The notes under the pieces: model-generated
What the model was told of the DNA's origin: nothing
The model's input: the letters and a program-made list of their open reading frames with translations, nothing else
Databases searched by the model: none
NCBI GenBank assembly: GCA_024401355.1
Contig: JAKSLF010000011.1
Location: forward strand, 1 to 64,000
From: Bacteroidales bacterium
Lineage (GTDB): Bacteria > Bacteroidota > Bacteroidia > Bacteroidales > Marinilabiliaceae
DNA length: 64,000 nt
Direction: 5' to 3'
Made by a program: the position numbers and the translations under genes
Shown: positions 1 to 64,000 of the stretch, one piece after another
Numbering within the stretch: position 1 is the first letter of the stretch
Layout: each line of letters opens with the position of its first letter

Positions 1-9
1 TTCTGCCAT
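1..9 (-). CDS. Possible first codons of a leftward gene
   Basis: The complement reads ATG GCA GAA from position 9 towards the window edge. A minus-strand TATATTTG box (complement of 48-55) lies at a sensible distance upstream. Only three codons are visible, so no product can be named. This is an inference from start codon plus promoter box only. Confidence 0.2.
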
Positions 10-47
10 ATATATCTATTCATCGTCATATATTATGGTTTGATGGC

Positions 48-55
48 AAATATAG
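48..55 (-). promoter_or_regulatory. -7 box TATATTTG of a leftward promoter
   Basis: The plus strand reads CAAATATA, the complement of a perfect Bacteroidales -7 element (TAnnTTTG). It would serve the putative leftward gene starting at position 9. No clear -33 TTG was identified. Confidence 0.3.
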
Positions 56-146
56 TGAAATGATGAGAATAAACACATTATTCGCGTCATATTTTGACGA
101 GAATAACTACCCTATTCGCCTCAAACTGCATTTTTTTACAATAATT

Positions 147-192
147 CAAACCTGTGTCAAAATTCTACACACCCCTCTCCTTACTTTGCAAT
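147..192 (+). promoter_or_regulatory. Leader/promoter copy A, repeated upstream of a second gene
   Basis: This segment contains CCTGTGTCAAAATTCTACAC, then ACCCCT, then a TTACTTTGC box close to the Bacteroidales -7 consensus. Nearly the same string occurs at 1831-1880 ahead of the next plus-strand gene, and a weaker copy lies at 1757-1790. The conserved block sits where a -33 region or an operator would be, so the genes at 218 and 1967 may share a regulator. Confidence 0.45.
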
Positions 193-217
193 CAGAAACC
201 AATAAAAACATACTAAT

Positions 218-1090
218 ATGGAACAGACAACAATACACTACATCAAGGAAGCGGTTCGGAATCTTGAGAATTGCCAATTTAAAAAAAACATAATTGAGGT
301 GTCTCGGCCCCTCCTGAAGATTATGGACATTCTTAACTTACAGGATACCAATGATGCCGCTGTTTTTTCAATAGCATTTACCCGGATGGCAGATGGTAAT
401 TACACAAATTTGTCCGATATCGCAAGTCATATCGGTTGCTCGCCTATCGATATTCTTGCGTATACTACAGTATTGTCACGACTCTCTAAGTCAGGTTATA
501 TTCAACCTAATGGACGCAGAGTGTCGAACATCATTATGCAGGATTTCGGTATAGATGATGTTGTATCAAGTGCTATAATCGAGAACCGCCCAGTGGAGAT
601 AAAAGCCAATGTTAGCAATACTCAGTTATCAAAATATGACTTTTGCGAAGCCATCGGAAAGGCTATTATCGAAAAGACTATTGGAGTTTTCCGTGACACT
701 CTTATTAACCGCACAGCAAAACTAGAGGACGAATGCCCCCACCTGTCATTTATACGCAATCTTAAAGCGCTTGCTCCTGATATAGAGGATCGTATCTTTT
801 TCTATGACGTGTGCTATGATACTTTTGATGACCGAACCTTTTCCGATTTATACTATACAGTTAGTCATATATATACCGACTATAAAATAATATATATCGA
901 CAAAAGACCCCATAAAAGACCCCATCAATGTCTGTATGAGGATTGCCATCCTCTCATAAAGGCCGGCCTGATTGAACGTTTGGGTCACTGGGGTATCATT
1001 CTGACACACAAAGGAATGGAGTTGTTTTTCGAGGATGATTTGTCTGCCGTCTGTCCTTCTTTGAAATGGAAGGACATTTATAAGTTCTGA
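218..1090 (+). CDS. AAA-ATPase-associated N-terminal module, probably truncated
   Basis: This is a 290-residue protein with a helical, winged-helix-like start (about residues 45-105: a locus-like region with DIASHIGCSPID and a YIQPNGRR wing). A FFYDVCYDTFDD segment and a closing HPLIKAGLIE...LTHKGMELFFEDD segment follow. From memory, Bacteroidales AAA ATPases carry a similar N-terminal region of about 300 residues that runs from such an LTxKG-ELF motif into the Walker A domain. Here the protein stops just after that motif (TGA), with no P-loop downstream. It is either a stand-alone form or a 3-prime-truncated gene. The start is the ATG at 218, just after the repeated leader. The domain assignment is tentative. 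Confidence 0.55.
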   Translation: MEQTTIHYIKEAVRNLENCQFKKNIIEVSRPLLKIMDILNLQDTNDAAVFSIAFTRMADGNYTNLSDIASHIGCSPIDILAYTTVLSRLSKSGYIQPNGRRVSNIIMQDFGIDDVVSSAIIENRPVEIKANVSNTQLSKYDFCEAIGKAIIEKTIGVFRDTLINRTAKLEDECPHLSFIRNLKALAPDIEDRIFFYDVCYDTFDDRTFSDLYYTVSHIYTDYKIIYIDKRPHKRPHQCLYEDCHPLIKAGLIERLGHWGIILTHKGMELFFEDDLSAVCPSLKWKDIYKF

Positions 1091-1185
1091 AGTAGTTAAT
1101 ATATCTGATTTTTTTCACGACCGCCATGAATATGAACGAATCCTGAGCAAGGGAAACAACACGGTGGGATTTAGGAAATAAAAGT

Positions 1186-1698
1186 CTATACGGACAAAAG
1201 ATACGCAATCACATTGTCTGCTATGGCTTTGGTTAGTCCTTTCTGGAAGCTGGTCTGGAACAGATGTGACTTTTGTTCATCCGAAGCAACAGGTTCGTCG
1301 TCGATGATGACATAGTTGCTGACATTGTGAGTCTTGAGATAGTCGGATATCTCAAGACTCTTGGGGTGAGGAATATTGAAATTGTCCAGCATCGATAAAT
1401 CAGCGTTTAACAGCCACTCGTCCGATACTCCATTGCGTGTCACATCGCCTATTTCTCCTTTATATCCCCTATCTCTCCACATCTGGCGCAATCCATCGAG
1501 GCCGTATATACCCTTCCATGATGAGATTACGACAATCTTTGCACCTATCGCATGGACAATTCTATAAAGATTGTCCATAGCAACAGGCGAAAAAAGACGT
1601 CCATAACTATCCTCGCGAGGTTTGTCAGCCTCCTGAAGTTCACGCTGATAGTCCTCGGTATTGAGAACTCCATCGAAATCGAGAAAGATGATTTTCAT
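1186..1698 (-). CDS. HAD-fold phosphatase-like protein (Swiss Army Knife RNA-repair HAD type)
   Basis: This 170-residue protein begins KIIFLDFDGVLNT, the DxD motif I of the haloacid dehalogenase fold. Motif II is VVISSWKG (residues about 55-62), and the acidic motif IV is YVIIDDEP (residues about 128-135). Compact HAD proteins with this SSW and IDDE pattern match the HAD domain described in Swiss Army Knife RNA-repair proteins, so a nucleotide or nucleic-acid phosphatase role is plausible. The gene is divergent from the glycosylase-like gene at 1967, and its ATG at 1698 follows a good -7 box. It ends with TAG; TAA follows four codons later. Confidence 0.75.
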   Translation of the reverse strand: MKIIFLDFDGVLNTEDYQRELQEADKPREDSYGRLFSPVAMDNLYRIVHAIGAKIVVISSWKGIYGLDGLRQMWRDRGYKGEIGDVTRNGVSDEWLLNADLSMLDNFNIPHPKSLEISDYLKTHNVSNYVIIDDEPVASDEQKSHLFQTSFQKGLTKAIADNVIAYLLSV

Positions 1699-1743
1699 AT
1701 ATTATGACTTAAAGTTTGGATAACATCGCCTACTAAACTTTTG

Positions 1744-1751
1744 CAAAGTTA
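1744..1751 (-). promoter_or_regulatory. -7 box TAACTTTG upstream of the HAD gene
   Basis: The plus strand reads CAAAGTTA about 45 bases upstream of the HAD start codon. This is a perfect complement of the Bacteroidales -7 consensus. The -33 match at the expected spacing is weak. The region between this box and 1900 carries the repeated ACCTGTG-type leader blocks. Confidence 0.45.
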
Positions 1752-1756
1752 CACAC

Positions 1757-1790
1757 CACCTGTGCAAAAATTGGACATACCCTTCACTTT
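1757..1790 (+). repeat. Degenerate third copy of the ACCTGTG leader block
   Basis: ACCTGTGCAAAAATTGGACA followed by TACCC aligns with ACCTGTGTCAAAATTCTACA followed by CACCC at 148-173. It lies about 75 bases upstream of the well-preserved copy at 1831, between the divergent HAD and glycosylase-like genes. It may be an extra operator or the scar of a local duplication. Confidence 0.35.
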
Positions 1791-1830
1791 TTACCCTTCT
1801 ATTCTTAATTCCTCTTTTTTCACAAAATCG

Positions 1831-1912
1831 CAAACCTGTGTCACATTTCTGCATACCCCTTCTATTTCTTTGCAACATCAAACCAATACTCATGCGAACA
1901 TGGACAGACAAC
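1831..1912 (+). promoter_or_regulatory. Leader/promoter copy B, including a duplicated start-codon region
   Basis: CAAACCTGTGTCACATTTCT, a GCATACCCCT block, a CTTTGCAACATC block and AAACCAATA all recur in the same order at 147-205. The copy extends into the start region: ATGGACAGACAAC at 1900 against ATGGAACAGACAAC at 218, one base shorter. The ATG at 1900 opens only a 45-codon frame that ends at 2037, so it is best read as a decayed copy of the first gene's 5-prime end. The working start of the next gene is the ATG at 1967. Confidence 0.5.
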
Positions 1913-1966
1913 TGCACCGTGATAGTATGATACAGGAAAAAAATGTCAAACTTAAAATAGTAGCTT

Positions 1967-2971
1967 ATGATACTAGAAAAAGATCTGCAGGTAGCTTACA
2001 GCCAAGATTGGGAATCTCTTGGAATTGTGATGAATGAAATCAATGCTGGCATTCAAACTCCGTTTCTGCTTTCGGTGGCAAGAGGAGAAGGTGACGATGC
2101 TGATGAATCATGGTGGACAGAGGCCGATATCCGAGTAATGTTTTTCGGTAAGGAGGCCAACCAATGGAGAAACGAGGACACCGATGATCCTCTGGAGAGT
2201 ATTGAAGCGGCAATGGCTCTTTACAAGAACTTCTACAGTGTTCACTACAATTATGACGCGCAGGTTGGTCACTTCTATACCGAAAATATGAAATCTTCCT
2301 TTTTCAGGGATGGTGTTAACGGCATAATGTCTGAACTTGGTGTAAGATTTCCGGGCAAAAAGATAGCGTGTCTGACAAACAATATATCAAAATTGTCAAC
2401 AAGTGAAGGGAAATCAGTAAGTGCAGGATTGCACGACATAGAGATGGAAGAACTTAGGGTTATTGTGAAGGAAATCAGAATACTCAAGCCAAACATCCTT
2501 ATATTCTTTACAGGTCCAGGTAATAACAAATATTTCAGATACATAAAGCAACATTTCCTAGTGATTAACCAAGAGAAGCTTGGTGACGTGGAGGAAAGAG
2601 ATGCTGTTAGGCTAATTCTTAACAACGATAGACTTGCCTATAAGACTCACCATCCGCAAGGTCACAAGAATCGTTGGGAGCATTATAATGCCATTCTCGA
2701 TGATATCATGCTCAGCAACCAGAAGAGATTTGAGCAGTTTGTTGAATGTGCCCGATTTATTGTCGATACACAAAAGGTATCCTATTCGATGATTCAACGC
2801 GCGTTTGGCTTTACCATTAGTGAAACTATGCATATCATGGACCAGTTATATGAAACTGGAATAATAGGCCCTGAGGATGCAGGTTCTCCCCGTAGTGTTT
2901 TAATTCCAGACATGGACTCTCTGGAACAACATTTAGCAAGAATAAGGGATGAAAACAGAATATACTTTTGA
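1967..2971 (+). CDS. Uracil-DNA-glycosylase-like protein fused to an FtsK-gamma-like winged helix
   Basis: The first two thirds of this 334-residue protein resemble the uracil-DNA glycosylase superfamily in motif order: VMFFGKEANQW (about residues 56-66), a TNNISK segment, a strand ILIFFTGPG, and THHPQGHKNR where the family has its HPSP-type loop. The last 75 residues (FVECARFIVDTQKVSYSMIQ, a helix turn, MDQLYETGIIGPED, PRSVLI) closely match the gamma winged helix of the FtsK translocase, which reads KOPS DNA, but no FtsK motor is present. A DNA-binding repair or sensor protein is inferred; the catalytic residues are not the canonical set. It follows leader copy B. Confidence 0.55.
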   Translation: MILEKDLQVAYSQDWESLGIVMNEINAGIQTPFLLSVARGEGDDADESWWTEADIRVMFFGKEANQWRNEDTDDPLESIEAAMALYKNFYSVHYNYDAQVGHFYTENMKSSFFRDGVNGIMSELGVRFPGKKIACLTNNISKLSTSEGKSVSAGLHDIEMEELRVIVKEIRILKPNILIFFTGPGNNKYFRYIKQHFLVINQEKLGDVEERDAVRLILNNDRLAYKTHHPQGHKNRWEHYNAILDDIMLSNQKRFEQFVECARFIVDTQKVSYSMIQRAFGFTISETMHIMDQLYETGIIGPEDAGSPRSVLIPDMDSLEQHLARIRDENRIYF

Positions 2972-3042
2972 CAGAATGCATAGATAACACGGAATCTGTA
3001 CAACTCAGATTTACAGGATGTCCAACAATACATTATACAAAC

Positions 3043-3450
3043 ATGATAAATATAGTAAAGCGTGCTTTAATGGCGTCTGTTATTGTGCTTACTAGCTGCA
3101 CTAATACCGGTCATGATAATATCAACACAGATTGTTCCGAAACAGCCGAACTGGACTCGTCTGACATTTTCAACGATAAGGTTCTGTATGGCAGTTGGTT
3201 CACCCCTCACGAGGCATCAATAATGAACATCACATTTAACAGGGATAACACTTTCGAGATGAACGACTATAAGCGGATGGACAACGACTTCATATTTCTT
3301 ACCCACGAAGGTTCATTCTGCGTCAATGGCGAAACTATTACACTTAAATGTAGCGACGGTGAAGAACGGACATTAGAGTATATCGAAATAGAAGGTCGGA
3401 TATACCTATGTAACGATAACTCATTGATGATAAAAGGAATGTTGAATTGA
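3043..3450 (+). CDS. Small uncharacterised lipoprotein (lipocalin-like C-terminus)
   Basis: The 135-residue product starts MINIVKRALMASVIVLTSC, a short SPII signal with lipobox LTSC. The body reads LYGSWFTPHE, MNITFNRDNTFEMN and LTHEGSFCVNGETITL, a pattern of short strands (GxW, then F-DG-F) typical of lipocalin-like domains in Bacteroidales lipoproteins. I chose the ATG at 3043 because the 25 codons upstream in the same frame would destroy the signal peptide. It lies 72 bases after the glycosylase-like gene on the same strand and may be co-transcribed. The function is unknown. Confidence 0.65.
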   Translation: MINIVKRALMASVIVLTSCTNTGHDNINTDCSETAELDSSDIFNDKVLYGSWFTPHEASIMNITFNRDNTFEMNDYKRMDNDFIFLTHEGSFCVNGETITLKCSDGEERTLEYIEIEGRIYLCNDNSLMIKGMLN

Positions 3451-3463
3451 AAATGGCAGTAAG

Positions 3464-3612
3464 ATGAAAGACACAAAGGGACATGTTGTACGCATGCGCG
3501 ACCTGATGTTCGATGCGAGTCTGTTTGAAACATTTCGGACAGACACGGCGCTTGACACCCTTCTTAGCAGCCACAAGGGATTGCCCAGAGGAGTCAACTA
3601 TATGATTGTCGG
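3464..3612 (+). pseudogene. Possible 5-prime fragment of a P-loop ATPase gene
   Basis: The frame from ATG 3464 reads MKDTKGHVVRMRDLMFDASL and continues to GLPRGVNYMIVGAN. GLPRG-N-MIVG is the kind of lead-in that RecA/DnaB-type ATPases have immediately before Walker A. The sequence then runs straight into the antisense of the conserved C-terminus of the ADP-ribosylglycohydrolase gene, so the P-loop is missing. It looks like a gene start cut off by a rearrangement at about 3605. The resemblance is short and could be chance. Confidence 0.3.
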
Positions 3613-4521
3613 AGCAAACCTCCTGCATTTTTCCTCTATAAAGTCCATCTTCAGAGTCGCATCTATCCATGCTTGAGGAATACCATTCTCCTCATTGACC
3701 CCATAAATTATCCCAGCCAATCCTCCTGCAACACATGCAACAGTATCTGTATCATAACCGAAATTGACTGCTTGTAGCACCGCATCCTTGTAACAAGTGG
3801 TGTTGCATACACACCAAAGTGCTGTTTTTAGCGTATGCACCACAAAACCACTACTTTCTACCTCTTCCGCAGGAATTGACATATACTGTTTCAAATCCTT
3901 ATAAATACCAACTTTAGTTTTCTCCGTTACTTGCTCAATAGCCGTCATGATGTCACAACCTGCCAGTATTTTTCTTGCTATGGAGACATAAATCACACAC
4001 GCTTCAGTCGACAATTCATGAGCATGGGTTACTGCTGATGCTTTTCTTATCTCATCATCACTAAAGTTGGTAAAAGCCAAGGGAAGTATATGCATCAGTG
4101 AACCATTCCCGTTTTCATCTTCATCGACACAACCACAAAGCTCTATATCTATACCCTTTTCAAAACGACTCATAGACTTGTAAACACATCCTCCTAGACC
4201 AAAAGGGTTATTCAACGAACAGTTATCTCCATTATTCCACCACTCCCAATACTTAACCATCATGGTTTTCATATCAAGTCTACCCTCTTCATCTATGATC
4301 GCATCCATCATTGACAACGCCATCGACGTATCGTCCGACCATGCACCCCAAGGAACGACACCTTTCCAACGTGATCTTGCTGGTATTCCACCTAGATTAG
4401 CATCCACATGATAACCTGTAGCCACAAAAGATCCACGCTCCTCAAATTCAAAAGGAACACCAAGCGCATCTCCTATCGCCATACCGAACAAAGCATCCCT
4501 TATCGTTTCGTATATACGCAT
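3598..4521 (-). CDS. ADP-ribosylglycohydrolase family protein
   Basis: The product has 307 residues when started at MRIYETIRDALFGMAIGDALG. It carries the family signatures: GMAIGDALGVPFEF near the N-terminus, WSDDTSMALSMMDAI (the metal-binding T/S-DD motif, about residues 55-70), and GYDTDTVACVAGGLAGIIYG near the C-terminus (the second D-D-T metal motif). These enzymes remove ADP-ribose from proteins or small molecules using two Mg ions. I chose the ATG at 4521 rather than the upstream frame to 4668 because homology starts there and a TATCTTTGC box lies just upstream. It sits beside toxin- or defence-like accessory genes, but the fold is also common in housekeeping roles. Confidence 0.85.
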   Translation of the reverse strand: MRIYETIRDALFGMAIGDALGVPFEFEERGSFVATGYHVDANLGGIPARSRWKGVVPWGAWSDDTSMALSMMDAIIDEEGRLDMKTMMVKYWEWWNNGDNCSLNNPFGLGGCVYKSMSRFEKGIDIELCGCVDEDENGNGSLMHILPLAFTNFSDDEIRKASAVTHAHELSTEACVIYVSIARKILAGCDIMTAIEQVTEKTKVGIYKDLKQYMSIPAEEVESSGFVVHTLKTALWCVCNTTCYKDAVLQAVNFGYDTDTVACVAGGLAGIIYGVNEENGIPQAWIDATLKMDFIEEKCRRFAPTII

Positions 4522-4557
4522 AAACAATCTATAAACGTATTTCAATATTTCTAAGCA

Positions 4558-4565
4558 AAGATACA
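4558..4565 (-). promoter_or_regulatory. -7 box TATCTTTG for the ADP-ribosylglycohydrolase gene
   Basis: The plus strand carries CAAAGATA, about 37 bases upstream of the chosen start at 4521. It supports the short start, since the longer alternative frame would contain the promoter. Confidence 0.5.
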
Positions 4566-4731
4566 AATATTGCACACAAAGAATAAGCACAGGATTCGCT
4601 TTTTTATATTCACAATAGTTGTGAATACTAACAACACACCTTTTTTTATCTGCAATATGCGACGTCAAACTTATTTTACTACACTCTACAACAATCTATA
4701 ATGTATATTCATAACTATTCAAAACATTTCA

Positions 4732-4852
4732 CAACGTCTATTGCGTATACTCTTCCTTCGCAAGACCATCGACCTCAGACGCCTCTACCCAATAGATATG
4801 AAAATGGAATCCGACTTCTTGGCTGTCTTGTCCGAGCAATTTAGCAAATCTT
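4732..4852 (+). pseudogene. Decayed copy of a small XRE-type regulator
   Basis: The end of this stretch translates as RKTIDLRRLYPIDMKMESDF and continues to a TAA at 4852. This parallels the C-terminal half of the intact regulator 160 bases downstream (RDTIDVKRLYEISEALEYDF). The DNA matches as well: AACGTCTATTGCGTATAC against AACATCTACGGCATATTC, then ACCATCGACCTCAGACGCCT against ACCATCGACGTCAAGCGCCT. The two halves are in different frames and no helix-turn-helix N-terminus survives, so this is a relic. Confidence 0.6.
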
Positions 4853-5011
4853 AATCCGATGACAATGGTATAACTGTGGAATAATATACACAAATCCGTG
4901 ACAACTAATCACACTAACGTCATTATAAACCACGCATAAAATTTAACATGACCAAACAATTATCGTAAAACTTAATACAGAATTATACAAAATAAAGGTG
5001 TAACAAGCATT

Positions 5012-5233
5012 ATGAGTTACGACATTCACATAGGTTCTCTCATCGAGAAGCGGTTGAAAGATCGCGGATGCTCCGTCACTTGGCTCGCAAAAAAAATCAA
5101 CTGCGAGCGTACCAACATCTACGGCATATTCAAACGTGACACCATCGACGTCAAGCGCCTCTACGAAATCAGCGAAGCCCTAGAATACGACTTTTTCGAG
5201 GTCGTGAGAGACGCAATGAGGAAAGAACAATAA
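5012..5233 (+). CDS. Small XRE-family helix-turn-helix regulator
   Basis: This 73-residue protein is essentially one helix-turn-helix: IGSLIEKRLKDRGCSVTWLA, KKINCERTNIYGIFK, then a C-terminal helix with LYEISEALEYDFFEVV. Bacteroidales carry many such minimal regulators of the phage-repressor fold. It is followed after 20 bases by the dynamin-like gene on the same strand, so it is probably the controller of that pair, as single-domain XRE proteins often are in mobile and defence cassettes. A decayed relative lies just upstream. Confidence 0.85.
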   Translation: MSYDIHIGSLIEKRLKDRGCSVTWLAKKINCERTNIYGIFKRDTIDVKRLYEISEALEYDFFEVVRDAMRKEQ

Positions 5234-5253
5234 TTTAGCATATATATAGTACT

Positions 5254-7221
5254 ATGGCAGAAAATGAAATGACAAAGAAAACCTCGATTAAAAAGGGGTT
5301 GGATCAATTTAAGGATAAGATTCTTGACATCTTTTCAGTTGATAATATCGATGATATTCAAACTGATGGAATAAAGAATAAACTGAAAGATTTCCAAGCA
5401 AGTTACGTAAAAAGTACAGTTGAAGAGGTAAGTCATGTGAAGAATGAAGTCGAATCGGCAGTTTATATTGGAATGCTAGGTCGTTATTCTCATGGTAAGT
5501 CTGCTTTGGTCAATGCATTGTTTAATTTGGATGAAATCGATAAGCTGCCAGAAGGTGAGGGGGTAGTCACCTCCAAAGTAACTTTGGTAAATTTCGATTG
5601 CGAAGATAGCTGTGCCATAGCCTACGAAGTAAACGGTGATGAGGAAAAGCAAATCGACATATCTGTTCTTCAGAATAGTGTCAAGCAAAATGACGCGGCA
5701 AGTTTGGTTGACTATTACAAAATCAGTTTGCCTGTAAGTGGGAATCAATTTGCTGAAGAATTTAGGGGGAATGGAATCAACCTTATTGATTTGCCAGGAT
5801 TAGGTGGTCCATATTTTAAGGATACGAGAAAGACCAAAAGGTATGTTGATGACCTAGATATGGTTATCTTGACTATACGTATTGACCAAATCAAAGAAGC
5901 TGCCCTTCACGTACGCCCACAGCTTATTAATTGCTCAATTCCAGTTATACCAGTGTTGACGTATGCTGATATGGCAAGGGAAAGTGATCTGTATGCTGAT
6001 TGCAAAGGTAACCTGTCAGATGACAGCGAAGGTGATGAAATAATTGCAAAGGCAAAGGATATACTAAGTGAACAAATTCCTGAGATATCAAAGTATTTGG
6101 GTAATCTGATTGCAGTTTCTTCACCGAATGGTTATAACATTCCACAGTTACGCGAACTTATACTCAGTTTTGTTAAAGAAGAAAGTATTGCTATTAAGAA
6201 ATCTCGACAGGAAATCTCTCCAGTTTTCAAACGTCGTTCGCAAAGTCTAAAGAAAGCCTATGTGTCTCTTAAGAACAATCTGTCTAATTTTGAATCCTCG
6301 TTTGTTAATCTATATAATGGTTTGTCTCCTGACAAAAACAATTTTTCTTTGGATTTAAAATCTGTATTCCAACACCGTGAAATGCAAAAGCTCAAACGTC
6401 AGTTTATCAAGGACTGCGAGCATGAAATTGACGAGTTTTGTAAGGAAGCAAAATCTCGAATGTCTGAAATCAGTAGTCAAATTTCGATTTCTGATGTAGT
6501 TAAAGGTGTGGATGAAATAAAAAAATCTATTAATGCGAATGGTGGAATAGGTGGAAACCATTCTGACGCTATTAAGTCTTATTTTTCAGAATATAAAAAT
6601 GAAATATGTGACTATTTGACTAGATATTTCAATGAATTATCTTATGATAAACGGTCATTGTCAAAGATTAAGAGTGATGTCGAATCAATTCTGAATGATG
6701 ATTATAATTCAGAGTGGGATAAGGTTTTTGATATAGAGGATGTTAGAAATGATTTAGCAAAGGAAATAGGTATTTACTCTGCAATGACGGGTTTTCAAAT
6801 TCTAAAGGAAATATGTACAGATATAAATTCATTAATTTTATTTTTTGCTGGTGTTGGATTGGTAACGTTTTCAAGTAGTTTGGTTCCAGAGTTTGTACGT
6901 ACCATTGGTTATGTCATGATGTTTGGAGCGGTAATTAAAGTATTTATTAGTGTTCCTAATATTAAAGAAAAGCATTTCGGAAATTTTAAAAGAAAGGTTA
7001 TTGATTCTTTCAAGATGAGTATTGATCCCAATAGTCGCAAAGAGTTATTAAGGCAAGAATGCGATAGGGTGATTGCTGAAATTGCCGATGAACTGCAAGA
7101 TGGTGTCGGATTAAATGACTATTCTAAAGATCAGCGTAGTGTTAGTCGAATGCAAGAAAAAGTGAGTGAGCAGATTCAGAAATTGACTGATATTATTGAC
7201 GATGAAATAAGACAAATCTAA
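5254..7221 (+). CDS. Dynamin-like large GTPase with membrane hairpin
   Basis: This 655-residue protein has clear GTPase motifs: G1 GRYSHGKS (residues 76-83), a G2 threonine in VVTSKVT (about 104-110), G3 DLPGLGG (179-185), and G4 as TYAD (236-239) instead of the usual T/NKxD. A long helical middle (about 310-510) leads to two hydrophobic helices (about 520-545 and 548-570) and a second helical segment. This is the plan of bacterial dynamin-like proteins, which bind GTP and remodel or tether membranes. It is AT-rich compared with the core genes. It stands four bases from its partner gene and shortly after an XRE regulator. The role is inferred; antiphage or membrane-stress functions are known for other bacterial dynamin pairs. 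Confidence 0.8.
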   Translation: MAENEMTKKTSIKKGLDQFKDKILDIFSVDNIDDIQTDGIKNKLKDFQASYVKSTVEEVSHVKNEVESAVYIGMLGRYSHGKSALVNALFNLDEIDKLPEGEGVVTSKVTLVNFDCEDSCAIAYEVNGDEEKQIDISVLQNSVKQNDAASLVDYYKISLPVSGNQFAEEFRGNGINLIDLPGLGGPYFKDTRKTKRYVDDLDMVILTIRIDQIKEAALHVRPQLINCSIPVIPVLTYADMARESDLYADCKGNLSDDSEGDEIIAKAKDILSEQIPEISKYLGNLIAVSSPNGYNIPQLRELILSFVKEESIAIKKSRQEISPVFKRRSQSLKKAYVSLKNNLSNFESSFVNLYNGLSPDKNNFSLDLKSVFQHREMQKLKRQFIKDCEHEIDEFCKEAKSRMSEISSQISISDVVKGVDEIKKSINANGGIGGNHSDAIKSYFSEYKNEICDYLTRYFNELSYDKRSLSKIKSDVESILNDDYNSEWDKVFDIEDVRNDLAKEIGIYSAMTGFQILKEICTDINSLILFFAGVGLVTFSSSLVPEFVRTIGYVMMFGAVIKVFISVPNIKEKHFGNFKRKVIDSFKMSIDPNSRKELLRQECDRVIAEIADELQDGVGLNDYSKDQRSVSRMQEKVSEQIQKLTDIIDDEIRQI

Positions 7222-7225
7222 TATT

Positions 7226-8926
7226 ATGTACAGTAGAGTTTTTTCTCAGATAGAACGAATTAATACTCCTAAGTGCCGTAAGGCACTTGAGGAGTTTGTA
7301 AAAATCCTATTCAACAATAGGGCTAAAGGTAATAATATGCTTATGCTTGGTGTTGATAATAGGTCTCTTATACAAGAGATGTTAGGTGGTTTGTCGGCTC
7401 AAGCAACAATCAAGGAGGAAGCAAAATATAATATTCATATAATAAGAACGATTAAAGATTGTAAGATAGTAGTTAGTTTTAGGCATTATGACTGTATCAA
7501 TGAAAAGACTAAAGAATATGTAAGGGACTTGTTTGAAATTTATAATAAAGATATCGACTTGAATTTGGCATTGAAAAATGGTCAGATTCCTAGTTTGCCA
7601 ATAACAGGACAGAATGAAGTCCAACAATTCCTTGAAAGTCCAAGAGAATGTTTTAGAATACTATCTGGTAATGAGCTCATAGATTCTTTGGATATATCTT
7701 ATCCATCAACAAACGATGAACCTGTTCATAATTCAATAAATGATTTGTGGATAATTACCAAGGAGAATGAATTTATTGCCAGGTCCAAAGGTAATGAAGA
7801 AGAAGGGAATGGAGCAAGTTCATTTTGGAATCAAGTAGTTGCTTCTGGAAAGAATATATACAATTACAATTTTGTTATTTTAAATAATATAGATGATTAT
7901 TTAATTAAGGCGTTTAATGAACTCAGGTCTCTTTATCGCGAAAAATTGTGCCTTGATGATTCTGACGTAAATCTTCTTAATCGAGTATTCATGTTATCTG
8001 ACAACAGATACTATGAAACAAGAAGTGAGTTGCCGTGTAATCTCCTTCAAGATATAAATGCCATACAAGATGATGCAAGAAATGCGGCCATGTATTCTTG
8101 TTTGATAGAAAGGATAAATAAGCTCTGTTTTGCTGATATCTCAAAAATAAGATTGTATGTGGACGAATACAAAAAATCGATGGAAAGATTACGTACAAAT
8201 GTCGTGAAATTTTCGAAGCTAGCTGCAGATTTAAGGCAGATACCTGATAAATATAATAATTTGCTAAGTGAGAAATCGTCTGTTTGTAAATTGCGCGATG
8301 ATAAAAACGATGACAGAGATAAGACTATTGATACAATTGATAAGTCGCAAGTTGTTCTTTCGAAATTCGTTTCTGAATATTGTGATTCAATGCCCCAAGT
8401 TGAAGATTTGACAGAACAAATCAAAAATGGCCGTAAAGAGTACCTTAAGAAGAAGAGAAATTTTATTGGATCATCTTATGTTAAAGGCAAAGATGATTTC
8501 AAAAAATTTGTTAGCAATTATTGTAGAGATTATATTAAAATAGTTGATAATATTCAAAACGAAATAACATGTCCTATACATGACGACATTGAGAGAATAA
8601 AAGCCAAATGTGAAGTTTGTTTTTGTGAAACGTTAGATAGTGTGTTCTCTCCATTGCTAAATATTTCAGCTAAATTATATAACGAACATGGAAGAAACAA
8701 GGGAAAGTTCATGTCCGTAGTTAATCATTTGATTGATCAAAAACTAAATTTTGATGGAATTATGGATGGAACTGTTGCATCCATGTTGGATGAAGCATAT
8801 TCGAAAGTCGATAGCATAGTTAGTCTACAAGAAACGTCTAAAGTGTTAGATGTACTTGAAGAAGAACAAGTATATCGTGAGATTGTCCAAATACTTCAAG
8901 ATGAAATCAAGAAAACTATCTTGTAA
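7226..8926 (+). CDS. Coiled-coil partner of the dynamin-like GTPase, apparently without a P-loop
   Basis: I do not recognise this 566-residue protein as a named family. It starts four bases after the GTPase gene, so the two are translated together. The N-terminal part resembles a GTPase fold that has lost its nucleotide site: MLMLGVDNRSLIQEML (about 38-53) sits where a GxxxxGKS strand-loop-helix would be, and FVILNNIDD (about 216-224) sits where a G4 strand with its Asp would be. The rest (about 290-566) is long helices with heptad-like stretches such as VVKFSKLAADLRQIPDKY. Paired bacterial dynamins often have unequal partners, so a pseudo-GTPase subunit is a reasonable inference. It is AT-rich like its neighbour. 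Confidence 0.65.
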   Translation: MYSRVFSQIERINTPKCRKALEEFVKILFNNRAKGNNMLMLGVDNRSLIQEMLGGLSAQATIKEEAKYNIHIIRTIKDCKIVVSFRHYDCINEKTKEYVRDLFEIYNKDIDLNLALKNGQIPSLPITGQNEVQQFLESPRECFRILSGNELIDSLDISYPSTNDEPVHNSINDLWIITKENEFIARSKGNEEEGNGASSFWNQVVASGKNIYNYNFVILNNIDDYLIKAFNELRSLYREKLCLDDSDVNLLNRVFMLSDNRYYETRSELPCNLLQDINAIQDDARNAAMYSCLIERINKLCFADISKIRLYVDEYKKSMERLRTNVVKFSKLAADLRQIPDKYNNLLSEKSSVCKLRDDKNDDRDKTIDTIDKSQVVLSKFVSEYCDSMPQVEDLTEQIKNGRKEYLKKKRNFIGSSYVKGKDDFKKFVSNYCRDYIKIVDNIQNEITCPIHDDIERIKAKCEVCFCETLDSVFSPLLNISAKLYNEHGRNKGKFMSVVNHLIDQKLNFDGIMDGTVASMLDEAYSKVDSIVSLQETSKVLDVLEEEQVYREIVQILQDEIKKTIL

Positions 8927-8943
8927 TAGATTGTACTGTCTTA

Positions 8944-9030
8944 TACTGAAATAGGTTTACATTAAAAGCCCAACAAACTAATAAGAAAATTGAATAGATA
9001 TTCTATTAATCGTGTAAACCTATTTCAGTA
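8944..9030. mobile_element. 87-bp element with 18-bp perfect terminal inverted repeats (MITE or IS remnant)
   Basis: TACTGAAATAGGTTTACA (8944-8961) and its exact complement TGTAAACCTATTTCAGTA (9013-9030) bracket 51 bases without coding capacity. Perfect arms of this length at this distance are too long for an ordinary terminator loop. Ends beginning TACTGAAATAGGTTxACA resemble insertion-sequence termini I associate with Bacteroidetes IS3-type elements, but no transposase is present and I see no clean target duplication. It lies 18 bases after the dynamin pair, at the boundary of the accessory region. Confidence 0.5.
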
Positions 9031-9054
9031 AAAGCCTCCCCCCAAAAATTCAAC

Positions 9055-9328
9055 TTTGACCAATGACCGTGACCATTCCACCTTTTCTGCGTTTTACTCC
9101 AATCATTTTATCCCATTTATCGTTTTTTAACCAACTTGATTTGTTAATTTTCCCACTCTACCCTTAACTATATTTGATAATCTTTCACAATTCAGACAGC
9201 CTCGACTTCTGACACTTTTCTCGGAGGGATAACGGTACCTTACCGTACCCTTACCATACCTTTCTGACTCCACCACAAAATGCATTTTCTTAACTCTCTT
9301 TAACAATGGTCATGGTCAAACGGTCAAA
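9055..9328. repeat. Distant inverted pair of a GGTCA-rich block
   Basis: 9055-9077 (TTTGACCAATGACCGTGACCATT, split here as TTTGACCAATGACCG and TGACCATT) is nearly the complement of 9305-9328, which reads AATGGTCATGGTCA then AACGGTCAAA. Each block itself repeats the core GGTCA two or three times. About 227 bases separate the arms. They may be clustered binding sites for a regulator of clpC, or part of a mobile end. Confidence 0.35.
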
Positions 9329-9443
9329 CTCATTTTCCCAACTTTCTCCATATTTTTTTAAGAATATTTTAACACGCCCACCCTCTGCCATTTCTTCATA
9401 TCCCACCCTTCAACAATAAAAATATCTGCCAAATTGTCCACAA

Positions 9444-9475
9444 TTTGCTTTTTGGCGCATTTTTTGCTAATATTG
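9444..9475 (+). promoter_or_regulatory. clpC promoter
   Basis: TTTG at 9444-9447, exactly 20 bases, then TAATATTG at 9468-9475. This is the Bacteroidales -33/-7 pattern with one mismatch in the -7 box. The start codon at 9492 follows after 16 bases, giving a very short leader. Confidence 0.55.
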
Positions 9476-9491
9476 CACTACAATACTTCAG

Positions 9492-11099
9492 ATGAATATG
9501 AACATTAACTTATCACCAGACATAAAGGAAATTGTCCGCATAAGCCAATCGCACGCCAGACGCCTTGGACACAGTTTCATCGCACCAGAACACCTTTTGC
9601 TCGCTCTGCTGCAAGAGTCCAACAGCGACATTCTTGACATCTTAAACTACATGAATGTCAATCCTGCCAACATCTGCGAAATGATTGTCAGCAAGATGAG
9701 TGTCGGCACACCCGACTCTGTCGATGACGGCGACCTCCCACTCTTTCGCTCCACTGAGCGCATACTCCGCTTTGTCGAACTCGAAGCAAAGGACGCAGGT
9801 GACAAAAATATGAACCTCACACACCTTTTCCTTGCCATCCTTCGTGAAGAAGGTACCGTTGCCAGAGATGTCCTAGACCAAAATAAACTTTACTATACCA
9901 AGGTCAAGGCATACATCGAAAAGAAAAAAGGTCACGAAAACCCATTAGACTCAATGCTCGACGACGAAGACGACGAGGATGACAGCCCGTTCGCACAAGG
10001 TGGCAGCAACAGGGGACAGTCCGCTATGCGCCCCAACGCACCACAGCCTAACAATACAAATGTCAACTCCGACACTCCTGTGCTCGACAGCTTTGGCATC
10101 GACATGACAAAAGCCGCTGAAGAAGGCAAACTCGACCCCGTCATCGGCCGCGAAAAGGAAATAGAACGCATCTCACAGATTCTTAGCCGCAGAAAAAAGA
10201 ACAACCCAATACTTATCGGTGAACCAGGCGTCGGCAAGAGCGCTATCGTCGAAGGACTCGCACTTCGCATCAAGGACCACATCGTCCCTCGCGTCCTTTT
10301 CGACAAACGCATCTTCTCGCTCGATCTGGCATCCGTTGTCGCAGGTACCAAATATCGTGGACAGTTCGAGGAACGCATCAAGGCTATCCTCAACGAACTC
10401 ACACACAATCCTAATATAATCCTCTTCATCGACGAAATACATACTATCGTCGGAGCAGGAGGAGCAACCGGCAGCCTCGACGCCGCCAACATGCTCAAGC
10501 CAGCTCTGGCTCGAGGACAGATACAGTGCATCGGAGCTACAACTCTCGACGAATATCGACAGGTAATAGAAAAGGACGGAGCTCTCGAACGCCGATTCCA
10601 GAAGGTCATCGTCACCCCTACTACGGCCGAAGAGACTATTCAGATTCTTAACAACATAAAGGAGAAGTACGAGGCACATCACAATGTCACCTACACTCCC
10701 GAAGCTATCCGCGCCTGCGTCACTCTCACCGAGCGATACATCAGCGACCGACATCTCCCCGACAAGGCTATCGACGCACTCGACGAGGCAGGTTCGCGCG
10801 TACATATTACAAATATAGTTGTACCTAACGAAATTGTCGAACTCGAAAACCGCATCGAAGATATTCGCAACAAGAAGAAAATGGCCGTACAAGACCAGAA
10901 TTTCGAACTCGCCGCTTCATTCCGCGACAAGGAGAAGTTCCACTGTTCCGAACTGGCCGAACTCAAGCAGCACTGGCAGGAAAGCCTCGTCAACCAGCGC
11001 GAAATCGTCGATGAAGATATGGTCGCACATGTCGTCGCTATGATGACTGGCGTCCCTGTCCAGCGCATCGCACAGGCCGAAGGCGAACGTCTGTTGTAG
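9492..11099 (+). CDS. clpC: ClpC-type AAA+ chaperone, N-terminal part up to an in-frame TAG
   Basis: These 535 codons encode the Clp N-terminal repeat domain ([20 protein letters not shown], then a second copy near [11 protein letters not shown]), an acidic linker, the first AAA domain (Walker A GEPGVGKS near 243, Walker B ILFIDEIH near 310) and the short M-domain coiled coil (about 455-500). ClpC unfolds proteins and feeds them to ClpP. The frame stops at TAG (11097-11099) after AEGERLL, where relatives read on with Lys (AAG) and then MNDEL. The next codon is ATG and the rest of the protein continues in the same frame, so a single base separates this from an intact 846-residue ClpC. Codons are rich in C-ending forms, unlike the AT-rich genes upstream. 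Confidence 0.9.
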
Positions 11100-12032
11100 A
11101 TGAACGACGAACTCAAAGGCTCTATCGTCGGACAGGACGAGGCTATACAGAAGGTCGTCAAGGCGATCCTCCGCAACCGCGCCGGACTCAAGAATCCTAA
11201 CCGACCTATCGGCTCTTTCATTTTCATGGGACCAACTGGTGTCGGAAAGACTCTCCTCGCTCAAGTCCTGGCTAAATACCTTTTCGACTCTACCGACGCT
11301 CTCATTCGTGTCGACATGAGCGAATACATGGAAAAGTTCGCCGTCTCTCGTCTCGTCGGAGCACCTCCGGGCTATGTCGGATACGAAGAAGGCGGACAGC
11401 TGACAGAAAAGGTGCGACGCAAACCCTACTCTGTCGTTCTCCTCGACGAAATAGAAAAGGCACATCCCGACGTCTTCAACATCCTCCTGCAGGTGCTTGA
11501 CGAAGGTATGCTCACCGACTCGCTCGGACGTAAGGTCGACTTCAAGAATACTATCATCATCATGACTTCCAATGTCGGCTCACGCGAACTCAAGGAGTTC
11601 GGACGTGGCGTCGGCTTTGCACAGGAACTTCGTGAATCCGACGACGACCGAGCACGCGGCATCCTCCAAAAGGCTCTCAAGAAGGCTTTCGCACCCGAAT
11701 TCATCAATCGTATCGATGACATCATCACCTTCAAGGAACTCAAGAAGGACGATATATTCAACATCATCGACATCGAACTCCGTGGCCTCTACAAGCGCAT
11801 CAGCGAACTCGGCTTCACTCTCACACTGACCGACGACGCTAAGAACTACATCGCCGACAAGAGCTACGATTCACAATACGGTGCACGCCCTCTTCGCCGC
11901 TCTATACAAAGGTATGTCGAAGATGTACTCGCCGAACTCATCATCGAGGCAAAACTCTCACAGCCAGGAACTATAGTCCTCGACTATGACAAGGAAACTG
12001 ACAAAATGGTCACAAGAACTACAAACCAATAA
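11100..12032 (+). CDS. clpC: ClpC-type AAA+ chaperone, C-terminal AAA domain
   Basis: This is the direct in-frame continuation of the preceding CDS, starting with the ATG that touches the TAG. Its 310 residues carry the second AAA domain: Walker A GPTGVGKT (about 42-49), VDMSEYMEKFAVSRLVGAPP, Walker B VVLLDEIEKAHPD (about 113), a GVGFAQE segment where ClpC has its hydrophobic ClpP-docking loop, and the C-terminal small domain with GARPLRRSIQRYVED. If both halves are made by termination and reinitiation at TAGATG, they might reassemble. Read-through would give the normal one-chain enzyme. Whether this is a real polymorphism, a recoding event or a sequence error cannot be told from the DNA alone. 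Confidence 0.9.
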   Translation: MNDELKGSIVGQDEAIQKVVKAILRNRAGLKNPNRPIGSFIFMGPTGVGKTLLAQVLAKYLFDSTDALIRVDMSEYMEKFAVSRLVGAPPGYVGYEEGGQLTEKVRRKPYSVVLLDEIEKAHPDVFNILLQVLDEGMLTDSLGRKVDFKNTIIIMTSNVGSRELKEFGRGVGFAQELRESDDDRARGILQKALKKAFAPEFINRIDDIITFKELKKDDIFNIIDIELRGLYKRISELGFTLTLTDDAKNYIADKSYDSQYGARPLRRSIQRYVEDVLAELIIEAKLSQPGTIVLDYDKETDKMVTRTTNQ

Positions 12033-12050
12033 CCCATAATTATAACTCCT

Positions 12051-12257
12051 ATGAAAGGTTTCACTAACGGCTTGCTCTTCGGAGCACTTATAGGTGGCGC
12101 TATCGCACTTCTCTTCGCACCTAAGACTGGTGCCGAGACCCGCGAGGTCCTCAAGGATAAGATTAACAAGGCTAAGGAAGAACTCGAAAAGAAAAAGAAG
12201 GAGCTTGAAGAGATGGAGCAAAAACTCCGCTCACAGGCCGACGAACCACAAGCATAA
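12051..12257 (+). CDS. YtxH-domain small membrane protein
   Basis: This 68-residue protein has one N-terminal glycine-rich membrane segment (GLLFGALIGGAIALLFAP), the KTGAETRE turn typical of the YtxH family, and a charged coiled-coil tail (KAKEELEKKKKELEEMEQ). YtxH proteins are associated with general stress responses in other bacteria. It starts 18 bases after clpC and heads a run of three small genes. Confidence 0.85.
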   Translation: MKGFTNGLLFGALIGGAIALLFAPKTGAETREVLKDKINKAKEELEKKKKELEEMEQKLRSQADEPQA

Positions 12258-12267
12258 CACCACGACA

Positions 12268-12624
12268 ATGATAGTTCTCGACGATATCAACGAAACGGTC
12301 AACGACACCGCCAAGACTACTCAGCACCTTGCCGAACTGCACGTCGAACGTGCTAAGCTCGATGCTGCAGAAGGTCTCTCAACGGTCTCCATCAAAGCCA
12401 TCAGCGCTGTCATCAAACTGGTACTGCTCTGCAATGTCATTTTCTTCATTTCCATGGGATTAGCTCTCGTAATAGGAGAACTCACCGGCATTCCAAGCCT
12501 TGGGTTTTTCATTATCGGCGCCATATTCATCATTCTCATGATCGTTTTCGCCTGCATAAAGAAGAAAATTATCGAACGACCTGTCGTCCGCATGTACCTT
12601 AGTCTCTTTTTCAAAGACAAATAA
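12268..12624 (+). CDS. Holin-superfamily-like membrane protein (YqjE/holin-X type)
   Basis: The 118-residue product has a soluble helical start (MIVLDDINETVNDTAKTTQH) and two hydrophobic segments (about residues 50-75 and 80-103) separated by a short GELTGIPSL turn. It ends in a basic tail IKKKIIERPV. This layout matches phage-holin-superfamily III proteins found beside YtxH genes in many Bacteroidales. I took the ATG at 12268, ten bases after the YtxH stop. Confidence 0.75.
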   Translation: MIVLDDINETVNDTAKTTQHLAELHVERAKLDAAEGLSTVSIKAISAVIKLVLLCNVIFFISMGLALVIGELTGIPSLGFFIIGAIFIILMIVFACIKKKIIERPVVRMYLSLFFKDK

Positions 12625-12626
12625 TT

Positions 12627-12830
12627 ATGAATACCGACAATATTAATACTATCGACGATATCAAGGCCGCACGCAACCAGATAAACAAGAAGATCGAACT
12701 GACTCACCAGCAACTCGACCTCAATGTCACTCGTCTCAAGTATCAGATTATGCCTTCCTCTATGCTCCAGTCTCTTTTTAGCCGAGTTTCCGAGCGTATT
12801 ATGACATGGATTGATGCTCGCTTGAGTTAA
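12627..12830 (+). CDS. Small conserved helical protein of the YtxH/holin operon
   Basis: The 67-residue product (MNTDNINTIDDIKAARNQIN...) is predicted to be helical, with a NKKIELTHQQLDLNVTRL segment and an amphipathic end. It starts two bases after the preceding stop, so it is translationally coupled. I do not recognise a family. Its constant position as the third gene with YtxH and holin-like proteins suggests an envelope-stress role, which is an inference. Confidence 0.65.
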   Translation: MNTDNINTIDDIKAARNQINKKIELTHQQLDLNVTRLKYQIMPSSMLQSLFSRVSERIMTWIDARLS

Positions 12831-12861
12831 TTGGTTTTTCACAAACTTTTTACTATCTTTG
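12831..12861 (+). promoter_or_regulatory. dnaX promoter
   Basis: TTG at 12831-12833, 20 bases, then a perfect TATCTTTG at 12854-12861. It starts directly after the preceding stop codon and lies 29 bases ahead of the dnaX ATG. Confidence 0.7.
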
Positions 12862-12889
12862 TAGCGTAAATACGATTTGAGTCTGCATT

Positions 12890-14697
12890 ATGGATGAATA
12901 TATAGTCTCTGCACGTAAATATCGCCCAGCAACTTTTGACACAGTTGTCGGACAGAAGAGTATCACCACTACCCTTCGCAATGCCGTCAAAAGCGGTCGT
13001 CTCGCCCACGCCTACTTCTTTTGTGGCCCACGTGGAGTCGGCAAGACCACTTGCGCACGCATATTTGCTAAGACTATCAACTGCTCCAATCTTTCCGACA
13101 ACCAGGAGGTCTGCAACGAATGCGAATCATGTAAGGCTTTCAACGAAAACCGCTCTTTCAACATTCACGAACTCGATGCTGCATCCAACAATTCAGTCGA
13201 AGATATCCGACAGCTCATCGATCAGGTTCGCATACCACCACAGGTCGGTCGCTACTCCGTCTTCATCATCGATGAGGTCCACATGCTCTCTGCTGCCGCA
13301 TTCAATGCCTTCCTCAAAACTCTCGAGGAACCACCATCGTATGCAATCTTCATTCTCGCAACTACGGAAAAACACAAGATACTTCCTACAATCCTCTCTC
13401 GATGCCAGGTCTACGACTTCAACCGCATCACTGTCAACGATGTTGTAGAACAGCTCAAGTACATTGCTCAGAACGAAGGGATAAACGCCGATGAAGATGC
13501 ACTTGCCATTATCGGACAAAAGGCAGACGGAGCCATGCGCGACGCACTCTCCATCTTCGACCAGATCGTAGCTTTCTCCGGTTCTAATATCACATATCAG
13601 AATGTCGTCGACAATCTCAACATTCTCGATTACGACGTTTTCTTCAATACTATCGATGCCGTGAGCGACCACGACTATCTCAAGTCTATGCTCATCTTCA
13701 ACGATGTCATAAAAAAAGGATTCGATCCGCTCAATTTCCTAAGCGGACTCACCAAGCATCTCCGCAACATCCTCGTCTCTAAAGACGCACAGAGCATCTC
13801 GCTTCTCGACGTAAGCGAAAAGACCGCCGAACGCTATAAGCAGCAGGCTGCCAAGCTCCAGCCCAACGATATAATAACATATATCGACATTTTCTCGCAG
13901 GCCGAACTTAACTACAAGGCCGCCCGCGATAAACGTCAACATGTTGAGTTCACACTCCTTAAAGCTAGCGTCTTCAATGACGAAAAAAAAAAGTAGTTAC
14001 TCAACTCAATGAATACATCCGCTTGTTGTCACAACAGCAACAATCTGATACTCAACACATCACAACGCCCAACAACGTTGCCGCCGCAAATCCATACAAT
14101 ACCGCAGGCGCAGTCAACACTTCTACCCCATCAAACTACACCAACCCTAATGTAACAACGTCCATTCCACAATCCGGACTGCGTTTCAACTCTCCTAAAC
14201 CAACAACCAACACAAGCCATAGCGATGTCTCTTTGTCCGACATGCTGTCGCAGATAAACAATCGTTCTGTAGTCCAAAGCACCAACCAAGAGCAAACATC
14301 TATCGCCAATGTCTATGGCAACAAGGCTGTCGCTGTCGATGCCAAAAGAATTAATGAACTTTGGGTAAGATATGCACGTAGTATCGAATCTACCGATACT
14401 CACCTCTACACCATTATGCAACAGCCTCCTGTCATCAACAACGAACAGATTGTCATCAATGTAAATACTGATCTACAGGCTGCCAAAATATCAGAAAGCG
14501 CCGATCTTATCAATTTCCTACGACAAGAAAGTGGTGTTCCCAACCTTGTCCTTGTAGCCAATGTTGATAATGCCCAAGGATCCGACTCTTCACAGTTTAG
14601 TGTAGTCAACTCTAGGGAAAAACTCAACGAAATGATCGAAATAAATAAGGATATTGAAACTCTTATAAAAGAATTCAACTTCGACTTGGATATATAG
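12890..14697 (+). CDS. dnaX: DNA polymerase III tau/gamma subunit, split by a -1 shift at an A10 run
   Basis: The first 368 codons encode the clamp-loader ATPase: Walker A GPRGVGKTT (about 46), a four-Cys zinc site with CNECESC (about 75), Walker B FIIDEVHML (about 125) and the collar domain. Frame 0 stops at TAG 13994-13996, immediately after A10 (13983-13992). Slipping back one base there gives DEKKKVVTQLNEYIRLL and a further 230 residues with a Ser/Thr/Asn-rich linker. That part ends in a conserved C-terminal domain (LWVRYARSIESTDTHLYTIM, SADLINFLRQESG) and terminates at 14697. This allows a short gamma-like form (368 residues) and a long tau-like form (602). In E. coli and Thermus, dnaX is known to use an A-run for the same purpose. 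Confidence 0.9.
13983..13992 (+). other. Slippery A10 tract inside dnaX
   Basis: Ten consecutive A bases are followed by GTAG, so the frame-0 TAG comes one codon after the tract. A -1 ribosomal slip, or transcripts that differ in length by the right number of A, would bypass the stop. Downstream, CTTGTTGTCACAACAG (14022-14037) can form only a small weak hairpin. Transcriptional slippage is therefore at least as likely as a structure-stimulated ribosomal shift. Confidence 0.7.
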
Positions 14698-14720
14698 CTT
14701 CAAAAATATCAATTAATCTA

Positions 14721-14750
14721 TTGCAGTGTAAAAAAAGATAACTATCTTTG
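14721..14750 (+). promoter_or_regulatory. tRNA-Leu promoter
   Basis: TTG at 14721-14723, 19 bases, then a perfect TATCTTTG at 14743-14750. It lies 28 bases before the mature tRNA 5-prime end. Confidence 0.65.
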
Positions 14751-14777
14751 CACCGTCATAAAAACAACGTGACATAA

Positions 14778-14859
14778 GCCCGAATGGCGGAATTGGTAGA
14801 CGCGCACGTTTCAGGTGCGTGTGTCGCAAGGCATGCAGGTTCGAGTCCTGTTTCGGGCA
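14778..14859 (+). tRNA. tRNA-Leu (anticodon CAG)
   Basis: GCCCGAA (14778-14784) pairs with TTCGGGC (14852-14858), discriminator A. The D arm reads GCGGAATTGGTAGACGC, the anticodon loop TTCAGGT gives CAG for CUG codons, and there is a class II long variable arm (TGTCGCAAGGCA) and a T arm with GGTTCGAGTCC. CCA is not encoded. Confidence 0.95.
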
Positions 14860-14860
14860 C

Positions 14861-14891
14861 AACCCTTACAATATTTTGTAAGGGTTTTTTT
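14861..14891 (+). terminator. Rho-independent terminator of tRNA-Leu
   Basis: AACCCTTACA (14861-14870) pairs perfectly with TGTAAGGGTT (14877-14886) and is followed by a T run. It begins one base after the tRNA. Confidence 0.85.
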
Positions 14892-14903
14892 ATTTGTAAT
14901 TGA

Positions 14904-15458
14904 TTATTTCAACCTATACATTATATGCTGGCAATGGGATATTGGATGCTCAACAACAAGCGAATCTGATGTGATTGCATATACTCTCACAGACCTCACC
15001 GAAGAATCAATAACTTGCTTTCTAATCTTTGGCATCAATTCACCTGCTATTATATTCTTCCTGATTTGTCTTGCCATGGATTCCTCTGTTGCACTTTTTG
15101 CCGAACTTCCTATATAGTTACAGCAAAACGTTGTCGTATCAACACTGACACATAAGAGACTATCACTATAGTCCCAATTGCCATCTACCGACATATCATA
15201 GTTAAGGGTCAGATTTGGAAATTCAAATGCTTCATCCAAATAGAATGTGACATTCAACTCCACATTGTTTGAAAACGAAAAAGCATCAAACGATTCATTG
15301 AGATTTAGGTGTATATCACAAGGTATATCTTCATTTAGATGCTCATCTACCGATGAAATATATTGCCCCATAAGATCTCGGCATTCCGAGTCAAGCACAC
15401 GACATCCGCAGAATACAGATGCCACAAATGCTATACCTATATGGATAATATTTTTCAT
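14904..15458 (-). CDS. Uncharacterised lipoprotein
   Basis: This 184-residue protein has an SPII signal (MKNIIHIGIAFVASVFCGC, lipobox FCGC). The body is rich in beta-type segments (LNESFDAFSFSNNVELNVTF, LTLNYDMSVDGNWDYSDSLL), and a more helical end follows (ATEESMARQIRKNIIAGELM). I do not recognise the family. It stands alone, convergent with the tRNA and oriented with the SDR gene upstream. Confidence 0.6.
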   Translation of the reverse strand: MKNIIHIGIAFVASVFCGCRVLDSECRDLMGQYISSVDEHLNEDIPCDIHLNLNESFDAFSFSNNVELNVTFYLDEAFEFPNLTLNYDMSVDGNWDYSDSLLCVSVDTTTFCCNYIGSSAKSATEESMARQIRKNIIAGELMPKIRKQVIDSSVRSVRVYAITSDSLVVEHPISHCQHIMYRLK

Positions 15459-15523
15459 ACGTATATACTTTTATACAAATATACACTATAATTTTAGAAT
15501 ACTATCCGAAAGGCCTTATTTTT

Positions 15524-16333
15524 CTACTCTACATATATCATTTTTCGAGTCATTCCACCATCACACACTATATTTTCCCCGTTTACGAAGTCATTTTCTT
15601 CTTCACACAAAAACCTTACTATTCGCGCTATGTCTTCCGGCTTCCCTACTCTGCCCGACGGATGTTGACTATGGTCTTCAGCTTTCAATGTATCATAATT
15701 ATAGTTCTCAATCCAACCTGGAGATATGCAGTTCACTGTTATTCCATACTTGGCCATTGAGACTGCCAGAGAATGCGTCAACGAAGCTATTGCACCCTTC
15801 GATGCGGTGTATGCTTCCGTACCACTCTCGCTTTGCCTGTATCTTGTCGAACAAATATTTACTATTCTACCATAGCGCTTTTCTCCAATTTCTCTGTATA
15901 GCGCCATTTTTCGTGATGTTACAAATACTGGTCTTAGGTTTATCGATAGTATATCATCAAAATATTCTACTGTCGATTCCGCCAATGGAATAAACGTCGA
16001 AACACCAACATTGTTTATTACTATATCTATATCTCCCCACTTCTCACACACACTGTCCATGGCCGACTCCAATTCGTTCACGTTTCTGACGTCCAAATGA
16101 AAAAAAAGTGTTCCCGTTGTCGACGACAATTCTATTCCCTTCTCTTCGTCTAAATCACAAAAGGCAACGTTATTTCCTGCAACACGAAGCGTTTTGACTA
16201 TCATTCTTCCAATGCCGCTTGCACCACCTGTAACGAATACACGACGTATTTTTGTCGGCTTACTATGCTGACGTTTTTGCGTGGTCTTGGCGTTGTGTTC
16301 TTCAAATCTTTTCTCCAGATAATTATCAGCCAT
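15524..16333 (-). CDS. Short-chain dehydrogenase/reductase
   Basis: The product (about 269 residues) carries the classical SDR features: cofactor loop TGGASGIGR (about 36-44), an NNVG motif after strand 4, a catalytic Ser in ICSTRY, YTASKGA with the Tyr and Lys of the active site, and a closing CDGG. Classical SDRs oxidise or reduce alcohols and ketones with NAD(P); the substrate is not deducible. A basic N-terminal extension of about 30 residues precedes the Rossmann fold. I chose ATG 16333 over the GTG three bases upstream. It starts immediately after the porQ stop codons, so the two may be co-transcribed. Confidence 0.85.
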   Translation of the reverse strand: MADNYLEKRFEEHNAKTTQKRQHSKPTKIRRVFVTGGASGIGRMIVKTLRVAGNNVAFCDLDEEKGIELSSTTGTLFFHLDVRNVNELESAMDSVCEKWGDIDIVINNVGVSTFIPLAESTVEYFDDILSINLRPVFVTSRKMALYREIGEKRYGRIVNICSTRYRQSESGTEAYTASKGAIASLTHSLAVSMAKYGITVNCISPGWIENYNYDTLKAEDHSQHPSGRVGKPEDIARIVRFLCEEENDFVNGENIVCDGGMTRKMIYVE

Positions 16334-16338
16334 CACTA

Positions 16339-17355
16339 CTAATGTTTGAGGAATCTATTGATATTTGTTGATAATGTAATACTATTTGCCGCACCTGCAG
16401 TATGGTATTTACCCATTCCGTATGATATATCTATCTTTGCAACTCTCACACCCAGTCCCCATGATATGCCTGCCGCACCACCTACTGCCGAATCCCGGTT
16501 CTCCTTATGCTGGCGGTGATTATAGCCAAAGGCTACAAAAACATTTCTCGTCGGAACAAATTCAACACCCATAATAAGGTGTCGCAACAGGTTGTCCCCA
16601 AAATCTATTTTCTTTTTTCTGTCTATTGACAAATCCCAATGAAACAAGTCTTTCAATGTCATGGTAAATCTGAATGGCGCATGTAGAGGCTTATAGACAA
16701 CACCTATTTTCATGTCCGTGTCTAAATGTTCATTAGCTTCGTCTCCATCATAGCGCTTTATCTGTCCACCCAGATTTCTCAACACTATCGCTGCTCGCAA
16801 TCTGTCTTCCATAACTCTATACGTCAATCCCATGTCCATGGCTAGACCAAAAGAGTTATACTCTGCAAACTTGCTTATTATTGGCTTCAGCGTTGCAGCC
16901 ATTGTCAAACCAGGCGCCATCTTCCTTGAATATGTCAAATATATTGCCGCCTCCTGAACGTTAAACGTTCCCATATTCACACCATACTCATCCGTCTCAT
17001 CCATGGTTCCGTAGTTTACATATTGAACCGCACAAGAAACGTTTCCACTCTATTTATTTATATGCTGTGAATATGATACCGATCCTGACTTTATCCCTCC
17101 CTTTATCGGAGTGAAATTTAATCCTATTTCATTCGACAACGTATCTGTTATTACCGACGGATTATGCATGACAAAACCCACTTCATCTATACCAATAACC
17201 GCATGACCGCCACCTAAGGCTGTCATGCGGCTTGATGTCGGCATATTCAGAAATTCATATACATTGCCACTACGGCTTTGGGCAGTAAGCTCTCCTACTG
17301 CCACTAAGCACATAACTAAGGCCAATGTTTTTGTCAGGATAAATTTCCTTATCAT
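16339..17355 (-). pseudogene. porQ: Type IX secretion PorQ-like outer-membrane protein, interrupted by an in-frame TAG
   Basis: Two same-frame pieces form one protein of 338 codon positions. Residues 1-101 have a signal peptide (ALVMCLVAVGELTAQ) and the start YEFLNMPTSSRMTALGGGHA. Codon 102 is TAG (17050-17052). The rest continues SGNVSCAVQYVNYG, then MDETDEYGVNMGTFNVQEAA, to the C-terminal beta strands ending NRFLKH. The alternating strands and the LNMPTSSRMTALGG opening fit the PorV/PorQ family of beta-barrel proteins tied to type IX secretion. Everything except the single stop codon looks intact, so this is either a fresh nonsense mutation or a read-through gene. It overlaps nothing and follows the AraC gene by 12 bases. 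Confidence 0.7.
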
Positions 17356-17367
17356 CCTCGGCTTGTC

Positions 17368-18252
17368 CTATTCCATGTAATTATCAAAGCCCATTGCCAT
17401 GCGGCTCATCTTAATTCTATAGTCCTTTGGCGACATGCCTGTGTACTGCTTAAAATACTTGCCAAAGAAACTCTGAGTAGGGAAATTCAATAATACTGAT
17501 ATCTCCTTTATTGTCTTGTCAGAGGTCTCAAGCATTCTCTTTATCTCACCAATTACTACGTGAACTATCCACTGCAAAGCACTGTTTCCCGACTTCTCCT
17601 TGACAATTGACGAGAAGTATCGTGGCGAAAGATTCTGCTCTTCTGCATAAAAGGCAACATCTCTCTCTCTGACATAGTTCTTGTACAACGATATAAGGAA
17701 GTTGAAGAATATTATGTCTTTCTTTGAGTTGACAATCATCTCTGCTGGCTTCTTATCAAAGAACATGTCTACAATTTCATATAGAGCACACTGTCCCATT
17801 GATCTCGCAATCTCTCTTGCCAAACGAAGCTTCAAGCCTACAGGATTGCATATCTTGATCTCCTCAAGCTTCGCATTAAGCTGATTAATTACACCTATCA
17901 ACCTGTTATACTGGAATTCATTCAACTCAAGATATGGATTGTCTCGCAAATACAAGATGCTTTCTATATTCGAGACTTTATTCAACGCCTGAATGACATA
18001 GTTGACATCTATCGATATCATTATTCCTTCTGCGTCATCTGTCATGCTAAGTGGACGCATGATTGCCGATGGCATGTAAATAAACACACCACCTTTTTGA
18101 ACGTGAATTTCCTTGTTGTCAACTCTGAGGTCAACAGAACCACTACGACAAATGAAAAGACCACACTTGTCCAATCTGTTGACAATCTTGCCCAGCTTGA
18201 AAACATCCATGTTTTCACGCGATACTGATGCGAATCTAAATGTATTGTTCAT
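17368..18252 (-). CDS. AraC-family transcriptional regulator
   Basis: The 294-residue protein has an N-terminal cupin-like sensing domain (RSGSVDLRVDNKEIHVQKGG). Its C-terminal double helix-turn-helix carries the AraC signature: FLISLYKNYVRERDVAFYAE, LSPRYFSSIVKEKSG, and FPTQSFFGKYFKQYTGMSPK followed by DYR. It is expected to bind DNA in response to a small ligand. It lies between the peptidase gene and porQ on the same strand. Its TAG stop is in the same frame as porQ, only four codons away. Confidence 0.85.
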   Translation of the reverse strand: MNNTFRFASVSRENMDVFKLGKIVNRLDKCGLFICRSGSVDLRVDNKEIHVQKGGVFIYMPSAIMRPLSMTDDAEGIMISIDVNYVIQALNKVSNIESILYLRDNPYLELNEFQYNRLIGVINQLNAKLEEIKICNPVGLKLRLAREIARSMGQCALYEIVDMFFDKKPAEMIVNSKKDIIFFNFLISLYKNYVRERDVAFYAEEQNLSPRYFSSIVKEKSGNSALQWIVHVVIGEIKRMLETSDKTIKEISVLLNFPTQSFFGKYFKQYTGMSPKDYRIKMSRMAMGFDNYME

Positions 18253-18270
18253 TTTTATGATGTATTCTTA

Positions 18271-20052
18271 TTATATTTCTTTTGTAACTTTATCTAACCA
18301 CTCCCTATCCGACGAATCTGCTAACAACTCAATAAGCGTTGCACGCACTTTCCTGTGATAGTCATTTAGCCATTTCCGCTCCCCTTCTGTCAACATCGAT
18401 ACTACTATCGGACGAACATCTATCGGACATAATGTTATTGTCCTGAAGCGCAAAAATTTGCCAAATTCCGTATCCACATCATCAACACATGCTATCAGAT
18501 TTTCTATCCTGACACCATGCTTCCCTTCGCGATATACACCAGGCTCGTTACTTGTAACCATTCCTGGCTCTATCACTACTCCATTGTCAGTCTTGCTGAT
18601 GCGCTGAGGACCTTCATGTACGTTTAGGCAGAAACCTACTCCATGTCCTGTTCCATGTCCATAATCTTCACCTTCACGCCACAAATGCATCCTTGCCATT
18701 GTGTCTAGTTGCACTCCTCTGGTTCCGTATGGGAATCGCACCGTCGCCAGCGCTATATGACCCTTTAGCACCAATGTGTAGTCTTTGCAGGCTTCTTCCG
18801 TCAACTCTCCTAACGCGATTGTTCTCGTTATGTCCGTTGTTCCGTCTGCATATTGAGCTCCCGTGTCAAGCAACAGGAATCCTTCCGGCTTCAACTCAGC
18901 ATTGCTCTCTATCGATGGCGAATAATGAACTATTGCACTGTTCGAACCGTATGCCGCAATCGACTCAAACGATTCACTCACAAACAAATGGTTCTGCGCC
19001 CTGAAGTCACGAAGCTTAGCCGCCACATCAAGCTCTGTCAATCTCGCTTTTCCGATATTGTCATCAAGCCAATGAAGGAATTTCACCATCGCTATTCCAT
19101 CACGTACATGACTGGCATATATGTGGTTCAACTCGTCCGGACTCTTTATCGCTTTCAGCTTGCCTATATAACTGCTGTCCTCAACTCTGACTACTTCTTT
19201 CGGAAGCGACAAGGCTATTCTAGCATTCAAACTGTTCGTGTCTATAAAAACTCGAGCATCCGATGGCAAATTGCTGATGTTCTTCTCGAAATGGTCATAC
19301 AACGAGAGTTTCACGCCATCCTCGTCAAGTCTTTTGCTGATAACCGACGACAACTTATGCGGATCTATATACAAGTGCTCTTCAGTTGCCGTTATTATCA
19401 TGTATGCATAAAACACCGGACAGTATTCTACGTCATTCCCCCTGAGGTTCGTCAGCCAGGCTATGTCATCAAGCGCCGATGCTATGTAATGGGTCACATT
19501 GTTCTCCAACATTACCTTTCGCAACGCTTCCACTTTCTGCAAGCGGTTCAAGCCAGCTATCGAAGGATCCATCTCTATCACTTCATCCGTCGGCAATTCT
19601 TCACGCGGAGCATACACTTCATCTATGATGTCCACTTTATAGTTCAAGACTATGCCAAACTTCGCAAGCTCTTTCTTGACTTTCCTATATGTAGCCAGCG
19701 GCATCGTGAATCCATCAACACCAACTACACTCTCTGATGGCAATATATTGGTCAAGTATGTCACATAGTCAGGCACATTGGGCTGCCCTACTTTGAATAG
19801 CTCTATACTCGAACCACGCAATTGCTTCTCTCCCTGAATGTAATATCGCGAATCAACCCACAAACCAGCATGGTCATTCGTCACAACCATTACACCAGCC
19901 GACCCGTTGAAACCCGACAGAAACTCACGAAATTTCCAATGATTCGCCGGATATTCACTGCCATGAGGGTCCTCCGTGAGAACTATCAAGGCATCTATCC
20001 CCCGACGCTTCATCTCTTCGCGTACGCATATTATTTTTTCGTTCGTTGTCAT
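18271..20052 (-). CDS. Xaa-Pro aminopeptidase (M24B family)
   Basis: This 593-residue protein has two creatinase-like N-terminal domains and a C-terminal pita-bread metallopeptidase domain. The metal ligands are visible in LLDTGAQYADGTTDITRT (two Asp), HGTGHGVGFCLNVHE (His) and VTSNEPGVYREG (Glu), with a further Glu in HGVRIENL. Such enzymes cleave N-terminal residues before proline and contribute to peptide catabolism. The length fits the three-domain form found in eukaryotes and Bacteroidota, not the shorter PepP. It is preceded by a 99-base gap to the Fe-S aldo-keto reductase gene. Confidence 0.9.
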   Translation of the reverse strand: MTTNEKIICVREEMKRRGIDALIVLTEDPHGSEYPANHWKFREFLSGFNGSAGVMVVTNDHAGLWVDSRYYIQGEKQLRGSSIELFKVGQPNVPDYVTYLTNILPSESVVGVDGFTMPLATYRKVKKELAKFGIVLNYKVDIIDEVYAPREELPTDEVIEMDPSIAGLNRLQKVEALRKVMLENNVTHYIASALDDIAWLTNLRGNDVEYCPVFYAYMIITATEEHLYIDPHKLSSVISKRLDEDGVKLSLYDHFEKNISNLPSDARVFIDTNSLNARIALSLPKEVVRVEDSSYIGKLKAIKSPDELNHIYASHVRDGIAMVKFLHWLDDNIGKARLTELDVAAKLRDFRAQNHLFVSESFESIAAYGSNSAIVHYSPSIESNAELKPEGFLLLDTGAQYADGTTDITRTIALGELTEEACKDYTLVLKGHIALATVRFPYGTRGVQLDTMARMHLWREGEDYGHGTGHGVGFCLNVHEGPQRISKTDNGVVIEPGMVTSNEPGVYREGKHGVRIENLIACVDDVDTEFGKFLRFRTITLCPIDVRPIVVSMLTEGERKWLNDYHRKVRATLIELLADSSDREWLDKVTKEI

Positions 20053-20151
20053 TTGTTACATCCCGTTTTAATATGCATACGCAAAATAATGAATAAAGTT
20101 TATTTAGAACATGATTTTGTACCAAAAATTTATAATCACATGTTTTTTTGG

Positions 20152-21543
20152 TTATATCAAGCCCTGTTTCAACTCTTCTACAAAGCCGTCTATCATCTGA
20201 AGCTTCGCTGGAATAGGTATATTTTGCGGACAATGCCCAACACACTGACCACAGCCTATACAATGGTCCGCCTGTCTCAACTTTGGCACGCTCCTGTCAT
20301 AACCGACAAGGAATGCTCGCCTCTGCTTCGCATATTCCGCATCCATGCTGCTCTTTGGCATGTTGCCTTCGTTGACACACTTGTTGTAGTGAAGCAATAT
20401 TGCAGGTATGTCTATTCCGTATGGACATGGCATACAATACTTACAGTCATTGCATGGAACTGTTGGATACTTCAAAATCAATTTAGCCGTCTCTTCCAGG
20501 AAGGCCACTTCCGACTCGTTGAGCTCATCCAATGGCGAATATGTCCTGATGTTGTCTTTCAGGTGCTCCATATATGTCATGCCACTCAACACTGTCAATA
20601 TGCCCTTAGGTGTGCCAGCAAATCTGAATGCCCACGATGCTACACTGTCTTCCGGACGTCTCTGCTTCAGTCGCTCTACTATGTGCGTAGGCAGTTTCGA
20701 AAGTCGTCCACCAAGCAATGGTTCCATGATAACTGCAGGAATACCACGCTTCTCAAGCTCATTATATAGGTATTCACCATCTATGCTTCGGTTGTCTGTT
20801 CCTCTTGCCTGAACACAATCAACGTAGTTATACTGTATCTGCACAAAGTCCCACTTGTACTTCTCATGCTCCGAAAGCAGATAGTCAAATACCGCTATGT
20901 CTCCATGATACGAAAAGCCAAGGTTTCTGATTCTACCAGCCTTACGTTGCTCAACTAGATAATCCAAAACTCCATTTTCAAGATATCTCTTGCTGAACTG
21001 CTCCATGCCACCACCACCAACTGAGTGCAGCAGCAGATAGTCCACATAATCCACTTTGAGGTTCTTGAGCGAATTCTCAAACATCTTTATCGATTCCTCT
21101 CGCTTCCAAGCTACAGGACTGAAGTTCGATAGTTTAGTAGCAACATAATACGAATCACGAGGATGTCTGCTCAAGGCTATTCCCGTAGCCTCCTCCGAAT
21201 GTCCCTGACAATATACTGGCGACGTATCAAAGTAGTTCACACCATGCTCTAATGCATAGTCCACCAACTTGTTGACCATCTCCTGGTCTATCTCGTCTTT
21301 TCCCTCACGGGCACTCTGCCCTGTTTTGGTCGGGAGACGCATCATTCCATATCCCAGTATCGACACTTTGTCGCCTGTTGTCGGATTGATGCGATATGTC
21401 ATTTCACCATTTGTCTGGGTCGTCGACTCTATTGTCTCTTCTGCAGCCTTACCTACACACGATGACAATGCTATCGTTGAGGCTCCCGCACCAAGACGCT
21501 TAAGGAAGTCTCTTCGTGTTATGTTATTCTTGCTGTTTTCCAT
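20152..21543 (-). CDS. Aldo/keto reductase with C-terminal 4Fe-4S domain, Tat signal
   Basis: The 463-residue product begins with a twin-arginine-type leader (TRRDFLKRLGAGASTIALSS, then C), so it is probably exported folded and may be lipidated. The barrel carries the AKR signatures YFDTSPVYCQGHSEEATGIA and an HS in place of the usual catalytic His region (LLLHSVGGGG). The end has two Cys clusters, CNDCKYCMPCPYG and CIGCGQCVGHCPQ, for 4Fe-4S centres. It starts 17 bases after the polyferredoxin gene, suggesting an electron-transfer unit. The substrate is unknown. Confidence 0.85.
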   Translation of the reverse strand: MENSKNNITRRDFLKRLGAGASTIALSSCVGKAAEETIESTTQTNGEMTYRINPTTGDKVSILGYGMMRLPTKTGQSAREGKDEIDQEMVNKLVDYALEHGVNYFDTSPVYCQGHSEEATGIALSRHPRDSYYVATKLSNFSPVAWKREESIKMFENSLKNLKVDYVDYLLLHSVGGGGMEQFSKRYLENGVLDYLVEQRKAGRIRNLGFSYHGDIAVFDYLLSEHEKYKWDFVQIQYNYVDCVQARGTDNRSIDGEYLYNELEKRGIPAVIMEPLLGGRLSKLPTHIVERLKQRRPEDSVASWAFRFAGTPKGILTVLSGMTYMEHLKDNIRTYSPLDELNESEVAFLEETAKLILKYPTVPCNDCKYCMPCPYGIDIPAILLHYNKCVNEGNMPKSSMDAEYAKQRRAFLVGYDRSVPKLRQADHCIGCGQCVGHCPQNIPIPAKLQMIDGFVEELKQGLI

Positions 21544-21560
21544 GATCTGAATGCTTTTGG

Positions 21561-23039
21561 TTAAATGGTCTTGTGTACTTCATGTCCCTCTACATATATC
21601 GCAGAGAATGGACGTGCCGGACATAGGTTCTCACATGCACCACATCCGATGCAACGCTCTTCGTTGACTACCGGTATCTTCTTCGATTTCGGATCCGACG
21701 CATCCGACGCTACCATCGATATGGCACCTGATGGACAGTGTCTTGCACAGTTTCCACATTCAACGTCATCTGTCAATACTACACAGTTCTTTTTCACCCA
21801 TACGGCATGACCTATCTGTATCGACGATTTTTCAGCTTTCGTTATCTTTACTATTGCACCTGCAGGACATACTTCCGAGCATCGTGTACACTCCGGACGA
21901 CAATATCCATATTCATACGACATCTCTGGCTGCATCAATGCCGATCTCAATACTCCATTCGGACAGGCTGATACACACAACTGACAACCTACACAATGGT
22001 CCGAAAACGAATCAATCGAAGTCGCTCCAGCTGGCACTATCTTTGTCTCGCGTTTAGGCTCCTCTTTATCAAGGATGACCGCAAGTCCACCGTCCATCTT
22101 TATCTTTTCCTGTGCTTTCGATGCGACTGATGTTGCAACCATAAGTCCGGCAGTCATGGCAAATGCTCGCTTCGAGTCGTCTACCTTCTCTTCACTACCC
22201 TTCGCTTCTGCTGCCTGCTTGCCAGCTCTCAACTTATAGCTTATCGCACCTCTATTACATTTCTCAATGCAGTCACCACATACTACGCATCTCGAGTAGT
22301 CTATCTCATGCGCTTTCGCATTTATGCACGATGCTTTGCAGTTTCTCTGGCACAATGTACATCCATTACACTTCGTTGTGTCTATTGTCACTTTGAACAA
22401 TGACACCTTCGAGATAAGACCAAGCAACGAACCAACTGGACATATTGTGTTGCAATACGTTCTTCCGTTTCTCCACGCAAGGATGCCTACACCTACAAGT
22501 GTCACCGCTGCAATTACAAGAACTGCTACACTCTTCACCCACACATCTACTTCATAGAACATGTAGCTGTCATAATGCTCTGCTATCTTTGCCATTACAT
22601 TGTTGCACAACTCATAAATTGGCTGAACCATCGAGTTGATTATTCTACCAAATGCTGCGTATGGATCAAGCAATGTCATTATTATATCCAATCCTACAAG
22701 ACACGCTACGACATATACTGCCATCAATACATATCTCAAGATTGTCTTCGCTGGCGAATAGCTGAATCTGTTCTTCTTCCTCTTTCCTGCTATCCACGAG
22801 ATAATGTCCTGAGTCACGCCCAACGGACATATCACCGAACAATATAGTCGACCAAACAATAATGTCAGCACTGCCAATATGGCAAGCACTACAAGGTTTA
22901 CCGAAAGCACAGCTGGAATCAACTGCATCTTTGCCATCCATCCCAAGTACTGATGCGCCACTCCCGTAAAGTCAAGGAATAGTGCTGTGACACATATAAT
23001 AAAGATAGCACCTAGCGTTATTCTAATTTTTCGCAACAT
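21561..23039 (-). CDS. Membrane-bound polyferredoxin (NapH/YccM-like)
   Basis: This 492-residue protein has about four to five N-terminal membrane helices with the CSVICPLG and CNTICPVG loops typical of NapH/NosR/CcoG-type proteins. A soluble ferredoxin region follows with successive clusters CNGCTLCQRNC, CVVCGDCIEKC, CVGCQLCVSAC, CTRCSEVCPAG, CGNCARHCPSG and CIGCGACENLC. It should pass electrons between the quinone pool or cytoplasm and a partner, here likely the exported aldo/keto reductase encoded directly downstream. A TTG-N21-TATCTTTG promoter lies upstream. Confidence 0.85.
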   Translation of the reverse strand: MLRKIRITLGAIFIICVTALFLDFTGVAHQYLGWMAKMQLIPAVLSVNLVVLAILAVLTLLFGRLYCSVICPLGVTQDIISWIAGKRKKNRFSYSPAKTILRYVLMAVYVVACLVGLDIIMTLLDPYAAFGRIINSMVQPIYELCNNVMAKIAEHYDSYMFYEVDVWVKSVAVLVIAAVTLVGVGILAWRNGRTYCNTICPVGSLLGLISKVSLFKVTIDTTKCNGCTLCQRNCKASCINAKAHEIDYSRCVVCGDCIEKCNRGAISYKLRAGKQAAEAKGSEEKVDDSKRAFAMTAGLMVATSVASKAQEKIKMDGGLAVILDKEEPKRETKIVPAGATSIDSFSDHCVGCQLCVSACPNGVLRSALMQPEMSYEYGYCRPECTRCSEVCPAGAIVKITKAEKSSIQIGHAVWVKKNCVVLTDDVECGNCARHCPSGAISMVASDASDPKSKKIPVVNEERCIGCGACENLCPARPFSAIYVEGHEVHKTI

Positions 23040-23163
23040 AAATGTGTAGTTTAATGCATCAACCTATAGTATAGATGTCAATCTGCAAATTCGCAATTAT
23101 CATCCATTTATTTTTTCACTTTCAATCAATGCATATATTTTTTTCATGGTTTTTTGTTTCAAG

Positions 23164-23195
23164 CAAAGATATTGAAAAAAATACTTATCTCCCAA
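23164..23195 (-). promoter_or_regulatory. Promoter of the polyferredoxin/aldo-keto reductase operon
   Basis: On the minus strand TTG (complement of 23193-23195), 21 bases, then TATCTTTG (complement of 23164-23171). This leaves a leader of about 115 bases before the start at 23039. Confidence 0.55.
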
Positions 23196-23255
23196 AATTT
23201 TGTCCTAAAAATTTCTCGCTATTTCGTACATTTATTACAATCACACAAAAAGACA

Positions 23256-23285
23256 CGGTCGCATCCCTTCTCAGAGATGCGACCG
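23256..23285 (-). terminator. Terminator of the NfnAB-like operon
   Basis: CGGTCGCATC (23256-23265) pairs perfectly with GATGCGACCG (23276-23285). On the minus strand the stem is followed by TGTCTTTTTG. It lies 23 bases past the stop codon of the 23308 gene. Confidence 0.75.
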
Positions 23286-23307
23286 CTATTTATTTGTTTT
23301 TGTCTAC

Positions 23308-24774
23308 TTACTTCTTCAAGTATTCGTCCATTGAAGCAGCAGCCTTTCTACCGTCACCCTTTGCAAGGATAACTGTAGCACCACCACGAACGATATCACC
23401 ACCTGCAAATACGTCCTCCTTTGTTGTCTGGAGTGCGTCGTTTGCTTCAAGTGTACCCTTCTGAGTTGTGTGAAGCTCTGGATGCGCTGTTGGGATAAGT
23501 GGGTTTGGCGATACACCAACGCTCACTACTACCATGTCTGTGTCAAGCAATACTGTCTTGCCCTCTACTGGCACTGGACTACGACGACCACGCTCGTCTG
23601 GCTCGCCAAGCTCCATCACCTGAAGCTCTACCTGCTTTACGCGGCCCTTCTCGTCTGCTATATACTGTATTGGGTTGTGCAAAAGCATAAATTCTATGCC
23701 CTCTTCCTGTGCATGCTTGATCTCTTCCTTACGTGCTGGCATCTCGTCCATCGAACGACGATATACAAGATATACATGCTCTGCACCAAGTCTCTTTGCT
23801 GTACGTACCGAGTCCATAGCTGTGTTACCACCACCTACTACTACTACGTTCTTGCCGAAGAATACTGGTGTATCTTTCTTTGGATCTGCTGCACCCATCA
23901 AGTTTACTCGTGTCAAGTACTCGTTCGAGCTCATGATGCCGATTGAGTTCTCACCAGGAATGTTCATGAAGCGTGGAAGACCTGCACCCGAACCTACAAA
24001 GAAGCCCTTGAAGCCCTCTGCTCTGAGGTCGTCCATTGTTGCTGTCTTGCCTACGATGAAGTCTGGCTCAAACTTAACACCCATCTTACGCATGTTCTCG
24101 ATTTCTGCCTCTACTATTGAGTTTGGCAAACGGAACTCTGGAATACCATACTTCAATACACCGCCGATTTCATGCAATGCCTCGAATACTGTTACGTCAT
24201 ATCCCTTCTTTGCCATCTCACCAGCAAATGTCAAGCCTGCAGGACCCGAACCGATTGCTGCAACCTTTATGCCGTTGGCTGCTGCCATCTCTGGCACTGC
24301 CATCTTGCCCGAGTTGCGCTCGTAGTCTGCTGCAAAACGCTCGAGGTAGCCAATTGCTACGGCTGGCTTCTTGCTCTTTGTATATGTACACTGGCTCTCA
24401 CACTGCTTCTCCTGTGGACATACTCGACCACATACTGCTGGAAGTGATGATGTGTTCTTGATTGTCTTGATTGCTTCAGCAAATTCACCACGCTCTATGT
24501 TCTTGATGAACTTAGGGATGTTGATTTCTACTGGACAACCGTTCATACAGCCTGGGTTTGGACAGTCAAGGCAACGCTTTGCCTCCTGCTGTGCCTGTGC
24601 AAGTGTCAAACCTTCGTTTACCTCTACATACGACTTGTTACGGATGTTTGGGTCAACCTCTGACATCTTTACACGCTCGATTGCCATACGATCCTTTGGA
24701 GAGATTGCCTTGCGCAAATCTGCACGCCAGCTCTCTTCACGCTCTGCCTTTAGTATATCTAGATTTATTGCCAT
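23308..24774 (-). CDS. GltD-like flavoprotein, NfnB/glutamate synthase small-subunit type
   Basis: The 488-residue protein has an N-terminal ferredoxin-like region (CLDCPNPGCMNGCPV; CGRVCPQEKQCESQC), an FAD-binding GSGPAGLTFAGEMAKKGYDV and an NAD(P)-binding VVVGGGNTAMDSVRTA. The closing FAD motif is VFAGGDIVRGGATVILA. This is the homotetrameric GltD-like form. The dihydroorotate-dehydrogenase-type flavoprotein gene lies just upstream in the same operon, so the pair matches NfnAB (SudAB), which couples NADH, ferredoxin and NADP by electron bifurcation. Glutamate synthase activity is the alternative. The ATG at 24774 is preferred; the frame extends three codons to a TTG. Confidence 0.85.
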   Translation of the reverse strand: MAINLDILKAEREESWRADLRKAISPKDRMAIERVKMSEVDPNIRNKSYVEVNEGLTLAQAQQEAKRCLDCPNPGCMNGCPVEINIPKFIKNIERGEFAEAIKTIKNTSSLPAVCGRVCPQEKQCESQCTYTKSKKPAVAIGYLERFAADYERNSGKMAVPEMAAANGIKVAAIGSGPAGLTFAGEMAKKGYDVTVFEALHEIGGVLKYGIPEFRLPNSIVEAEIENMRKMGVKFEPDFIVGKTATMDDLRAEGFKGFFVGSGAGLPRFMNIPGENSIGIMSSNEYLTRVNLMGAADPKKDTPVFFGKNVVVVGGGNTAMDSVRTAKRLGAEHVYLVYRRSMDEMPARKEEIKHAQEEGIEFMLLHNPIQYIADEKGRVKQVELQVMELGEPDERGRRSPVPVEGKTVLLDTDMVVVSVGVSPNPLIPTAHPELHTTQKGTLEANDALQTTKEDVFAGGDIVRGGATVILAKGDGRKAAASMDEYLKK

Positions 24775-24779
24775 AATTT

Positions 24780-24806
24780 TCAATTATCAATTTTCAATTA
24801 TCAATT
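24780..24806. repeat. Short tandem repeat between the two Nfn-like genes
   Basis: TTTTCAATTATCAA is followed directly by TTTTCAATTATCAA, that is, two 14-base units. The repeat covers the end of the upstream gene (its stop is TGA at 24801-24803) and the spacer before the next start. On the transcribed strand it reads as repeated AATTGATAATTGAAA, a common spacer repeat in Bacteroidetes. It may tune the spacing or stability of the polycistronic RNA. Confidence 0.6.
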
Positions 24807-25631
24807 CTGTGCTGCCTTCCACGCTTCCATTGCTGCTGCTTCCTCAGCCTTGTAGCTCGCCATACGTGCCAACATGCCGTCCCAGTCTACCTGATGTGCA
24901 TCAAACTCTGGACCGTCTACGCAGACAAACTTGGTCTTGCCACCTACTGTTACACGGCATGCACCACACATTCCTGTGCCGTCCACCATGATTGTGTTGA
25001 GGCTGACTACTGTTGGGATGTCATACTTCTTTGTTGTGAGAGCACCAAACTTCATCATGATTGCTGGACCGATTACCACTGCCTCTGACACTTTCTCACG
25101 ACCTATGACTTCTTCCATACCTACAGTTACTACACCCTGCTTGCCGTATGAACCATCGTCTGTCATGATGATTACTTCGTCTGCACTCTTACGCACTTCC
25201 TCTTCAAGGATGATAAGGTCCTTTGTACGTGCTGCCAATACAGCTACTACTCTGTTGCCCGCTGCCTTGTGTGCCTGGATGATTGGCAAAAGTGGAGCTA
25301 CACCTACACCACCACCACAGCAAAGCACTGTGCCGTCCTGCTTCTCGATCTTTGTTGCCTGACCAAGTGGTCCTACTACGTCTGTGATATAGTCACCTAC
25401 ATTCAGATTGAAAAGCTTGTTTGTCGAAACGCCTATGCGCTGTACTACAAGTGTGATTGTTCCCTTCTCTACATCGCTTGCTGCGATTGTCAAAGGTATA
25501 CGCTCGCCGTCTTCGCCAATTCGAATGATTACAAAATGACCTGCACGACGTGACTTGGCAATGCGTGGAGCCTCTACAACGAACTTCACTACATTAGCGG
25601 AAAACTGTTCCTTACCAACGATTTTGTTCAT
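24801..25631 (-). CDS. NfnA-like FAD/NAD-binding, 2Fe-2S flavoprotein
   Basis: This 276-residue protein is of the dihydroorotate dehydrogenase electron-transfer subunit (PyrK) type. It shows an FAD-binding barrel (RAGHFVIIRIGEDGERIPLT), an NAD-binding GGGVGVAPLLPI, and a C-terminal 2Fe-2S Cys cluster (DGTGMCGACRVTVGGKTKFV, then C). With the GltD-like gene it forms the NfnAB/SudAB architecture. It is the first gene of the operon and starts after a 295-base AT-rich spacer. Confidence 0.85.
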   Translation of the reverse strand: MNKIVGKEQFSANVVKFVVEAPRIAKSRRAGHFVIIRIGEDGERIPLTIAASDVEKGTITLVVQRIGVSTNKLFNLNVGDYITDVVGPLGQATKIEKQDGTVLCCGGGVGVAPLLPIIQAHKAAGNRVVAVLAARTKDLIILEEEVRKSADEVIIMTDDGSYGKQGVVTVGMEEVIGREKVSEAVVIGPAIMMKFGALTTKKYDIPTVVSLNTIMVDGTGMCGACRVTVGGKTKFVCVDGPEFDAHQVDWDGMLARMASYKAEEAAAMEAWKAAQN

Positions 25632-25926
25632 ATCTATTCTTTAGTTTTATTTCCTTTTTTCTGTTCTTTTGAGCTTTCTAGGCCTACTTTCTTCTTTAGC
25701 CAACAGAAAATCTCGACAAATATCGGCATTATTTACCGATTAACCATTATTATATACCTATTTATATATATTCTAAACTATTCAAACCACACCAACACTC
25801 GCAATATAACACTCTACCCTCTTCTTTTGATTACAATCTGACACACAATCCCATCATTCACTTACAAAAAACTCACTCTTCCCCATCTGCATACGTGTTT
25901 TGCGTAATTTAACTTTCACCCTCTTC

Positions 25927-27189
25927 CTACTTCTTCATGCTCTCCATTTTGCCCATGAAGAGTATCGCTCCTGTGCTGTTCTCTTTGATGGCATAGACAA
26001 ATGGTTTGTCCGCATGAAATTTCGCAGGTTCTTCTATCTCTGGCAGCGCTGTACATGTCATTTCAATCACTGTAACTGCCGCTGCTTCCGTTCCCTCTTC
26101 ATCCACTTTTATAAAGGTGACTTGGTTTACATTTCCTATATATAATTCCTCATCACTCATCTTGCCAAATTTGGCTTTCGATGCCTGAAACGCGTCTTTC
26201 ATTCCAAGCGCTTTCAAGTCGTCTGTAAGACTGCGGTTATAGCTCAACTCAAATTTTGGCAACCAGAGGTCTACTTCTTTTTTCCTCATGCTTCGGTTCA
26301 CACCGCTCCAGTTTTCTGTCATCTCTTCTACCGCCTCACCAAACGACACTCCGTCTTTAGGCATGGCAAGCACCATCGAGTATGACTTGTTGCCGTATGG
26401 CAATTCTACGGTTTTCACTTTATCTGTTTCGCCATAGTAGTGCTTCTCAAAGTCTTTCATCATGGCTACTTTCTGCGATGTGCCGTCCACATTGGTGAAG
26501 GTCTCGTCTTTCGTGTTCGACTTCTCGAATGGATCACTCCACATTCCTTTGAAGTACAAGGCGTTGATCAGCATCGACCTCAGCGCACTCAGGTCTTCCA
26601 CTACTTTGTTTATGCATCCATGAGTCTTCTCGCTGCACCAGCCGTTGACGACTTCCGCACTACTCTTGTCAAGGAAGTCCAGCGTTCTGGTCTCAGCGTC
26701 AAATGTCTTCTTGTTCTGCTCTACATATTCTTTCTTGAACGAGAAGCTCTTGTCTGCCCACATCGAGTTCGCTATCTCTACTTTTGTGGTCTTGTCCATT
26801 CCCTCTAGAGCAGCTATCATCACTTTGTTATAGCTGTTCATCTCTTCCATGGTCAAGCCTTCGTAGCCCAGCACGGCAAGCATCTCTTCCTGAGTGTTCC
26901 CCTCCGCACCGTTCAACGCCATAGACAACGCTATCTGAGCCGAGAGTGGCGACAGGAATATGTTTCCCTTGTCTTTCAGAGCCTGCTTCATGAATCTCAA
27001 CGAGAATTTCAAGGCTGCATCGTTTACTACCGCCTCTTCTTTGCTTAGCTCTATGCGCGATGGCTCTACCACCTCACCTATTTCTCGCCATTGACTAGGA
27101 ATCTTACTGCCCATTTCTTCTTTTTCTTCACACGACGACGATGTCATTATCACACCGCCTATCAACGGATATATCCACTCTCTTTTCAT
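25927..27189 (-). CDS. Serpin-family protease inhibitor (lipoprotein)
   Basis: The 420-residue protein is a full-length serpin with an SPII signal (IYPLIGGVIMTSSSC). Recognisable serpin elements are NIFLSPLSAQIALSMALNGA near the N-terminus, NALYFKGMWSDPF in the middle, a hinge VDEEGTEAAAVT, and the C-terminal strands HADKPFVYAIKENSTGAILF. The reactive loop between the hinge and KFHADKPF contains EMTCTALPEIEEP; the likely P1 cannot be fixed by eye. Surface serpins in gut bacteria are thought to block host or competitor proteases. It is followed upstream by an unrelated small gene. Confidence 0.9.
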   Translation of the reverse strand: MKREWIYPLIGGVIMTSSSCEEKEEMGSKIPSQWREIGEVVEPSRIELSKEEAVVNDAALKFSLRFMKQALKDKGNIFLSPLSAQIALSMALNGAEGNTQEEMLAVLGYEGLTMEEMNSYNKVMIAALEGMDKTTKVEIANSMWADKSFSFKKEYVEQNKKTFDAETRTLDFLDKSSAEVVNGWCSEKTHGCINKVVEDLSALRSMLINALYFKGMWSDPFEKSNTKDETFTNVDGTSQKVAMMKDFEKHYYGETDKVKTVELPYGNKSYSMVLAMPKDGVSFGEAVEEMTENWSGVNRSMRKKEVDLWLPKFELSYNRSLTDDLKALGMKDAFQASKAKFGKMSDEELYIGNVNQVTFIKVDEEGTEAAAVTVIEMTCTALPEIEEPAKFHADKPFVYAIKENSTGAILFMGKMESMKK

Positions 27190-27202
27190 TTCTCTGCCCT
27201 TT

Positions 27203-27718
27203 TTATTTAGGCCACTTTATGGTGTCTGCATCTATCCACTGTGGACCAACTTGTATTGTTCCAAGTGTTTCGTCGTCAAACCACAATGTCACGTTCTGCT
27301 CTTCGTATGTATAGGCTGTTGTGCCCTTGTTCTCTTCGTCAAGCTCGTCCGCAAGGTCTTCTTCCATTGGCTCGTCCCATCCTGCTGCTTCAAGCACTTT
27401 CAAGGCTTCCTCTTTCGCCATGCCTACTCTCACTTTGCCCTCAAGAACAAACATGTCGTTGTCAAACGAGATCTCTGTCATCTTATATTTGTACTCCTTG
27501 TCAAACGACATCGAGAAGCCGTCCATGTCATAGTACAACACGGTCACTTTGTCATTTGGGTCGTCGCCATAGTTCGCGTCTTCCTCTATCTCGTCTGGCT
27601 GACCAAGCATTTCAATTACGGCTTCTTTGCTCATGCCGAATTTTATCTTGCCAAAACCAACGCCAGGCACTATCTTGTAGTCTTCGTCTGTAAGACTCTC
27701 CATTTTCTTGTTTGCCAT
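27203..27718 (-). CDS. Uncharacterised acidic protein with two BamE-like repeats
   Basis: The 171-residue protein has no signal peptide. It contains two similar units, GFGKIKFGMSKEAVIEMLGQ (about 21-40) and GKVRVGMAKEEALKVLEAAG (about 93-112), each with the GM-K-E-V--LG pattern of SmpA/BamE-like folds, followed by strands. It is strongly acidic. It lies between rimO and the serpin gene, 13 bases from the latter. I cannot assign a function. Confidence 0.65.
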   Translation of the reverse strand: MANKKMESLTDEDYKIVPGVGFGKIKFGMSKEAVIEMLGQPDEIEEDANYGDDPNDKVTVLYYDMDGFSMSFDKEYKYKMTEISFDNDMFVLEGKVRVGMAKEEALKVLEAAGWDEPMEEDLADELDEENKGTTAYTYEEQNVTLWFDDETLGTIQVGPQWIDADTIKWPK

Positions 27719-27758
27719 TTTCTTATTCCTTTTTATATAATATGTATGTTTCTTTCTT

Positions 27759-29060
27759 TTAATATTTCGCTATAAGGTCATACTCTTCCGCACTTGTTAT
27801 CTCTACTTCATACATCTCTCCCACTTTCATCTCTTTCTCCGTCTCTATTATCACTTCCGGATCCACTTCCGGCGAGTCAAATTCCGTTCTGCCAGCATAG
27901 CCACCTTCTTCTTCCCTGTCTATTATCACTCTCATCTTCTTTCCTATCTTCTCGTTGTTTATCTCCTGACTTATCTCGCTCTGTATCTCCATTATCTCAT
28001 CTGCTCGCTTCTGCTTCACGTCGTCTGGCACATCGTCCTCATAGTTCTTATAACTATAGGTATCTTCTTCGTGCGAGTATGGGAACACTCCAAGTCTCTC
28101 AAATTTCACTTCTCTGATAAACTCTTTCAGCTCCTCAAAGTCGGCTTCCGTCTCACCCGGATGACCTGCTATGAATGTAGTCCTTATATGTATGCCAGGC
28201 ACCTGCTCCCTTATCTCTTTCAGCAGCTCTACCATCTGCTCTTTCGTTATCTTGCGTCTCATCTTCTTCAGCATGTTGTCGCTGATATGCTGGAATGCAA
28301 GGTCCAGATATTTGCAGATGTTCTTGTGCTTGGCCATAACTGGCAACAAATCTTTCGGGAATCCCGCCGGATACGCATAGTGCAGTCTTATCCACTCTAT
28401 GCCTTCCACCTGAGCCATCTTGTCCACAAGTTCTGCCAACTTGTTCTCTTTATATAGGTCTGTACCATACGACGACAAGTCCTGGGCTATCACCTGTATC
28501 TCTTTCACTCCGTCTTTCGCCAGCTTCTCTACTTCACCCAATATCTCCTCCATAGGTCTCGAGGTGTGTCTTCCCGTGATTAGCGGTATCGCACAATACG
28601 AACACATCCTGTTGCATCCCTCCGATATCTTCAGGTAAGCATAGTGTCCCGGCGTTGTCACGCTTCGCTCACTCATCAGGTCTCGTCTGTATGTGGCACC
28701 CAATTCTGTCACTATGCCGTTCCAGTCAAATTTTCCGTAGAATTTGTCCACCTCCGGTATGCTCTCTGTCAAGTCTTCTCTGTATCGCTCCGACAAGCAT
28801 CCCATCACATACAACTTCTTTATCCTTCCCTTTTTCTTCAGCTTCGCAAATTGCAATATGGTCTCTATCGACTCCTCTTTTGCATCACCGATAAAGCCAC
28901 ATGTGTTTATCACTACAACTTCCCCCTTAGGCTTCTCAGCATCATGCGTCACTCTGATGTTGTTGGCTTTCAACTGAGCCATCAGCCTCTCGCTGTCTAT
29001 CAGGTTTTTCGAGCAGCCTAACGATACTATATCTACGGTCTTGAATGTTCCTGCGTTCAT
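27759..29060 (-). CDS. rimO: Ribosomal protein S12 methylthiotransferase
   Basis: This 433-residue radical-SAM enzyme adds a methylthio group to an Asp of ribosomal protein S12. It has the N-terminal UPF0004 domain (SLGCSKNLIDSE, NTCGFIGDAKEES, a Cys at MGCLSERY). The radical-SAM CxxxCxxC cluster is in GCNRMCSYCAIP (about residues 145-156), and there is a C-terminal TRAM domain (VIIDREEEGGYAGRTEFDSP). The DAKEE-S signature separates RimO from MiaB. ftsY lies 18 bases upstream on the same strand, so they probably form one transcript. Confidence 0.95.
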   Translation of the reverse strand: MNAGTFKTVDIVSLGCSKNLIDSERLMAQLKANNIRVTHDAEKPKGEVVVINTCGFIGDAKEESIETILQFAKLKKKGRIKKLYVMGCLSERYREDLTESIPEVDKFYGKFDWNGIVTELGATYRRDLMSERSVTTPGHYAYLKISEGCNRMCSYCAIPLITGRHTSRPMEEILGEVEKLAKDGVKEIQVIAQDLSSYGTDLYKENKLAELVDKMAQVEGIEWIRLHYAYPAGFPKDLLPVMAKHKNICKYLDLAFQHISDNMLKKMRRKITKEQMVELLKEIREQVPGIHIRTTFIAGHPGETEADFEELKEFIREVKFERLGVFPYSHEEDTYSYKNYEDDVPDDVKQKRADEIMEIQSEISQEINNEKIGKKMRVIIDREEEGGYAGRTEFDSPEVDPEVIIETEKEMKVGEMYEVEITSAEEYDLIAKY

Positions 29061-29078
29061 CTCTTATCTCTTCAAGCG

Positions 29079-30032
29079 TTAGTTAAACAACGACTCCACA
29101 AATGTCTTTTTGTCAAACACTTGCAAATCATCTATTCCTTCACCAACACCGATATATTTTACTGGTATCGAGAACTGGTCCGATACGCCTATCACTACTC
29201 CACCCTTTGCCGTGCCGTCCAACTTGGTTACAGCCAATGCAGTGACTTCTGTTGCTGCCGTGAACTGCTTCACCTGCTCAAAGGCATTCTGACCTGTCGA
29301 TCCATCTATCACCAACATCACTTCATGTGGCGCTGTCGAAACCACTTTCTTCATCACGTTCTTTATCTTCGATAGCTCGTTCATCAAGCCTATCTTGTTG
29401 TGCAGACGTCCTGCTGTGTCTATTATCACTACGTCCGCACCCTGAGCTTTGGCCGACTGCAATGTGTCAAATGCTACCGATGCAGGATCCGAACCCATCT
29501 GCTGCTTTATAATAGGTATATCAACTCGCTTAGCCCACACTTCCAACTGCTCTATCGCTGCCGCACGGAAGGTATCTGCCGCACCAAGCACCACTTTCTT
29601 GCCGGCTTTCTTGAATTTGTTCGCCAACTTGCCTATCGTCGTGGTCTTGCCTACGCCGTTTACTCCGACTACCATTATAACGTATGGTTCCCCAGTCTGT
29701 GGAGTGTCAAAGTCCTTTGCATCGCTCTTCTCATTCTCCGCCAACAACTGACCAATCTCGTCCTTCAAGATGCCGTTCAGCTCATCTGTGCCCATATAGC
29801 CGTCTTTCTTCACTCTGGCTTCTATGCGCTCTATTATCTTTAGCGTTGTGTCTACGCCAACGTCACTCGTTATCAACACTTCCTCAAGATTGTCCAGCAC
29901 ATCATCATCCACTTTGTTCTTGCCCATTATGGCACGAGCCAACTTGCTGAACAACCCCTCCTTCGTCTTCGTCAGACCCTGGTTGAGCGTCTCCTTGTTT
30001 TCCTTGCTTTTAAATATCGAAAATAATCCCAT
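29079..30032 (-). CDS. ftsY: Signal recognition particle receptor FtsY
   Basis: The 317-residue protein is the compact NG form of FtsY, without the long acidic N-terminal domain of E. coli. The SRP GTPase motifs are GVNGVGKTTTIGKLA (about 122), DTFRAAAIEQL, DTAGRLHNK and TKLDGTAKGG. It receives ribosome-SRP complexes at the membrane. It lies upstream of rimO. Confidence 0.95.
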   Translation of the reverse strand: MGLFSIFKSKENKETLNQGLTKTKEGLFSKLARAIMGKNKVDDDVLDNLEEVLITSDVGVDTTLKIIERIEARVKKDGYMGTDELNGILKDEIGQLLAENEKSDAKDFDTPQTGEPYVIMVVGVNGVGKTTTIGKLANKFKKAGKKVVLGAADTFRAAAIEQLEVWAKRVDIPIIKQQMGSDPASVAFDTLQSAKAQGADVVIIDTAGRLHNKIGLMNELSKIKNVMKKVVSTAPHEVMLVIDGSTGQNAFEQVKQFTAATEVTALAVTKLDGTAKGGVVIGVSDQFSIPVKYIGVGEGIDDLQVFDKKTFVESLFN

Positions 30033-30076
30033 GGTGATATAATAGATTCTTTCTTTTTTCTACGTGAGTATTTTTG

Positions 30077-30084
30077 CAAAGTTA
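30077..30084 (-). promoter_or_regulatory. -7 box TAACTTTG upstream of ftsY
   Basis: The plus strand reads CAAAGTTA, 45 bases from the ftsY start, preceding a T/C-rich leader. No convincing TTG sits at the right distance. Part of the would-be -33 region overlaps the end of the ABC transporter gene. Confidence 0.4.
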
Positions 30085-30098
30085 TAAAATTCCCGCCT

Positions 30099-32282
30099 TT
30101 AATTCCCTAAATCTAATTGATTTTTTATCAACTCATAATACATCCCCCTGTGTTTTGTCAATTCTACATGGGTTCCCACTTCAATTATCTTTCCTTTGTC
30201 CACAACTACTATCTTGTCCGCATTCATAACCGTACTCAATCTATGCGCTATGACTACAACAGTCCTACCAGCACAATATTCGTCCAGATTTTCCACTACT
30301 CTTCTCTCGATGTTCGCATCCAAGGCATTAGTGGCCTCATCCAACACTATATATTGCGGATCTTTATACACGGCTCTCGCTATAAGCAGCCTCTGTTTCT
30401 GCCCATGGCTAAGTCCGATCCCATCACAGCCAACTTTTGTATCATACCCATTTGGCAAGTTTTCTACATAATCGTCTATGCATGCTGTTGCCGCTGCCAC
30501 TCTAACTCGTTCCATATCTATTTCACCATCACCAACTGCAATATTTCTAGCTATGCTTTCAGAGAACACGATTCCTTCCTGCATCACTACCCCACACTGC
30601 TTTCGCCACCATTCTATGTCTATCATCCCAATCTCTTCACCGCCTATTTTTATCGTCCCTTCATTTGCACGATAATAACCTAGCAACAATTTTATAAGTG
30701 TTGTCTTCCCACTACCCGACGCTCCGACAATGGCGGTAGTCTTGCCCATCTCTATCTCCAAACATATATTATCCAATGTCTTTTTTGTAGCGAATTTGCT
30801 GTAGCTAAATCCAACATTCTCAATTTTTATATTTCCCGCCACTCCAATCTTCTTGCCCACTCCATTCTCTTCTTTTTCTTCTCGCCTGCTGTGTACTTCG
30901 TTTATTCTCTCCAGACTCAATTTGGCATCTTGAAGGTCATAGAAGAACGACATCAGCTCAGCAATCGGAGAGTTCATCTGTCCAATGATATATTGTATGG
31001 CCAACATAGTTCCCAACGTAATATCCCCCACAATAACACTATGAGCTGCTATAATCGTGATTATAATATTTTTCGCCTCATTTACAAATGCCCCACCCAT
31101 CACCTGGCTCTGTTGCATTTTCTGCATTCCTACTTTGACGTCATACAGTTTTTTCTGAGCGTCAACCCACTCGTCTCGCCGCCTCTGCTGACATCCCTGA
31201 AGTTTTATCTCCTGCATCGAGGTAACCATCTGATAGGTCAGGTTGTCGTTTACGGCTCTCTTTTCAAAATAGTCATAGTCCAGTATTCGCCTCTTTTTTA
31301 GGAAGACCGAAAGCCACATAACATACATTGCCGACGCAATCAGAAACACACAAAAAACCACCCAACTATAGAAGCACAACACAACGGCAAACATCACAAG
31401 GGTGAATATCGAGAACAATGCCCCTATAGTTTGCTGCGTCAAGAAATCCTCTATTCTCCCGTGGTCCTCAATTCTCTGCATCAGGTCTCCTGTCAACTTC
31501 GTATCAAAGTAGTCCATCGGCAGTTTCATCAGTTTCCTAAAGAAGTCTGTCAAGAGCGAGAGGTTTATATTCAAACTCACTTTCAGCAGTACTCTTCGAC
31601 GCACAAGTTCCGCTATTGTTTCGCTTAAGGTCAGCACTAACTGACCTGCCAATATAACCATGATGACACTTACATCTTTTTTTTCAATACCAACATCTAC
31701 TATGCTCTGTGTCAAGAATGGCAGTACCAACTGAACTGTTCCGGCTATAACAAGACATATACCTATCCATAGCAGTTCTTTTTTATATTTCTTGAAGTAT
31801 TCCGACAACAGACCCAATGCCGACTTTTCATCTTTTTCTTCCAGCACCATTTTGCCTGTCCTGTCTGTTTTTTTTAACATTAGAACTACTCCATCCGTTT
31901 CTTCTGTCTTATCTTGTGTCCATGATTCACACAACTCTTTTCGCGTTAGCACTCTCTTCCCACACCCCGGATCTGCCACATAATATCTCCCTTCTTCAAA
32001 CCCGTAAAGAACCACAAAGTGATTCTGGTTCCAATGCAATATGCACGGCATCTCTACTTCTGTCAACTCGTCTACGTTTCCCTGTGCAGCTTCCGCTTCA
32101 AACCCCAACATTATGGCAGTCTCATACAACCCTAACAACGACACTCCTTCCGCCGACGAAGGACACATCTCGTTCAATGTCACCTGCGACAACACCATGC
32201 CATAATGCTTACATATCATCTGCAGACACGTCACTCCGCACATCATGCTGTCATGTTGTATATATGTATCAAACTTTATCAT
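30099..32282 (-). CDS. C39-peptidase ABC exporter for double-glycine peptides
   Basis: This 727-residue protein has three parts. The N-terminal C39 peptidase has Gln9, catalytic Cys15 (IQHDSMMCGVTC), a His in PCILHWNQNHFVVLYG and an Asp in VADPGCGK. The membrane domain (about 165-450) follows. The ATPase has Walker A GASGSGKTT, signature LSHGQKQRL (LSHGQ instead of LSGGQ), Walker B YIVLDEATNALD and a switch AHRLS. The family cuts leaders after Gly-Gly and exports the mature peptide. A 45-codon double-glycine gene lies 738 bases upstream on the same strand and is the obvious candidate cargo. I see no HlyD-type adaptor in the window. Confidence 0.92.
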   Translation of the reverse strand: MIKFDTYIQHDSMMCGVTCLQMICKHYGMVLSQVTLNEMCPSSAEGVSLLGLYETAIMLGFEAEAAQGNVDELTEVEMPCILHWNQNHFVVLYGFEEGRYYVADPGCGKRVLTRKELCESWTQDKTEETDGVVLMLKKTDRTGKMVLEEKDEKSALGLLSEYFKKYKKELLWIGICLVIAGTVQLVLPFLTQSIVDVGIEKKDVSVIMVILAGQLVLTLSETIAELVRRRVLLKVSLNINLSLLTDFFRKLMKLPMDYFDTKLTGDLMQRIEDHGRIEDFLTQQTIGALFSIFTLVMFAVVLCFYSWVVFCVFLIASAMYVMWLSVFLKKRRILDYDYFEKRAVNDNLTYQMVTSMQEIKLQGCQQRRRDEWVDAQKKLYDVKVGMQKMQQSQVMGGAFVNEAKNIIITIIAAHSVIVGDITLGTMLAIQYIIGQMNSPIAELMSFFYDLQDAKLSLERINEVHSRREEKEENGVGKKIGVAGNIKIENVGFSYSKFATKKTLDNICLEIEMGKTTAIVGASGSGKTTLIKLLLGYYRANEGTIKIGGEEIGMIDIEWWRKQCGVVMQEGIVFSESIARNIAVGDGEIDMERVRVAAATACIDDYVENLPNGYDTKVGCDGIGLSHGQKQRLLIARAVYKDPQYIVLDEATNALDANIERRVVENLDEYCAGRTVVVIAHRLSTVMNADKIVVVDKGKIIEVGTHVELTKHRGMYYELIKNQLDLGN

Positions 32283-33020
32283 TCCTTTACTCTACCAAAA
32301 TCAACTCGCGTTCACTTATATTCAATCTTTTTTTCCACACAAATTCATGTCATATTTATTGACAAACACTATTTCCTGGTTTTGATATCCATGCTTAATA
32401 CCACATTTTGAATATGGACTATTCCTATCGTCATAATGCTACAATAGCAAACGTACTCACATATATATACCACAATAGCCAAGAGGACATCCTGTCCCCT
32501 TGGCACTATCAATGAAAGAAAATCGGTTCTTCAATTTTCTTTACTTAAAACAGCATTTCGATATAGGATTACCCTCATTTAGACATGGCCCCAATCACTA
32601 TATTTGTTGGCACCAAACCACTTTAACGAACTCCGCCAGAGTAATACCAATCTTATTCACAGCCAATATTTCAACAGTTTGTCACAGTTTCTTTATTAGC
32701 TTCTTAAATTTCACCTGGCACACTCTGTACTTCCAAGCCGCTTATCCTTCATGTATTGACCAACATCCAAAACATGTTCCATGCTCCATCTTTTACCTTC
32801 TCCACACGAACCACATCAATCTTTTTCCCAATTGCAGTTTTAAGTCATCAACAATTGGATATCTGCACCAACATACCACTAGCGACAACAAACCATGGCC
32901 AATGATTTACGCAGATTATCCACAAGAACCATCCGAAGTGCATATACACAATAAGAAAAACACACCATTCTCACTACATACATACAAAAAAGAAGATTCT
33001 TTCAAAATCTACACTTCTTG
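32283..33020. other. Gap between the peptide gene and its ABC transporter
   Basis: These 738 bases hold no gene I can support on either strand. The open plus-strand frame here has no family resemblance and odd composition. Minus-strand frames show only short runs (for example about 35 codons near 32881-33000). A strong stem-loop lies at 32478-32504. The stretch may be a long leader of the transporter mRNA or decayed coding DNA, possibly lost tailoring or further precursor genes. Confidence 0.4.
32478..32504. other. Stem-loop ahead of the ABC exporter gene
   Basis: GCCAAGAGGACA (32478-32489) and TGTCCCCTTGGC (32493-32504) pair over 12 positions with one A-C mismatch and a three-base loop. There is no T run on either side, so it is not a plain terminator. 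It lies in the presumed transcript between the peptide gene and the transporter, where an mRNA-processing or attenuation element would lower transporter expression relative to peptide. Confidence 0.5.
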
Positions 33021-33158
33021 CTATCCAGCAGTCACACCGCCAATTTCCACTTTAAAGAAAGTCGTTGGCTGAGTTTTCTTTTTTTCAGACTTACTGCTAG
33101 ACTTGGTCGCTTTGCCACCGCAAACGAGCGCCATCTCTACTTTTGCAATCTTTTTCAT
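33021..33158 (-). CDS. Double-glycine leader peptide, probable cargo of the C39 exporter
   Basis: A 45-codon frame, shorter than usual gene-calling limits, reads MKKIAKVEMALVCGG then KATKSSSKSEKKKTQPTT and FFKVEIGGVTAG, ending TAG. The first 15 residues fit the double-glycine leader rule exactly: Glu at -8, Met at -7, Val at -4, Gly at -2 and -1. Cleavage by a C39 peptidase after CGG would release a 30-residue, lysine-rich, cysteine-free peptide. The gene is on the same strand as the C39 ABC exporter at 30099-32282 and has its own good promoter and a leader hairpin. The mature role (bacteriocin, signal or other) is unknown; there is no homology that I recognise. Confidence 0.65.
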   Translation of the reverse strand: MKKIAKVEMALVCGGKATKSSSKSEKKKTQPTTFFKVEIGGVTAG

Positions 33159-33188
33159 GTCTATTAATTATTTAGTTTTTTGTATTTC

Positions 33189-33215
33189 CAGGAATGCACA
33201 AGGCATTAATTCCTG
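33189..33215 (-). promoter_or_regulatory. Leader hairpin of the double-glycine peptide gene
   Basis: CAGGAAT (33189-33195) pairs with ATTCCTG (33209-33215), with an inner TGC/GCA match. It lies in the 5-prime untranslated RNA between the promoter and the start codon at 33158 and could act as a stability or regulatory structure. Confidence 0.4.
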
Positions 33216-33226
33216 ATTTATCTTTA

Positions 33227-33257
33227 CAAATATATTTTAATTTTTTTAAACAAACAA
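33227..33257 (-). promoter_or_regulatory. Promoter of the double-glycine peptide gene
   Basis: On the minus strand TTG (complement of 33255-33257, within TTGTTTG), exactly 20 bases, then a perfect TATATTTG (complement of 33227-33234). This is a near-ideal Bacteroidales promoter aimed at the 45-codon gene and supports it being expressed. Confidence 0.65.
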
Positions 33258-33426
33258 GCCCCACCCTACTTTTTTTCATCCCAGACATCTCTTTCTATTT
33301 TCCCCTTCGTTCCAACACTCCTCTCTACACCAATTCAAACCCTTGTATAAGTTCACATCATTTGCAAAACAAAAAAGGCCCAACCTCTACAAAAGAGATT
33401 CAGCCTTGTTCTTTTATAAAATCACA

Positions 33427-34435
33427 TTATTTATGTTTGACCGGACGAACGCTATAACCATAACAACGATACGTATGATAGAAACCATCTTCTACCTCGA
33501 TGGTGCAATATGTATCACTGAAATCATTATTATAATGAGAGTTAATCTTGAAACGACATGCTTCACGAGGATAAGGATATAACGTAGCCGACCAGTAAAT
33601 CCCTTCATCACCTGTTGTAAAAGGAATGAAAATATGCGGGTCGGAAAGAGAATATGATGCTGATGGATTATCAATAACTATTCCATCAAGACCTTTGGCA
33701 CCCCTGTCACTTTCTGACTTTGCCTTGTATACTATAACACCACTAGAAGACCCGACATACGTTCGAGCGTATACCAAGTAGCATTGGTTTACAAGCTCAA
33801 TCCAATCATCATAAGTCGGAGTTGAATACTCCGCTCCCCAAACTGCCGTAGCTGCATCATCCATCAGGCTGAAGTGTCGTCAACATATCAGCCAACCCAT
33901 TCTCACCATACTTCTCATCACTACTATACTTTGTCAATTTATATAAATCGTAGGTTGATGGTTCAACTTCTTCACAAGTCCAATATTTATAGTTTGAACC
34001 AGAATATTTTTCTTTGGGTTCTGTCTCACCCCACGCATAATAGTCGCCCTTCTCCCATGGTCTATAGGCACCCAAGTTGCATGTTGCCCAGAGCGTTCCA
34101 CTTTTGAGACCTAAATCAACAGTGGTTATTGTTTTTTTCTTAAACTGGGCAGTTATTGTAAGATCTTGGGTGACTTTCAAGTAATAATTTTCATGAATAT
34201 TACCATCGCTCCATTGGTCGAAATAGTAACCCTCAGACGGAATGGCAGTAAACATCAATGCTTCACCTATTTCATATTCTCCACTCTGCCCCTCAACAGT
34301 TCCACCTTCGGTAGCAATTGCCTGAATATGATATTTTTGGGGAGTTGGCTCCTCTTTTTCTTCTTTGCAGCTCACCAAAACCAATGGCAGCAGGACAAAG
34401 CCCATTACCGCAGCAACACACAACTTCATAGTCAT
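33427..34435 (-). pseudogene. Frameshifted lipoprotein with InlB-type repeat and FISUMP-like domain
   Basis: Two overlapping frames make one protein. The first (34435 to 33857) has an SPII signal (MGFVLLPLVLVSC), a bacterial InlB-type repeat (EGGTVEGQSGEYEIGEALMF, then GYYFDQWSDG) and the start of a fibrobacter-major-paralogous-type domain (TVDLGLKSGTLWATCNLGAY, YYAWGETEPK). It ends LTTLQPDG. The second (33864 to 33427) resumes with DDAATAVWGAEYSTPTYDDW and closes with YWSATLYPYP and YGYSVRPVKHK. One extra G in GATGGATGATG near 33860 separates them; removing it gives DDDAATAVWG, the family norm. The gene is either newly broken or affected by a sequence error. Such lipoproteins are often surface-exposed. 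Confidence 0.75.
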
Positions 34436-34625
34436 AATTTCACGATAAATATTTTCCTATTAATGACAACATAAAACCTCCGAGACACCACATGCCCCAA
34501 ATGAATTACAGACTCTACAAAAGTACGACTATTTTCGAAAAAAAACAAAATCACCAACCATCTGCTTATCGAGCAAATCCCTCAATCAACGACAATTTCA
34601 TCATTAAAAATTTATTTATCAAAAG

Positions 34626-34656
34626 TTGCAAATGTCGAACATTCGCCATACCTTTG
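34626..34656 (+). promoter_or_regulatory. Promoter of the 34693 gene
   Basis: TTG at 34626-34628, 20 bases, then TACCTTTG at 34649-34656. This is a full match to the Bacteroidales pattern, 37 bases before the start codon. Confidence 0.65.
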
Positions 34657-34692
34657 CCCCAACGTTAAGCAACCTATAAGCTACCATAACAC

Positions 34693-35256
34693 ATGAAACT
34701 AACTCTCGTTTCCAACGACTCCTACATCATCAACAAGGCACGACGACTACTCCGCCGTGGTCCTAATCGTATCTCTATATCCATCCGCAAAGGCAACCTC
34801 TACACCATGACCTACAACCCAGGACGTCAGCCACGTACCGAGTCACAGCAGAAAAACTGGTCTCTCTTCAAGCAGGCAAACGCTCTCGTCGCAGCCGATT
34901 TCGCCAATCCCAAACGACGCAGTCTTTGGAATAGCCGGCTCAAGTCTCAGTCCCGCTACAAGACCGCACGCGGACTTGCACGCGCCTACTACATCGCTCA
35001 GCTCCGACGCCACATGTCCCAGAAGCACTACGACAAACCATCCGCTCACGCCAATGCTGCCAGACACCTCTCCGTCTTCAACCACTCTACTTATATAACA
35101 AGACCAACAAACAACCCAACCCACAACTCACACTCCATTCTCAACTCACATCTCACATCAACACCCAACTCCACCTCCTTCGCCTCCTATTCCCACCTCT
35201 ACTGGTGGCACTCGCAACTTCATTCTATTCCCCCAATCCCCCTCAAACAACCCTAG
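34693..35256 (+). CDS. Basic uncharacterised protein with a low-complexity tail
   Basis: The first 115 residues (KLTLVSNDSYIINKARRLLR, SIRKGNLYTMTYNPGRQPRT, LVAADFANPKRRSLWNSRLK, ARGLARAYYIAQLRRH) are strongly basic and look like a conserved Bacteroidales family that I cannot name. The last 70 residues are a Ser/His/Asn/Thr-rich low-complexity stretch (NNPTHNSHSILNSHLTSTPN) unlike the rest, perhaps an extension past a lost stop. The basic core suggests nucleic-acid binding, which is inference only. It has its own clear promoter and stands alone. Confidence 0.6.
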   Translation: MKLTLVSNDSYIINKARRLLRRGPNRISISIRKGNLYTMTYNPGRQPRTESQQKNWSLFKQANALVAADFANPKRRSLWNSRLKSQSRYKTARGLARAYYIAQLRRHMSQKHYDKPSAHANAARHLSVFNHSTYITRPTNNPTHNSHSILNSHLTSTPNSTSFASYSHLYWWHSQLHSIPPIPLKQP

Positions 35257-35336
35257 CCACATGCTCTAAATCACCTTTTCTTTGCCAACACACTCTTTCT
35301 TTTATGTCATTCGTGATATCTTTTCACTTTTTTCAT

Positions 35337-35344
35337 TAACTTTG
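35337..35344 (+). promoter_or_regulatory. -7 box TAACTTTG of the isochorismate synthase gene
   Basis: A perfect -7 match lies 43 bases ahead of the start at 35387. The -33 region (around ATTCGTGATATC) is a weak match. Confidence 0.45.
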
Positions 35345-35386
35345 TGTGTTTACTCAAAAAATCATTAATAAACTACTCGACCGACT

Positions 35387-36487
35387 ATGCTATCACAGCA
35401 ACAGCAAGAATTAGCGCAGCTCATAAATCTGCACATAAATAGGCATATCGGCTTCGCCATATACCGACTACCGAATACCACAGCACCAACTGTTGTGATA
35501 CAAAACGATGGTCCTATATTTAATACTAAGTCGCTGACCAATATCGACGGCCACGACGGATTCCTCTTTGCCCCATACAATCTCAAATACGACAACCCAG
35601 CAGTTCTAGTCGAACCGCAATTCACCGCCTCAGGCACCGAAGAGATCATATCACTCCTCAAGTCACTGCCTCTGAGCCCAAGACAATTGCCTTATCCTGG
35701 ACTGCCTATACACAACATGACTCGTGCCGAATACCAACTCACATTCGACTCTTTCCGCAGCTACCTGCAAAGCGGCTCTGTCGACAAACTCGTACTCGCA
35801 CGATCCACTTCTTCACCTACTCGTCCTTCTATCGGACACCTTTTCGCAAGCGCTTGCGTCAACTACCCTCGCATGTTCATCTACGCATTCTACTCCCCTC
35901 TGACAGGTGTGTGGTTCGGATGCTCTCCCGAGACTCTCGTCGAAGGACATGATGGACAATGGACTACTATGGCTGTCGCCGGCACTCAGCTCTACTCCGA
36001 CTCACCATCATGGGACGAGAAAAACCGAGCAGAACAACACATCGTCGAACAATATATTTCCGACCGACTCACATCCATGGGAGCTACAACCCAAAAGTCC
36101 GAACCATACACGGTTCGTGCCGCACATCTCATGCATCTGCGCACCGACTTCAAGTTCTCGCTTCCTTCCAATATCGGCATCGGAACTATCGCCAGCATAC
36201 TCCACCCAACTCCTGCTATTTGCGGATTGCCATGCGAGGTGGCGTCTTCCATCATCGACAACGAAGAGGCAACTCTTCGACTATACTACTCCGGACCTGT
36301 CGGACCAGTTTCCACTACTCAACAAAGCCATATCTTCGTCAATCTCCGCTGCATGATGACCGACGACAACCGACTGACCATATACGCCGGAGGCGGCATA
36401 ATGAAGTCTTCCAACGCCGAGTCTGAATGGAACGAAACAGAAATAAAGATGGACACTCTCCTCAACATCCTCAACCCAACAGACTAA
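35387..36487 (+). CDS. Isochorismate synthase / chorismate-binding enzyme
   Basis: This 366-residue protein has the chorismate-binding domain: DKLVLARSTS, FIYAFYSPLTGVWFGCSPET, GTIASILHPTPAICGLPCEV, the acidic YYSGPVGPVS region and IYAGGGIMKSSNAESEWNET near the C-terminus. These include the Glu residues that hold Mg. It converts chorismate to isochorismate, the first step of menaquinone synthesis, which fits an anaerobic Bacteroidales; a siderophore role is less likely without neighbours. No other men genes are in the window. The first codons read MLSQQQQELAQLIN; the ATG at 35387 is the only sensible start. Confidence 0.88.
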   Translation: MLSQQQQELAQLINLHINRHIGFAIYRLPNTTAPTVVIQNDGPIFNTKSLTNIDGHDGFLFAPYNLKYDNPAVLVEPQFTASGTEEIISLLKSLPLSPRQLPYPGLPIHNMTRAEYQLTFDSFRSYLQSGSVDKLVLARSTSSPTRPSIGHLFASACVNYPRMFIYAFYSPLTGVWFGCSPETLVEGHDGQWTTMAVAGTQLYSDSPSWDEKNRAEQHIVEQYISDRLTSMGATTQKSEPYTVRAAHLMHLRTDFKFSLPSNIGIGTIASILHPTPAICGLPCEVASSIIDNEEATLRLYYSGPVGPVSTTQQSHIFVNLRCMMTDDNRLTIYAGGGIMKSSNAESEWNETEIKMDTLLNILNPTD

Positions 36488-36553
36488 TCCTGTCCAACAA
36501 CTCCTCAAAACGAAAGATTATCTCGCGTTTTCATCCATCAACATAAAACAATA

Positions 36554-36592
36554 AAGGCTCCCCGCTTTTCAGCAGGAAGCCTTATTTATTTT
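36554..36592. terminator. Bidirectional terminator between isochorismate synthase gene and pyk
   Basis: AAGGCTCCCCGC (36554-36565) pairs with GCAGGAAGCCTT (36572-36583) with two mismatches, around a TTTTCA loop. It is flanked by AATAA on the left and TTATTTATTTT on the right, so it can end transcription of the two convergent genes. Confidence 0.7.
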
Positions 36593-36615
36593 CCCCGAAG
36601 GGTTATCCTAAAGAA

Positions 36616-38076
36616 TTAGTCAATATACTTGTCTATCTTCTTCATGAGGTTCTCAACAGTGAGGAACTCTACAAATGTAGTACCACCACCAAGACCGAAG
36701 CTACCACCAATGTAAGCTACAAGGTCAGTCAACCCGATCTCACCATTGTTGAGGATCTCGTTAACAGTGTTACGCAATGTCTCAGGCTTGTTCTTGCCGT
36801 CCTTTACAATCTCTGCGAACACACCGTATGAAAGCGAAAGCTCACGAGCTACACGTGGCTCATAGCAAAGTGCATAGCAAGGAACTGGGCTACGGAATGC
36901 AGCAATGTAACGAGCTGTCTTGCCAGTGAAGCTATCTGTGATGATTGCCTTGATAGGAAGCTCACGTGCTGCACCTACTGCAGTCTCTGCAAGATAAGCT
37001 GACATCTCACCGTTTACGTGTGGTACAGGAATATCATTGCGTGAATCCTTAGCTGGCTCAACTTCGTTTGCAATGTTTGTCATTGTCTGTACACACTCTA
37101 CTGGATACTTACCGTATGTCGTCTCGCCAGAAAGCATAATTGCGTCTGTACGATAGTAGATTGCGTTTGCAATATCTGTAACCTCTGCACGTGTTGGACG
37201 TGGGTTCTTGATCATTGTGTGAAGCATCTGTGTTGCAACGATTACTGGACGCTTTGCCTCAACACACTTACGGATAAGCTGACGCTGAATCAATGGAATA
37301 CGCTCGCATGGAACTTCGATACCGAGGTCACCACGTGCTACCATCACACCATATACACACTCAAGAATCTCGTCAATGTTGTTTACACCTTCCTGGTTCT
37401 CAATCTTTGCGATGATCTTGATTGGGCTGTTGTACTCGTCAAGAATATCCTGAATCTCCTTAACATCTGCCTTCGAACGAACAAATGAGTGAGCGATGAA
37501 GTCAATGTTGTTCTTGATTGCCCAGAGAACAAAGCTCTTGTCCTTCTCTGTAAGTGAAGGAAGCTTTGTCGATACACCTGGAACGTTAACACTCTTACGA
37601 CCTGCACGACGTACATTGTCTACAAGTGTGTCGATGCTGCCGCTGTTCTCAATTGTACAGATAAGCTTGTCTGCCTGCTTCTCTGTTACACGGAGAGAAA
37701 TGTCACCATCATCGATCAATATCTGGTTGCCTACATTAAGGTCGTTTACGAAACCTTCGTAAGATACGTAAAGTGTCTCAGCTGTTGAGTTACCCTTTGG
37801 ATCACCCTTTACTGCGATTGTCTTGCCTGCAACGAACTCAATAGGATTCTCACCCATACATGTACGGATCTCTGGACCCTTTGTATCAACAAGAATTGCA
37901 ATCTTGTCAGAAACCTTGCGTGTGTTCTCTGCAATTGCATTGATACTCTCTGTTGTCATGTGAGCAGTGTTGCAACGTACTACGTTCATACCTGCCGCAT
38001 GGAGGTTCTTGAGGAAATCTACTTCGCAGCGAATATCCGAGATAGTCGTAACGATCTTTGTAAGTTTCTTTCTCAT
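36616..38076 (-). CDS. pyk: Pyruvate kinase
   Basis: The 486-residue protein makes pyruvate and ATP from phosphoenolpyruvate and ADP at the end of glycolysis. It shows the barrel motifs NVVRCNTAHM, VDTKGPEIRTC, the catalytic Lys region IKIIAKIENQEGVNNIDEIL, GVMVARGDLGIEVPCERIPL, and the MLSGETTYGKYP loop. A C-terminal regulatory domain follows (AIITDSFTGKTARYIAAFR). The length is typical. Codon use shows the strong bias of a highly expressed gene. It is followed downstream by the shared terminator at 36554. Confidence 0.97.
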   Translation of the reverse strand: MRKKLTKIVTTISDIRCEVDFLKNLHAAGMNVVRCNTAHMTTESINAIAENTRKVSDKIAILVDTKGPEIRTCMGENPIEFVAGKTIAVKGDPKGNSTAETLYVSYEGFVNDLNVGNQILIDDGDISLRVTEKQADKLICTIENSGSIDTLVDNVRRAGRKSVNVPGVSTKLPSLTEKDKSFVLWAIKNNIDFIAHSFVRSKADVKEIQDILDEYNSPIKIIAKIENQEGVNNIDEILECVYGVMVARGDLGIEVPCERIPLIQRQLIRKCVEAKRPVIVATQMLHTMIKNPRPTRAEVTDIANAIYYRTDAIMLSGETTYGKYPVECVQTMTNIANEVEPAKDSRNDIPVPHVNGEMSAYLAETAVGAARELPIKAIITDSFTGKTARYIAAFRSPVPCYALCYEPRVARELSLSYGVFAEIVKDGKNKPETLRNTVNEILNNGEIGLTDLVAYIGGSFGLGGGTTFVEFLTVENLMKKIDKYID

Positions 38077-38094
38077 TGTTTTAATTTTGTTTAT

Positions 38095-38541
38095 TTATTT
38101 TGTTTCTTTATTGTCTTTCTTGTTCATCTCTATCAACGCCTCTACTCCTAGTCTATAGGAATCCAGACCAAATCCACATATCACACCAACACACGATGGC
38201 GACAAATATGAATGATGACGAAACTCTTCTCGTCTGTGTACATTACTTATATGTACTTCTATTACCGGAGTCTTTACTGCCGATATCGCATCCGCTATCG
38301 CTACCGATGTATGCGTATACGCACCCGCATTCAATACTATTCCATCTATCGTAAAACCAACCTCATGTATCTTGTCTATTATCGAACCCTCATGGTTTGA
38401 CTGGAAATAATCTATCTTTATTGACGAATACCTCTTTCTGAGCTCATCCAGATAATCCTCAAAACCACGGCTTCCATAGATGCCTGGCTCCCTTACTCCA
38501 AGAAGATTCAAATTCGGGCCGTTAATGACAAGTATATTCAT
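38095..38541 (-). CDS. aroQ: Type II 3-dehydroquinate dehydratase
   Basis: This 148-residue enzyme of the shikimate pathway has the class II signatures INGPNLNLLGVREPGIYG with the catalytic Tyr, YFQSNHEGSIIDKIH, LNAGAYTHTSVAIADA with the catalytic His region, and EVHISNVHRREEFRHHSYLS. It forms dodecamers in other species. It lies 18 bases upstream of pyk on the same strand. Confidence 0.95.
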   Translation of the reverse strand: MNILVINGPNLNLLGVREPGIYGSRGFEDYLDELRKRYSSIKIDYFQSNHEGSIIDKIHEVGFTIDGIVLNAGAYTHTSVAIADAISAVKTPVIEVHISNVHRREEFRHHSYLSPSCVGVICGFGLDSYRLGVEALIEMNKKDNKETK

Positions 38542-38844
38542 ATATTAATATAGGTTTATTCACGATACCACTTATCTTTAAGTGATTACGCGACGCGAAA
38601 TTACAACTTATTAAGCGAAAAAAAAAACCTCAAAACTCCTTTTTTCCTCCCGTTAATTATTTTTAAACTTATCCCAACACTTTTCTCCTGCACAAAACTC
38701 TTTTCCCTACAACTAATCACATGTAGCACTTCTACTACACTTTTCACACTATTTAACAACACTTTTAAAAACAATAGGAAATAAAGGCTTAAATTTGCAA
38801 TACAATAAAATACTCTAAATAGATTTAAAAACTTCAGGTTAATT
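38542..38844. other. Divergent promoter region between aroQ and xerD
   Basis: This is a 303-base AT-rich region without a gene. It holds a short palindrome CACTTA-TCTT-TAAGTG (38569-38584) close to the aroQ start and the xerD -7 box at 38790. A tandem of C/T-rich ACTTTT-type stretches lies between. No RNA gene was seen. Confidence 0.5.
38790..38797 (+). promoter_or_regulatory. -7 box TAAATTTG upstream of xerD
   Basis: This is a perfect TAnnTTTG element 48 bases ahead of the start codon at 38845. The -33 TTG is not obvious. Confidence 0.45.
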
Positions 38845-39750
38845 ATGGAATGGAAAGACGAAATAGAAGAATTTAAGGAATACCTCAAGCTACAAAGAGG
38901 ACTTTCCGAAAATTCTATCTCAGCCTATGTAAAAGATTTGCAAAAAGTCATTGATTTTCTTGAAAAGAACAACAACCCTATCACCCCGGACAAAGTAACA
39001 ATCCGCGATCTTAGAGCTGCCATGGAAGTTCAGGCACAAGCAGGTATTAGCCCCCGTACACAAGCCCGCATAATTAGCGGTATCAAGTCGTTCTTCAAAT
39101 ACCTCATGATTGAAGAAAAAATCGAACGAGACCCAACCCTGCAATTACAAGCCCCAAAAATTGGACGCAAATTACCTGAAGTTCTCTCATCCGAAGAAAT
39201 CAACGAAATCATCGACTCTATTGACGTCAACAAGACCGAGGGCCAACGCAACAGAGCTATCGTCCTGATGCTCTATAGCTGCGGACTCCGCGTTTCCGAA
39301 CTCGTCGAACTCCGCATCTCACAGCTCGTATTCGACGAAGGATACATCCGCGTCTTAGGCAAAGGAGACAAGGAAAGACTTGTTCCTATTGGGAAAAGAG
39401 CTATCGAAGAAACTAAGAAATACCTCGAAATACGCAGCAATATGCACAATATCCACAGCAAGGATGCCGACATCGTGTTCCTCAACCGACTCGGCTCTAA
39501 GCTCTCTCGCGTAATGGTATTCAATATTATAAAGATGGCTGCTGATGAGGCCGGCATTTTGAAGACTGTTAGTCCACATACTTTCCGCCACTCATTCGCT
39601 TCTCACCTTATCAATGCTGGTGCTGATTTGCGTTCGGTTCAGGAAATGCTCGGACATGAGTCTATCGTAACTACTGAGATCTATACTCATCTCAACACCT
39701 CTCACCTTAAGGAGACAATTTTCAAGCATCCAGGCAACAAGGATTTCTAG
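38845..39750 (+). CDS. xerD: Tyrosine recombinase XerD
   Basis: The 301-residue protein has the N-terminal SAM-like core-binding domain (FKEYLKLQRGLSENSISAYV) and a C-terminal catalytic domain. Arg is in MLYSCGLRVSELVEL, His/Arg in SPHTFRHSFASHLI, His in MLGHESIVTTE and the nucleophilic Tyr in IYTHLN. Xer recombinases resolve chromosome dimers at dif. The length and the solitary position among housekeeping genes favour XerD over an integrase. It ends with TAG, and the following thioredoxin gene is in the same frame eight codons later. Confidence 0.93.
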   Translation: MEWKDEIEEFKEYLKLQRGLSENSISAYVKDLQKVIDFLEKNNNPITPDKVTIRDLRAAMEVQAQAGISPRTQARIISGIKSFFKYLMIEEKIERDPTLQLQAPKIGRKLPEVLSSEEINEIIDSIDVNKTEGQRNRAIVLMLYSCGLRVSELVELRISQLVFDEGYIRVLGKGDKERLVPIGKRAIEETKKYLEIRSNMHNIHSKDADIVFLNRLGSKLSRVMVFNIIKMAADEAGILKTVSPHTFRHSFASHLINAGADLRSVQEMLGHESIVTTEIYTHLNTSHLKETIFKHPGNKDF

Positions 39751-39774
39751 TATCAATTTATTACACTTGGCCCA

Positions 39775-40287
39775 ATGTCAATTCGAAGTCTATTCATAAC
39801 ATTGCTTTTCAACGCGGCTGTAGCAAGTTTCGCGCAGAATTCTACTGCACCAGATTCGCCAGCCGACGATAAGCATTTTACCCAGTATCTTACTACTAGC
39901 GACTTCCTCTCAAAGGTGGTTAACTATAAGGAAAGCCGTGAATGGAAATACCTTGGCACCCGACCATGTGTAATCGATTTTTACGCCACTTGGTGCGGCC
40001 CATGTCGCGCCATTGCACCATCACTTGAAGAACTGGCCGAGGAATATCAGGACAAGGTGACTATATATAAGGTAGATGTCGACAAGGAAAAGGAACTAGC
40101 CGCTGTCTTCGGCATCCGTAGCATCCCTACTCTACTCCTCGTCCCAATGGCCGATCAACCTCAGGTCATTCAAGGTGCATACCCTAAAGACGCTCTAAAG
40201 GAATTGATCAATGTTATTGTACTAGGACAAAAACCACAGAATCTAAAGATGTGGCAAAGTCAAGAAGAAGGTACGACTCAACCCTAG
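39775..40287 (+). CDS. Exported thioredoxin
   Basis: This 170-residue protein has a signal peptide (MSIRSLFITLLFNAAVASFA) and a thioredoxin domain. The active site is WCGPC (in FYATWCGPCRAIAPSLEELA), cis-Pro is in IRSIPTLLLV, and a short Gln/Thr-rich tail follows. It should act in the periplasm on disulfides. It lies 24 bases after xerD and is followed by a terminator. Confidence 0.9.
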   Translation: MSIRSLFITLLFNAAVASFAQNSTAPDSPADDKHFTQYLTTSDFLSKVVNYKESREWKYLGTRPCVIDFYATWCGPCRAIAPSLEELAEEYQDKVTIYKVDVDKEKELAAVFGIRSIPTLLLVPMADQPQVIQGAYPKDALKELINVIVLGQKPQNLKMWQSQEEGTTQP

Positions 40288-40307
40288 AATCTATAATTCT
40301 TCATATA

Positions 40308-40344
40308 AAAGACAAGTTAACTTTCGTGGACTTGTCTTTTTTTT
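40308..40344 (+). terminator. Terminator of xerD-thioredoxin operon
   Basis: AAAGACAAGT (40308-40317) pairs perfectly with ACTTGTCTTT (40330-40339), followed by a T8-type run. It also abuts the end of the convergent helicase gene. Confidence 0.85.
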
Positions 40345-40346
40345 CT

Positions 40347-41756
40347 TTAATCAAAAAACTTATCCGAAAAATTAACCAGGTACAATTTCTTGCTGGCTCG
40401 TGTCATCGCCGTATATAACCATTTCAAAAACTCCACATCCATCATCTCTTCCGTTACATAACCAAGGTCAATAAAGACCACGTCCCATTGTCCACCCTGA
40501 GCTTTATGACAGGTCACCGCGTATGCATATTTTACTCTCAATGCATTATACCACGGATCCGATTTCATGGCTTCATACAATTTCCTTTGACTTCCAAGGT
40601 CACCATAGTCTTCTGATATCATATTATACAATGCTTCCTCCTGCTCTCTTGTCAGATTTGCCGCATCTCCCATCAAAAAGTCAAGCATTATCATGGCGTC
40701 TATCTCCTGGTCGTCATGTTCTTTCAGTCTCAATGTCACATCAGCGAACCTCATGCCATACATTTCCGTAATTCTTTTGATTCGTCTGACTTCGCATATA
40801 TCACCATTGGCAATAAAGTCCTTATTTTTATCTCCTAACCATTTATAATTATTCTTGCTTACTATCAGCATGTCTCCTCTCTCCAATTCTTCTTCCCTAT
40901 ACAACACCATGTTTCTAATGCCCATGTTAAACTGCTTCGCTCTCTGGTTACTTCTTGTAACCACCAACACACTGTCTGTCCCATAATTGTCTATAGCCGA
41001 TGTCAATGTTTCTATTAGTTCTTCTCCCGACACTCTTTCAACTTCACTTTTCGTAAATGCTTCAAGATGCGGCACACCAAACATCTCTGGCTCATCCTCT
41101 ATACGATATCTGATGGCCGAAGCATTTTTTAGTATCAGACTCTCTTCCGACTGTCTAACAACGTCTGTCAACCACACCGACATCACATCAAGCCCCATGC
41201 TCTCCAAAATTTCTTCTTCCAAGGCAGGAGCTTCCATGCTTCCAACTGGTGGCAACTGTGCAGGATCACCAACTATCATTAGTCGACAACCTTCTCTACT
41301 AAATACAAAAGACACTATATCCACAAGCAAATTCCCAGAACCAAAACCAAAGTCTCCTGTTTCAAAGTCAGATATCATAGAGGCTTCGTCAACCACAAAT
41401 ATGGTTCCTTTATTTCTGTTGAAGTTCAGCTCAAATGCAGAATTAAACTCACCTGCTGTCTCTTGTCTATATATTGTTTTATGTATTGTATGCGCCGGCC
41501 TTCCGGTCATATTTGACAATACTTTTGCAGCTCTACCAGTTGGCGCCATTAGGACTATTTTATACCCCATCTCTGTTGCTGCATCGCAAAAGGCTTTCAT
41601 CAGCGACGTCTTACCTGTTCCAGCATATCCTTTTATTAAAGCTGTCGGACGTAATGCGCTGCTCAATAATAGCTCCGACATCATTTCTATCGCCTCTTCC
41701 TGACTCTGAGTTGGCTCAAATGGCATGTTCTTTCTTATCAATTCAACAGCGCTCAT
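40347..41756 (-). CDS. RecD-like ATP-dependent DNA helicase
   Basis: This 469-residue SF1 helicase of the RecD2/Dda type has Walker A GYAGTGKTSLMKAFCD (about 44-58), motif Ia MAPTGRAAKVL, Walker B FVVDEASMISD, motif III VGDPAQLPPVGS and motif VI AVTCHKAQGGQWD followed by LYTAMTRASKKLYLV. It lacks the N-terminal RecD2 extension and carries a split UvrD_C_2-like end. Bacteroidales usually have one such stand-alone helicase near housekeeping genes. Its role in repair or replication restart is inferred from the family. Confidence 0.9.
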   Translation of the reverse strand: MSAVELIRKNMPFEPTQSQEEAIEMMSELLLSSALRPTALIKGYAGTGKTSLMKAFCDAATEMGYKIVLMAPTGRAAKVLSNMTGRPAHTIHKTIYRQETAGEFNSAFELNFNRNKGTIFVVDEASMISDFETGDFGFGSGNLLVDIVSFVFSREGCRLMIVGDPAQLPPVGSMEAPALEEEILESMGLDVMSVWLTDVVRQSEESLILKNASAIRYRIEDEPEMFGVPHLEAFTKSEVERVSGEELIETLTSAIDNYGTDSVLVVTRSNQRAKQFNMGIRNMVLYREEELERGDMLIVSKNNYKWLGDKNKDFIANGDICEVRRIKRITEMYGMRFADVTLRLKEHDDQEIDAMIMLDFLMGDAANLTREQEEALYNMISEDYGDLGSQRKLYEAMKSDPWYNALRVKYAYAVTCHKAQGGQWDVVFIDLGYVTEEMMDVEFLKWLYTAMTRASKKLYLVNFSDKFFD

Positions 41757-41810
41757 AAATATTTTTTATAATTTCTATGCCTAAATGTTCTATTACGTTT
41801 ATTTTTTTTA

Positions 41811-41818
41811 TAAATTTG
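41811..41818 (+). promoter_or_regulatory. -7 box TAAATTTG of the 41894 operon
   Basis: A perfect -7 match, with the plus-strand operon starting at 41894. It leaves an A-rich leader of about 70 bases. That argues for the ATG at 41894 and against the longer frame from 41828. Confidence 0.45.
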
Positions 41819-41893
41819 TCGCGTTAATTGCTCATAGGGCAATCAACACATACAAAGATAAAAGAAAAAAATAAAAAAAATAAATCTTTAAAA

Positions 41894-42523
41894 ATGAAAA
41901 CAGCACTTCAAATTGTACTCGTATTCGTGATTCTCGGTCTCGGATACTTCGTCTATGAGAGTATCAATCAGCCTATTCAGTTCCAGGACGAAATGGCTAA
42001 GCGTAAGACAGCAGTTGTAGATCGACTCAAAATGATTCGTGATGCACAGGTAGCTTACAAGAGCATCAATGATAAGTACACTGGAAGCTTCGACACTCTT
42101 ATCGATTTCGTTAAGAACGGTAATTTCAAGATCACAAAGAACGAAGGTAGCCTTACTGACTCTATGCTTGCTGCAGGCATGACTGAAAAGGAAGCTATCA
42201 AGTTGGGTATCATCAAGCGTGATACTGTCCTCGTATCTGTTAAGGACTCTATCTGCAACGGTCTCAACCCTGACTCACTTCGTTTTGTCCCATATTCAGT
42301 TGACAAAGAGACTTTCAAACTCGCTGCTACAGCTTTGACTTCTAGCTCTGGACTCGTAATTCCAGTTTTCGAGGCTTCTGTAACTAACCGCGTATATCTT
42401 AAGGGTCTCGACAACCAGGAGCGTATCAACCTCGACGATGAGGCTTCACAGCTTGGTCGTTTCCCAGGTCTTAAGGTTGGATCTGTAGAAGAGGCTAACA
42501 ACAACGCTGGTAACTGGGAGTAA
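41894..42523 (+). CDS. Conserved membrane-anchored protein of unknown function
   Basis: The 209-residue product starts MKTALQIVLVFVILGLGYFV, one membrane anchor. The soluble part begins RKTAVVDRLKMIRDAQVAYK, which looks like a pilin/secretin-type heptad stretch, followed by LDTLIDFVKNG-like and SDSL-like segments and an acidic end with NNAGNWE. In Bacteroidales a similar gene commonly precedes DUF3822 and rsmD, as here. I do not know its function. Codon bias is strong, suggesting good expression. Confidence 0.75.
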   Translation: MKTALQIVLVFVILGLGYFVYESINQPIQFQDEMAKRKTAVVDRLKMIRDAQVAYKSINDKYTGSFDTLIDFVKNGNFKITKNEGSLTDSMLAAGMTEKEAIKLGIIKRDTVLVSVKDSICNGLNPDSLRFVPYSVDKETFKLAATALTSSSGLVIPVFEASVTNRVYLKGLDNQERINLDDEASQLGRFPGLKVGSVEEANNNAGNWE

Positions 42524-42549
42524 TCTTTTGATGATTCGTTTGCATATTT

Positions 42550-43398
42550 ATGAAGGAGAATTATTTTATAATCAGTCCATCGTATAAAAAGCAGCAAACA
42601 AATTCATACTATATGTCCATCCAGATGACTCTGGATGGACTTTCTTTTTCTGTCTATGACCCTGTTCGTAATTCTGTCGTTGCTCTCGGCTCTACCCTTT
42701 TCAACACACCCGACGAACAGTTCGCACACCATGAGGAATATCTGCTGAAGACGGATATCTTCAAAGACAAGTTCAAGAAAACAATTATTAGTATCGAAAG
42801 TCGCTCTTTTTCTATCCTCCCTAAGGCTGTGTTCGATCCTGAAAAGGCCGCTAATGTCTTGAGTTTTATCGGATGCAATATAGACAAGAACGACAAAAGA
42901 TTATTCGACAAGATTGAAATGGCTAATGCTGTCAATGTATTCGCCATTCCGTCTTTCCTTTACTACTTCTTGCAGACCCAGTTCAACGATTTCATTATGA
43001 TGCATTATACAACTCCTGTTGTACGTACTGCCTTGATGAAACGCGACACCGACAATGCTAATGCTATCGCACATGTCATCTACACTGGCGACGGGGTTAC
43101 TATGGTTGTTGTTGAACAGAATACTCTCAAACTCTGCAATAAGTTCAAATACAACGAGATTAACGATTTGGTGTACATTATAATGTTTACACTCGATCAA
43201 CTCGGACTAAACAACGACTCTACCAAGATTGTCATTAGTGGCGATGTCGACCGCGAAGACGCAAGGGCCGAACTAATAAGACGCTTTGCCCATAATGTCT
43301 CTTTCGCAAAACTGCCCGACTACTTGGGATACGAATTAAAGGTACCCGAACCTGAACATCAGTTTGTCAACCTCTTTAATATGTCAATATGCGTATAG
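42550..43398 (+). CDS. DUF3822-family protein
   Basis: This 282-residue cytoplasmic protein resembles the actin-like/PilM-type Bacteroidetes family DUF3822. The opening reads MSIQMTLDGLSFSVYDPVRN, with LFNTPDEQFAHHEEYLLKTD and TIISIESRSFSILPKAVFDP following, and KIVISGDVDREDARAELIRR comes near the end. It overlaps the rsmD start by 10 bases, the usual arrangement in this phylum. The molecular role is not known. Confidence 0.85.
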   Translation: MKENYFIISPSYKKQQTNSYYMSIQMTLDGLSFSVYDPVRNSVVALGSTLFNTPDEQFAHHEEYLLKTDIFKDKFKKTIISIESRSFSILPKAVFDPEKAANVLSFIGCNIDKNDKRLFDKIEMANAVNVFAIPSFLYYFLQTQFNDFIMMHYTTPVVRTALMKRDTDNANAIAHVIYTGDGVTMVVVEQNTLKLCNKFKYNEINDLVYIIMFTLDQLGLNNDSTKIVISGDVDREDARAELIRRFAHNVSFAKLPDYLGYELKVPEPEHQFVNLFNMSICV

Positions 43399-43928
43399 TT
43401 AGTGGATCTCTTCGAGGCAGACGCTTCTGCCCTCCTGATAATTTTTCCGCAAGACCTACTACTGATTTTGCGAAGGAGAATCTCTTCAATGTACTTGCCA
43501 ATTTCATTGATTTCGATTCTATAAAGGTCCTCGACCTATTCTCGGGCACTGGTAGCATTACTTACGAGTTTGTTTCACGTGGATGTACTGATATAACTAG
43601 CGTTGAGATGAATTTCAAACACCAGCAGTTCATTGCAAAAACTATAAAGGAGTTCAACATTTCACAATACGCTAGATCTATCAAGGCTGATGCTTTTAAG
43701 TTTGCTCAAAGCACATCCGAAAAATACGACCTCATTTTCGCTGACCCACCTTTCGATCTCGAAACGGCAGCTCAACTTCCCGATATTGTCATCAGTCGCC
43801 AACTGCTCAAAGAAGGCGGAATAATGATTCTAGAACATTCGGGAGCCGGCAAATACAATGCCCATCCTAACTTTCAACAGACCCGATCTTACGGAAAGGT
43901 GAATTTCACTTTCTTCTCTTATAATTGA
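43389..43928 (+). CDS. rsmD: 16S rRNA (guanine966-N2)-methyltransferase
   Basis: The 179-residue enzyme has the RsmD layout: MRIVSGSLRGRRFCPPDNFS, RPTTDFAKENLFNVL, the SAM site DLFSGTGSITYEFVSRG, and the catalytic DPPF in LIFADPPFDL (about 119-124). It methylates G966 of 16S rRNA. Translation is coupled to DUF3822 through the 10-base overlap. Confidence 0.93.
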   Translation: MRIVSGSLRGRRFCPPDNFSARPTTDFAKENLFNVLANFIDFDSIKVLDLFSGTGSITYEFVSRGCTDITSVEMNFKHQQFIAKTIKEFNISQYARSIKADAFKFAQSTSEKYDLIFADPPFDLETAAQLPDIVISRQLLKEGGIMILEHSGAGKYNAHPNFQQTRSYGKVNFTFFSYN

Positions 43929-43938
43929 TTAGACTACA

Positions 43939-44781
43939 ATGACTCTTCAGATAAATATAAAAGGAAAACTCTACTCCTTCGACCAGCCTAAGGTTATGGG
44001 TATACTCAATCTTACGCCCGACTCTTTCTATGACGGTGGAAAGTATATTCATAATGCTGACAATATAAAGGCTCGTGTCGAACAGATTCTGACCGAAGGC
44101 GCCGATATGATCGACATGGGAGCATACTCTTCTCGTCCTGGTGCCGACGATGTAACTCCTGATGAAGAATGGAGACGTCTGGCAGAAGGTTTTGAGGTTA
44201 TCAACAAGATATGTCCTGAGGCTATCGTCTCTGTCGATACTTTCCGTTCAGATATAGCGCGTAAAAGTGTTACCGACGGAGGCGCTTCCATTATTAATGA
44301 CATCTCTGGAGGCGAACTTGATGATAATATGTTCTCTACGATTGCCGACCTGCATGTCCCATATATCCTTATGCACATGAAAGGTACTCCTAAGAACATG
44401 CAAAGCGCACCTACATACAACGATGTAACTGGTGAGGTTATTGGCTATCTGAGCAATCGACTTTTGTCTCTTCGTAAGCTGGGCGTTTCCGATATTATAA
44501 TAGACCCTGGATTCGGCTTCGGGAAAACTGTTGAGCACAACTATACTCTTCTGCGTAATTTGTCAGATTTTCAGATTTTCAATCTGCCTGTTCTTGTCGG
44601 AATATCCAGAAAGTCTATGATATACAAAACTCTTGGATCATCCCCAGCAGAAAGCCTCAACGGAACGACTATCCTCAACACATTATCACTCGAACGAGGA
44701 GCCAATATTCTTCGAGTTCACGATGTAAAGGAATGTGTCGAATGTGTAAAGCTGTTCCAGAAAACATATTCAGATTATTAA
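43939..44781 (+). CDS. folP: Dihydropteroate synthase
   Basis: This 280-residue folate enzyme carries GILNLTPDSFYDGGKY (about 21-36), DMGAYSSRPGADDV (the usual IDIGGxSTRPG loop), the SVDTFRSDIA strand, NDISGGELDD, and the DPGFGFGKTVEHN and GISRKS motifs. It joins pABA to the pterin pyrophosphate. cdaA follows 24 bases later, a pairing typical of Bacteroidetes. Confidence 0.95.
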   Translation: MTLQINIKGKLYSFDQPKVMGILNLTPDSFYDGGKYIHNADNIKARVEQILTEGADMIDMGAYSSRPGADDVTPDEEWRRLAEGFEVINKICPEAIVSVDTFRSDIARKSVTDGGASIINDISGGELDDNMFSTIADLHVPYILMHMKGTPKNMQSAPTYNDVTGEVIGYLSNRLLSLRKLGVSDIIIDPGFGFGKTVEHNYTLLRNLSDFQIFNLPVLVGISRKSMIYKTLGSSPAESLNGTTILNTLSLERGANILRVHDVKECVECVKLFQKTYSDY

Positions 44782-44805
44782 TCACATTGTAGGGAGGAAC
44801 GATAT

Positions 44806-45570
44806 ATGATGTCTCTTTTTGAACTTCGATTTGTTGATGTCGTCGACATTGTGCTTTGCGCTTATATAATGTATGTTATTTTCAAGCTCATCAAAGGCAC
44901 TGTGGCCCTCTCTATTGTATTTTCTATTGTTGGCTTCACTGTTCTTTGGTTTATCGTCAGAGCTCTCAAGATGTCTATGCTTTCTGGCATTATGAATAGT
45001 TTTGTCAGCATAGGTCTTCTGGCTCTTATCGTCATATTCCAACAAGAGGTCCGACGTTTTCTTGTTATGGTCGCAACACGCTACGATATTCTACGCAGAT
45101 TAGGGTTCGACCGCAGTTTAGCAGAACAGAAAAGCAACGAAACATTCATATCTAGTATTGTCAAGTCATGCGATAGCATGTCTCGCACCAAAACTGGTGC
45201 ATTGATTGTTATTTCTCGAACTGTCGGACTGAAGGATTTCATCGCAACTGGCGATGAAATAAATGCAGAATTCTCACAACAGCTTATTGAGACTATTTTC
45301 TTTAAGAATACTCCCCTTCACGATGGTGCTATGATTGTCAATACACACAAGATTCTTGCTGCTGCATGTATCTTGCCTGTGTCACACAATATGGATATTC
45401 CAAAACATTTCGGACTCCGACACCGCTCTGCCCTAGGCATCACCGAGGTTAGTGACGCACTGGCTATTGTCGTATCTGAAGAGACTGGCAACATTACCCT
45501 CTTCGACAAGGGCGTATTTGTCAAAATGAGCAATTCCGCCGAATTAAGCGAATATCTCGAAAAGTTATAA
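44806..45570 (+). CDS. cdaA: Diadenylate cyclase CdaA
   Basis: The 254-residue protein has three membrane helices in the first 85 residues and a DisA_N domain. The catalytic motifs are HDGAMI (FKNTPLHDGAMIVN, about 170) and RHRSALG (about 206). It makes cyclic di-AMP, which controls potassium and osmotic balance and cell-wall homeostasis. I start at the first ATG of ATGATG (44806); the second is equally possible. A YbbR-domain protein, the family of its usual regulator CdaR, is encoded in this window at 58893. Confidence 0.94.
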   Translation: MMSLFELRFVDVVDIVLCAYIMYVIFKLIKGTVALSIVFSIVGFTVLWFIVRALKMSMLSGIMNSFVSIGLLALIVIFQQEVRRFLVMVATRYDILRRLGFDRSLAEQKSNETFISSIVKSCDSMSRTKTGALIVISRTVGLKDFIATGDEINAEFSQQLIETIFFKNTPLHDGAMIVNTHKILAAACILPVSHNMDIPKHFGLRHRSALGITEVSDALAIVVSEETGNITLFDKGVFVKMSNSAELSEYLEKL

Positions 45571-45591
45571 ACCAATCAACACGTCAGTATA

Positions 45592-46458
45592 ATGTCTCGA
45601 ATTGTAGTATGTGGACGAAAGACAGAACTTGGCAAGGCCGTTTCTGCCGAACTCAAACAACAAGGCTATGAGGTTGTATTGATTTCCGCTGACGAACTAT
45701 CTGAAAACAACGCTCCTCTTATTGCAAAAAAATTTGATGGCGCACTTGCTGTTTGCAATACTATTGGCGTCCCTTATGTTGCCCATTGGTCTGATACTTA
45801 TGTACATGATATATATTGCAGCCGCATGTTGGCTATACGCGAAATTATCGAGGCTTTCCGCTACTGCAAAGAAAAACCTAAGGCTTTTATTCACGTATCT
45901 AATGCAATGGTATACGATGAGTATGAGGTTCACGACGAGTTTTCCACACAATATACTGACTCATTCACTGCGGAAGTCGGACTAATGGAGACGAAAGAGG
46001 TCCTAAAGGCTCACAAGCGAAATCCTGAGATGAGACTTTCTATTGTTCGATCTGGGTATCTCATGTACCGCTCAGGAGGACTGTTTAAGGTTCTTCATCG
46101 TGTATGCAATAGCCGTGTTTTCGGATGTCTTGGAGACGGATTCCAATGTCTGCCAATGATACATATTAAGGATGCTGCAAAGGCTATATCAATGATTACT
46201 ACCGATGACAATGCTGTCGGAATTATCAATCTGACAATACCATCTATCGCCTCAATGCGCGAACTTACTGTCGCAATCCGCAATAAAAGTCGTGGACCAC
46301 ATATCACACTACCCGACTTTGTTGTAAAATTCCTTGTCGGACGTGCAGTCTCTATGCTCGAACAAAATTGTAAGGTTGTTCCTTCACGTCTTACTTCTAT
46401 GGGATTTACATTCACTTATCCTAATGTCGATTCTATTATAAGCGACCTCTACAAATAA
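45592..46458 (+). CDS. SDR-type epimerase-like protein (TIGR01777/YfcH group)
   Basis: The 288-residue protein has a Rossmann start (SRIVVCGRKTELGKAVSAEL), a HVSNAMVYDEYEVHDEF segment and CLGDGFQCLPMIHIKDAAKA. It ends with a C-terminal domain LPDFVVKFLVGRAVSMLEQN then SRLTSMGFTFTYP, which is the pattern of the SDR39U1/YfcH family. The usual GxTGxxG loop is altered to CGRKTELG, and the YxxxK Tyr is not evident. Activity is therefore uncertain. Co-oriented with cdaA, 21 bases apart. Confidence 0.8.
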   Translation: MSRIVVCGRKTELGKAVSAELKQQGYEVVLISADELSENNAPLIAKKFDGALAVCNTIGVPYVAHWSDTYVHDIYCSRMLAIREIIEAFRYCKEKPKAFIHVSNAMVYDEYEVHDEFSTQYTDSFTAEVGLMETKEVLKAHKRNPEMRLSIVRSGYLMYRSGGLFKVLHRVCNSRVFGCLGDGFQCLPMIHIKDAAKAISMITTDDNAVGIINLTIPSIASMRELTVAIRNKSRGPHITLPDFVVKFLVGRAVSMLEQNCKVVPSRLTSMGFTFTYPNVDSIISDLYK

Positions 46459-46470
46459 TCATGAGAGACA

Positions 46471-46500
46471 TTGAACTCATAAAAAAAAGATTTATATTTG
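46471..46500 (+). promoter_or_regulatory. Promoter of the 46525 lipoprotein gene
   Basis: TTG at 46471-46473, 19 bases, then a perfect TATATTTG at 46493-46500, 24 bases before the start codon. Confidence 0.65.
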
Positions 46501-46524
46501 CATTAAATAAAATATAGGAATATT

Positions 46525-46893
46525 ATGGTTAGGAATTTATTTAAAGGACTCTTTATCCTTGTCATGGGCATTGTTCTTTTTGCCTCTTGCAACAAAGAAC
46601 AGTCTGTTGTCAATGATCTCAAGGCTCTATCAGAAGAAATAGCTGAACATGGCGAAAATTACACCCAAGAAGAGTGGGAAAAGGCCACTCAAATTCACAA
46701 TGAAATAATAGCACGTAAAGAAGGTTGTCAGTTCACTACCGAACAACTATCAGAAATCCATCAGCTGGAAGCTGAAATTGCAAAAAACGCCGCAGTTGCA
46801 GCAGCCAAAAGCATTACTAATACTGCCAAAGAGGCTGCCGATAAGGTAGGAAACGCTGTCGAAGGCATTATTGATGGACTGAAGGCAGAATAA
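46525..46893 (+). CDS. Small helical lipoprotein (DUF6565-like)
   Basis: This 122-residue lipoprotein has an SPII signal ([14 protein letters not shown]) and a helical, charged body ([40 protein letters not shown]). The spacing of [11 protein letters not shown] matches a family of small Bacteroidales lipoproteins I know only as DUF6565-type. It has its own promoter and is followed after two bases by the SUI1 gene. Confidence 0.75.
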
Positions 46894-46895
46894 GT

Positions 46896-47249
46896 ATGGC
46901 TAAAAAAGATAATTGGAAACATCGTGATGGCGTGGTATATTCCACGTCATCATCTTTTGAATATACAACCGACGATGATGATTCTGTTATTGAAGATGTA
47001 CCACCTCAACAACAGAACCTAAAGGTTCAGCTCGACAAAAAACAAAGAGCTGGCAAGGCTGTGACTCTTATAACCGGCTTTGTTGGTTCCGACGATTCAA
47101 TCAAGGAACTTGGCAAGAAACTCAAAACTGCATGTGGCGTAGGCGGATCCGTAAAAGACGGTGAGATTCTCGTACAGGGCGATTTCAGAGACAAAATAAT
47201 TGAAATCCTGCAAAAGGATGGCTTTAAAGTTAAACGTGTCGGTGGATAA
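46896..47249 (+). CDS. SUI1/eIF1-like translation factor (YciH family)
   Basis: The 117-residue protein has an acidic N-terminal tail and the SUI1 domain: [69 protein letters not shown]. YciH-type factors affect initiation fidelity in other bacteria. It starts two bases after the lipoprotein gene. Confidence 0.92.
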
Positions 47250-47266
47250 TTAATCATTCTCTCTAT

Positions 47267-48538
47267 ATGGAACCACTTGCAGAACGAATGAGACCGCGAA
47301 CGCTGGCCGACTACTCCGGACAAAAACATCTGGTCGGAGAAGGGGCTATTTTGCGTAGAATGATTGATAGCGGACACCTCTCTTCTATAATCTTGTGGGG
47401 TCCTCCTGGTGTCGGAAAAACTACACTAGCCAAAATAATATCTCAACATCTCAATAGACCATTTTTCACTCTTTCTGCTATAAGCAGTGGTGTGAAGGAG
47501 GTCAGAGAGGTTATTGACAAGGCTAAAAACAGCAGATTTTTCAACAACGATTCGGCAATTCTCTTCATTGACGAAATACATCGTTTCTCAAAATCACAAC
47601 AAGATAGCCTTCTTGCCGCTGTCGAAGAAGGCATCGTTACTCTTATCGGTGCAACAACAGAGAATCCTTCGTTTGAGGTCATCTCTCCACTTCTATCCAG
47701 ATGTCAGGTCTACGTTCTAAAATCGCTCAATCACGACGATTTGATGGCCCTGACACACCGTGTCATTACAACAGACGAGGTCCTCAAAAATCTTAACATC
47801 AAGATAACAGAGGAAGCTGCTCTTGTTCGCTATTCTGGAGGCGATGCTAGAAAATTGCTCAATATAATTGAACTTGTAGTCAATTCACAAATTGGACAAG
47901 ACGAGATTGTAATCAACGATAAAAATGTCGTTGACAATCTACAGATGAGCCCTGCAGTTTACGACAAGAATGGCGAAATGCACTACGACATAATCTCTGC
48001 TTTCATCAAGTCTATTCGCGGTTCCGACCCCGATGCTGCAGTCTACTGGCTTGCACGAATGATAGAAGGTGGAGAAGACCCTAAGTTCATTGCCCGACGT
48101 CTTGTCATTTCTGCATCCGAAGATATAGGATTAGCCAATCCTAATGCCTTGCTTATTGCCAATCAGGCGTTCGATGCCGTAAATAAGATCGGATGGCCCG
48201 AAGGACGTATTGCCCTTTCCGAAGCTGCAATATATCTAGCAACATCACCTAAGAGCAATTCTGCATACAATGCCATAAATCAAGCAATAGCATTTGTTAA
48301 AGAAACTGGCAATCTTCCTGTACCACTCCACCTCCGTAATGCTCCAACTAATCTTATGGAGAAATTGAATTACGGACGCGACTATAAGTATGCTCATGAT
48401 TTCCCAGGACATTTTGTAGTTCAACAATATCTTCCCGATGAAATTGCTTCAAAACGTTTCTACTACGCACAAGAGAATGCAGCAGAACAACGACATGCAG
48501 AACTACAAAAACAACTCTGGGGAGAATATAAAAAATGA
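47267..48538 (+). CDS. rarA: Replication-associated recombination protein A
   Basis: This 423-residue clamp-loader-like ATPase has the start PLAERMRPRTLADYSGQKHL, Walker A GPPGVGKTTLAK (about 46-57), Walker B LFIDEIHRFSK, the sensor GATTENPSFEV, and the MgsA C-terminal segment (SPAVYDKNGEMHYDIISAFI, then KSIRGSDPDAAVYWLARM). It acts at stalled replication forks. It starts 17 bases after the SUI1 gene. Confidence 0.95.
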   Translation: MEPLAERMRPRTLADYSGQKHLVGEGAILRRMIDSGHLSSIILWGPPGVGKTTLAKIISQHLNRPFFTLSAISSGVKEVREVIDKAKNSRFFNNDSAILFIDEIHRFSKSQQDSLLAAVEEGIVTLIGATTENPSFEVISPLLSRCQVYVLKSLNHDDLMALTHRVITTDEVLKNLNIKITEEAALVRYSGGDARKLLNIIELVVNSQIGQDEIVINDKNVVDNLQMSPAVYDKNGEMHYDIISAFIKSIRGSDPDAAVYWLARMIEGGEDPKFIARRLVISASEDIGLANPNALLIANQAFDAVNKIGWPEGRIALSEAAIYLATSPKSNSAYNAINQAIAFVKETGNLPVPLHLRNAPTNLMEKLNYGRDYKYAHDFPGHFVVQQYLPDEIASKRFYYAQENAAEQRHAELQKQLWGEYKK

Positions 48539-48559
48539 TATACATAAAACAATAATAAT

Positions 48560-49384
48560 ATGAACAACATAATCAATTCTATACCCAAAATAAAAAACAC
48601 TAATAGCGGCAATTTTTTTATCTTTGCAGGCCCTTGCGTAATCGAAGGTGAAGATATGGCTCTCCGTATTGCTGAACATCTGACAAAGGTTTCCGACAGA
48701 CTCAAAATTCCTTTTGTTTTCAAAGGTTCTTACCGTAAGGCCAATCGATCACGCATCGACTCTTTCAGTGGAATAGGCGATGAAAAAGCGCTTAAGATTC
48801 TTCGCAAGGTAAGCGAAACTTTTGACGTTCCTACAGTAACCGATTTTCATTCCGCCGAAGAGGCTTCTATGGCTGCCGAATATGTCGATGTACTTCAAAT
48901 ACCAGCCTTCCTATGCCGTCAGACAGATATATTGGTCGCAGCAGCCAACACAGGTAAGGTTGTCAATATCAAAAAAGGACAGTTCCTTGCTCCTGAAGCT
49001 ATGGAACATGCTGTAAAGAAGGTTAAAGATTCTGGCAACAATAATGTAATAATCACTGACCGCGGCACGATGTTCGGCTACTACGATCTTATCGTTGACT
49101 ACAGAGGAATACCTGTCATGCAAAAACAAGCACCTGTAGTTCTCGATATAACACATTCTCTCCAACAGCCTAATCAAGCATCTGGTGTAACAGGTGGAAA
49201 ACCTCAGTTGATTGAGACCGTCGCACGTGCTGGCGTTTCCGTTGGAGTTGATGGACTTTTCCTTGAAACACATTTCGACCCTAAAAATGCCAAGTCAGAT
49301 GGCGCCAACATGTTAGACTTGTCTCTATTTGAAGGATTAATGGAGCGCCTCGTTGCAATCAAGCAAACAATTAATCAATTCTAA
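48560..49384 (+). CDS. kdsA: 3-deoxy-8-phosphooctulonate synthase
   Basis: The 274-residue enzyme condenses phosphoenolpyruvate with arabinose 5-phosphate to make the Kdo precursor of lipopolysaccharide. Motifs include FIFAGPCVIEGEDMALRIAE, FKGSYRKANRSRIDSFSGIG, QIPAFLCRQTDILVAAANTG, ITDRGTMFGYYDLIVDYRGI, and the HSLQQPN and ETHFDP metal-site loops. It suggests the cell has Kdo-containing LPS. Confidence 0.96.
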   Translation: MNNIINSIPKIKNTNSGNFFIFAGPCVIEGEDMALRIAEHLTKVSDRLKIPFVFKGSYRKANRSRIDSFSGIGDEKALKILRKVSETFDVPTVTDFHSAEEASMAAEYVDVLQIPAFLCRQTDILVAAANTGKVVNIKKGQFLAPEAMEHAVKKVKDSGNNNVIITDRGTMFGYYDLIVDYRGIPVMQKQAPVVLDITHSLQQPNQASGVTGGKPQLIETVARAGVSVGVDGLFLETHFDPKNAKSDGANMLDLSLFEGLMERLVAIKQTINQF

Positions 49385-49424
49385 CGATTAAAGAATTCTC
49401 TTCTAACACTTCTACACATAAAAC

Positions 49425-50525
49425 ATGAAGAATTTCTCATTACTATCATTGACTGCATTAGCATTGTTTTCATGTCAAAACAACCAATACAACGTTCTTA
49501 TTGACATACCACAAGATTCTAATGTTGCAGACAGCTCAATTGTTTATCTTACAGACTACGAGACCAAATCTCATACAGACTCTGCATTTGTTTACAACGG
49601 CACCGCTGAATTTTCAGGCGTTATCAACGGAAGCTGTATTCGCCGTATTGAAATACCTAATTCTAGGTTATATGCCAATATAATAATAGAACCAGGCACT
49701 ATTACTGTTGATTTCAACAACGCCAATGCAACTCGTACAAAACTAAATGATGATTATGCCTCTTTCTCTAAATGGCGCAAAGACACAGATAATTCATTTG
49801 CAAATCAATACGATGCAATAATCAAAGATACTACATTGTCATACGAAGACAAGAACTTGCAAAAAAACCTGTTGTATGAAAATTATAATAGGACAATAAG
49901 TCTTCATGCCGATAGCATTGTTACTGCTAATACCAATAACGCTCTAGGTCAAATAATTTTTTGGGAAAGTTATGTACAAACTCTCAACGGAATCATCAGC
50001 CTCGAAGAATATGAAAAAGCTCTAAACAAGGCAGGAGAATATATATCTAATTACACTCCTATCCAAAAAGGAACAGAGCAATTAAGAAATTATGCAAAAA
50101 CACAAGCCGGAAGTAAATTTATCGACTTCACAATAGAACACGGAAATATCGATGGTTCTCCTGCAAAATTATCAGATTATGTCGGAAAGGGGAAAATAAT
50201 ACTTGTAGACTTCTGGGCAAGCTGGTGTGGTCCTTGTCGCCGTGCAATTCCATATATTAAAAACTCATACAATAAATACAAAAACGATAATTTCGACGTT
50301 CTTGGTATTGCTGTCTGGGACAATAAAGATAATACACTAGAAGCCATAGAAGAAGAAGGAATAACATGGAATGTAATTATAGACGCCCAGAAAGTCCCAA
50401 CAGATATATATGGCATTTATGGCATTCCAGAACTAATTCTTTTTGATGCTGACGGAACAATCATTGAGCGTTCATTCTCTCCTTCTGCACTCGATTCTAT
50501 TATATCACAAGCACTGAAGAAATAA
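49425..50525 (+). CDS. TlpA-like thiol-disulfide lipoprotein with DUF4369 domain
   Basis: This 366-residue protein has an SPII signal (LLSLTALALFSC), a DUF4369 domain (DSNVADSSIVYLTDYETKSH, GVINGSCIRRIEIP) and a C-terminal thioredoxin domain with WCGPC (VDFWASWCGPCRRAIPYIKN). Bacteroidetes use such proteins as periplasmic or outer-membrane-anchored reductases. It stands downstream of kdsA with a 40-base gap. Confidence 0.9.
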   Translation: MKNFSLLSLTALALFSCQNNQYNVLIDIPQDSNVADSSIVYLTDYETKSHTDSAFVYNGTAEFSGVINGSCIRRIEIPNSRLYANIIIEPGTITVDFNNANATRTKLNDDYASFSKWRKDTDNSFANQYDAIIKDTTLSYEDKNLQKNLLYENYNRTISLHADSIVTANTNNALGQIIFWESYVQTLNGIISLEEYEKALNKAGEYISNYTPIQKGTEQLRNYAKTQAGSKFIDFTIEHGNIDGSPAKLSDYVGKGKIILVDFWASWCGPCRRAIPYIKNSYNKYKNDNFDVLGIAVWDNKDNTLEAIEEEGITWNVIIDAQKVPTDIYGIYGIPELILFDADGTIIERSFSPSALDSIISQALKK

Positions 50526-50535
50526 GACACAGATA

Positions 50536-51756
50536 CTATATAGGTCGACAATGAATTAAAATTTTTCGTTCTCCTAATGCGGTGGTTGCAAAAATATAAT
50601 CGCAACCACCGTCTTTCATTTTGAGTTTTTTCCTTATATCATCTACTTTTTGAGGAAAATTCCTAACTGTTATATTTGACTTGTCAATACCACTCAATGT
50701 GGCAGGAACATTATTTTTTCCCAACGCACCCATTGATAATATCTCAAATGATCTACCTGCGAATCCAGCAATTCGTTCATCACTCGTATACAAATGACTA
50801 TTAACATGTAGCTTTTTTAATCCAAACCTACTAGCAACACTCTTATATGCACCTGATTTCATAATGGCTGCATTGGGCTCATAAAGATATTTACCTATGC
50901 TCGAAGCTATATTGAGTTGACAATTTCGTTCTTCTTCTATCGAAAAATCAAATCTGTATGAACATTTAGAAGATTGGTTATATGTATATATCCGAGGATC
51001 AGAACAACCATCTTTTCTAAGAACTAGCAATAATTCCTTACATTCATTATCTGTTGCAACAACATGTACTTCAACAATACTCTTTAGTTTTTGTATTGCT
51101 TCAGTTATATCTAGCATTGGAGACAATTTAACAATAACAATTTCAGCCCTATCTAAAAGGATGTCTGATATTCCCAATATGTTAGGTGTACAATCTTCTA
51201 TGCTTACGGTTTTACTACCATTTTTATCACGTCGAGCAGGATCAATAAACAACACAGAATAATTCTCATTGACATTACGAATATAATCTTCACATTCTCC
51301 ATTGATTACATTAACCTTGTCCATGCCTAAACATGAAAGATTATGCCTAACTATAGAAACCAATTCACTATTTCTTTCTACGTATGTCTTTTCATCAAAG
51401 TTTTTTCCAATAAAATAGAAATCAACACCAAAACCACCAGTTAAATCTATAAATCTATTTCGAGCAACTCCATAATGCTCACACCTATCACATATAATAC
51501 GAGCCTTATATTCTGCAGTAGTTTCCGACGAACACTGTTCTATAGATAAATGTATAGGATATAATAGATTGCTCACAGTTGCCCATTGTGGAACTTTGTG
51601 TTTTATCATTTGTCTTCCTGCTATCTGTTGAAGAACATACTGTGGTCTAATGTTGTTACTTTTCTTGATTTTCAAGGCAAGACGATTCACATCAGAGTCA
51701 ATATTTTCTGCAATAAATATTTTTTCATCTTCAGTCAATTCCACTACAGCACACAT
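50536..51756 (-). CDS. THUMP-like class I SAM-dependent methyltransferase
   Basis: The 406-residue protein has a helical start (LTEDEKIFIAENIDSDVNRL), a SAM-binding loop DLTGGFGVDFYFIGKNF (about 144-160), SVLFIDPARRDKNGSK (a DPxR motif, about 206-221) and a C-terminal THUMP-like domain with AAIMKSGAYKSVASRFGLKK. The family is widespread in Bacteroidetes as a predicted RNA or tRNA methyltransferase; the target is unknown. It is convergent with the TlpA-like gene, ten bases apart, so the two share a very tight 3-prime region. Confidence 0.85.
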   Translation of the reverse strand: MCAVVELTEDEKIFIAENIDSDVNRLALKIKKSNNIRPQYVLQQIAGRQMIKHKVPQWATVSNLLYPIHLSIEQCSSETTAEYKARIICDRCEHYGVARNRFIDLTGGFGVDFYFIGKNFDEKTYVERNSELVSIVRHNLSCLGMDKVNVINGECEDYIRNVNENYSVLFIDPARRDKNGSKTVSIEDCTPNILGISDILLDRAEIVIVKLSPMLDITEAIQKLKSIVEVHVVATDNECKELLLVLRKDGCSDPRIYTYNQSSKCSYRFDFSIEEERNCQLNIASSIGKYLYEPNAAIMKSGAYKSVASRFGLKKLHVNSHLYTSDERIAGFAGRSFEILSMGALGKNNVPATLSGIDKSNITVRNFPQKVDDIRKKLKMKDGGCDYIFATTALGERKILIHCRPI

Positions 51757-51796
51757 ACTACCCTATTACTTTATCTATCCGACACTATAACAAAAA

Positions 51797-51818
51797 AGGT
51801 CGGCTAAAGACCGACCTC
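51797..51818 (-). terminator. Terminator of the interrupted lipoprotein gene
   Basis: AGGTCGG (51797-51803) pairs perfectly with CCGACCT (51811-51817). On the minus strand it is followed by TTTTTTG. It lies 23 bases past the stop at 51841. Confidence 0.75.
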
Positions 51819-51840
51819 TTTACTATGATTATTTGTTTTA

Positions 51841-52761
51841 TTACTCAACAAATTCTTTTCTAACCTCATTAACTTTATCGGTCAAGAGATTAAGAATATC
51901 TGGAGATATTTCGCTCTTAATACCTGCTTTGATTCTTGTCAACTTAGCATCTGCATCAGTTGTCGCAATAACCTGTCCCTGTGGATCGGCCTTTACTTCA
52001 TCAAAAATAGTCTTTATCTCCAACATCTTTCCTGCCAAATATGTCAAATCATCATCAACACCATTAGGATTATTGGAATCAAGTATATTCATGACAGTAG
52101 TCAAAGCCAATTTCTGAGCAATAATACGTTCAGTCAATTGCTTGTTGCCATTCTCATTTCCCTTAATAATATTAAGAGCAATATACAAACCCTCAGTCCA
52201 GCCACCAACCATAACAGCTACAGCAATATTCTTTCTATTGTTTTCTGTCAGATACTGATTGGCATTCATATATACCTCAGATACAATATTCAGCATTTCG
52301 TCTTTTGATGATTGCTGAGACTCAAATTTCTTTATCGTTCCTTCATCAATCAACTGAACAATGCCAAGACGATCAGTCAACTGCTTTAATGATGTAATGT
52401 AATCAACAGTCTTCTGCGACTGATTGAATATGTTAGCAAAACTCATATCTGTAGAATATACGCCCAAATTAAGAGCCATCTTCAAATTAGACGTATAAGT
52501 ACTAGCCTTGTTAATATCATTCAACAAATCTTCATCATACTTTGCACCTGTTCCCTTCATCAAGGAAGCTACCTCTACAGGGGCAGGCAGAGTATAAAGA
52601 ATAGACTTTGACTAATTCAAATCATCCTTTGCGGATACTTCATCTACTGTCATAGACGCATTCTTGTCATCAAGATCACTAGTTGTCTTGCTTCTATTAC
52701 AAGATGTCATTACAGTAATAGCACATGCTACAAATCCGGATATTACTAACCAGTTCTTCAT
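51841..52761 (-). pseudogene. Conserved lipoprotein gene interrupted by an in-frame TAG
   Basis: The ATG at 52761 opens MKNWLVISGFVACAITVMTS then C, an SPII signal. It runs 49 codons to DDLN and a TAG (52612-52614), then continues in the same frame with SKSILYTLPAPVEVASLMKG and 240 further residues ending at a TAA. The second part contains ALNLGVYSTDMSFANIFNQS and AVAVMVGGWTEGLYIALNII, segments I recognise from a conserved Bacteroidetes lipoprotein family in which SKSILY-LP-PVE follows a short linker. Without read-through only a 49-residue fragment would be exported. The rest is intact, so selection appears to have been lost only recently, or not at all. The function is unknown. Confidence 0.7.
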
Positions 52762-52883
52762 TTTATATAGCTTTATTTGTCTTTATACAAAATCATAGGG
52801 GACACTCATTCTCCTATTTTTCCGCTAAAATACTAATTTTTATTTGTTAATACAAAAAACACACAACAATTTTTCATCGACAA

Positions 52884-53561
52884 CTACATTTGATAATATC
52901 GCTTACCAAATATTCCATTTCCAATTCTAACCAATGTAGACCCACACTCAACAGCAATTTTATAATCCCCCGTCATTCCCATACTTATTTCTTTAAAAGA
53001 ATCCTTATCATTAAAATATTCGACTTTACATTTATCGAATATTGATTTTATCTTACTGAATTCCGCCCTCACCTGGATCATGTCATCTGTAAACGATGCC
53101 ATACCCATCACGCCACATATCTCTACATTCTGCAAATTCCTCCAGCAACCCTCTGCCAGCATTCCATACAATTCTTCCTCCAATAATCCGAATTTTGTCT
53201 CTTCCTGAGCGACATGAACTTGCAACAAAACATTAATCACACGATTATGCTTTTGAGCCTCTTTATTAATTGCTTGCAACAGTTTCAAACTATCTACACT
53301 ATGGATCATATATACGTATGATGCCATATATTTTATCTTGTTTGTCTGCAAATGACCAATAAAATGCCATTTTATGTCTTTAGGCAGAGCCTCATATTTT
53401 TCGTCTAATTCCTGGACTTTGTTCTCGCCAAAATGACGCTGACCACAATTATATGCTTCCTCAACATCCTCTTTCGGGAATGTCTTGGAAACAGCTATAA
53501 GTTCGACTCCCTTAGGAAGATTCTTACTGTACTCCTCTATTGCTTCTGCTATTGGCGACAT
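52884..53561 (-). CDS. YggS/PLPBP-family pyridoxal-phosphate homeostasis protein
   Basis: This 225-residue TIM-barrel protein binds PLP through the Lys in LIAVSKTFP (about 21-29) and has the family signatures RHFGENKVQELDEKYEAL, KWHFIGHLQTNKIKYM, SVDSLKLLQAINKEA and MGMTGDYKIAVECGSTLVRI. It buffers PLP and affects amino-acid pools. I start at ATG 53561; an upstream TTG at 53585 is less likely. It lies near the PLP-dependent serC but is not in its operon because a terminator lies between. Confidence 0.92.
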   Translation of the reverse strand: MSPIAEAIEEYSKNLPKGVELIAVSKTFPKEDVEEAYNCGQRHFGENKVQELDEKYEALPKDIKWHFIGHLQTNKIKYMASYVYMIHSVDSLKLLQAINKEAQKHNRVINVLLQVHVAQEETKFGLLEEELYGMLAEGCWRNLQNVEICGVMGMASFTDDMIQVRAEFSKIKSIFDKCKVEYFNDKDSFKEISMGMTGDYKIAVECGSTLVRIGNGIFGKRYYQM

Positions 53562-53635
53562 AGTCAAACCCTTTCTTATAACCAATAATTAAAATTCATA
53601 CAAATATTCAATACTTGCAGAATAACAAACAAATA

Positions 53636-53661
53636 GCAGCCGACAAAAAATGTCGACTGCC
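53636..53661 (-). terminator. Terminator-like hairpin after serA
   Basis: GCAGCCGACA (53636-53645) pairs with TGTCGACTGC (53651-53660) with a single C-A mismatch and an AAAAA loop. It lies 20 bases past the serA stop. T-rich sequence follows on the minus strand (TATTTGTTTG). Confidence 0.6.
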
Positions 53662-53680
53662 ATTTATATTTATAACTAAA

Positions 53681-54604
53681 TTACTTGTTCAAACGGAACT
53701 TCTGGTCACCATTCTTGAAGAAGTTTACAATCTGGTGAGCAGCTGCAACACCTGCATTGATGTTTGCCTCCTGTGTCTGAGCACCCATCTTCTTTGGTGT
53801 AAAGAAATAGCGACCATCAAACTCAGAATATGCATCCTTGTTGTCTGGAGCAACGTCAGCGATATATTTGAAGTCTGCACGCTCCTTCATAAACTCAACA
53901 AGGTTCGCTTCGTCAATAACTTCCTTGCGTGCTGTATTGATAAGGACTGCATTCTTTGGCATAAGTCCAAGAAGCTTGCTGTTTATAGAACCCTTAGTCT
54001 CTGCTGTTGCTGGAATATGGAGAGATACATACTGGCAAGTCTTATAGAGTTCTTCTACAGACTTTACTGCATGAACACCTGCCTCTTCAATCTTTTCTGC
54101 TGGAACAAACTGGTCAAATGCATACACTTCCATGCCAAATCCCTTTGCAATACGTGCTACGTTACGACCTACATTGCCAAATGCATGTATACCCAACTTC
54201 TTACCCATCAATTCAACACCTGATGTACCGTTGAATCCATTACGTGCCAACATTACTGCCATACCAAAAACGAGCTCTGCCACTGCATTTGCATTCTGTC
54301 CTGGAGTATTCTCTGCACATACGTTATGAGCTGTGCATGCATCAAGGTCAAGGTTATCAAAGCCCGCACCTGCACGAACTACTATTTCAAGATTCTTTGC
54401 AGCCTCAACAACTTCCTTCGTAACTTTGTCCGAACGTACAATTATTGCATTTGCATCTTTAACTGCATCAAGAAGCTGTGAGTTTTCTGTATATTTTTCA
54501 AGAAGAGCAAGCTCATATCCTGCACCCTCAACAATTTCCTTAATCTGGTCAACTGCAACCTTTGCAAAAGGCTTCTCAGTTGCTACAAGTACTTTCTTTG
54601 CCAT
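53681..54604 (-). CDS. serA: D-3-phosphoglycerate dehydrogenase (short form)
   Basis: The 307-residue protein makes 3-phosphohydroxypyruvate, the first step of serine synthesis. It has the NAD fold GKKLGIHAFGNVGRNVARIA (about 140-160), catalytic Arg in LINTARKEVID, Glu in NKD-like DVAPDNKDAYSEFD region, and the closing FFTPKKMGAQTQEANINAG with the substrate His replaced by the MGAQT region of this subfamily. It has no ACT regulatory domain. serC lies upstream with a terminator-like stem between the two. Confidence 0.9.
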   Translation of the reverse strand: MAKKVLVATEKPFAKVAVDQIKEIVEGAGYELALLEKYTENSQLLDAVKDANAIIVRSDKVTKEVVEAAKNLEIVVRAGAGFDNLDLDACTAHNVCAENTPGQNANAVAELVFGMAVMLARNGFNGTSGVELMGKKLGIHAFGNVGRNVARIAKGFGMEVYAFDQFVPAEKIEEAGVHAVKSVEELYKTCQYVSLHIPATAETKGSINSKLLGLMPKNAVLINTARKEVIDEANLVEFMKERADFKYIADVAPDNKDAYSEFDGRYFFTPKKMGAQTQEANINAGVAAAHQIVNFFKNGDQKFRLNK

Positions 54605-54632
54605 TGAATAATTATATATTTTTGAAAATCAG

Positions 54633-54662
54633 AAAAACCGGAAGCGAACACCTCCGGTTTTG
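54633..54662 (-). terminator. Stem-loop with T tract between serC and serA
   Basis: On the minus strand AAAACCGGA, a ten-base loop and TCCGGTTTTT, followed by CTGATTTTC, form a strong intrinsic-terminator-like structure (54633-54662). It sits only 18 bases past the serC stop and 29 bases ahead of serA, so it may partly attenuate serA expression rather than end the operon. Confidence 0.7.
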
Positions 54663-54679
54663 TTATAGTTTATTGCTTT

Positions 54680-55756
54680 TTAGTGCTTAGCCTCAAATTC
54701 CTTCATTGTAGCAACAAGTGCATCAACACTCTCCTCAGGCAATGCATTGTATGTTGAAGCACGGAAACCACCAACTGAACGGTGACCCTTGATACCAATC
54801 ATACCCTGAGCTGTTGCATAATCCAAGAATTCCTTCTCCAACTCCTTATACTCGTCATTCATAATCCAGCAAATATTCATGTATGAACGGTCTGCTGCAT
54901 CAAGTACTGTTGGCTTGAAGAGCTTGTTGCGCTCGATTTCGCTATAAAGCTTGTCTGCCTTTACAACCTTGCGGCGCTCCATCTCTGCTACACCACCCTG
55001 AGCCTTGAGCCACTTCAATGTCTGAAGAGCTGCAAATACTGAAGAACATGGAGGTGTATTGAACATTGAGCTTGCATCAATGTGAGTTCTATAGTCAAGC
55101 ATTGTAGGAATCTTACGATCAACCTTGCCAAGTGCGTCAACCTTTACAATCGCAAATGTCAAACCTGCAGGAGCGAGGTTCTTCTGTGCACCACCATATA
55201 TAAGGTTATACTTAGAAACATCAAGACGACGGCTGAAGATATCTGATGACATATCAGCAATCAAAGGAACCTTTACATCTGGATCATATTTAATCTCTGT
55301 ACCATAGATTGTGTTGTTTGTTGTGATGTGGAAATAATCAGCATCTGCTGGTACAAGAGCTTCAAAATTCTTTGGAATGTAGCAATATGTCTTATCTTCT
55401 GATGAAGCAACTTCAACCACTTCACCAAACAATGTAGCTTCCTTCTGTGCCTTCTTTGCCCACACACCTGTCTTGAGATATGCAGCCTTCTTATTGAGGA
55501 AGTTGAATGGAGCCATGCAGAACTGAAGACTTGCACCACCACCAAGGAACACAACTTCATAGCCTTCTGGAATCTCAAGAAGCTCCTTGAAGAGCTGCTG
55601 TGCCTCAACGTTTACTGCATCGAACTCTTTGCTTCGGTGAGATATTTCAAGAAGTGAGAGGCCTGTGCCTGCAAAGTTGAGAACTGCATCTGCTGTCGCC
55701 TTAATTGTCTCCTGAGGGAGTATTGATGGGCCAGCATAGAAATTGTGCTTTTTCAT
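54680..55756 (-). CDS. serC: Phosphoserine aminotransferase
   Basis: This 358-residue PLP enzyme converts phosphohydroxypyruvate to phosphoserine. Motifs are [56 protein letters not shown], the PLP Lys in [17 protein letters not shown] (about 195) and [17 protein letters not shown] near the C-terminus. It is the first gene of serC-serA. The upstream 233 bases contain a TAATTTTG box (complement of 55851-55858) but no clear -33. Confidence 0.96.
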
Positions 55757-55850
55757 CTCTTTTTTTGTATTTAATGTTATTTTTCTATTTATTTCAGTTT
55801 ATTATCAGAATAAATTCAACAACAATCGTATCCTTTATTCTTATCGCTGA

Positions 55851-55858
55851 CAAAATTA
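55851..55858 (-). promoter_or_regulatory. -7 box TAATTTTG upstream of serC
   Basis: The plus strand reads CAAAATTA, 95 bases upstream of the serC start. No TTG appears at the usual spacing, so support is modest. Confidence 0.35.
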
Positions 55859-55989
55859 GCGATTAACTATAGTTTTACCACATTTTTTAGACGTTTTTTT
55901 TGCTTACGACATTAAAATTTTAATATCAGCCGAAAACAACGCCCTCAAACAACACTATAAACTCTTTCTACGGCTTTGCAAAACACATT

Positions 55990-56988
55990 CTATTTGTAAA
56001 ATGTATTCCTAAAGGCAACATACTTCTTGTCTCTTGAAAATATCTTATGCCACAAAGCTGTCAAAAAGCCAAGGCCATACCCAGTAATCTGAATTAATCC
56101 AGACACAGCACTGAGCAACGATACTTTTACACTGTTCGTTTCAAAATATGCATCAACAACAAGCAATGCTACCCACAACGGAAGACAAAGAGCAAATGCC
56201 CAATGTACCCATATTCCCAACGCAATTGAAACAGGAATACCTATAACAAATAACGCAGGCAACAGATGCACTAGTTTCAACGCCCCCTTATGCCTTGAAG
56301 CAAGTTCAATTCGAGCTGTACCCGATGAAAAAACCTGCTTGAAGAACGATTTGAAGGTGTTCCTCCTTTTATGATAGACAAATGTGTCGTCAATCAAACC
56401 TACTGTATATCCATTTTCAACAACACGCATGCTGAAATCTACATCTTCACCATAACGCATGTCGCTGAATCCACCAATCTTGTCAAAAACTGTCTTTCTG
56501 ACACCCAAATTAAAGCTCCTAGGATAGAATTTGTCCATTTTCTTCTTTCCACCCCTTATTCCACCTGTCGTAAACAATGATGTCATCGAATACGATATGG
56601 CTTTCTGTATGGATGAAAAGAATTGATGAGCTTTGTCTGGTCCACCAAAACAGTCAAACGGCTGACGGTCCAGATGATCTATTGTCATCTTTAGGTAGTC
56701 CGAAGGCAAGACACAGTCAGAATCCAAAAATACCAAGTATTCACCAGTCGCATACACGGCACCATTGTTTCTCGCCCTGCCTGGTCCCTGATTATCCTGA
56801 TAGATGTATTTCAAGTCAAGCTGAGACTTGAATGGCTCAACCTCTGCCTCGCAACGCTTCACCGAACCATCGTCTACAACGATTACTTCGACTTCACTTT
56901 TCAAGGCCTGCATGGTGAGCGAGTCAAGCAACTCTACTACCTCTTCAGGTCTGTTATATACTGGTATTATTACTGTTATTCTTGCCAT
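55990..56988 (-). CDS. Family 2 glycosyltransferase, membrane-associated
   Basis: The 332-residue protein has the GT-A start ARITVIIPVYNRPEEVVELL, VIVVDDGS (about 36-43), EYLVFLDSDCVLP (the DxD metal site, about 89-101) and GGFSDMRYGEDVDFSMRVVE with the acceptor-side ED. About three membrane helices are in the last 90 residues. It likely adds a sugar to a lipid-linked or surface glycan; donor and acceptor are not deducible. Its neighbours are unrelated, so it is a lone gene followed by a DUF5606-like gene. Confidence 0.88.
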   Translation of the reverse strand: MARITVIIPVYNRPEEVVELLDSLTMQALKSEVEVIVVDDGSVKRCEAEVEPFKSQLDLKYIYQDNQGPGRARNNGAVYATGEYLVFLDSDCVLPSDYLKMTIDHLDRQPFDCFGGPDKAHQFFSSIQKAISYSMTSLFTTGGIRGGKKKMDKFYPRSFNLGVRKTVFDKIGGFSDMRYGEDVDFSMRVVENGYTVGLIDDTFVYHKRRNTFKSFFKQVFSSGTARIELASRHKGALKLVHLLPALFVIGIPVSIALGIWVHWAFALCLPLWVALLVVDAYFETNSVKVSLLSAVSGLIQITGYGLGFLTALWHKIFSRDKKYVAFRNTFYK

Positions 56989-57014
56989 CTGCCACTACAC
57001 TTCAGCAATGGTGT

Positions 57015-57419
57015 TTACTTTTCCTCTTCTTCTATTTTATCTGATACAAGACCAGCAGACTGAAGTATGTTATACCAACCGAAGAGTTTCTTCAGGTCAG
57101 ATACATATATACGATCCTTGTCCCATGTAGGCAATACGTTGTCCATATACTTCTTCAATTCGTCAGATGATGCCTTCTTAGGATCAATTGCCTGCTCACC
57201 CTTTGTATACTTGTATATGTTTGCCATTACTTCCTTTAATGTAACATCGCCTTCTGTTGTATACATCGATATATCTTCAAGTGCACTTACTCGCGATGTT
57301 GCATAGGCTGGCAAACGCTTTCCTGTTGCTATGTCTTCTACTATTATTGTATTCTTACCCTGCGAAACCAACTTAAAAAGTCCGCCCTGTCCTGCTATTG
57401 AAAGAATTGCCTTTAGCAT
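57015..57419 (-). CDS. Small conserved DUF5606-like protein
   Basis: This 134-residue soluble protein starts MLKAILSIAGQGGLFKLVSQ and contains KNTIIVEDIATGKRLPAYAT, VSALEDISMYTTEGDVTLKE and a C-terminal DRIYVSDLKKLFGWYNILQS. These segments are characteristic of a Bacteroidetes-only family (DUF5606) of unknown function. A TAACTTTG box lies at the complement of 57465-57472. Confidence 0.85.
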   Translation of the reverse strand: MLKAILSIAGQGGLFKLVSQGKNTIIVEDIATGKRLPAYATSRVSALEDISMYTTEGDVTLKEVMANIYKYTKGEQAIDPKKASSDELKKYMDNVLPTWDKDRIYVSDLKKLFGWYNILQSAGLVSDKIEEEEK

Positions 57420-57464
57420 TGTCTTAATTTTATCTTTTTATAATTATTGATTTATATTTTGATG

Positions 57465-57472
57465 CAAAGTTA
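57465..57472 (-). promoter_or_regulatory. -7 box TAACTTTG upstream of the DUF5606-like gene
   Basis: A perfect -7 complement (CAAAGTTA) lies 46 bases before the start at 57419. The -33 match is weak. Confidence 0.4.
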
Positions 57473-57511
57473 GCAATATTTGCCGTTTTCACTATAATAC
57501 ATCGCTATTTT

Positions 57512-58267
57512 TTACTTCATACCTCGCGACTCCTTGATTTTCTCATAGGCTTCCTTTAGTTTCTTGAACTTCACCTCAGCCTCCTTTTGAGCCTCCTCAC
57601 CCAGCTCGGCAACTGTGTCCGGATGATATTTCTTCGCCATCATTCGATATGCTTTTTTCACCTCGTCATCCGTTGCCGACTTTGTTATCTCAAGTACCTT
57701 GTATGCATCGTCTATGTTGTCAGAACTATATGTCTTGTATGTTCCAAACAATGATTCTATATCCGCCACCGACAGACCTATAGCATATCCTATCTGCGAA
57801 ACCAGGTTCTTCTCACTGTCTGTCACAACACCGTCAGCCATGGCTATGCCAAATAATATATGTATTATTTCTAGCCTTGTACTGTAACTGACCGAATAAC
57901 GTATCGACATACACACTCTGTTGACATCCATATTCATCTTTAGAATGTCACGCAAACGTAGCAACGCTTTCCTGACTGTATCTTCATCAAAGCTTCGCTT
58001 CAATACTGTTTTTACATATTCCAGCTCTACTTTCTTTGGCTGGCCATCGGCTTTCATCATGGCCGCGATCAACACCAGCAACGCTTCTATAAAGTCTCGC
58101 TGCGCGTTACCACCATAACGGTTCTGATAATAGCCGTCACGACTGCGGCTGCTTCCCGTCTGCTGACGTCGCCAGTCTCCAGTGTCATTCGTACGCTCCT
58201 CTCTGTCTTCATGGTTCACCATGAAACGGAACAACAGATAAATAAGTAAGAAAAATAGTATGTTCAT
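57512..58267 (-). CDS. DnaJ-like membrane protein with TerB domain (DjlA type)
   Basis: The 251-residue protein has one N-terminal membrane helix ([16 protein letters not shown]), a charged linker, a TerB-like helical domain ([40 protein letters not shown], about 70-180) and a C-terminal J domain with HPD in [12 protein letters not shown] (about 225). This is the DjlA architecture, a membrane-bound DnaK co-chaperone. It heads the minus-strand group next to coaE. Confidence 0.88.
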
Positions 58268-58299
58268 TTACCTGATCTTTTTAACACCAAATCCAATTA

Positions 58300-58896
58300 T
58301 CATGCCAAACGTCTTAATTCTTCATCTAATGCCAAAATTTCAGGCATTATAAAGTGATGATCATCTGTCACTATGACATAATCTGCTATTTCCACTTTCT
58401 CTTTGTCAGACATCTGATTGTTTATTCGCGACTTAACCTGCTGCTCCCCTACTCCATCACGTTTCATCACACGTTCTACTCTTTGCTCTACCGGAGCTGT
58501 AACAACAAGCAATTTGTCCATTAGCTTATGACTGCCCGACTCAATCATTATCGCTGCCTCATTAACTACGTATGGCACACCCTTGCTTTTTTGCTCTTCC
58601 GTCCATTCTATAAAGTCACGATTGACTATCGGATGAATCAACGCATTTACTTTTTGCAGTTTCTCTTTGTCAGCAAATATCACCGATGCCATTCTTTTTC
58701 TATCAAGACGCCCCATCTCATCATATATATCGTCTCCCAGTATCTGTTTTAACCCAGCTATTATCTCGCTGTTTGTCTGAGATAGATATTTCGATCGTTC
58801 GTCAGAAACATACACTGGCACGCCTATGACACGAAACATCTGCGTTATTGTAGATTTTCCACTGCCTATTCCTCCCGTTATCCCTAATTTGATCAT
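58300..58896 (-). CDS. coaE: Dephospho-CoA kinase
   Basis: This 198-residue enzyme phosphorylates dephospho-CoA in the last step of coenzyme A synthesis. It has the P-loop GITGGIGSGKST (about 5-16), a YVSDERSKYLSQTN segment, HPIVNRDFIEW and VVTAPVEQRVERVMKRDG. Its ATG overlaps the stop of the YbbR gene by four bases (ATGA), so translation is coupled. Confidence 0.95.
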   Translation of the reverse strand: MIKLGITGGIGSGKSTITQMFRVIGVPVYVSDERSKYLSQTNSEIIAGLKQILGDDIYDEMGRLDRKRMASVIFADKEKLQKVNALIHPIVNRDFIEWTEEQKSKGVPYVVNEAAIMIESGSHKLMDKLLVVTAPVEQRVERVMKRDGVGEQQVKSRINNQMSDKEKVEIADYVIVTDDHHFIMPEILALDEELRRLA

Positions 58897-59942
58897 TTCT
58901 CTACTTTGTCTTTTGCTGTTTCCGAATGACGATGCTCCAAAAGATACTCCACAAATATTGGCGAATACGATATCGACCTGATATATTTAGGATACTCTGC
59001 TAACTTCACTTTTATCTTCTGCTGATTGCTTCCCAGTTTCACGTCTTGCAAGTCTGCCACAATGTCTATGTCATTCGATGTAACAACGTCAAAGTTGCTC
59101 AATCCAAGTGACAATGTCACGTTGACCGATTGCGGGAAGGCCCTGAATGTATATCCTTCTGGCACGTTAACGGCAGTTATCGGCACACTTATTATCTTTT
59201 CTGTATACGGCTCTACACAATATGTCACTTGAGCACCCCTGGCACTGGCTTCGACTCCATTAGGCAAATCAAATTCCATACTCAAACTGATGCTGTCTCG
59301 CAAAACTATTGGCTCAAGCGGTCGCGTATATACAGCCGTCATTGTGTCTATTTTGTCATTGGTTCCCGATACCCATACCGTATCCAGCTCCAACATACGC
59401 GGACCAGAAAACATGTGCTGGCTTTCAAGCGTAACATTGTCTGTGACTATCACCGGAAGCACTTTCTTAACTCGTGTCAACAATGGGATATATACTGTAT
59501 CTATCTCTACTCGCTCCAACGCTATGTGATCTGGCAACGACTGCATCACTTCATGTGTGTATTTTCTAGGAATGAATATCGCTGCAGAATGACCATCCAC
59601 AAATGTCTTGCGCAGTTTGCTGACGTCTACTTCTATTGTCCTGCGACGTGAAGGCTTCATCATCATCAGGTCAAGTCCATCACCCGTTACAGTCGCACGA
59701 AATGCTACTATTCCATTTTCATCTACAATATAGTTGTCTGGCACGTTTACACACGTTACACCATAGTCAACATCTATCGTATAACTCTGGCGCAGTCTCT
59801 CTATCGACCACACAAGGAACGATATGGCAAGAAAGATTATAAAGGTACGGAAATCCGGACCCTTTATCACTTTCATAACATAGTCAAAATACCACGCCAA
59901 AGTATGTTTCATAGTTTCTCCAATTGTTACGGCAAAAGCCAT
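58893..59942 (-). CDS. YbbR-domain protein (CdaR-like)
   Basis: The product (about 349 residues) has one membrane helix near the N-terminus (FRTFIIFLAISFLVWSIERL) followed by an extracytoplasmic region with repeated YbbR-like strands (NVPDNYIVDENGIVAFRATV, LTRVKKVLPVIVTDNVTLES, VPEGYTFRAFPQSVNVTLSL). YbbR proteins of the CdaR type regulate CdaA, encoded at 44806 in this window. The order nusB-DUF1573-yajC-YbbR-coaE recurs in Bacteroidetes. The ATG at 59942 and the one at 59912 are both possible. Confidence 0.85.
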   Translation of the reverse strand: MAFAVTIGETMKHTLAWYFDYVMKVIKGPDFRTFIIFLAISFLVWSIERLRQSYTIDVDYGVTCVNVPDNYIVDENGIVAFRATVTGDGLDLMMMKPSRRRTIEVDVSKLRKTFVDGHSAAIFIPRKYTHEVMQSLPDHIALERVEIDTVYIPLLTRVKKVLPVIVTDNVTLESQHMFSGPRMLELDTVWVSGTNDKIDTMTAVYTRPLEPIVLRDSISLSMEFDLPNGVEASARGAQVTYCVEPYTEKIISVPITAVNVPEGYTFRAFPQSVNVTLSLGLSNFDVVTSNDIDIVADLQDVKLGSNQQKIKVKLAEYPKYIRSISYSPIFVEYLLEHRHSETAKDKVEK

Positions 59943-59995
59943 TGGCAACAATCTCGTGTCACCAATGGCATTCTATTCCGCTTGTCTCTTTATTT

Positions 59996-60304
59996 TTACT
60001 GCTGAGGCTCAGCTTGCTCAAGTATAGCGCTCTTGTCAAACACTACGTTTACACCATCTGCTATCTCTACAGTAACTTTATTGTCCTGAACCTTTACAAC
60101 CTTGCCATAAATACCACCTGTTGTCACAATGTGGCTGCCTTTTTCAAGTTTGTCACGGAAGCTATTCAAAGCCTTCTGTCGCTGCTGCTGCGGACGTATC
60201 ATGAAAAAGTAGAAAACTACTATTATCAACAGAAATGGCAACAAACTCATGAGCACACTTGGCTGCTCTGGCTGTACTGGTGCATCTAATAATGTATTGA
60301 ACAT
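59996..60304 (-). CDS. yajC: Preprotein translocase accessory subunit YajC
   Basis: The 102-residue protein has one membrane helix (SVLMSLLPFLLIIVVFYFFM) followed by IRPQQQRQKALNSFRDKLEK, GSHIVTTGGIYGKVVKVQDN and VTVEIADGVNVVFDKSAIL. This is the YajC pattern, a partner of SecDF. It stands between the DUF1573 lipoprotein gene and the YbbR gene. Confidence 0.95.
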   Translation of the reverse strand: MFNTLLDAPVQPEQPSVLMSLLPFLLIIVVFYFFMIRPQQQRQKALNSFRDKLEKGSHIVTTGGIYGKVVKVQDNKVTVEIADGVNVVFDKSAILEQAEPQQ

Positions 60305-60346
60305 ATCTTTATATTTTAAATTTATCAGAGATATTCCCCCACGGGG

Positions 60347-60778
60347 TCATCTCACTTTTGCTTTTAATCTCAATTTGACTGTCTCCACAATACCATTACC
60401 ACATTGGGCTGTCAATTTCGCCGTCTTGTATTGATATCCGTGAAGTCCCGACGTATCAAACATTAGTTCGACTGTCGTTTCGTGCCCCATCGCCACTGGC
60501 TCGCCAGAATATATGGCCTTGGTGCATCCGCAATCCGTATCAACGCCTACTATGACAAAACTGCCATCACCGTCGTTTCTCAAATTAAACTTCAGCCCAA
60601 CCACTTCCCCCTGGCTCAGCTCACCGGCATCCGCTTCTTGAGTCATCACTACAACATGACCAACTCCACTCGCTTCCGTCCGATTCACTTCTTTCGTATT
60701 GTTCCGACACGATGCCATCGAAATCAACACACAGCCATATATGGCAACAAGTATACTCCTACTCGTCAAAGTCATCAT
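60347..60778 (-). CDS. DUF1573-domain lipoprotein
   Basis: The 143-residue product starts MMTLTSRSILVAIYGCVLIS then MASC, an SPII lipobox. The DUF1573 domain contains AGELSQGEVVGLKFNLRNDG, VDTDCGCTKAIYSGEPVAMG and YQYKTAKLTAQCGNGIVETV. Bacteroidetes have many such Ig-like surface or periplasmic domains. The reading frame extends upstream to 60865 but the signal peptide fixes the start at 60778 (or 60775), inside the end of nusB (overlap about 20 bases). Confidence 0.85.
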   Translation of the reverse strand: MMTLTSRSILVAIYGCVLISMASCRNNTKEVNRTEASGVGHVVVMTQEADAGELSQGEVVGLKFNLRNDGDGSFVIVGVDTDCGCTKAIYSGEPVAMGHETTVELMFDTSGLHGYQYKTAKLTAQCGNGIVETVKLRLKAKVR

Positions 60779-62069
60779 ATCTAGGAGCTGTTCTTCGAGG
60801 TGCCGAAACTGGCGACACTGGTCTCGATATACGAGCTCGCTTCTGCCTTGGTCTTGCCTCTTCATCGCCTACATTTCGCAATGGACGCTGCTCCTGTCTC
60901 TCTGGTCTTTCACCTCTTGACGGACGATCATATTGATTCTGTCTCTGTGGTTTCTCACCATTCGAGTCATATCTTCTTGCCGAAGGTCTACGCTCTGCAC
61001 GAGGTCTTGACGATGACGATGGTCTCGATGATGACGATGTCTTCTTGACTGGTTTCTTCTTTCGAATATTTTCACTAGGTATCTCTACACCTTCATCTTC
61101 TTCATCGCTATCACTAGCCTGTTTGTCAGCAGCTCCAATGTTGACAAGCTGTGCTGGCATTATCTGTCTTTCCTCAACAAGCTGTCTTACGATCTTTTCA
61201 AGAATGCCGTTAATGTAGACGTTACTCTTGGCTGTCGAATAATATTTTGCTATCTCAATATATTCATTAAGTGTCACCCTGATTGGCATCTCATGGAACG
61301 ACATCATCTCAGCTGCTGCCATAACGATAATTATCACATCCATCTGCGCTACTCGCTCAGGATCCCAGTTCTTTGAATACTTTCTTATCAAATCGTATGT
61401 GCTACCGTATGTCGAAAGTGTCTTGCGCAACAACGTGCTGACAAACTCCTTGTCATCCGAATCCTTATACGTAGGGAACAACTCAAGCTCGTTGCCATTC
61501 CTGCCGTCAAACAATTTGAATGTCTTAATCGCTATAGATATCGCAAATTCTACATCGTCATTCCAATAGATGCTGTGCATCTCAAGAGCCTCATACATAA
61601 GCGATATTTTCGCAAGCTCTTTTGTGAAATAACGAATGATGAATTTCTGGTCCTCTTCAAACGAATTCTCCTCCGACGCCATGTAATCATTATACATGTC
61701 TGTCATTATCATATTGTTGAATATGATCTTCAACAGATCCTCATCCCAAGATATTCCGGTTGCATCTACATAGTCATTCAACATCTTGTTCTCTTCAAGC
61801 TGCTTGATCAGACCATTCTCTACAAACTTCATGTTCGGATTGAGTTCTTCTTCTGTAGGACGAAGCTTGTTGCGCCCGTTCTCTATGCGTTTCATTGCAA
61901 GACGTTTCATTGCAATTGGAAGAAGCAGCATGTGATAATACAAGTCATGCGACTTCATAACGCTGTGCTGCAGCTCCTTGTCTATGCTTTCATAGCTCGT
62001 TTCGCCCGACATGTTGTGAGCGTAAACCATCTGCATCACTTTTACTCGTAAGAGTCTTCTACTTAACAT
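60759..62069 (-). CDS. nusB: NusB-family antitermination factor with a long Arg/Ser/Pro-rich tail
   Basis: Residues 1-315 form the Bacteroidetes-type NusB: RRLLRVKVMQMVYAHNMSGE, a long insertion (about 40-210), WDPERVAQMDVIIIVMAAAE, MSFHEMPIRVTLNEYIEIAK, and YYSTAKSNVYINGILEKIVR. NusB binds boxA RNA in the rRNA antitermination complex. The last 115 residues are disordered and basic, starting KKPVKKTSSSSRPSSSSRPR and containing many R-rich repeats. This RNA-binding-like tail is unusual for NusB. It overlaps the DUF1573 gene by about 20 bases. Confidence 0.9.
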   Translation of the reverse strand: MLSRRLLRVKVMQMVYAHNMSGETSYESIDKELQHSVMKSHDLYYHMLLLPIAMKRLAMKRIENGRNKLRPTEEELNPNMKFVENGLIKQLEENKMLNDYVDATGISWDEDLLKIIFNNMIMTDMYNDYMASEENSFEEDQKFIIRYFTKELAKISLMYEALEMHSIYWNDDVEFAISIAIKTFKLFDGRNGNELELFPTYKDSDDKEFVSTLLRKTLSTYGSTYDLIRKYSKNWDPERVAQMDVIIIVMAAAEMMSFHEMPIRVTLNEYIEIAKYYSTAKSNVYINGILEKIVRQLVEERQIMPAQLVNIGAADKQASDSDEEDEGVEIPSENIRKKKPVKKTSSSSRPSSSSRPRAERRPSARRYDSNGEKPQRQNQYDRPSRGERPERQEQRPLRNVGDEEARPRQKRARISRPVSPVSAPRRTAPRYDDFDE

Positions 62070-62100
62070 TTTCTATAGTGAGTTATGTTTTTATATGTTA

Positions 62101-62108
62101 CAAAGTTA
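62101..62108 (-). promoter_or_regulatory. -7 box TAACTTTG upstream of nusB
   Basis: The plus strand reads CAAAGTTA, 32 bases before the nusB start at 62069. The TTG at the nearby ATTGTGTGG is closer than usual (14 bases), so only the -7 box is well supported. Confidence 0.4.
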
Positions 62109-62197
62109 TATGATTTTCCACACAATCTAACATCATAAATGCTAAAAATAATTTAATCACGCTACTTTTTTTTCTTCTCTCACTTTCCCGCCCTGTT

Positions 62198-63214
62198 TCA
62201 CATCTTTTTCTTGCCACCAAAAGGTAAGTTTTTTCTAACCATTTCTGGTATGTCCGTCAACTCCGTTACCGGCAAGGTCGACTGTATGAAGTCACGTATG
62301 TTAGACGGAGCAAATCTCGATGTCTCAAAATATTCCGCCGATGGAACTACCACTTTCAACGCCAATGGCATTATGCTGATTCGTGAGTTTGGCTCTATTA
62401 TTATCGGCTCACCATCAACATGCCCCAACAACGGCTTCTTGTTCAACAACTGAATTTCCTTCGCTTTTATGATCTCGTCATATTTGTTCGCATCGATGTT
62501 CTGACTCAATAACTGTACCAACATTGCAGGAATTGCATAGTCTGGAAATTCCGATACTATACATACATCTATAAGTCCGTCATCCATACTCGCACTTGGC
62601 GCTATATGTATGTTGTTGCCCCATTGGGTCGAGTTGGCAAAACTTATAAAGAATGCTTTTCGCTGAAATATATGGTCGTCTATGTCAAGCACATAGTCAT
62701 TGACTTTATATTTCGGATACTCTCGCGCTATAAGGTTCATATACTGCAGCGGACCTCTCACTTTGACTTTTGCAAATTTATGGCTTATGTATGCATCAAA
62801 ACCAACTCCTGCCATGTTCAACGAGTATCGCTCACCTACTTTTATGACGTCTATTGATCTCGTGAGACCATCGTTTATTATCTCTATCGCACTCGATGTC
62901 CTCAATGGTATATCCAACTCTCGAGCTAGTCCATTGCCCGACCCACATGGTATTATCCCAAGCGCTGCCTGACCACCAAGCAGTCCCGTCCCTATCTCAT
63001 TGACTGTTCCGTCTCCACCAACAGCAACAACAACGTCCGCCTCGTCTTTATACTGCGTTGCTAGCTCATAGCCATGACCAGCATATTCGGTATATACTAC
63101 CTTGCTGTCCACTTCATCCTTATTCGTCAAGGCACCAATCTCACTCTCTATCGTGTTCTTCTTGCCTATTCCCGAACGTGGATTAACTATGTATATAACT
63201 TTACGCTTGACCAT
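62198..63214 (-). CDS. Diacylglycerol kinase-family lipid kinase (YegS/BmrU type)
   Basis: This 338-residue protein has the catalytic-domain signatures IYIVNPRSGIGKKNTIESEI, VVAVGGDGTVNEIGTGLLGG (about 61-80) and GIIPCGSGNGLARELDIP (about 86-103), followed by a beta-rich C-terminal domain with GHVDGEPII. The family phosphorylates lipids such as diacylglycerol or sphingoid bases; Bacteroidetes make sphingolipids, so a sphingoid substrate is a possibility only. A TATATTTG box lies just upstream at the complement of 63244-63251. Confidence 0.9.
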   Translation of the reverse strand: MVKRKVIYIVNPRSGIGKKNTIESEIGALTNKDEVDSKVVYTEYAGHGYELATQYKDEADVVVAVGGDGTVNEIGTGLLGGQAALGIIPCGSGNGLARELDIPLRTSSAIEIINDGLTRSIDVIKVGERYSLNMAGVGFDAYISHKFAKVKVRGPLQYMNLIAREYPKYKVNDYVLDIDDHIFQRKAFFISFANSTQWGNNIHIAPSASMDDGLIDVCIVSEFPDYAIPAMLVQLLSQNIDANKYDEIIKAKEIQLLNKKPLLGHVDGEPIIIEPNSRISIMPLALKVVVPSAEYFETSRFAPSNIRDFIQSTLPVTELTDIPEMVRKNLPFGGKKKM

Positions 63215-63243
63215 CTGTTTTGTTGAATATTACAAAAACTAGG

Positions 63244-63251
63244 CAAATATA
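63244..63251 (-). promoter_or_regulatory. -7 box TATATTTG upstream of the lipid kinase gene
   Basis: The plus strand reads CAAATATA, 30 bases ahead of the start codon. The -33 sequence at the expected spacing (TTCTTATAG) is a partial match. Confidence 0.45.
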
Positions 63252-63271
63252 CTTATTTTATTCAACTATAA

Positions 63272-63307
63272 GAACGAAGGTCGGGCATATACCCCCTTCC
63301 TTCGTTC
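63272..63307 (-). terminator. Hairpin after the GH51 gene
   Basis: GAACGAAGG (63272-63280) pairs perfectly with CCTTCGTTC (63299-63307), with further GGG/CCC pairing inside. It lies about 50 bases past the stop at 63359, ahead of the lipid kinase promoter. The T tract is weak. Confidence 0.55.
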
Positions 63308-63358
63308 CATTTATCCACAACTCCAACTTTTAGAACATTCAATTCTACTTTTGGGAAC

Positions 63359-64000
63359 TTACTTCAATTCTAGTGTGACTATACTCATCTTTGGCATCGT
63401 CACAACCAATCCGTTCTTTGTTATTTTGGCACCATCAAATTTCTTTGTCGACACCAGTTCCGGATTCTCAAATGAGTTGAAGTCGTCTACACATCCTGCT
63501 GTGAGCACTTCACCTGCAACGCTCTTCACTTTCAATCCGTCTAGGTTTATCGTCACTTCTTCTTTCTGGTCCAATGATGTGTTCGACAACGATATATGCA
63601 CTACCCCATTCTTGTCTCTCGATGCTGTTGCAGAAAGATATGGAACAATTCTGTCTCCGTCTGCCGCCATTCTCTCACATTGTACTTTTACTGGCACGTA
63701 TGTGGCGTCCTGATGAACGCTATACATCTTGAAGACATAGTACGTTGGTGTCAATGCCATCAAGTTGCCCTTTGTCAATATCATCGACTGGAGAACGTTG
63801 ATTATCTGGGCTATGTTGGTCATCTTTACACGATCTGTGTATTTGTGGAAGATGTCCAGTGTCATCGATGCTACAAATGCGTCTCTCATTGTGTTCTGCT
63901 GGAAGAGGTGACCTGGATTTGTTCCTGGCTCAACATCCCACCATGTTCCCCATTCGTCAACAAGCAGTCCCACTTTCTTCTCTGGGTCATACTTGTCCAT
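63359..64000 (-). CDS. GH51 alpha-L-arabinofuranosidase, C-terminal part (truncated by the window)
   Basis: The visible 213 residues contain [20 protein letters not shown] with the catalytic nucleophile Glu in [41 protein letters not shown] and [20 protein letters not shown] follow. A C-terminal beta domain ends [15 protein letters not shown]. This is the C-terminal third of a GH51 enzyme that removes arabinose from arabinoxylan or arabinan. The apparent ATG at 64000 is simply the edge; the gene continues beyond the window. Marks a polysaccharide-using gut Bacteroidales. Confidence 0.9.

Follow-up and report, generated by a model that had tools for sequence, protein, structure and literature searches.

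A tight run of three plus-strand genes in the window, i.e., the whole stretch of 64,000 nucleotides of Bacteroidales DNA that was analysed, is best explained as a horizontally acquired dynamin module which would assemble at a membrane in a GTP-dependent manner, together with a partner protein, and would have a protective output; to this reading, we assign a probability of roughly 0.5. The run resembles, in variant form, the bacterial dynamin pairs already known and linked to membrane repair and phage defence. Its features are as follows:

4762..4854, plus strand: remnant of a second XRE regulator, comprising the last 30 codons and the stop (translation, weak XRE profile match, tree)
5012..5233, plus strand: single-domain XRE/Cro-type regulator, 73 aa (Pfam HTH_26; in a clade with the dynamin-linked XREs of genomes G067 and G006)
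5254..7221, plus strand: dynamin-like GTPase (DLP), 655 aa (Dynamin_N, 2.7e-11; PADLOC LeoBC and LeoA)
5479..5502, plus strand: DLP G1 motif GRYSHGKS, residues 76-83 (sequence; invariant in three orthologs)
5788..5808, plus strand: DLP G3 motif DLPGLGG, residues 179-185 (sequence; invariant in three orthologs except for the first L)
6811..6948, plus strand: predicted two-helix membrane hairpin of the DLP, residues 520-565 (hydropathy)
7226..8926, plus strand: partner, 566 aa, with a head of about residues 1-330 (7226-8215) and a C-terminal extension (phmmer, alignments, model)
8944..9030, no strand: inverted-repeat element, 87 bp, with 18-bp arms (repeat search in window and genome)

This layout had been proposed in an initial annotation made from the sequence alone, and the open reading frames, their common strand, and the spacers of 20 bases (XRE to DLP) and 4 bases (DLP to partner) are all confirmed, as are the decayed regulator copy 5' of the run and the inverted repeat 3' of it. 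The remnant gives an XRE profile match in the same frame, albeit a weak one (16.4 bits, domain E 1.7e-4), and joins the clade of the intact XRE in the tree. The arms of the inverted repeat (8944-8961 and 9013-9030) are perfect; its 16-bp core occurs once forward and once reverse in the genome, nowhere else than at this site, and a 17-mer allowed up to three mismatches has four matches in the window versus 0.23 expected, two of which are the arms themselves. The description of the run as AT-rich holds for the DLP (G+C 0.349) and the partner (0.319), but not for the XRE (0.468), compared with 0.417 for the window.

The dynamin-like GTPase and its ruminant relatives

Judged from its sequence, the DLP belongs to the dynamin family of GTPases; its G1 and G3 motifs are intact, and a membrane hairpin is predicted. 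It matches Pfam Dynamin_N (PF00350) with an E-value of 2.7e-11 and 44.2 bits (cut-off 27), and it combines this G domain with G1 and G3, as expected for a member of the dynamin superfamily. All elements named in the initial annotation were located, including TYAD (residues 236-239) and the two hydrophobic segments (520-538 and 547-565, Kyte-Doolittle). By hydropathy, such a hairpin-like pair of segments is present in the window and at loci L010, L086 and L087, in each cassette on a single protein, while L077 has a single hydrophobic segment, on one protein only.

The DLP-partner pair has counterparts at L010 and L011, two Bacteroidales loci from goat abomasum and sheep rumen that are near copies of each other. 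In both, an ortholog of the DLP (DLP2) and a partner gene lie 5 bases apart, 3' of a degenerate dynamin-like protein (DLP1). The window DLP is 34% and 32% identical to the two orthologs and the window partner 25% to its counterparts, with the partner head matching the 366-aa partners of both loci (phmmer versus the L010 partner, 1.1e-24). The hairpin segment is absent from DLP2 of L010 and L011; such a segment lies on DLP1, the gene ahead of DLP2 (hydropathy computed for L010, with the L011 copy aligning to it). These comparisons indicate that the DLP and the head (about 330 residues) of the partner are inherited together. The claim of a dynamin-like GTPase with an adjacent partner is thus borne out at two further loci, and the possibility that homologues of the two genes in other Bacteroidales are never adjacent is refuted. 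Since these only other two partner loci are near copies within one genus, they amount to about one independent case of adjacency.

L010 and L011 have in common a block of 4.5 kb at 92.7%, which ends at the partner stop codon; outside this block, no match between them was found except a 116-bp leader. Leader and core are common, whereas the first gene differs, encoding an AHH nuclease-like protein in L010 versus an 8xMP membrane protein in L011. Together with the divergence of the DLP2 stalk between the two loci, this suggests an exchangeable-effector module around a dynamin core.

The partner protein

The partner had been taken for a pseudo-GTPase on account of residues 38-53 (MLMLGVDNRSLIQEML) and 216-224 (FVILNNIDD), a claim which so far finds no support from profiles, Pfam or the PDB. 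Pfam gives nothing above cut-off for the 566-aa protein and no GTPase in three members of the partner family at E-values up to 10, and a PDB match is likewise lacking. When the partner, whole and head, was compared by hhalign with five DLP groups and one pooled set, all twelve comparisons gave E-values of 0.035 to 0.63 with a probability of 1.5% at most, the best of them (E 0.035, probability 1.5%) falling outside the G domain. As controls, seven of nine DLP-DLP comparisons reached an E-value of 7.6e-5 or better, three over 41-55 columns only; the failures concerned the degenerate DLP1 versus groups A and B. The negative profile result is, hence, no disproof, because the degenerate DLP1 also missed two of its three groups. 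The AlphaFold2 model of the partner is unusable (mean pLDDT 33.6, pTM 0.23; alignment A4 with 3 rows); in this low-confidence model, the C-terminal extension beyond about residue 330 is largely helical. Matches to SLATT_6, ZorA, DruC, tape-measure and flavin-monooxygenase profiles are weak and were dropped because they lie mostly in helical stretches or below cut-off.

That the partner is a true pseudo-GTPase, i.e., a decayed second dynamin, is an alternative that we regard as somewhat less likely than not. By eye, strand-like stretches follow each other in a fitting order, the alignments of all three partners retain N220 and D223 from a G4-like NxxD, bacterial DLPs are described as usually occurring in pairs (PMC6104087), and a clearly degenerate DLP is present in L010 and L011. 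However, apart from the missing profile, Pfam and PDB matches, inspection by eye shows a shortened G1 loop and no G3.

The regulator and the genomic setting

The XRE matches Pfam HTH_26 (PF13443) with an E-value of 3.6e-5 and 24.4 bits (cut-off 22) and is, thus, of the Cro/C1-type helix-turn-helix class. Its link to dynamin genes gains support from two further loci: among 64 distinct XRE places examined, a dynamin G domain lies within about 1.5 kb only in the window, G067 and G006, and the three XREs belong to one clade (support 0.972); outside this clade, no XRE was found ahead of a dynamin gene at the places examined. The G067 and G006 XREs are the closest relatives from other genomes, and both lie just upstream of different dynamin genes.

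Against this stands the view that the XRE is a chance neighbour which belongs to the host site and not to the module, an unlikely reading in our estimate, given that the two closest XREs from other genomes precede other dynamin genes. It draws on the host-like G+C content of the XRE as compared with both downstream genes, on the large size of the XRE family, which has members in 75 of 393 genomes of the order, on the lack of an XRE gene immediately in front of the cores of L010 and L011, on two tandem XREs of the same clade without an adjoining dynamin (G000:C1), and on the finding that the 220-bp stretches ahead of four clade XREs contain no conserved block that could be a common operator. 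In view of the clade member without a dynamin and the host-like G+C, the regulator may have occupied the site before the DLP did.

The DLP-partner pair is rare and probably horizontally acquired: both genes are low in G+C and occur sporadically, each in one of 71 family genomes, namely the window's own. Against this, no match was found in the viral contigs and the plasmid and phage records searched. In a comparison meant to reveal an empty site, clpC, which lies to the right of the run, was present in 13 of the 15 genomes of the genus (counting that of the window); the left-hand genes of the window were found beside clpC in none of 12 stretches from relatives, with L038, L045 and L046 holding little or no upstream DNA. 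Matches elsewhere were discarded after reading the translations by eye, which gave an ATPase-like frame (L004), a phage- or replication-type frame (L005), SelB-like elongation factors (L012 and L013) and a FecR-like-looking frame (L093). A match at L094 (E 0.037), in an 86-aa frame with a stop, was set aside.

PADLOC recognised no defence gene among seven neighbouring reading frames of the window, the only matches being of AAA-type models to two ClpC frames. In the relatives, FRG/PDC-S15 genes lie 3' of the L010 core and 3' of the dynamin pair in L087, and 8xMP genes lie ahead of L011, L087 and L090. These neighbours point to defence, but none of them adjoins the window copy; a defence role is a guess, in the initial annotation and the present analysis alike.

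Known dynamin systems and possible function

The gene set had been called undescribed, which stands within the searches made, although dynamins in pairs are known, as is a GTPase of the dynamin type whose partner is no GTPase. With LeoABC, the run has in common a large dynamin-family GTPase, a membrane segment (predicted in the window DLP) in its helical part and an adjoining second module gene, and the PADLOC models LeoBC (E 1e-12, best stretch 332-654, the helical part) and LeoA (E 9.6e-12, best stretch 42-114) are the best PADLOC matches of the window DLP. The PADLOC Dynamins system comprises adjacent LeoA and LeoBC, both dynamins, whereas here the DLP matches both models and the partner neither; for enterotoxigenic Escherichia coli, the description as dynamins covers LeoA as well as LeoB+LeoC (PMC4159319). 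In addition, the window run has an XRE ahead. DLP1, DLP2 and partner of L010 (at E-values up to 0.1) and of L011 (at 0.01) have no LeoA or LeoBC match; therefore, the Leo label is not supported by the orthologs.

In Campylobacter jejuni, Cj-DLP1 and Cj-DLP2 are encoded by adjacent genes and reported to form a heterotetramer (PMC6104087), and one heteromeric assembly would be expected here as well; each Cj protein comprises a GTPase, a neck and a trunk, while a G domain is demonstrable in only one window protein. DynA, a dynamin of Bacillus subtilis, combines a membrane role with one against phage and is reported to protect at the population level (PMC8844932), but it is described as two DLPs fused in a single chain (PMC6104087). 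In one study, a predicted dynamin system is reported as inactive versus the phages tested (PMC12595487), which counts against a protective role. The same-family dynamin loci L077 (G067) and L078 (G006) resemble the run in the same-clade XRE directly ahead of the dynamin genes, but continue with a DLP and a DLP-ankyrin protein (plus DUF1232 in L077) instead of a DLP and partner; the L078 dynamin genes are split into several reading frames.

Comparable in arrangement are RdcA and RdcB (YjdA/YjcZ) of E. coli, a dynamin-type GTPase and an adjacently encoded non-GTPase partner of no known family which it binds, with RdcA acting on the membrane domain of DgcE (PMC6510439). This precedent, along with the differing first genes of L010 and L011, which would fit interchangeable outputs, is the basis for regarding the module as a signalling switch and not a membrane machine; the partner would then sense GTP levels or some other cue and turn on a target bound to the membrane. 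We find this improbable: neither window protein resembles RdcA or RdcB (phmmer at E-values up to 10: partner-RdcA 0.86, DLP-RdcA 1.1, RdcB unlisted for both), no target gene is recognised adjoining the pair, and the window DLP has a predicted hairpin, whereas RdcA is described as soluble (PMC6510439) and has no hydrophobic segment by hydropathy. Very unlikely is a LeoABC-type function in outer-membrane vesicles or secretion, unrelated to phage. In its favour are the Leo matches of the window DLP and the lowered release of one periplasmic and one outer-membrane marker reported upon leoAB disruption (PMC4159319). The sporadic, AT-rich nature of the module and the orthologs missing the Leo models speak against it, and the FRG, 8xMP and AHH neighbours of relatives do not point to secretion. 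That LeoABC itself is assigned a role in secretion and vesicles (PMC4159319) in turn counts against the protective reading.

In the preferred reading of an acquired protective dynamin module, the XRE would, on balance, control the dose of the operon. The DLP is likely to sit at the inner membrane via its predicted hairpin and to assemble there in a GTP-dependent manner, and the partner would probably bind the DLP and complete or gate the assembly, in the way that the second protein does in a typical bacterial dynamin pair. The odds are about even that membrane damage or phage infection triggers the module and that its output is protective for the cell or for the population. This output could be membrane support with delayed lysis, which is what has been reported for DynA; or, by analogy with the ruminant loci and their AHH nuclease-like or 8xMP first genes, it could consist in gating an effector. 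A further-reaching and rather doubtful proposal casts the DLP and its partner as the core that senses and switches in an immune module of which the killing part is an exchangeable gene. The divergence of the DLP2 stalk between the ruminant copies would then reflect a match to the effector, the window copy would act through the C-terminal extension of its partner, and the module would be set by an XRE from a clade found elsewhere at the head of unrelated dynamin pairs.

Pairing is the known pattern among bacterial dynamins. What the locus and its relatives add is a dynamin whose conserved partner is unmatched in Pfam and the PDB, a clade of regulators found repeatedly in front of dynamin pairs that are unrelated to each other, and a natural gene swap: around a constant leader and core, an AHH nuclease-like gene in one copy takes the place of an octameric-membrane-protein gene in the other. 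With these, it becomes testable whether bacterial dynamins act directly on membranes or switch effectors.

Distribution and composition of the dynamin–partner pair

The three ORFs of the run lie exactly at the positions of the initial annotation:

5012-5233, plus strand: XRE regulator (73 aa)
5254-7221, plus strand: dynamin-like GTPase (DLP, 655 aa)
7226-8926, plus strand: partner protein (566 aa)

The description of this run as AT-rich holds for the DLP (G+C 0.349) and the partner (0.319) relative to the window (0.417), but not for the XRE gene (0.468). The DLP carries a Dynamin_N domain (Pfam, E 2.7e-11) and, by hydropathy, a pair of membrane segments. The partner reached no curated Pfam cut-off and had no NCBIfam match; its matches in PADLOC and PHROGs were weak throughout and located in helical stretches, and a single-sequence PDB search returned as top match a dehydratase over a helical stretch (E 0.0018). 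A three-row partner profile matched no PDB entry at E up to 10; since the DLP profile also found no PDB chain at 0.1, such sequence searches are insensitive here.

Both genes are rare. Among 71 genomes of the window's family, DLP and partner each matched the window's own genome only. The partner query matched four of 393 order genomes, of which the window genome and G392, from a goat-abomasum Bacteroidales, remain after reading of the ORFs, the other two having been discarded at that step. Across 395 phylum genomes the partner profile matched the window genome alone, and among 393 order genomes drawn around G392 it matched G392 plus two weak candidates (E 0.004 and 0.037), one of them, by reading, an unrelated FecR-like ORF. 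A pattern scan based on the DLP alignment confirmed four loci in a collection of 84,980 species, a lower bound given that exact short patterns were required; two of these are relatives, namely L010 (a contig of G392) and L011 (a sheep-rumen Bacteroidales). No relative was found in viral-contig scans, in plasmid searches, or in a phage search with the DLP as only query.

In L010 and L011, the DLP ortholog (DLP2; 34% and 32% identical to its window counterpart) retains GRYSHGKS and PGLGGPYF and lies 5 bases ahead of the gene for a 366-aa partner with 25% identity to that of the window, so that the adjacency of the two genes is borne out in other Bacteroidales. Directly before DLP2, both loci encode a third protein, DLP1, which BLAST links from L010 to the window DLP (E 9e-5), and which has GNSNSEKS at the G1 position and no proper G3. 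According to hydropathy, the membrane-segment pair of L010 resides on DLP1, while DLP2 of both loci is without one; furthermore, an extension of about 230 residues on the window partner is absent from the 366-aa partners. Thus, the same functions seem to be apportioned differently among the chains in the window and in its relatives.

The window DLP matches the PADLOC models LeoBC (1e-12; best stretch the helical part, 332-654) and LeoA (9.6e-12; best stretch just 42-114). In contrast, none of the core proteins of L010 and L011 matched LeoA or LeoBC, which weakens the Leo label, and membership of Leo was not found. The partner had further been proposed to be a pseudo-GTPase. What stands of this is a resemblance seen by eye, comprising the order of strand-like stretches and NNID and NHND stretches that look like a decayed G4; homology to GTPases received no support from the sequence and profile comparisons run, which have limited power to reject it. 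N220 and D223 are conserved in all three partners (window, L010, L011). We regard the pseudo-GTPase assignment as possible, though somewhat doubtful.

A differing first gene in two related loci

The shared architecture of the relatives spans L010:5640-10870 and L011:595-6421. BLAST aligns them in two blocks. The first is a leader (116 bp, 87%) that ends roughly where gene 1 begins; the second, the core (92.7% over 4.5 kb), runs from early DLP1 to the partner stop codon. Between these blocks, gene 1 of L010 is an AHH nuclease-like ORF (PF14412, 2.7e-9) and that of L011 encodes an 8xMP membrane protein (PF24838, 3.9e-21); the two show no significant similarity in DNA or protein. Within the core, identity is 97% for DLP1 and 95.3% for the partner. 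DLP2 DNA is 99.1% identical in its first 900 bases versus 73.8% in the remainder; at the protein level, residues 1-300 show 96-100% identity per 50-residue block and residues 401-500 show 52%. Amino-acid and silent differences number 7 each in codons 1-345, against 87 and 59, respectively, in codons 346-589. Judged from these counts, the putative DLP2 stalk is exchanged or diversified between the loci; stalk and gene 1 differ together in one locus pair (n=1), from which the necessity of a joint change is not deducible.

Genomic neighbourhood and the XRE regulator

The DLP profile matched six of 18 genomes of the G392 family, at seven places. 8xMP (PF24838) lies directly ahead of the dynamins in three of these, all in one genus (L011:715-1848, L087:4287-5276, L090:5575-6609), and an FRG/PDC-S15 gene follows the dynamins in two (L010, L087). 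The dynamin pairs of L086 and L087 match the models for LeoA, LeoBC or both, and the L086 pair is followed by ORFs, read from the sequence start, for a putative OLD-like ATPase. Predicted from sequence, these 8xMP, FRG/PDC-S15 and OLD-like neighbours would lean towards a role in defence. The genome of L011 additionally holds a dynamin-family gene cluster of another type (L088:157-6389).

Beside the window copy, PADLOC found among seven ORFs nothing but two ClpC ORFs matching AAA-type models. The left-hand neighbours (1186-4668) comprise a HAD_SAK_2 protein, another whose FtsK gamma domain is located close to the C-terminus, an ORF whose lipocalin-like matches fall below threshold, and an ADP-ribosylglycohydrolase; on the right (9492-12032), a clpC-like gene is present as two same-frame ORFs meeting at 11099/11100 with a stop between them. 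An 87-bp element with 18-bp inverted arms (8944-9030) has no other copy of its exact core in the genome and, by eye, no direct repeat at its ends; it could be a mobile-element remnant or a small invertible segment.

The XRE family is large, with a match at 1e-5 in 75 of 393 order genomes using a profile made from the three dynamin-linked XREs. Among the matches listed, the two closest outside the window's genome lie directly upstream of dynamin genes: in G067, the genes after the XRE encode DUF1232, DLP and DLP-ankyrin proteins (L077:323-4893), and in G006 a DLP and DLP-ankyrin broken into several ORFs (L078:4123-7552). A dynamin G-domain HMM, which included the L077 and L078 DLPs (identified independently by Pfam), was run on 75 XRE loci, duplicates included, from part of the matches. 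These represent 64 distinct XRE places (60-base key), the window remnant (4762-4854) counted and three having fewer than 900 bases downstream. Within the roughly 1.5 kb covered on each side, only the window, G067 and G006 matched among the matches listed. In a tree built on 70 residues, and hence weak, with the placement of the remnant weaker still, the window XRE, its remnant, two tandem XREs of contig G000:C1 and the XREs of G067 and G006 form a clade (support 0.972; the tree does not contain two incomplete XRE matches from other positions of G000:C1). Dynamin loci make up three of the four loci of this clade, and the leaders ahead of four of its XREs share no common block. A site-resident XRE with dynamin modules swapped behind it would explain this pattern. 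Near same-clade XREs, two genomes also encode homologous proteins of 386 and 389 aa (L076:6214-7374 and L077:6558-7727; phmmer 3.5e-90), which match no Pfam family above cut-off.

Likely function

LeoA/LeoBC or LeoABC dynamins are named among predicted defence systems in two reports (PMC10999152, PMC13335696); a third describes an island's predicted dynamins as inactive against the phages tested (PMC12595487). Related background covers LeoABC (PMC4159319), paired DLPs (PMC6104087), DynA (PMC8844932) and RdcA/RdcB (PMC6510439). A search of the open-licence literature found no paper on a dynamin with 8xMP, and for a dynamin with a pseudo-GTPase or heterodimer, an XRE or an accessory protein, the titles and abstract openings of the matches listed held no description of the present arrangement. 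The most likely reading, with a probability of about one half, is that the window run encodes a heteromeric, membrane-anchored dynamin machine that is controlled by the XRE regulator and would protect against membrane damage or phage.
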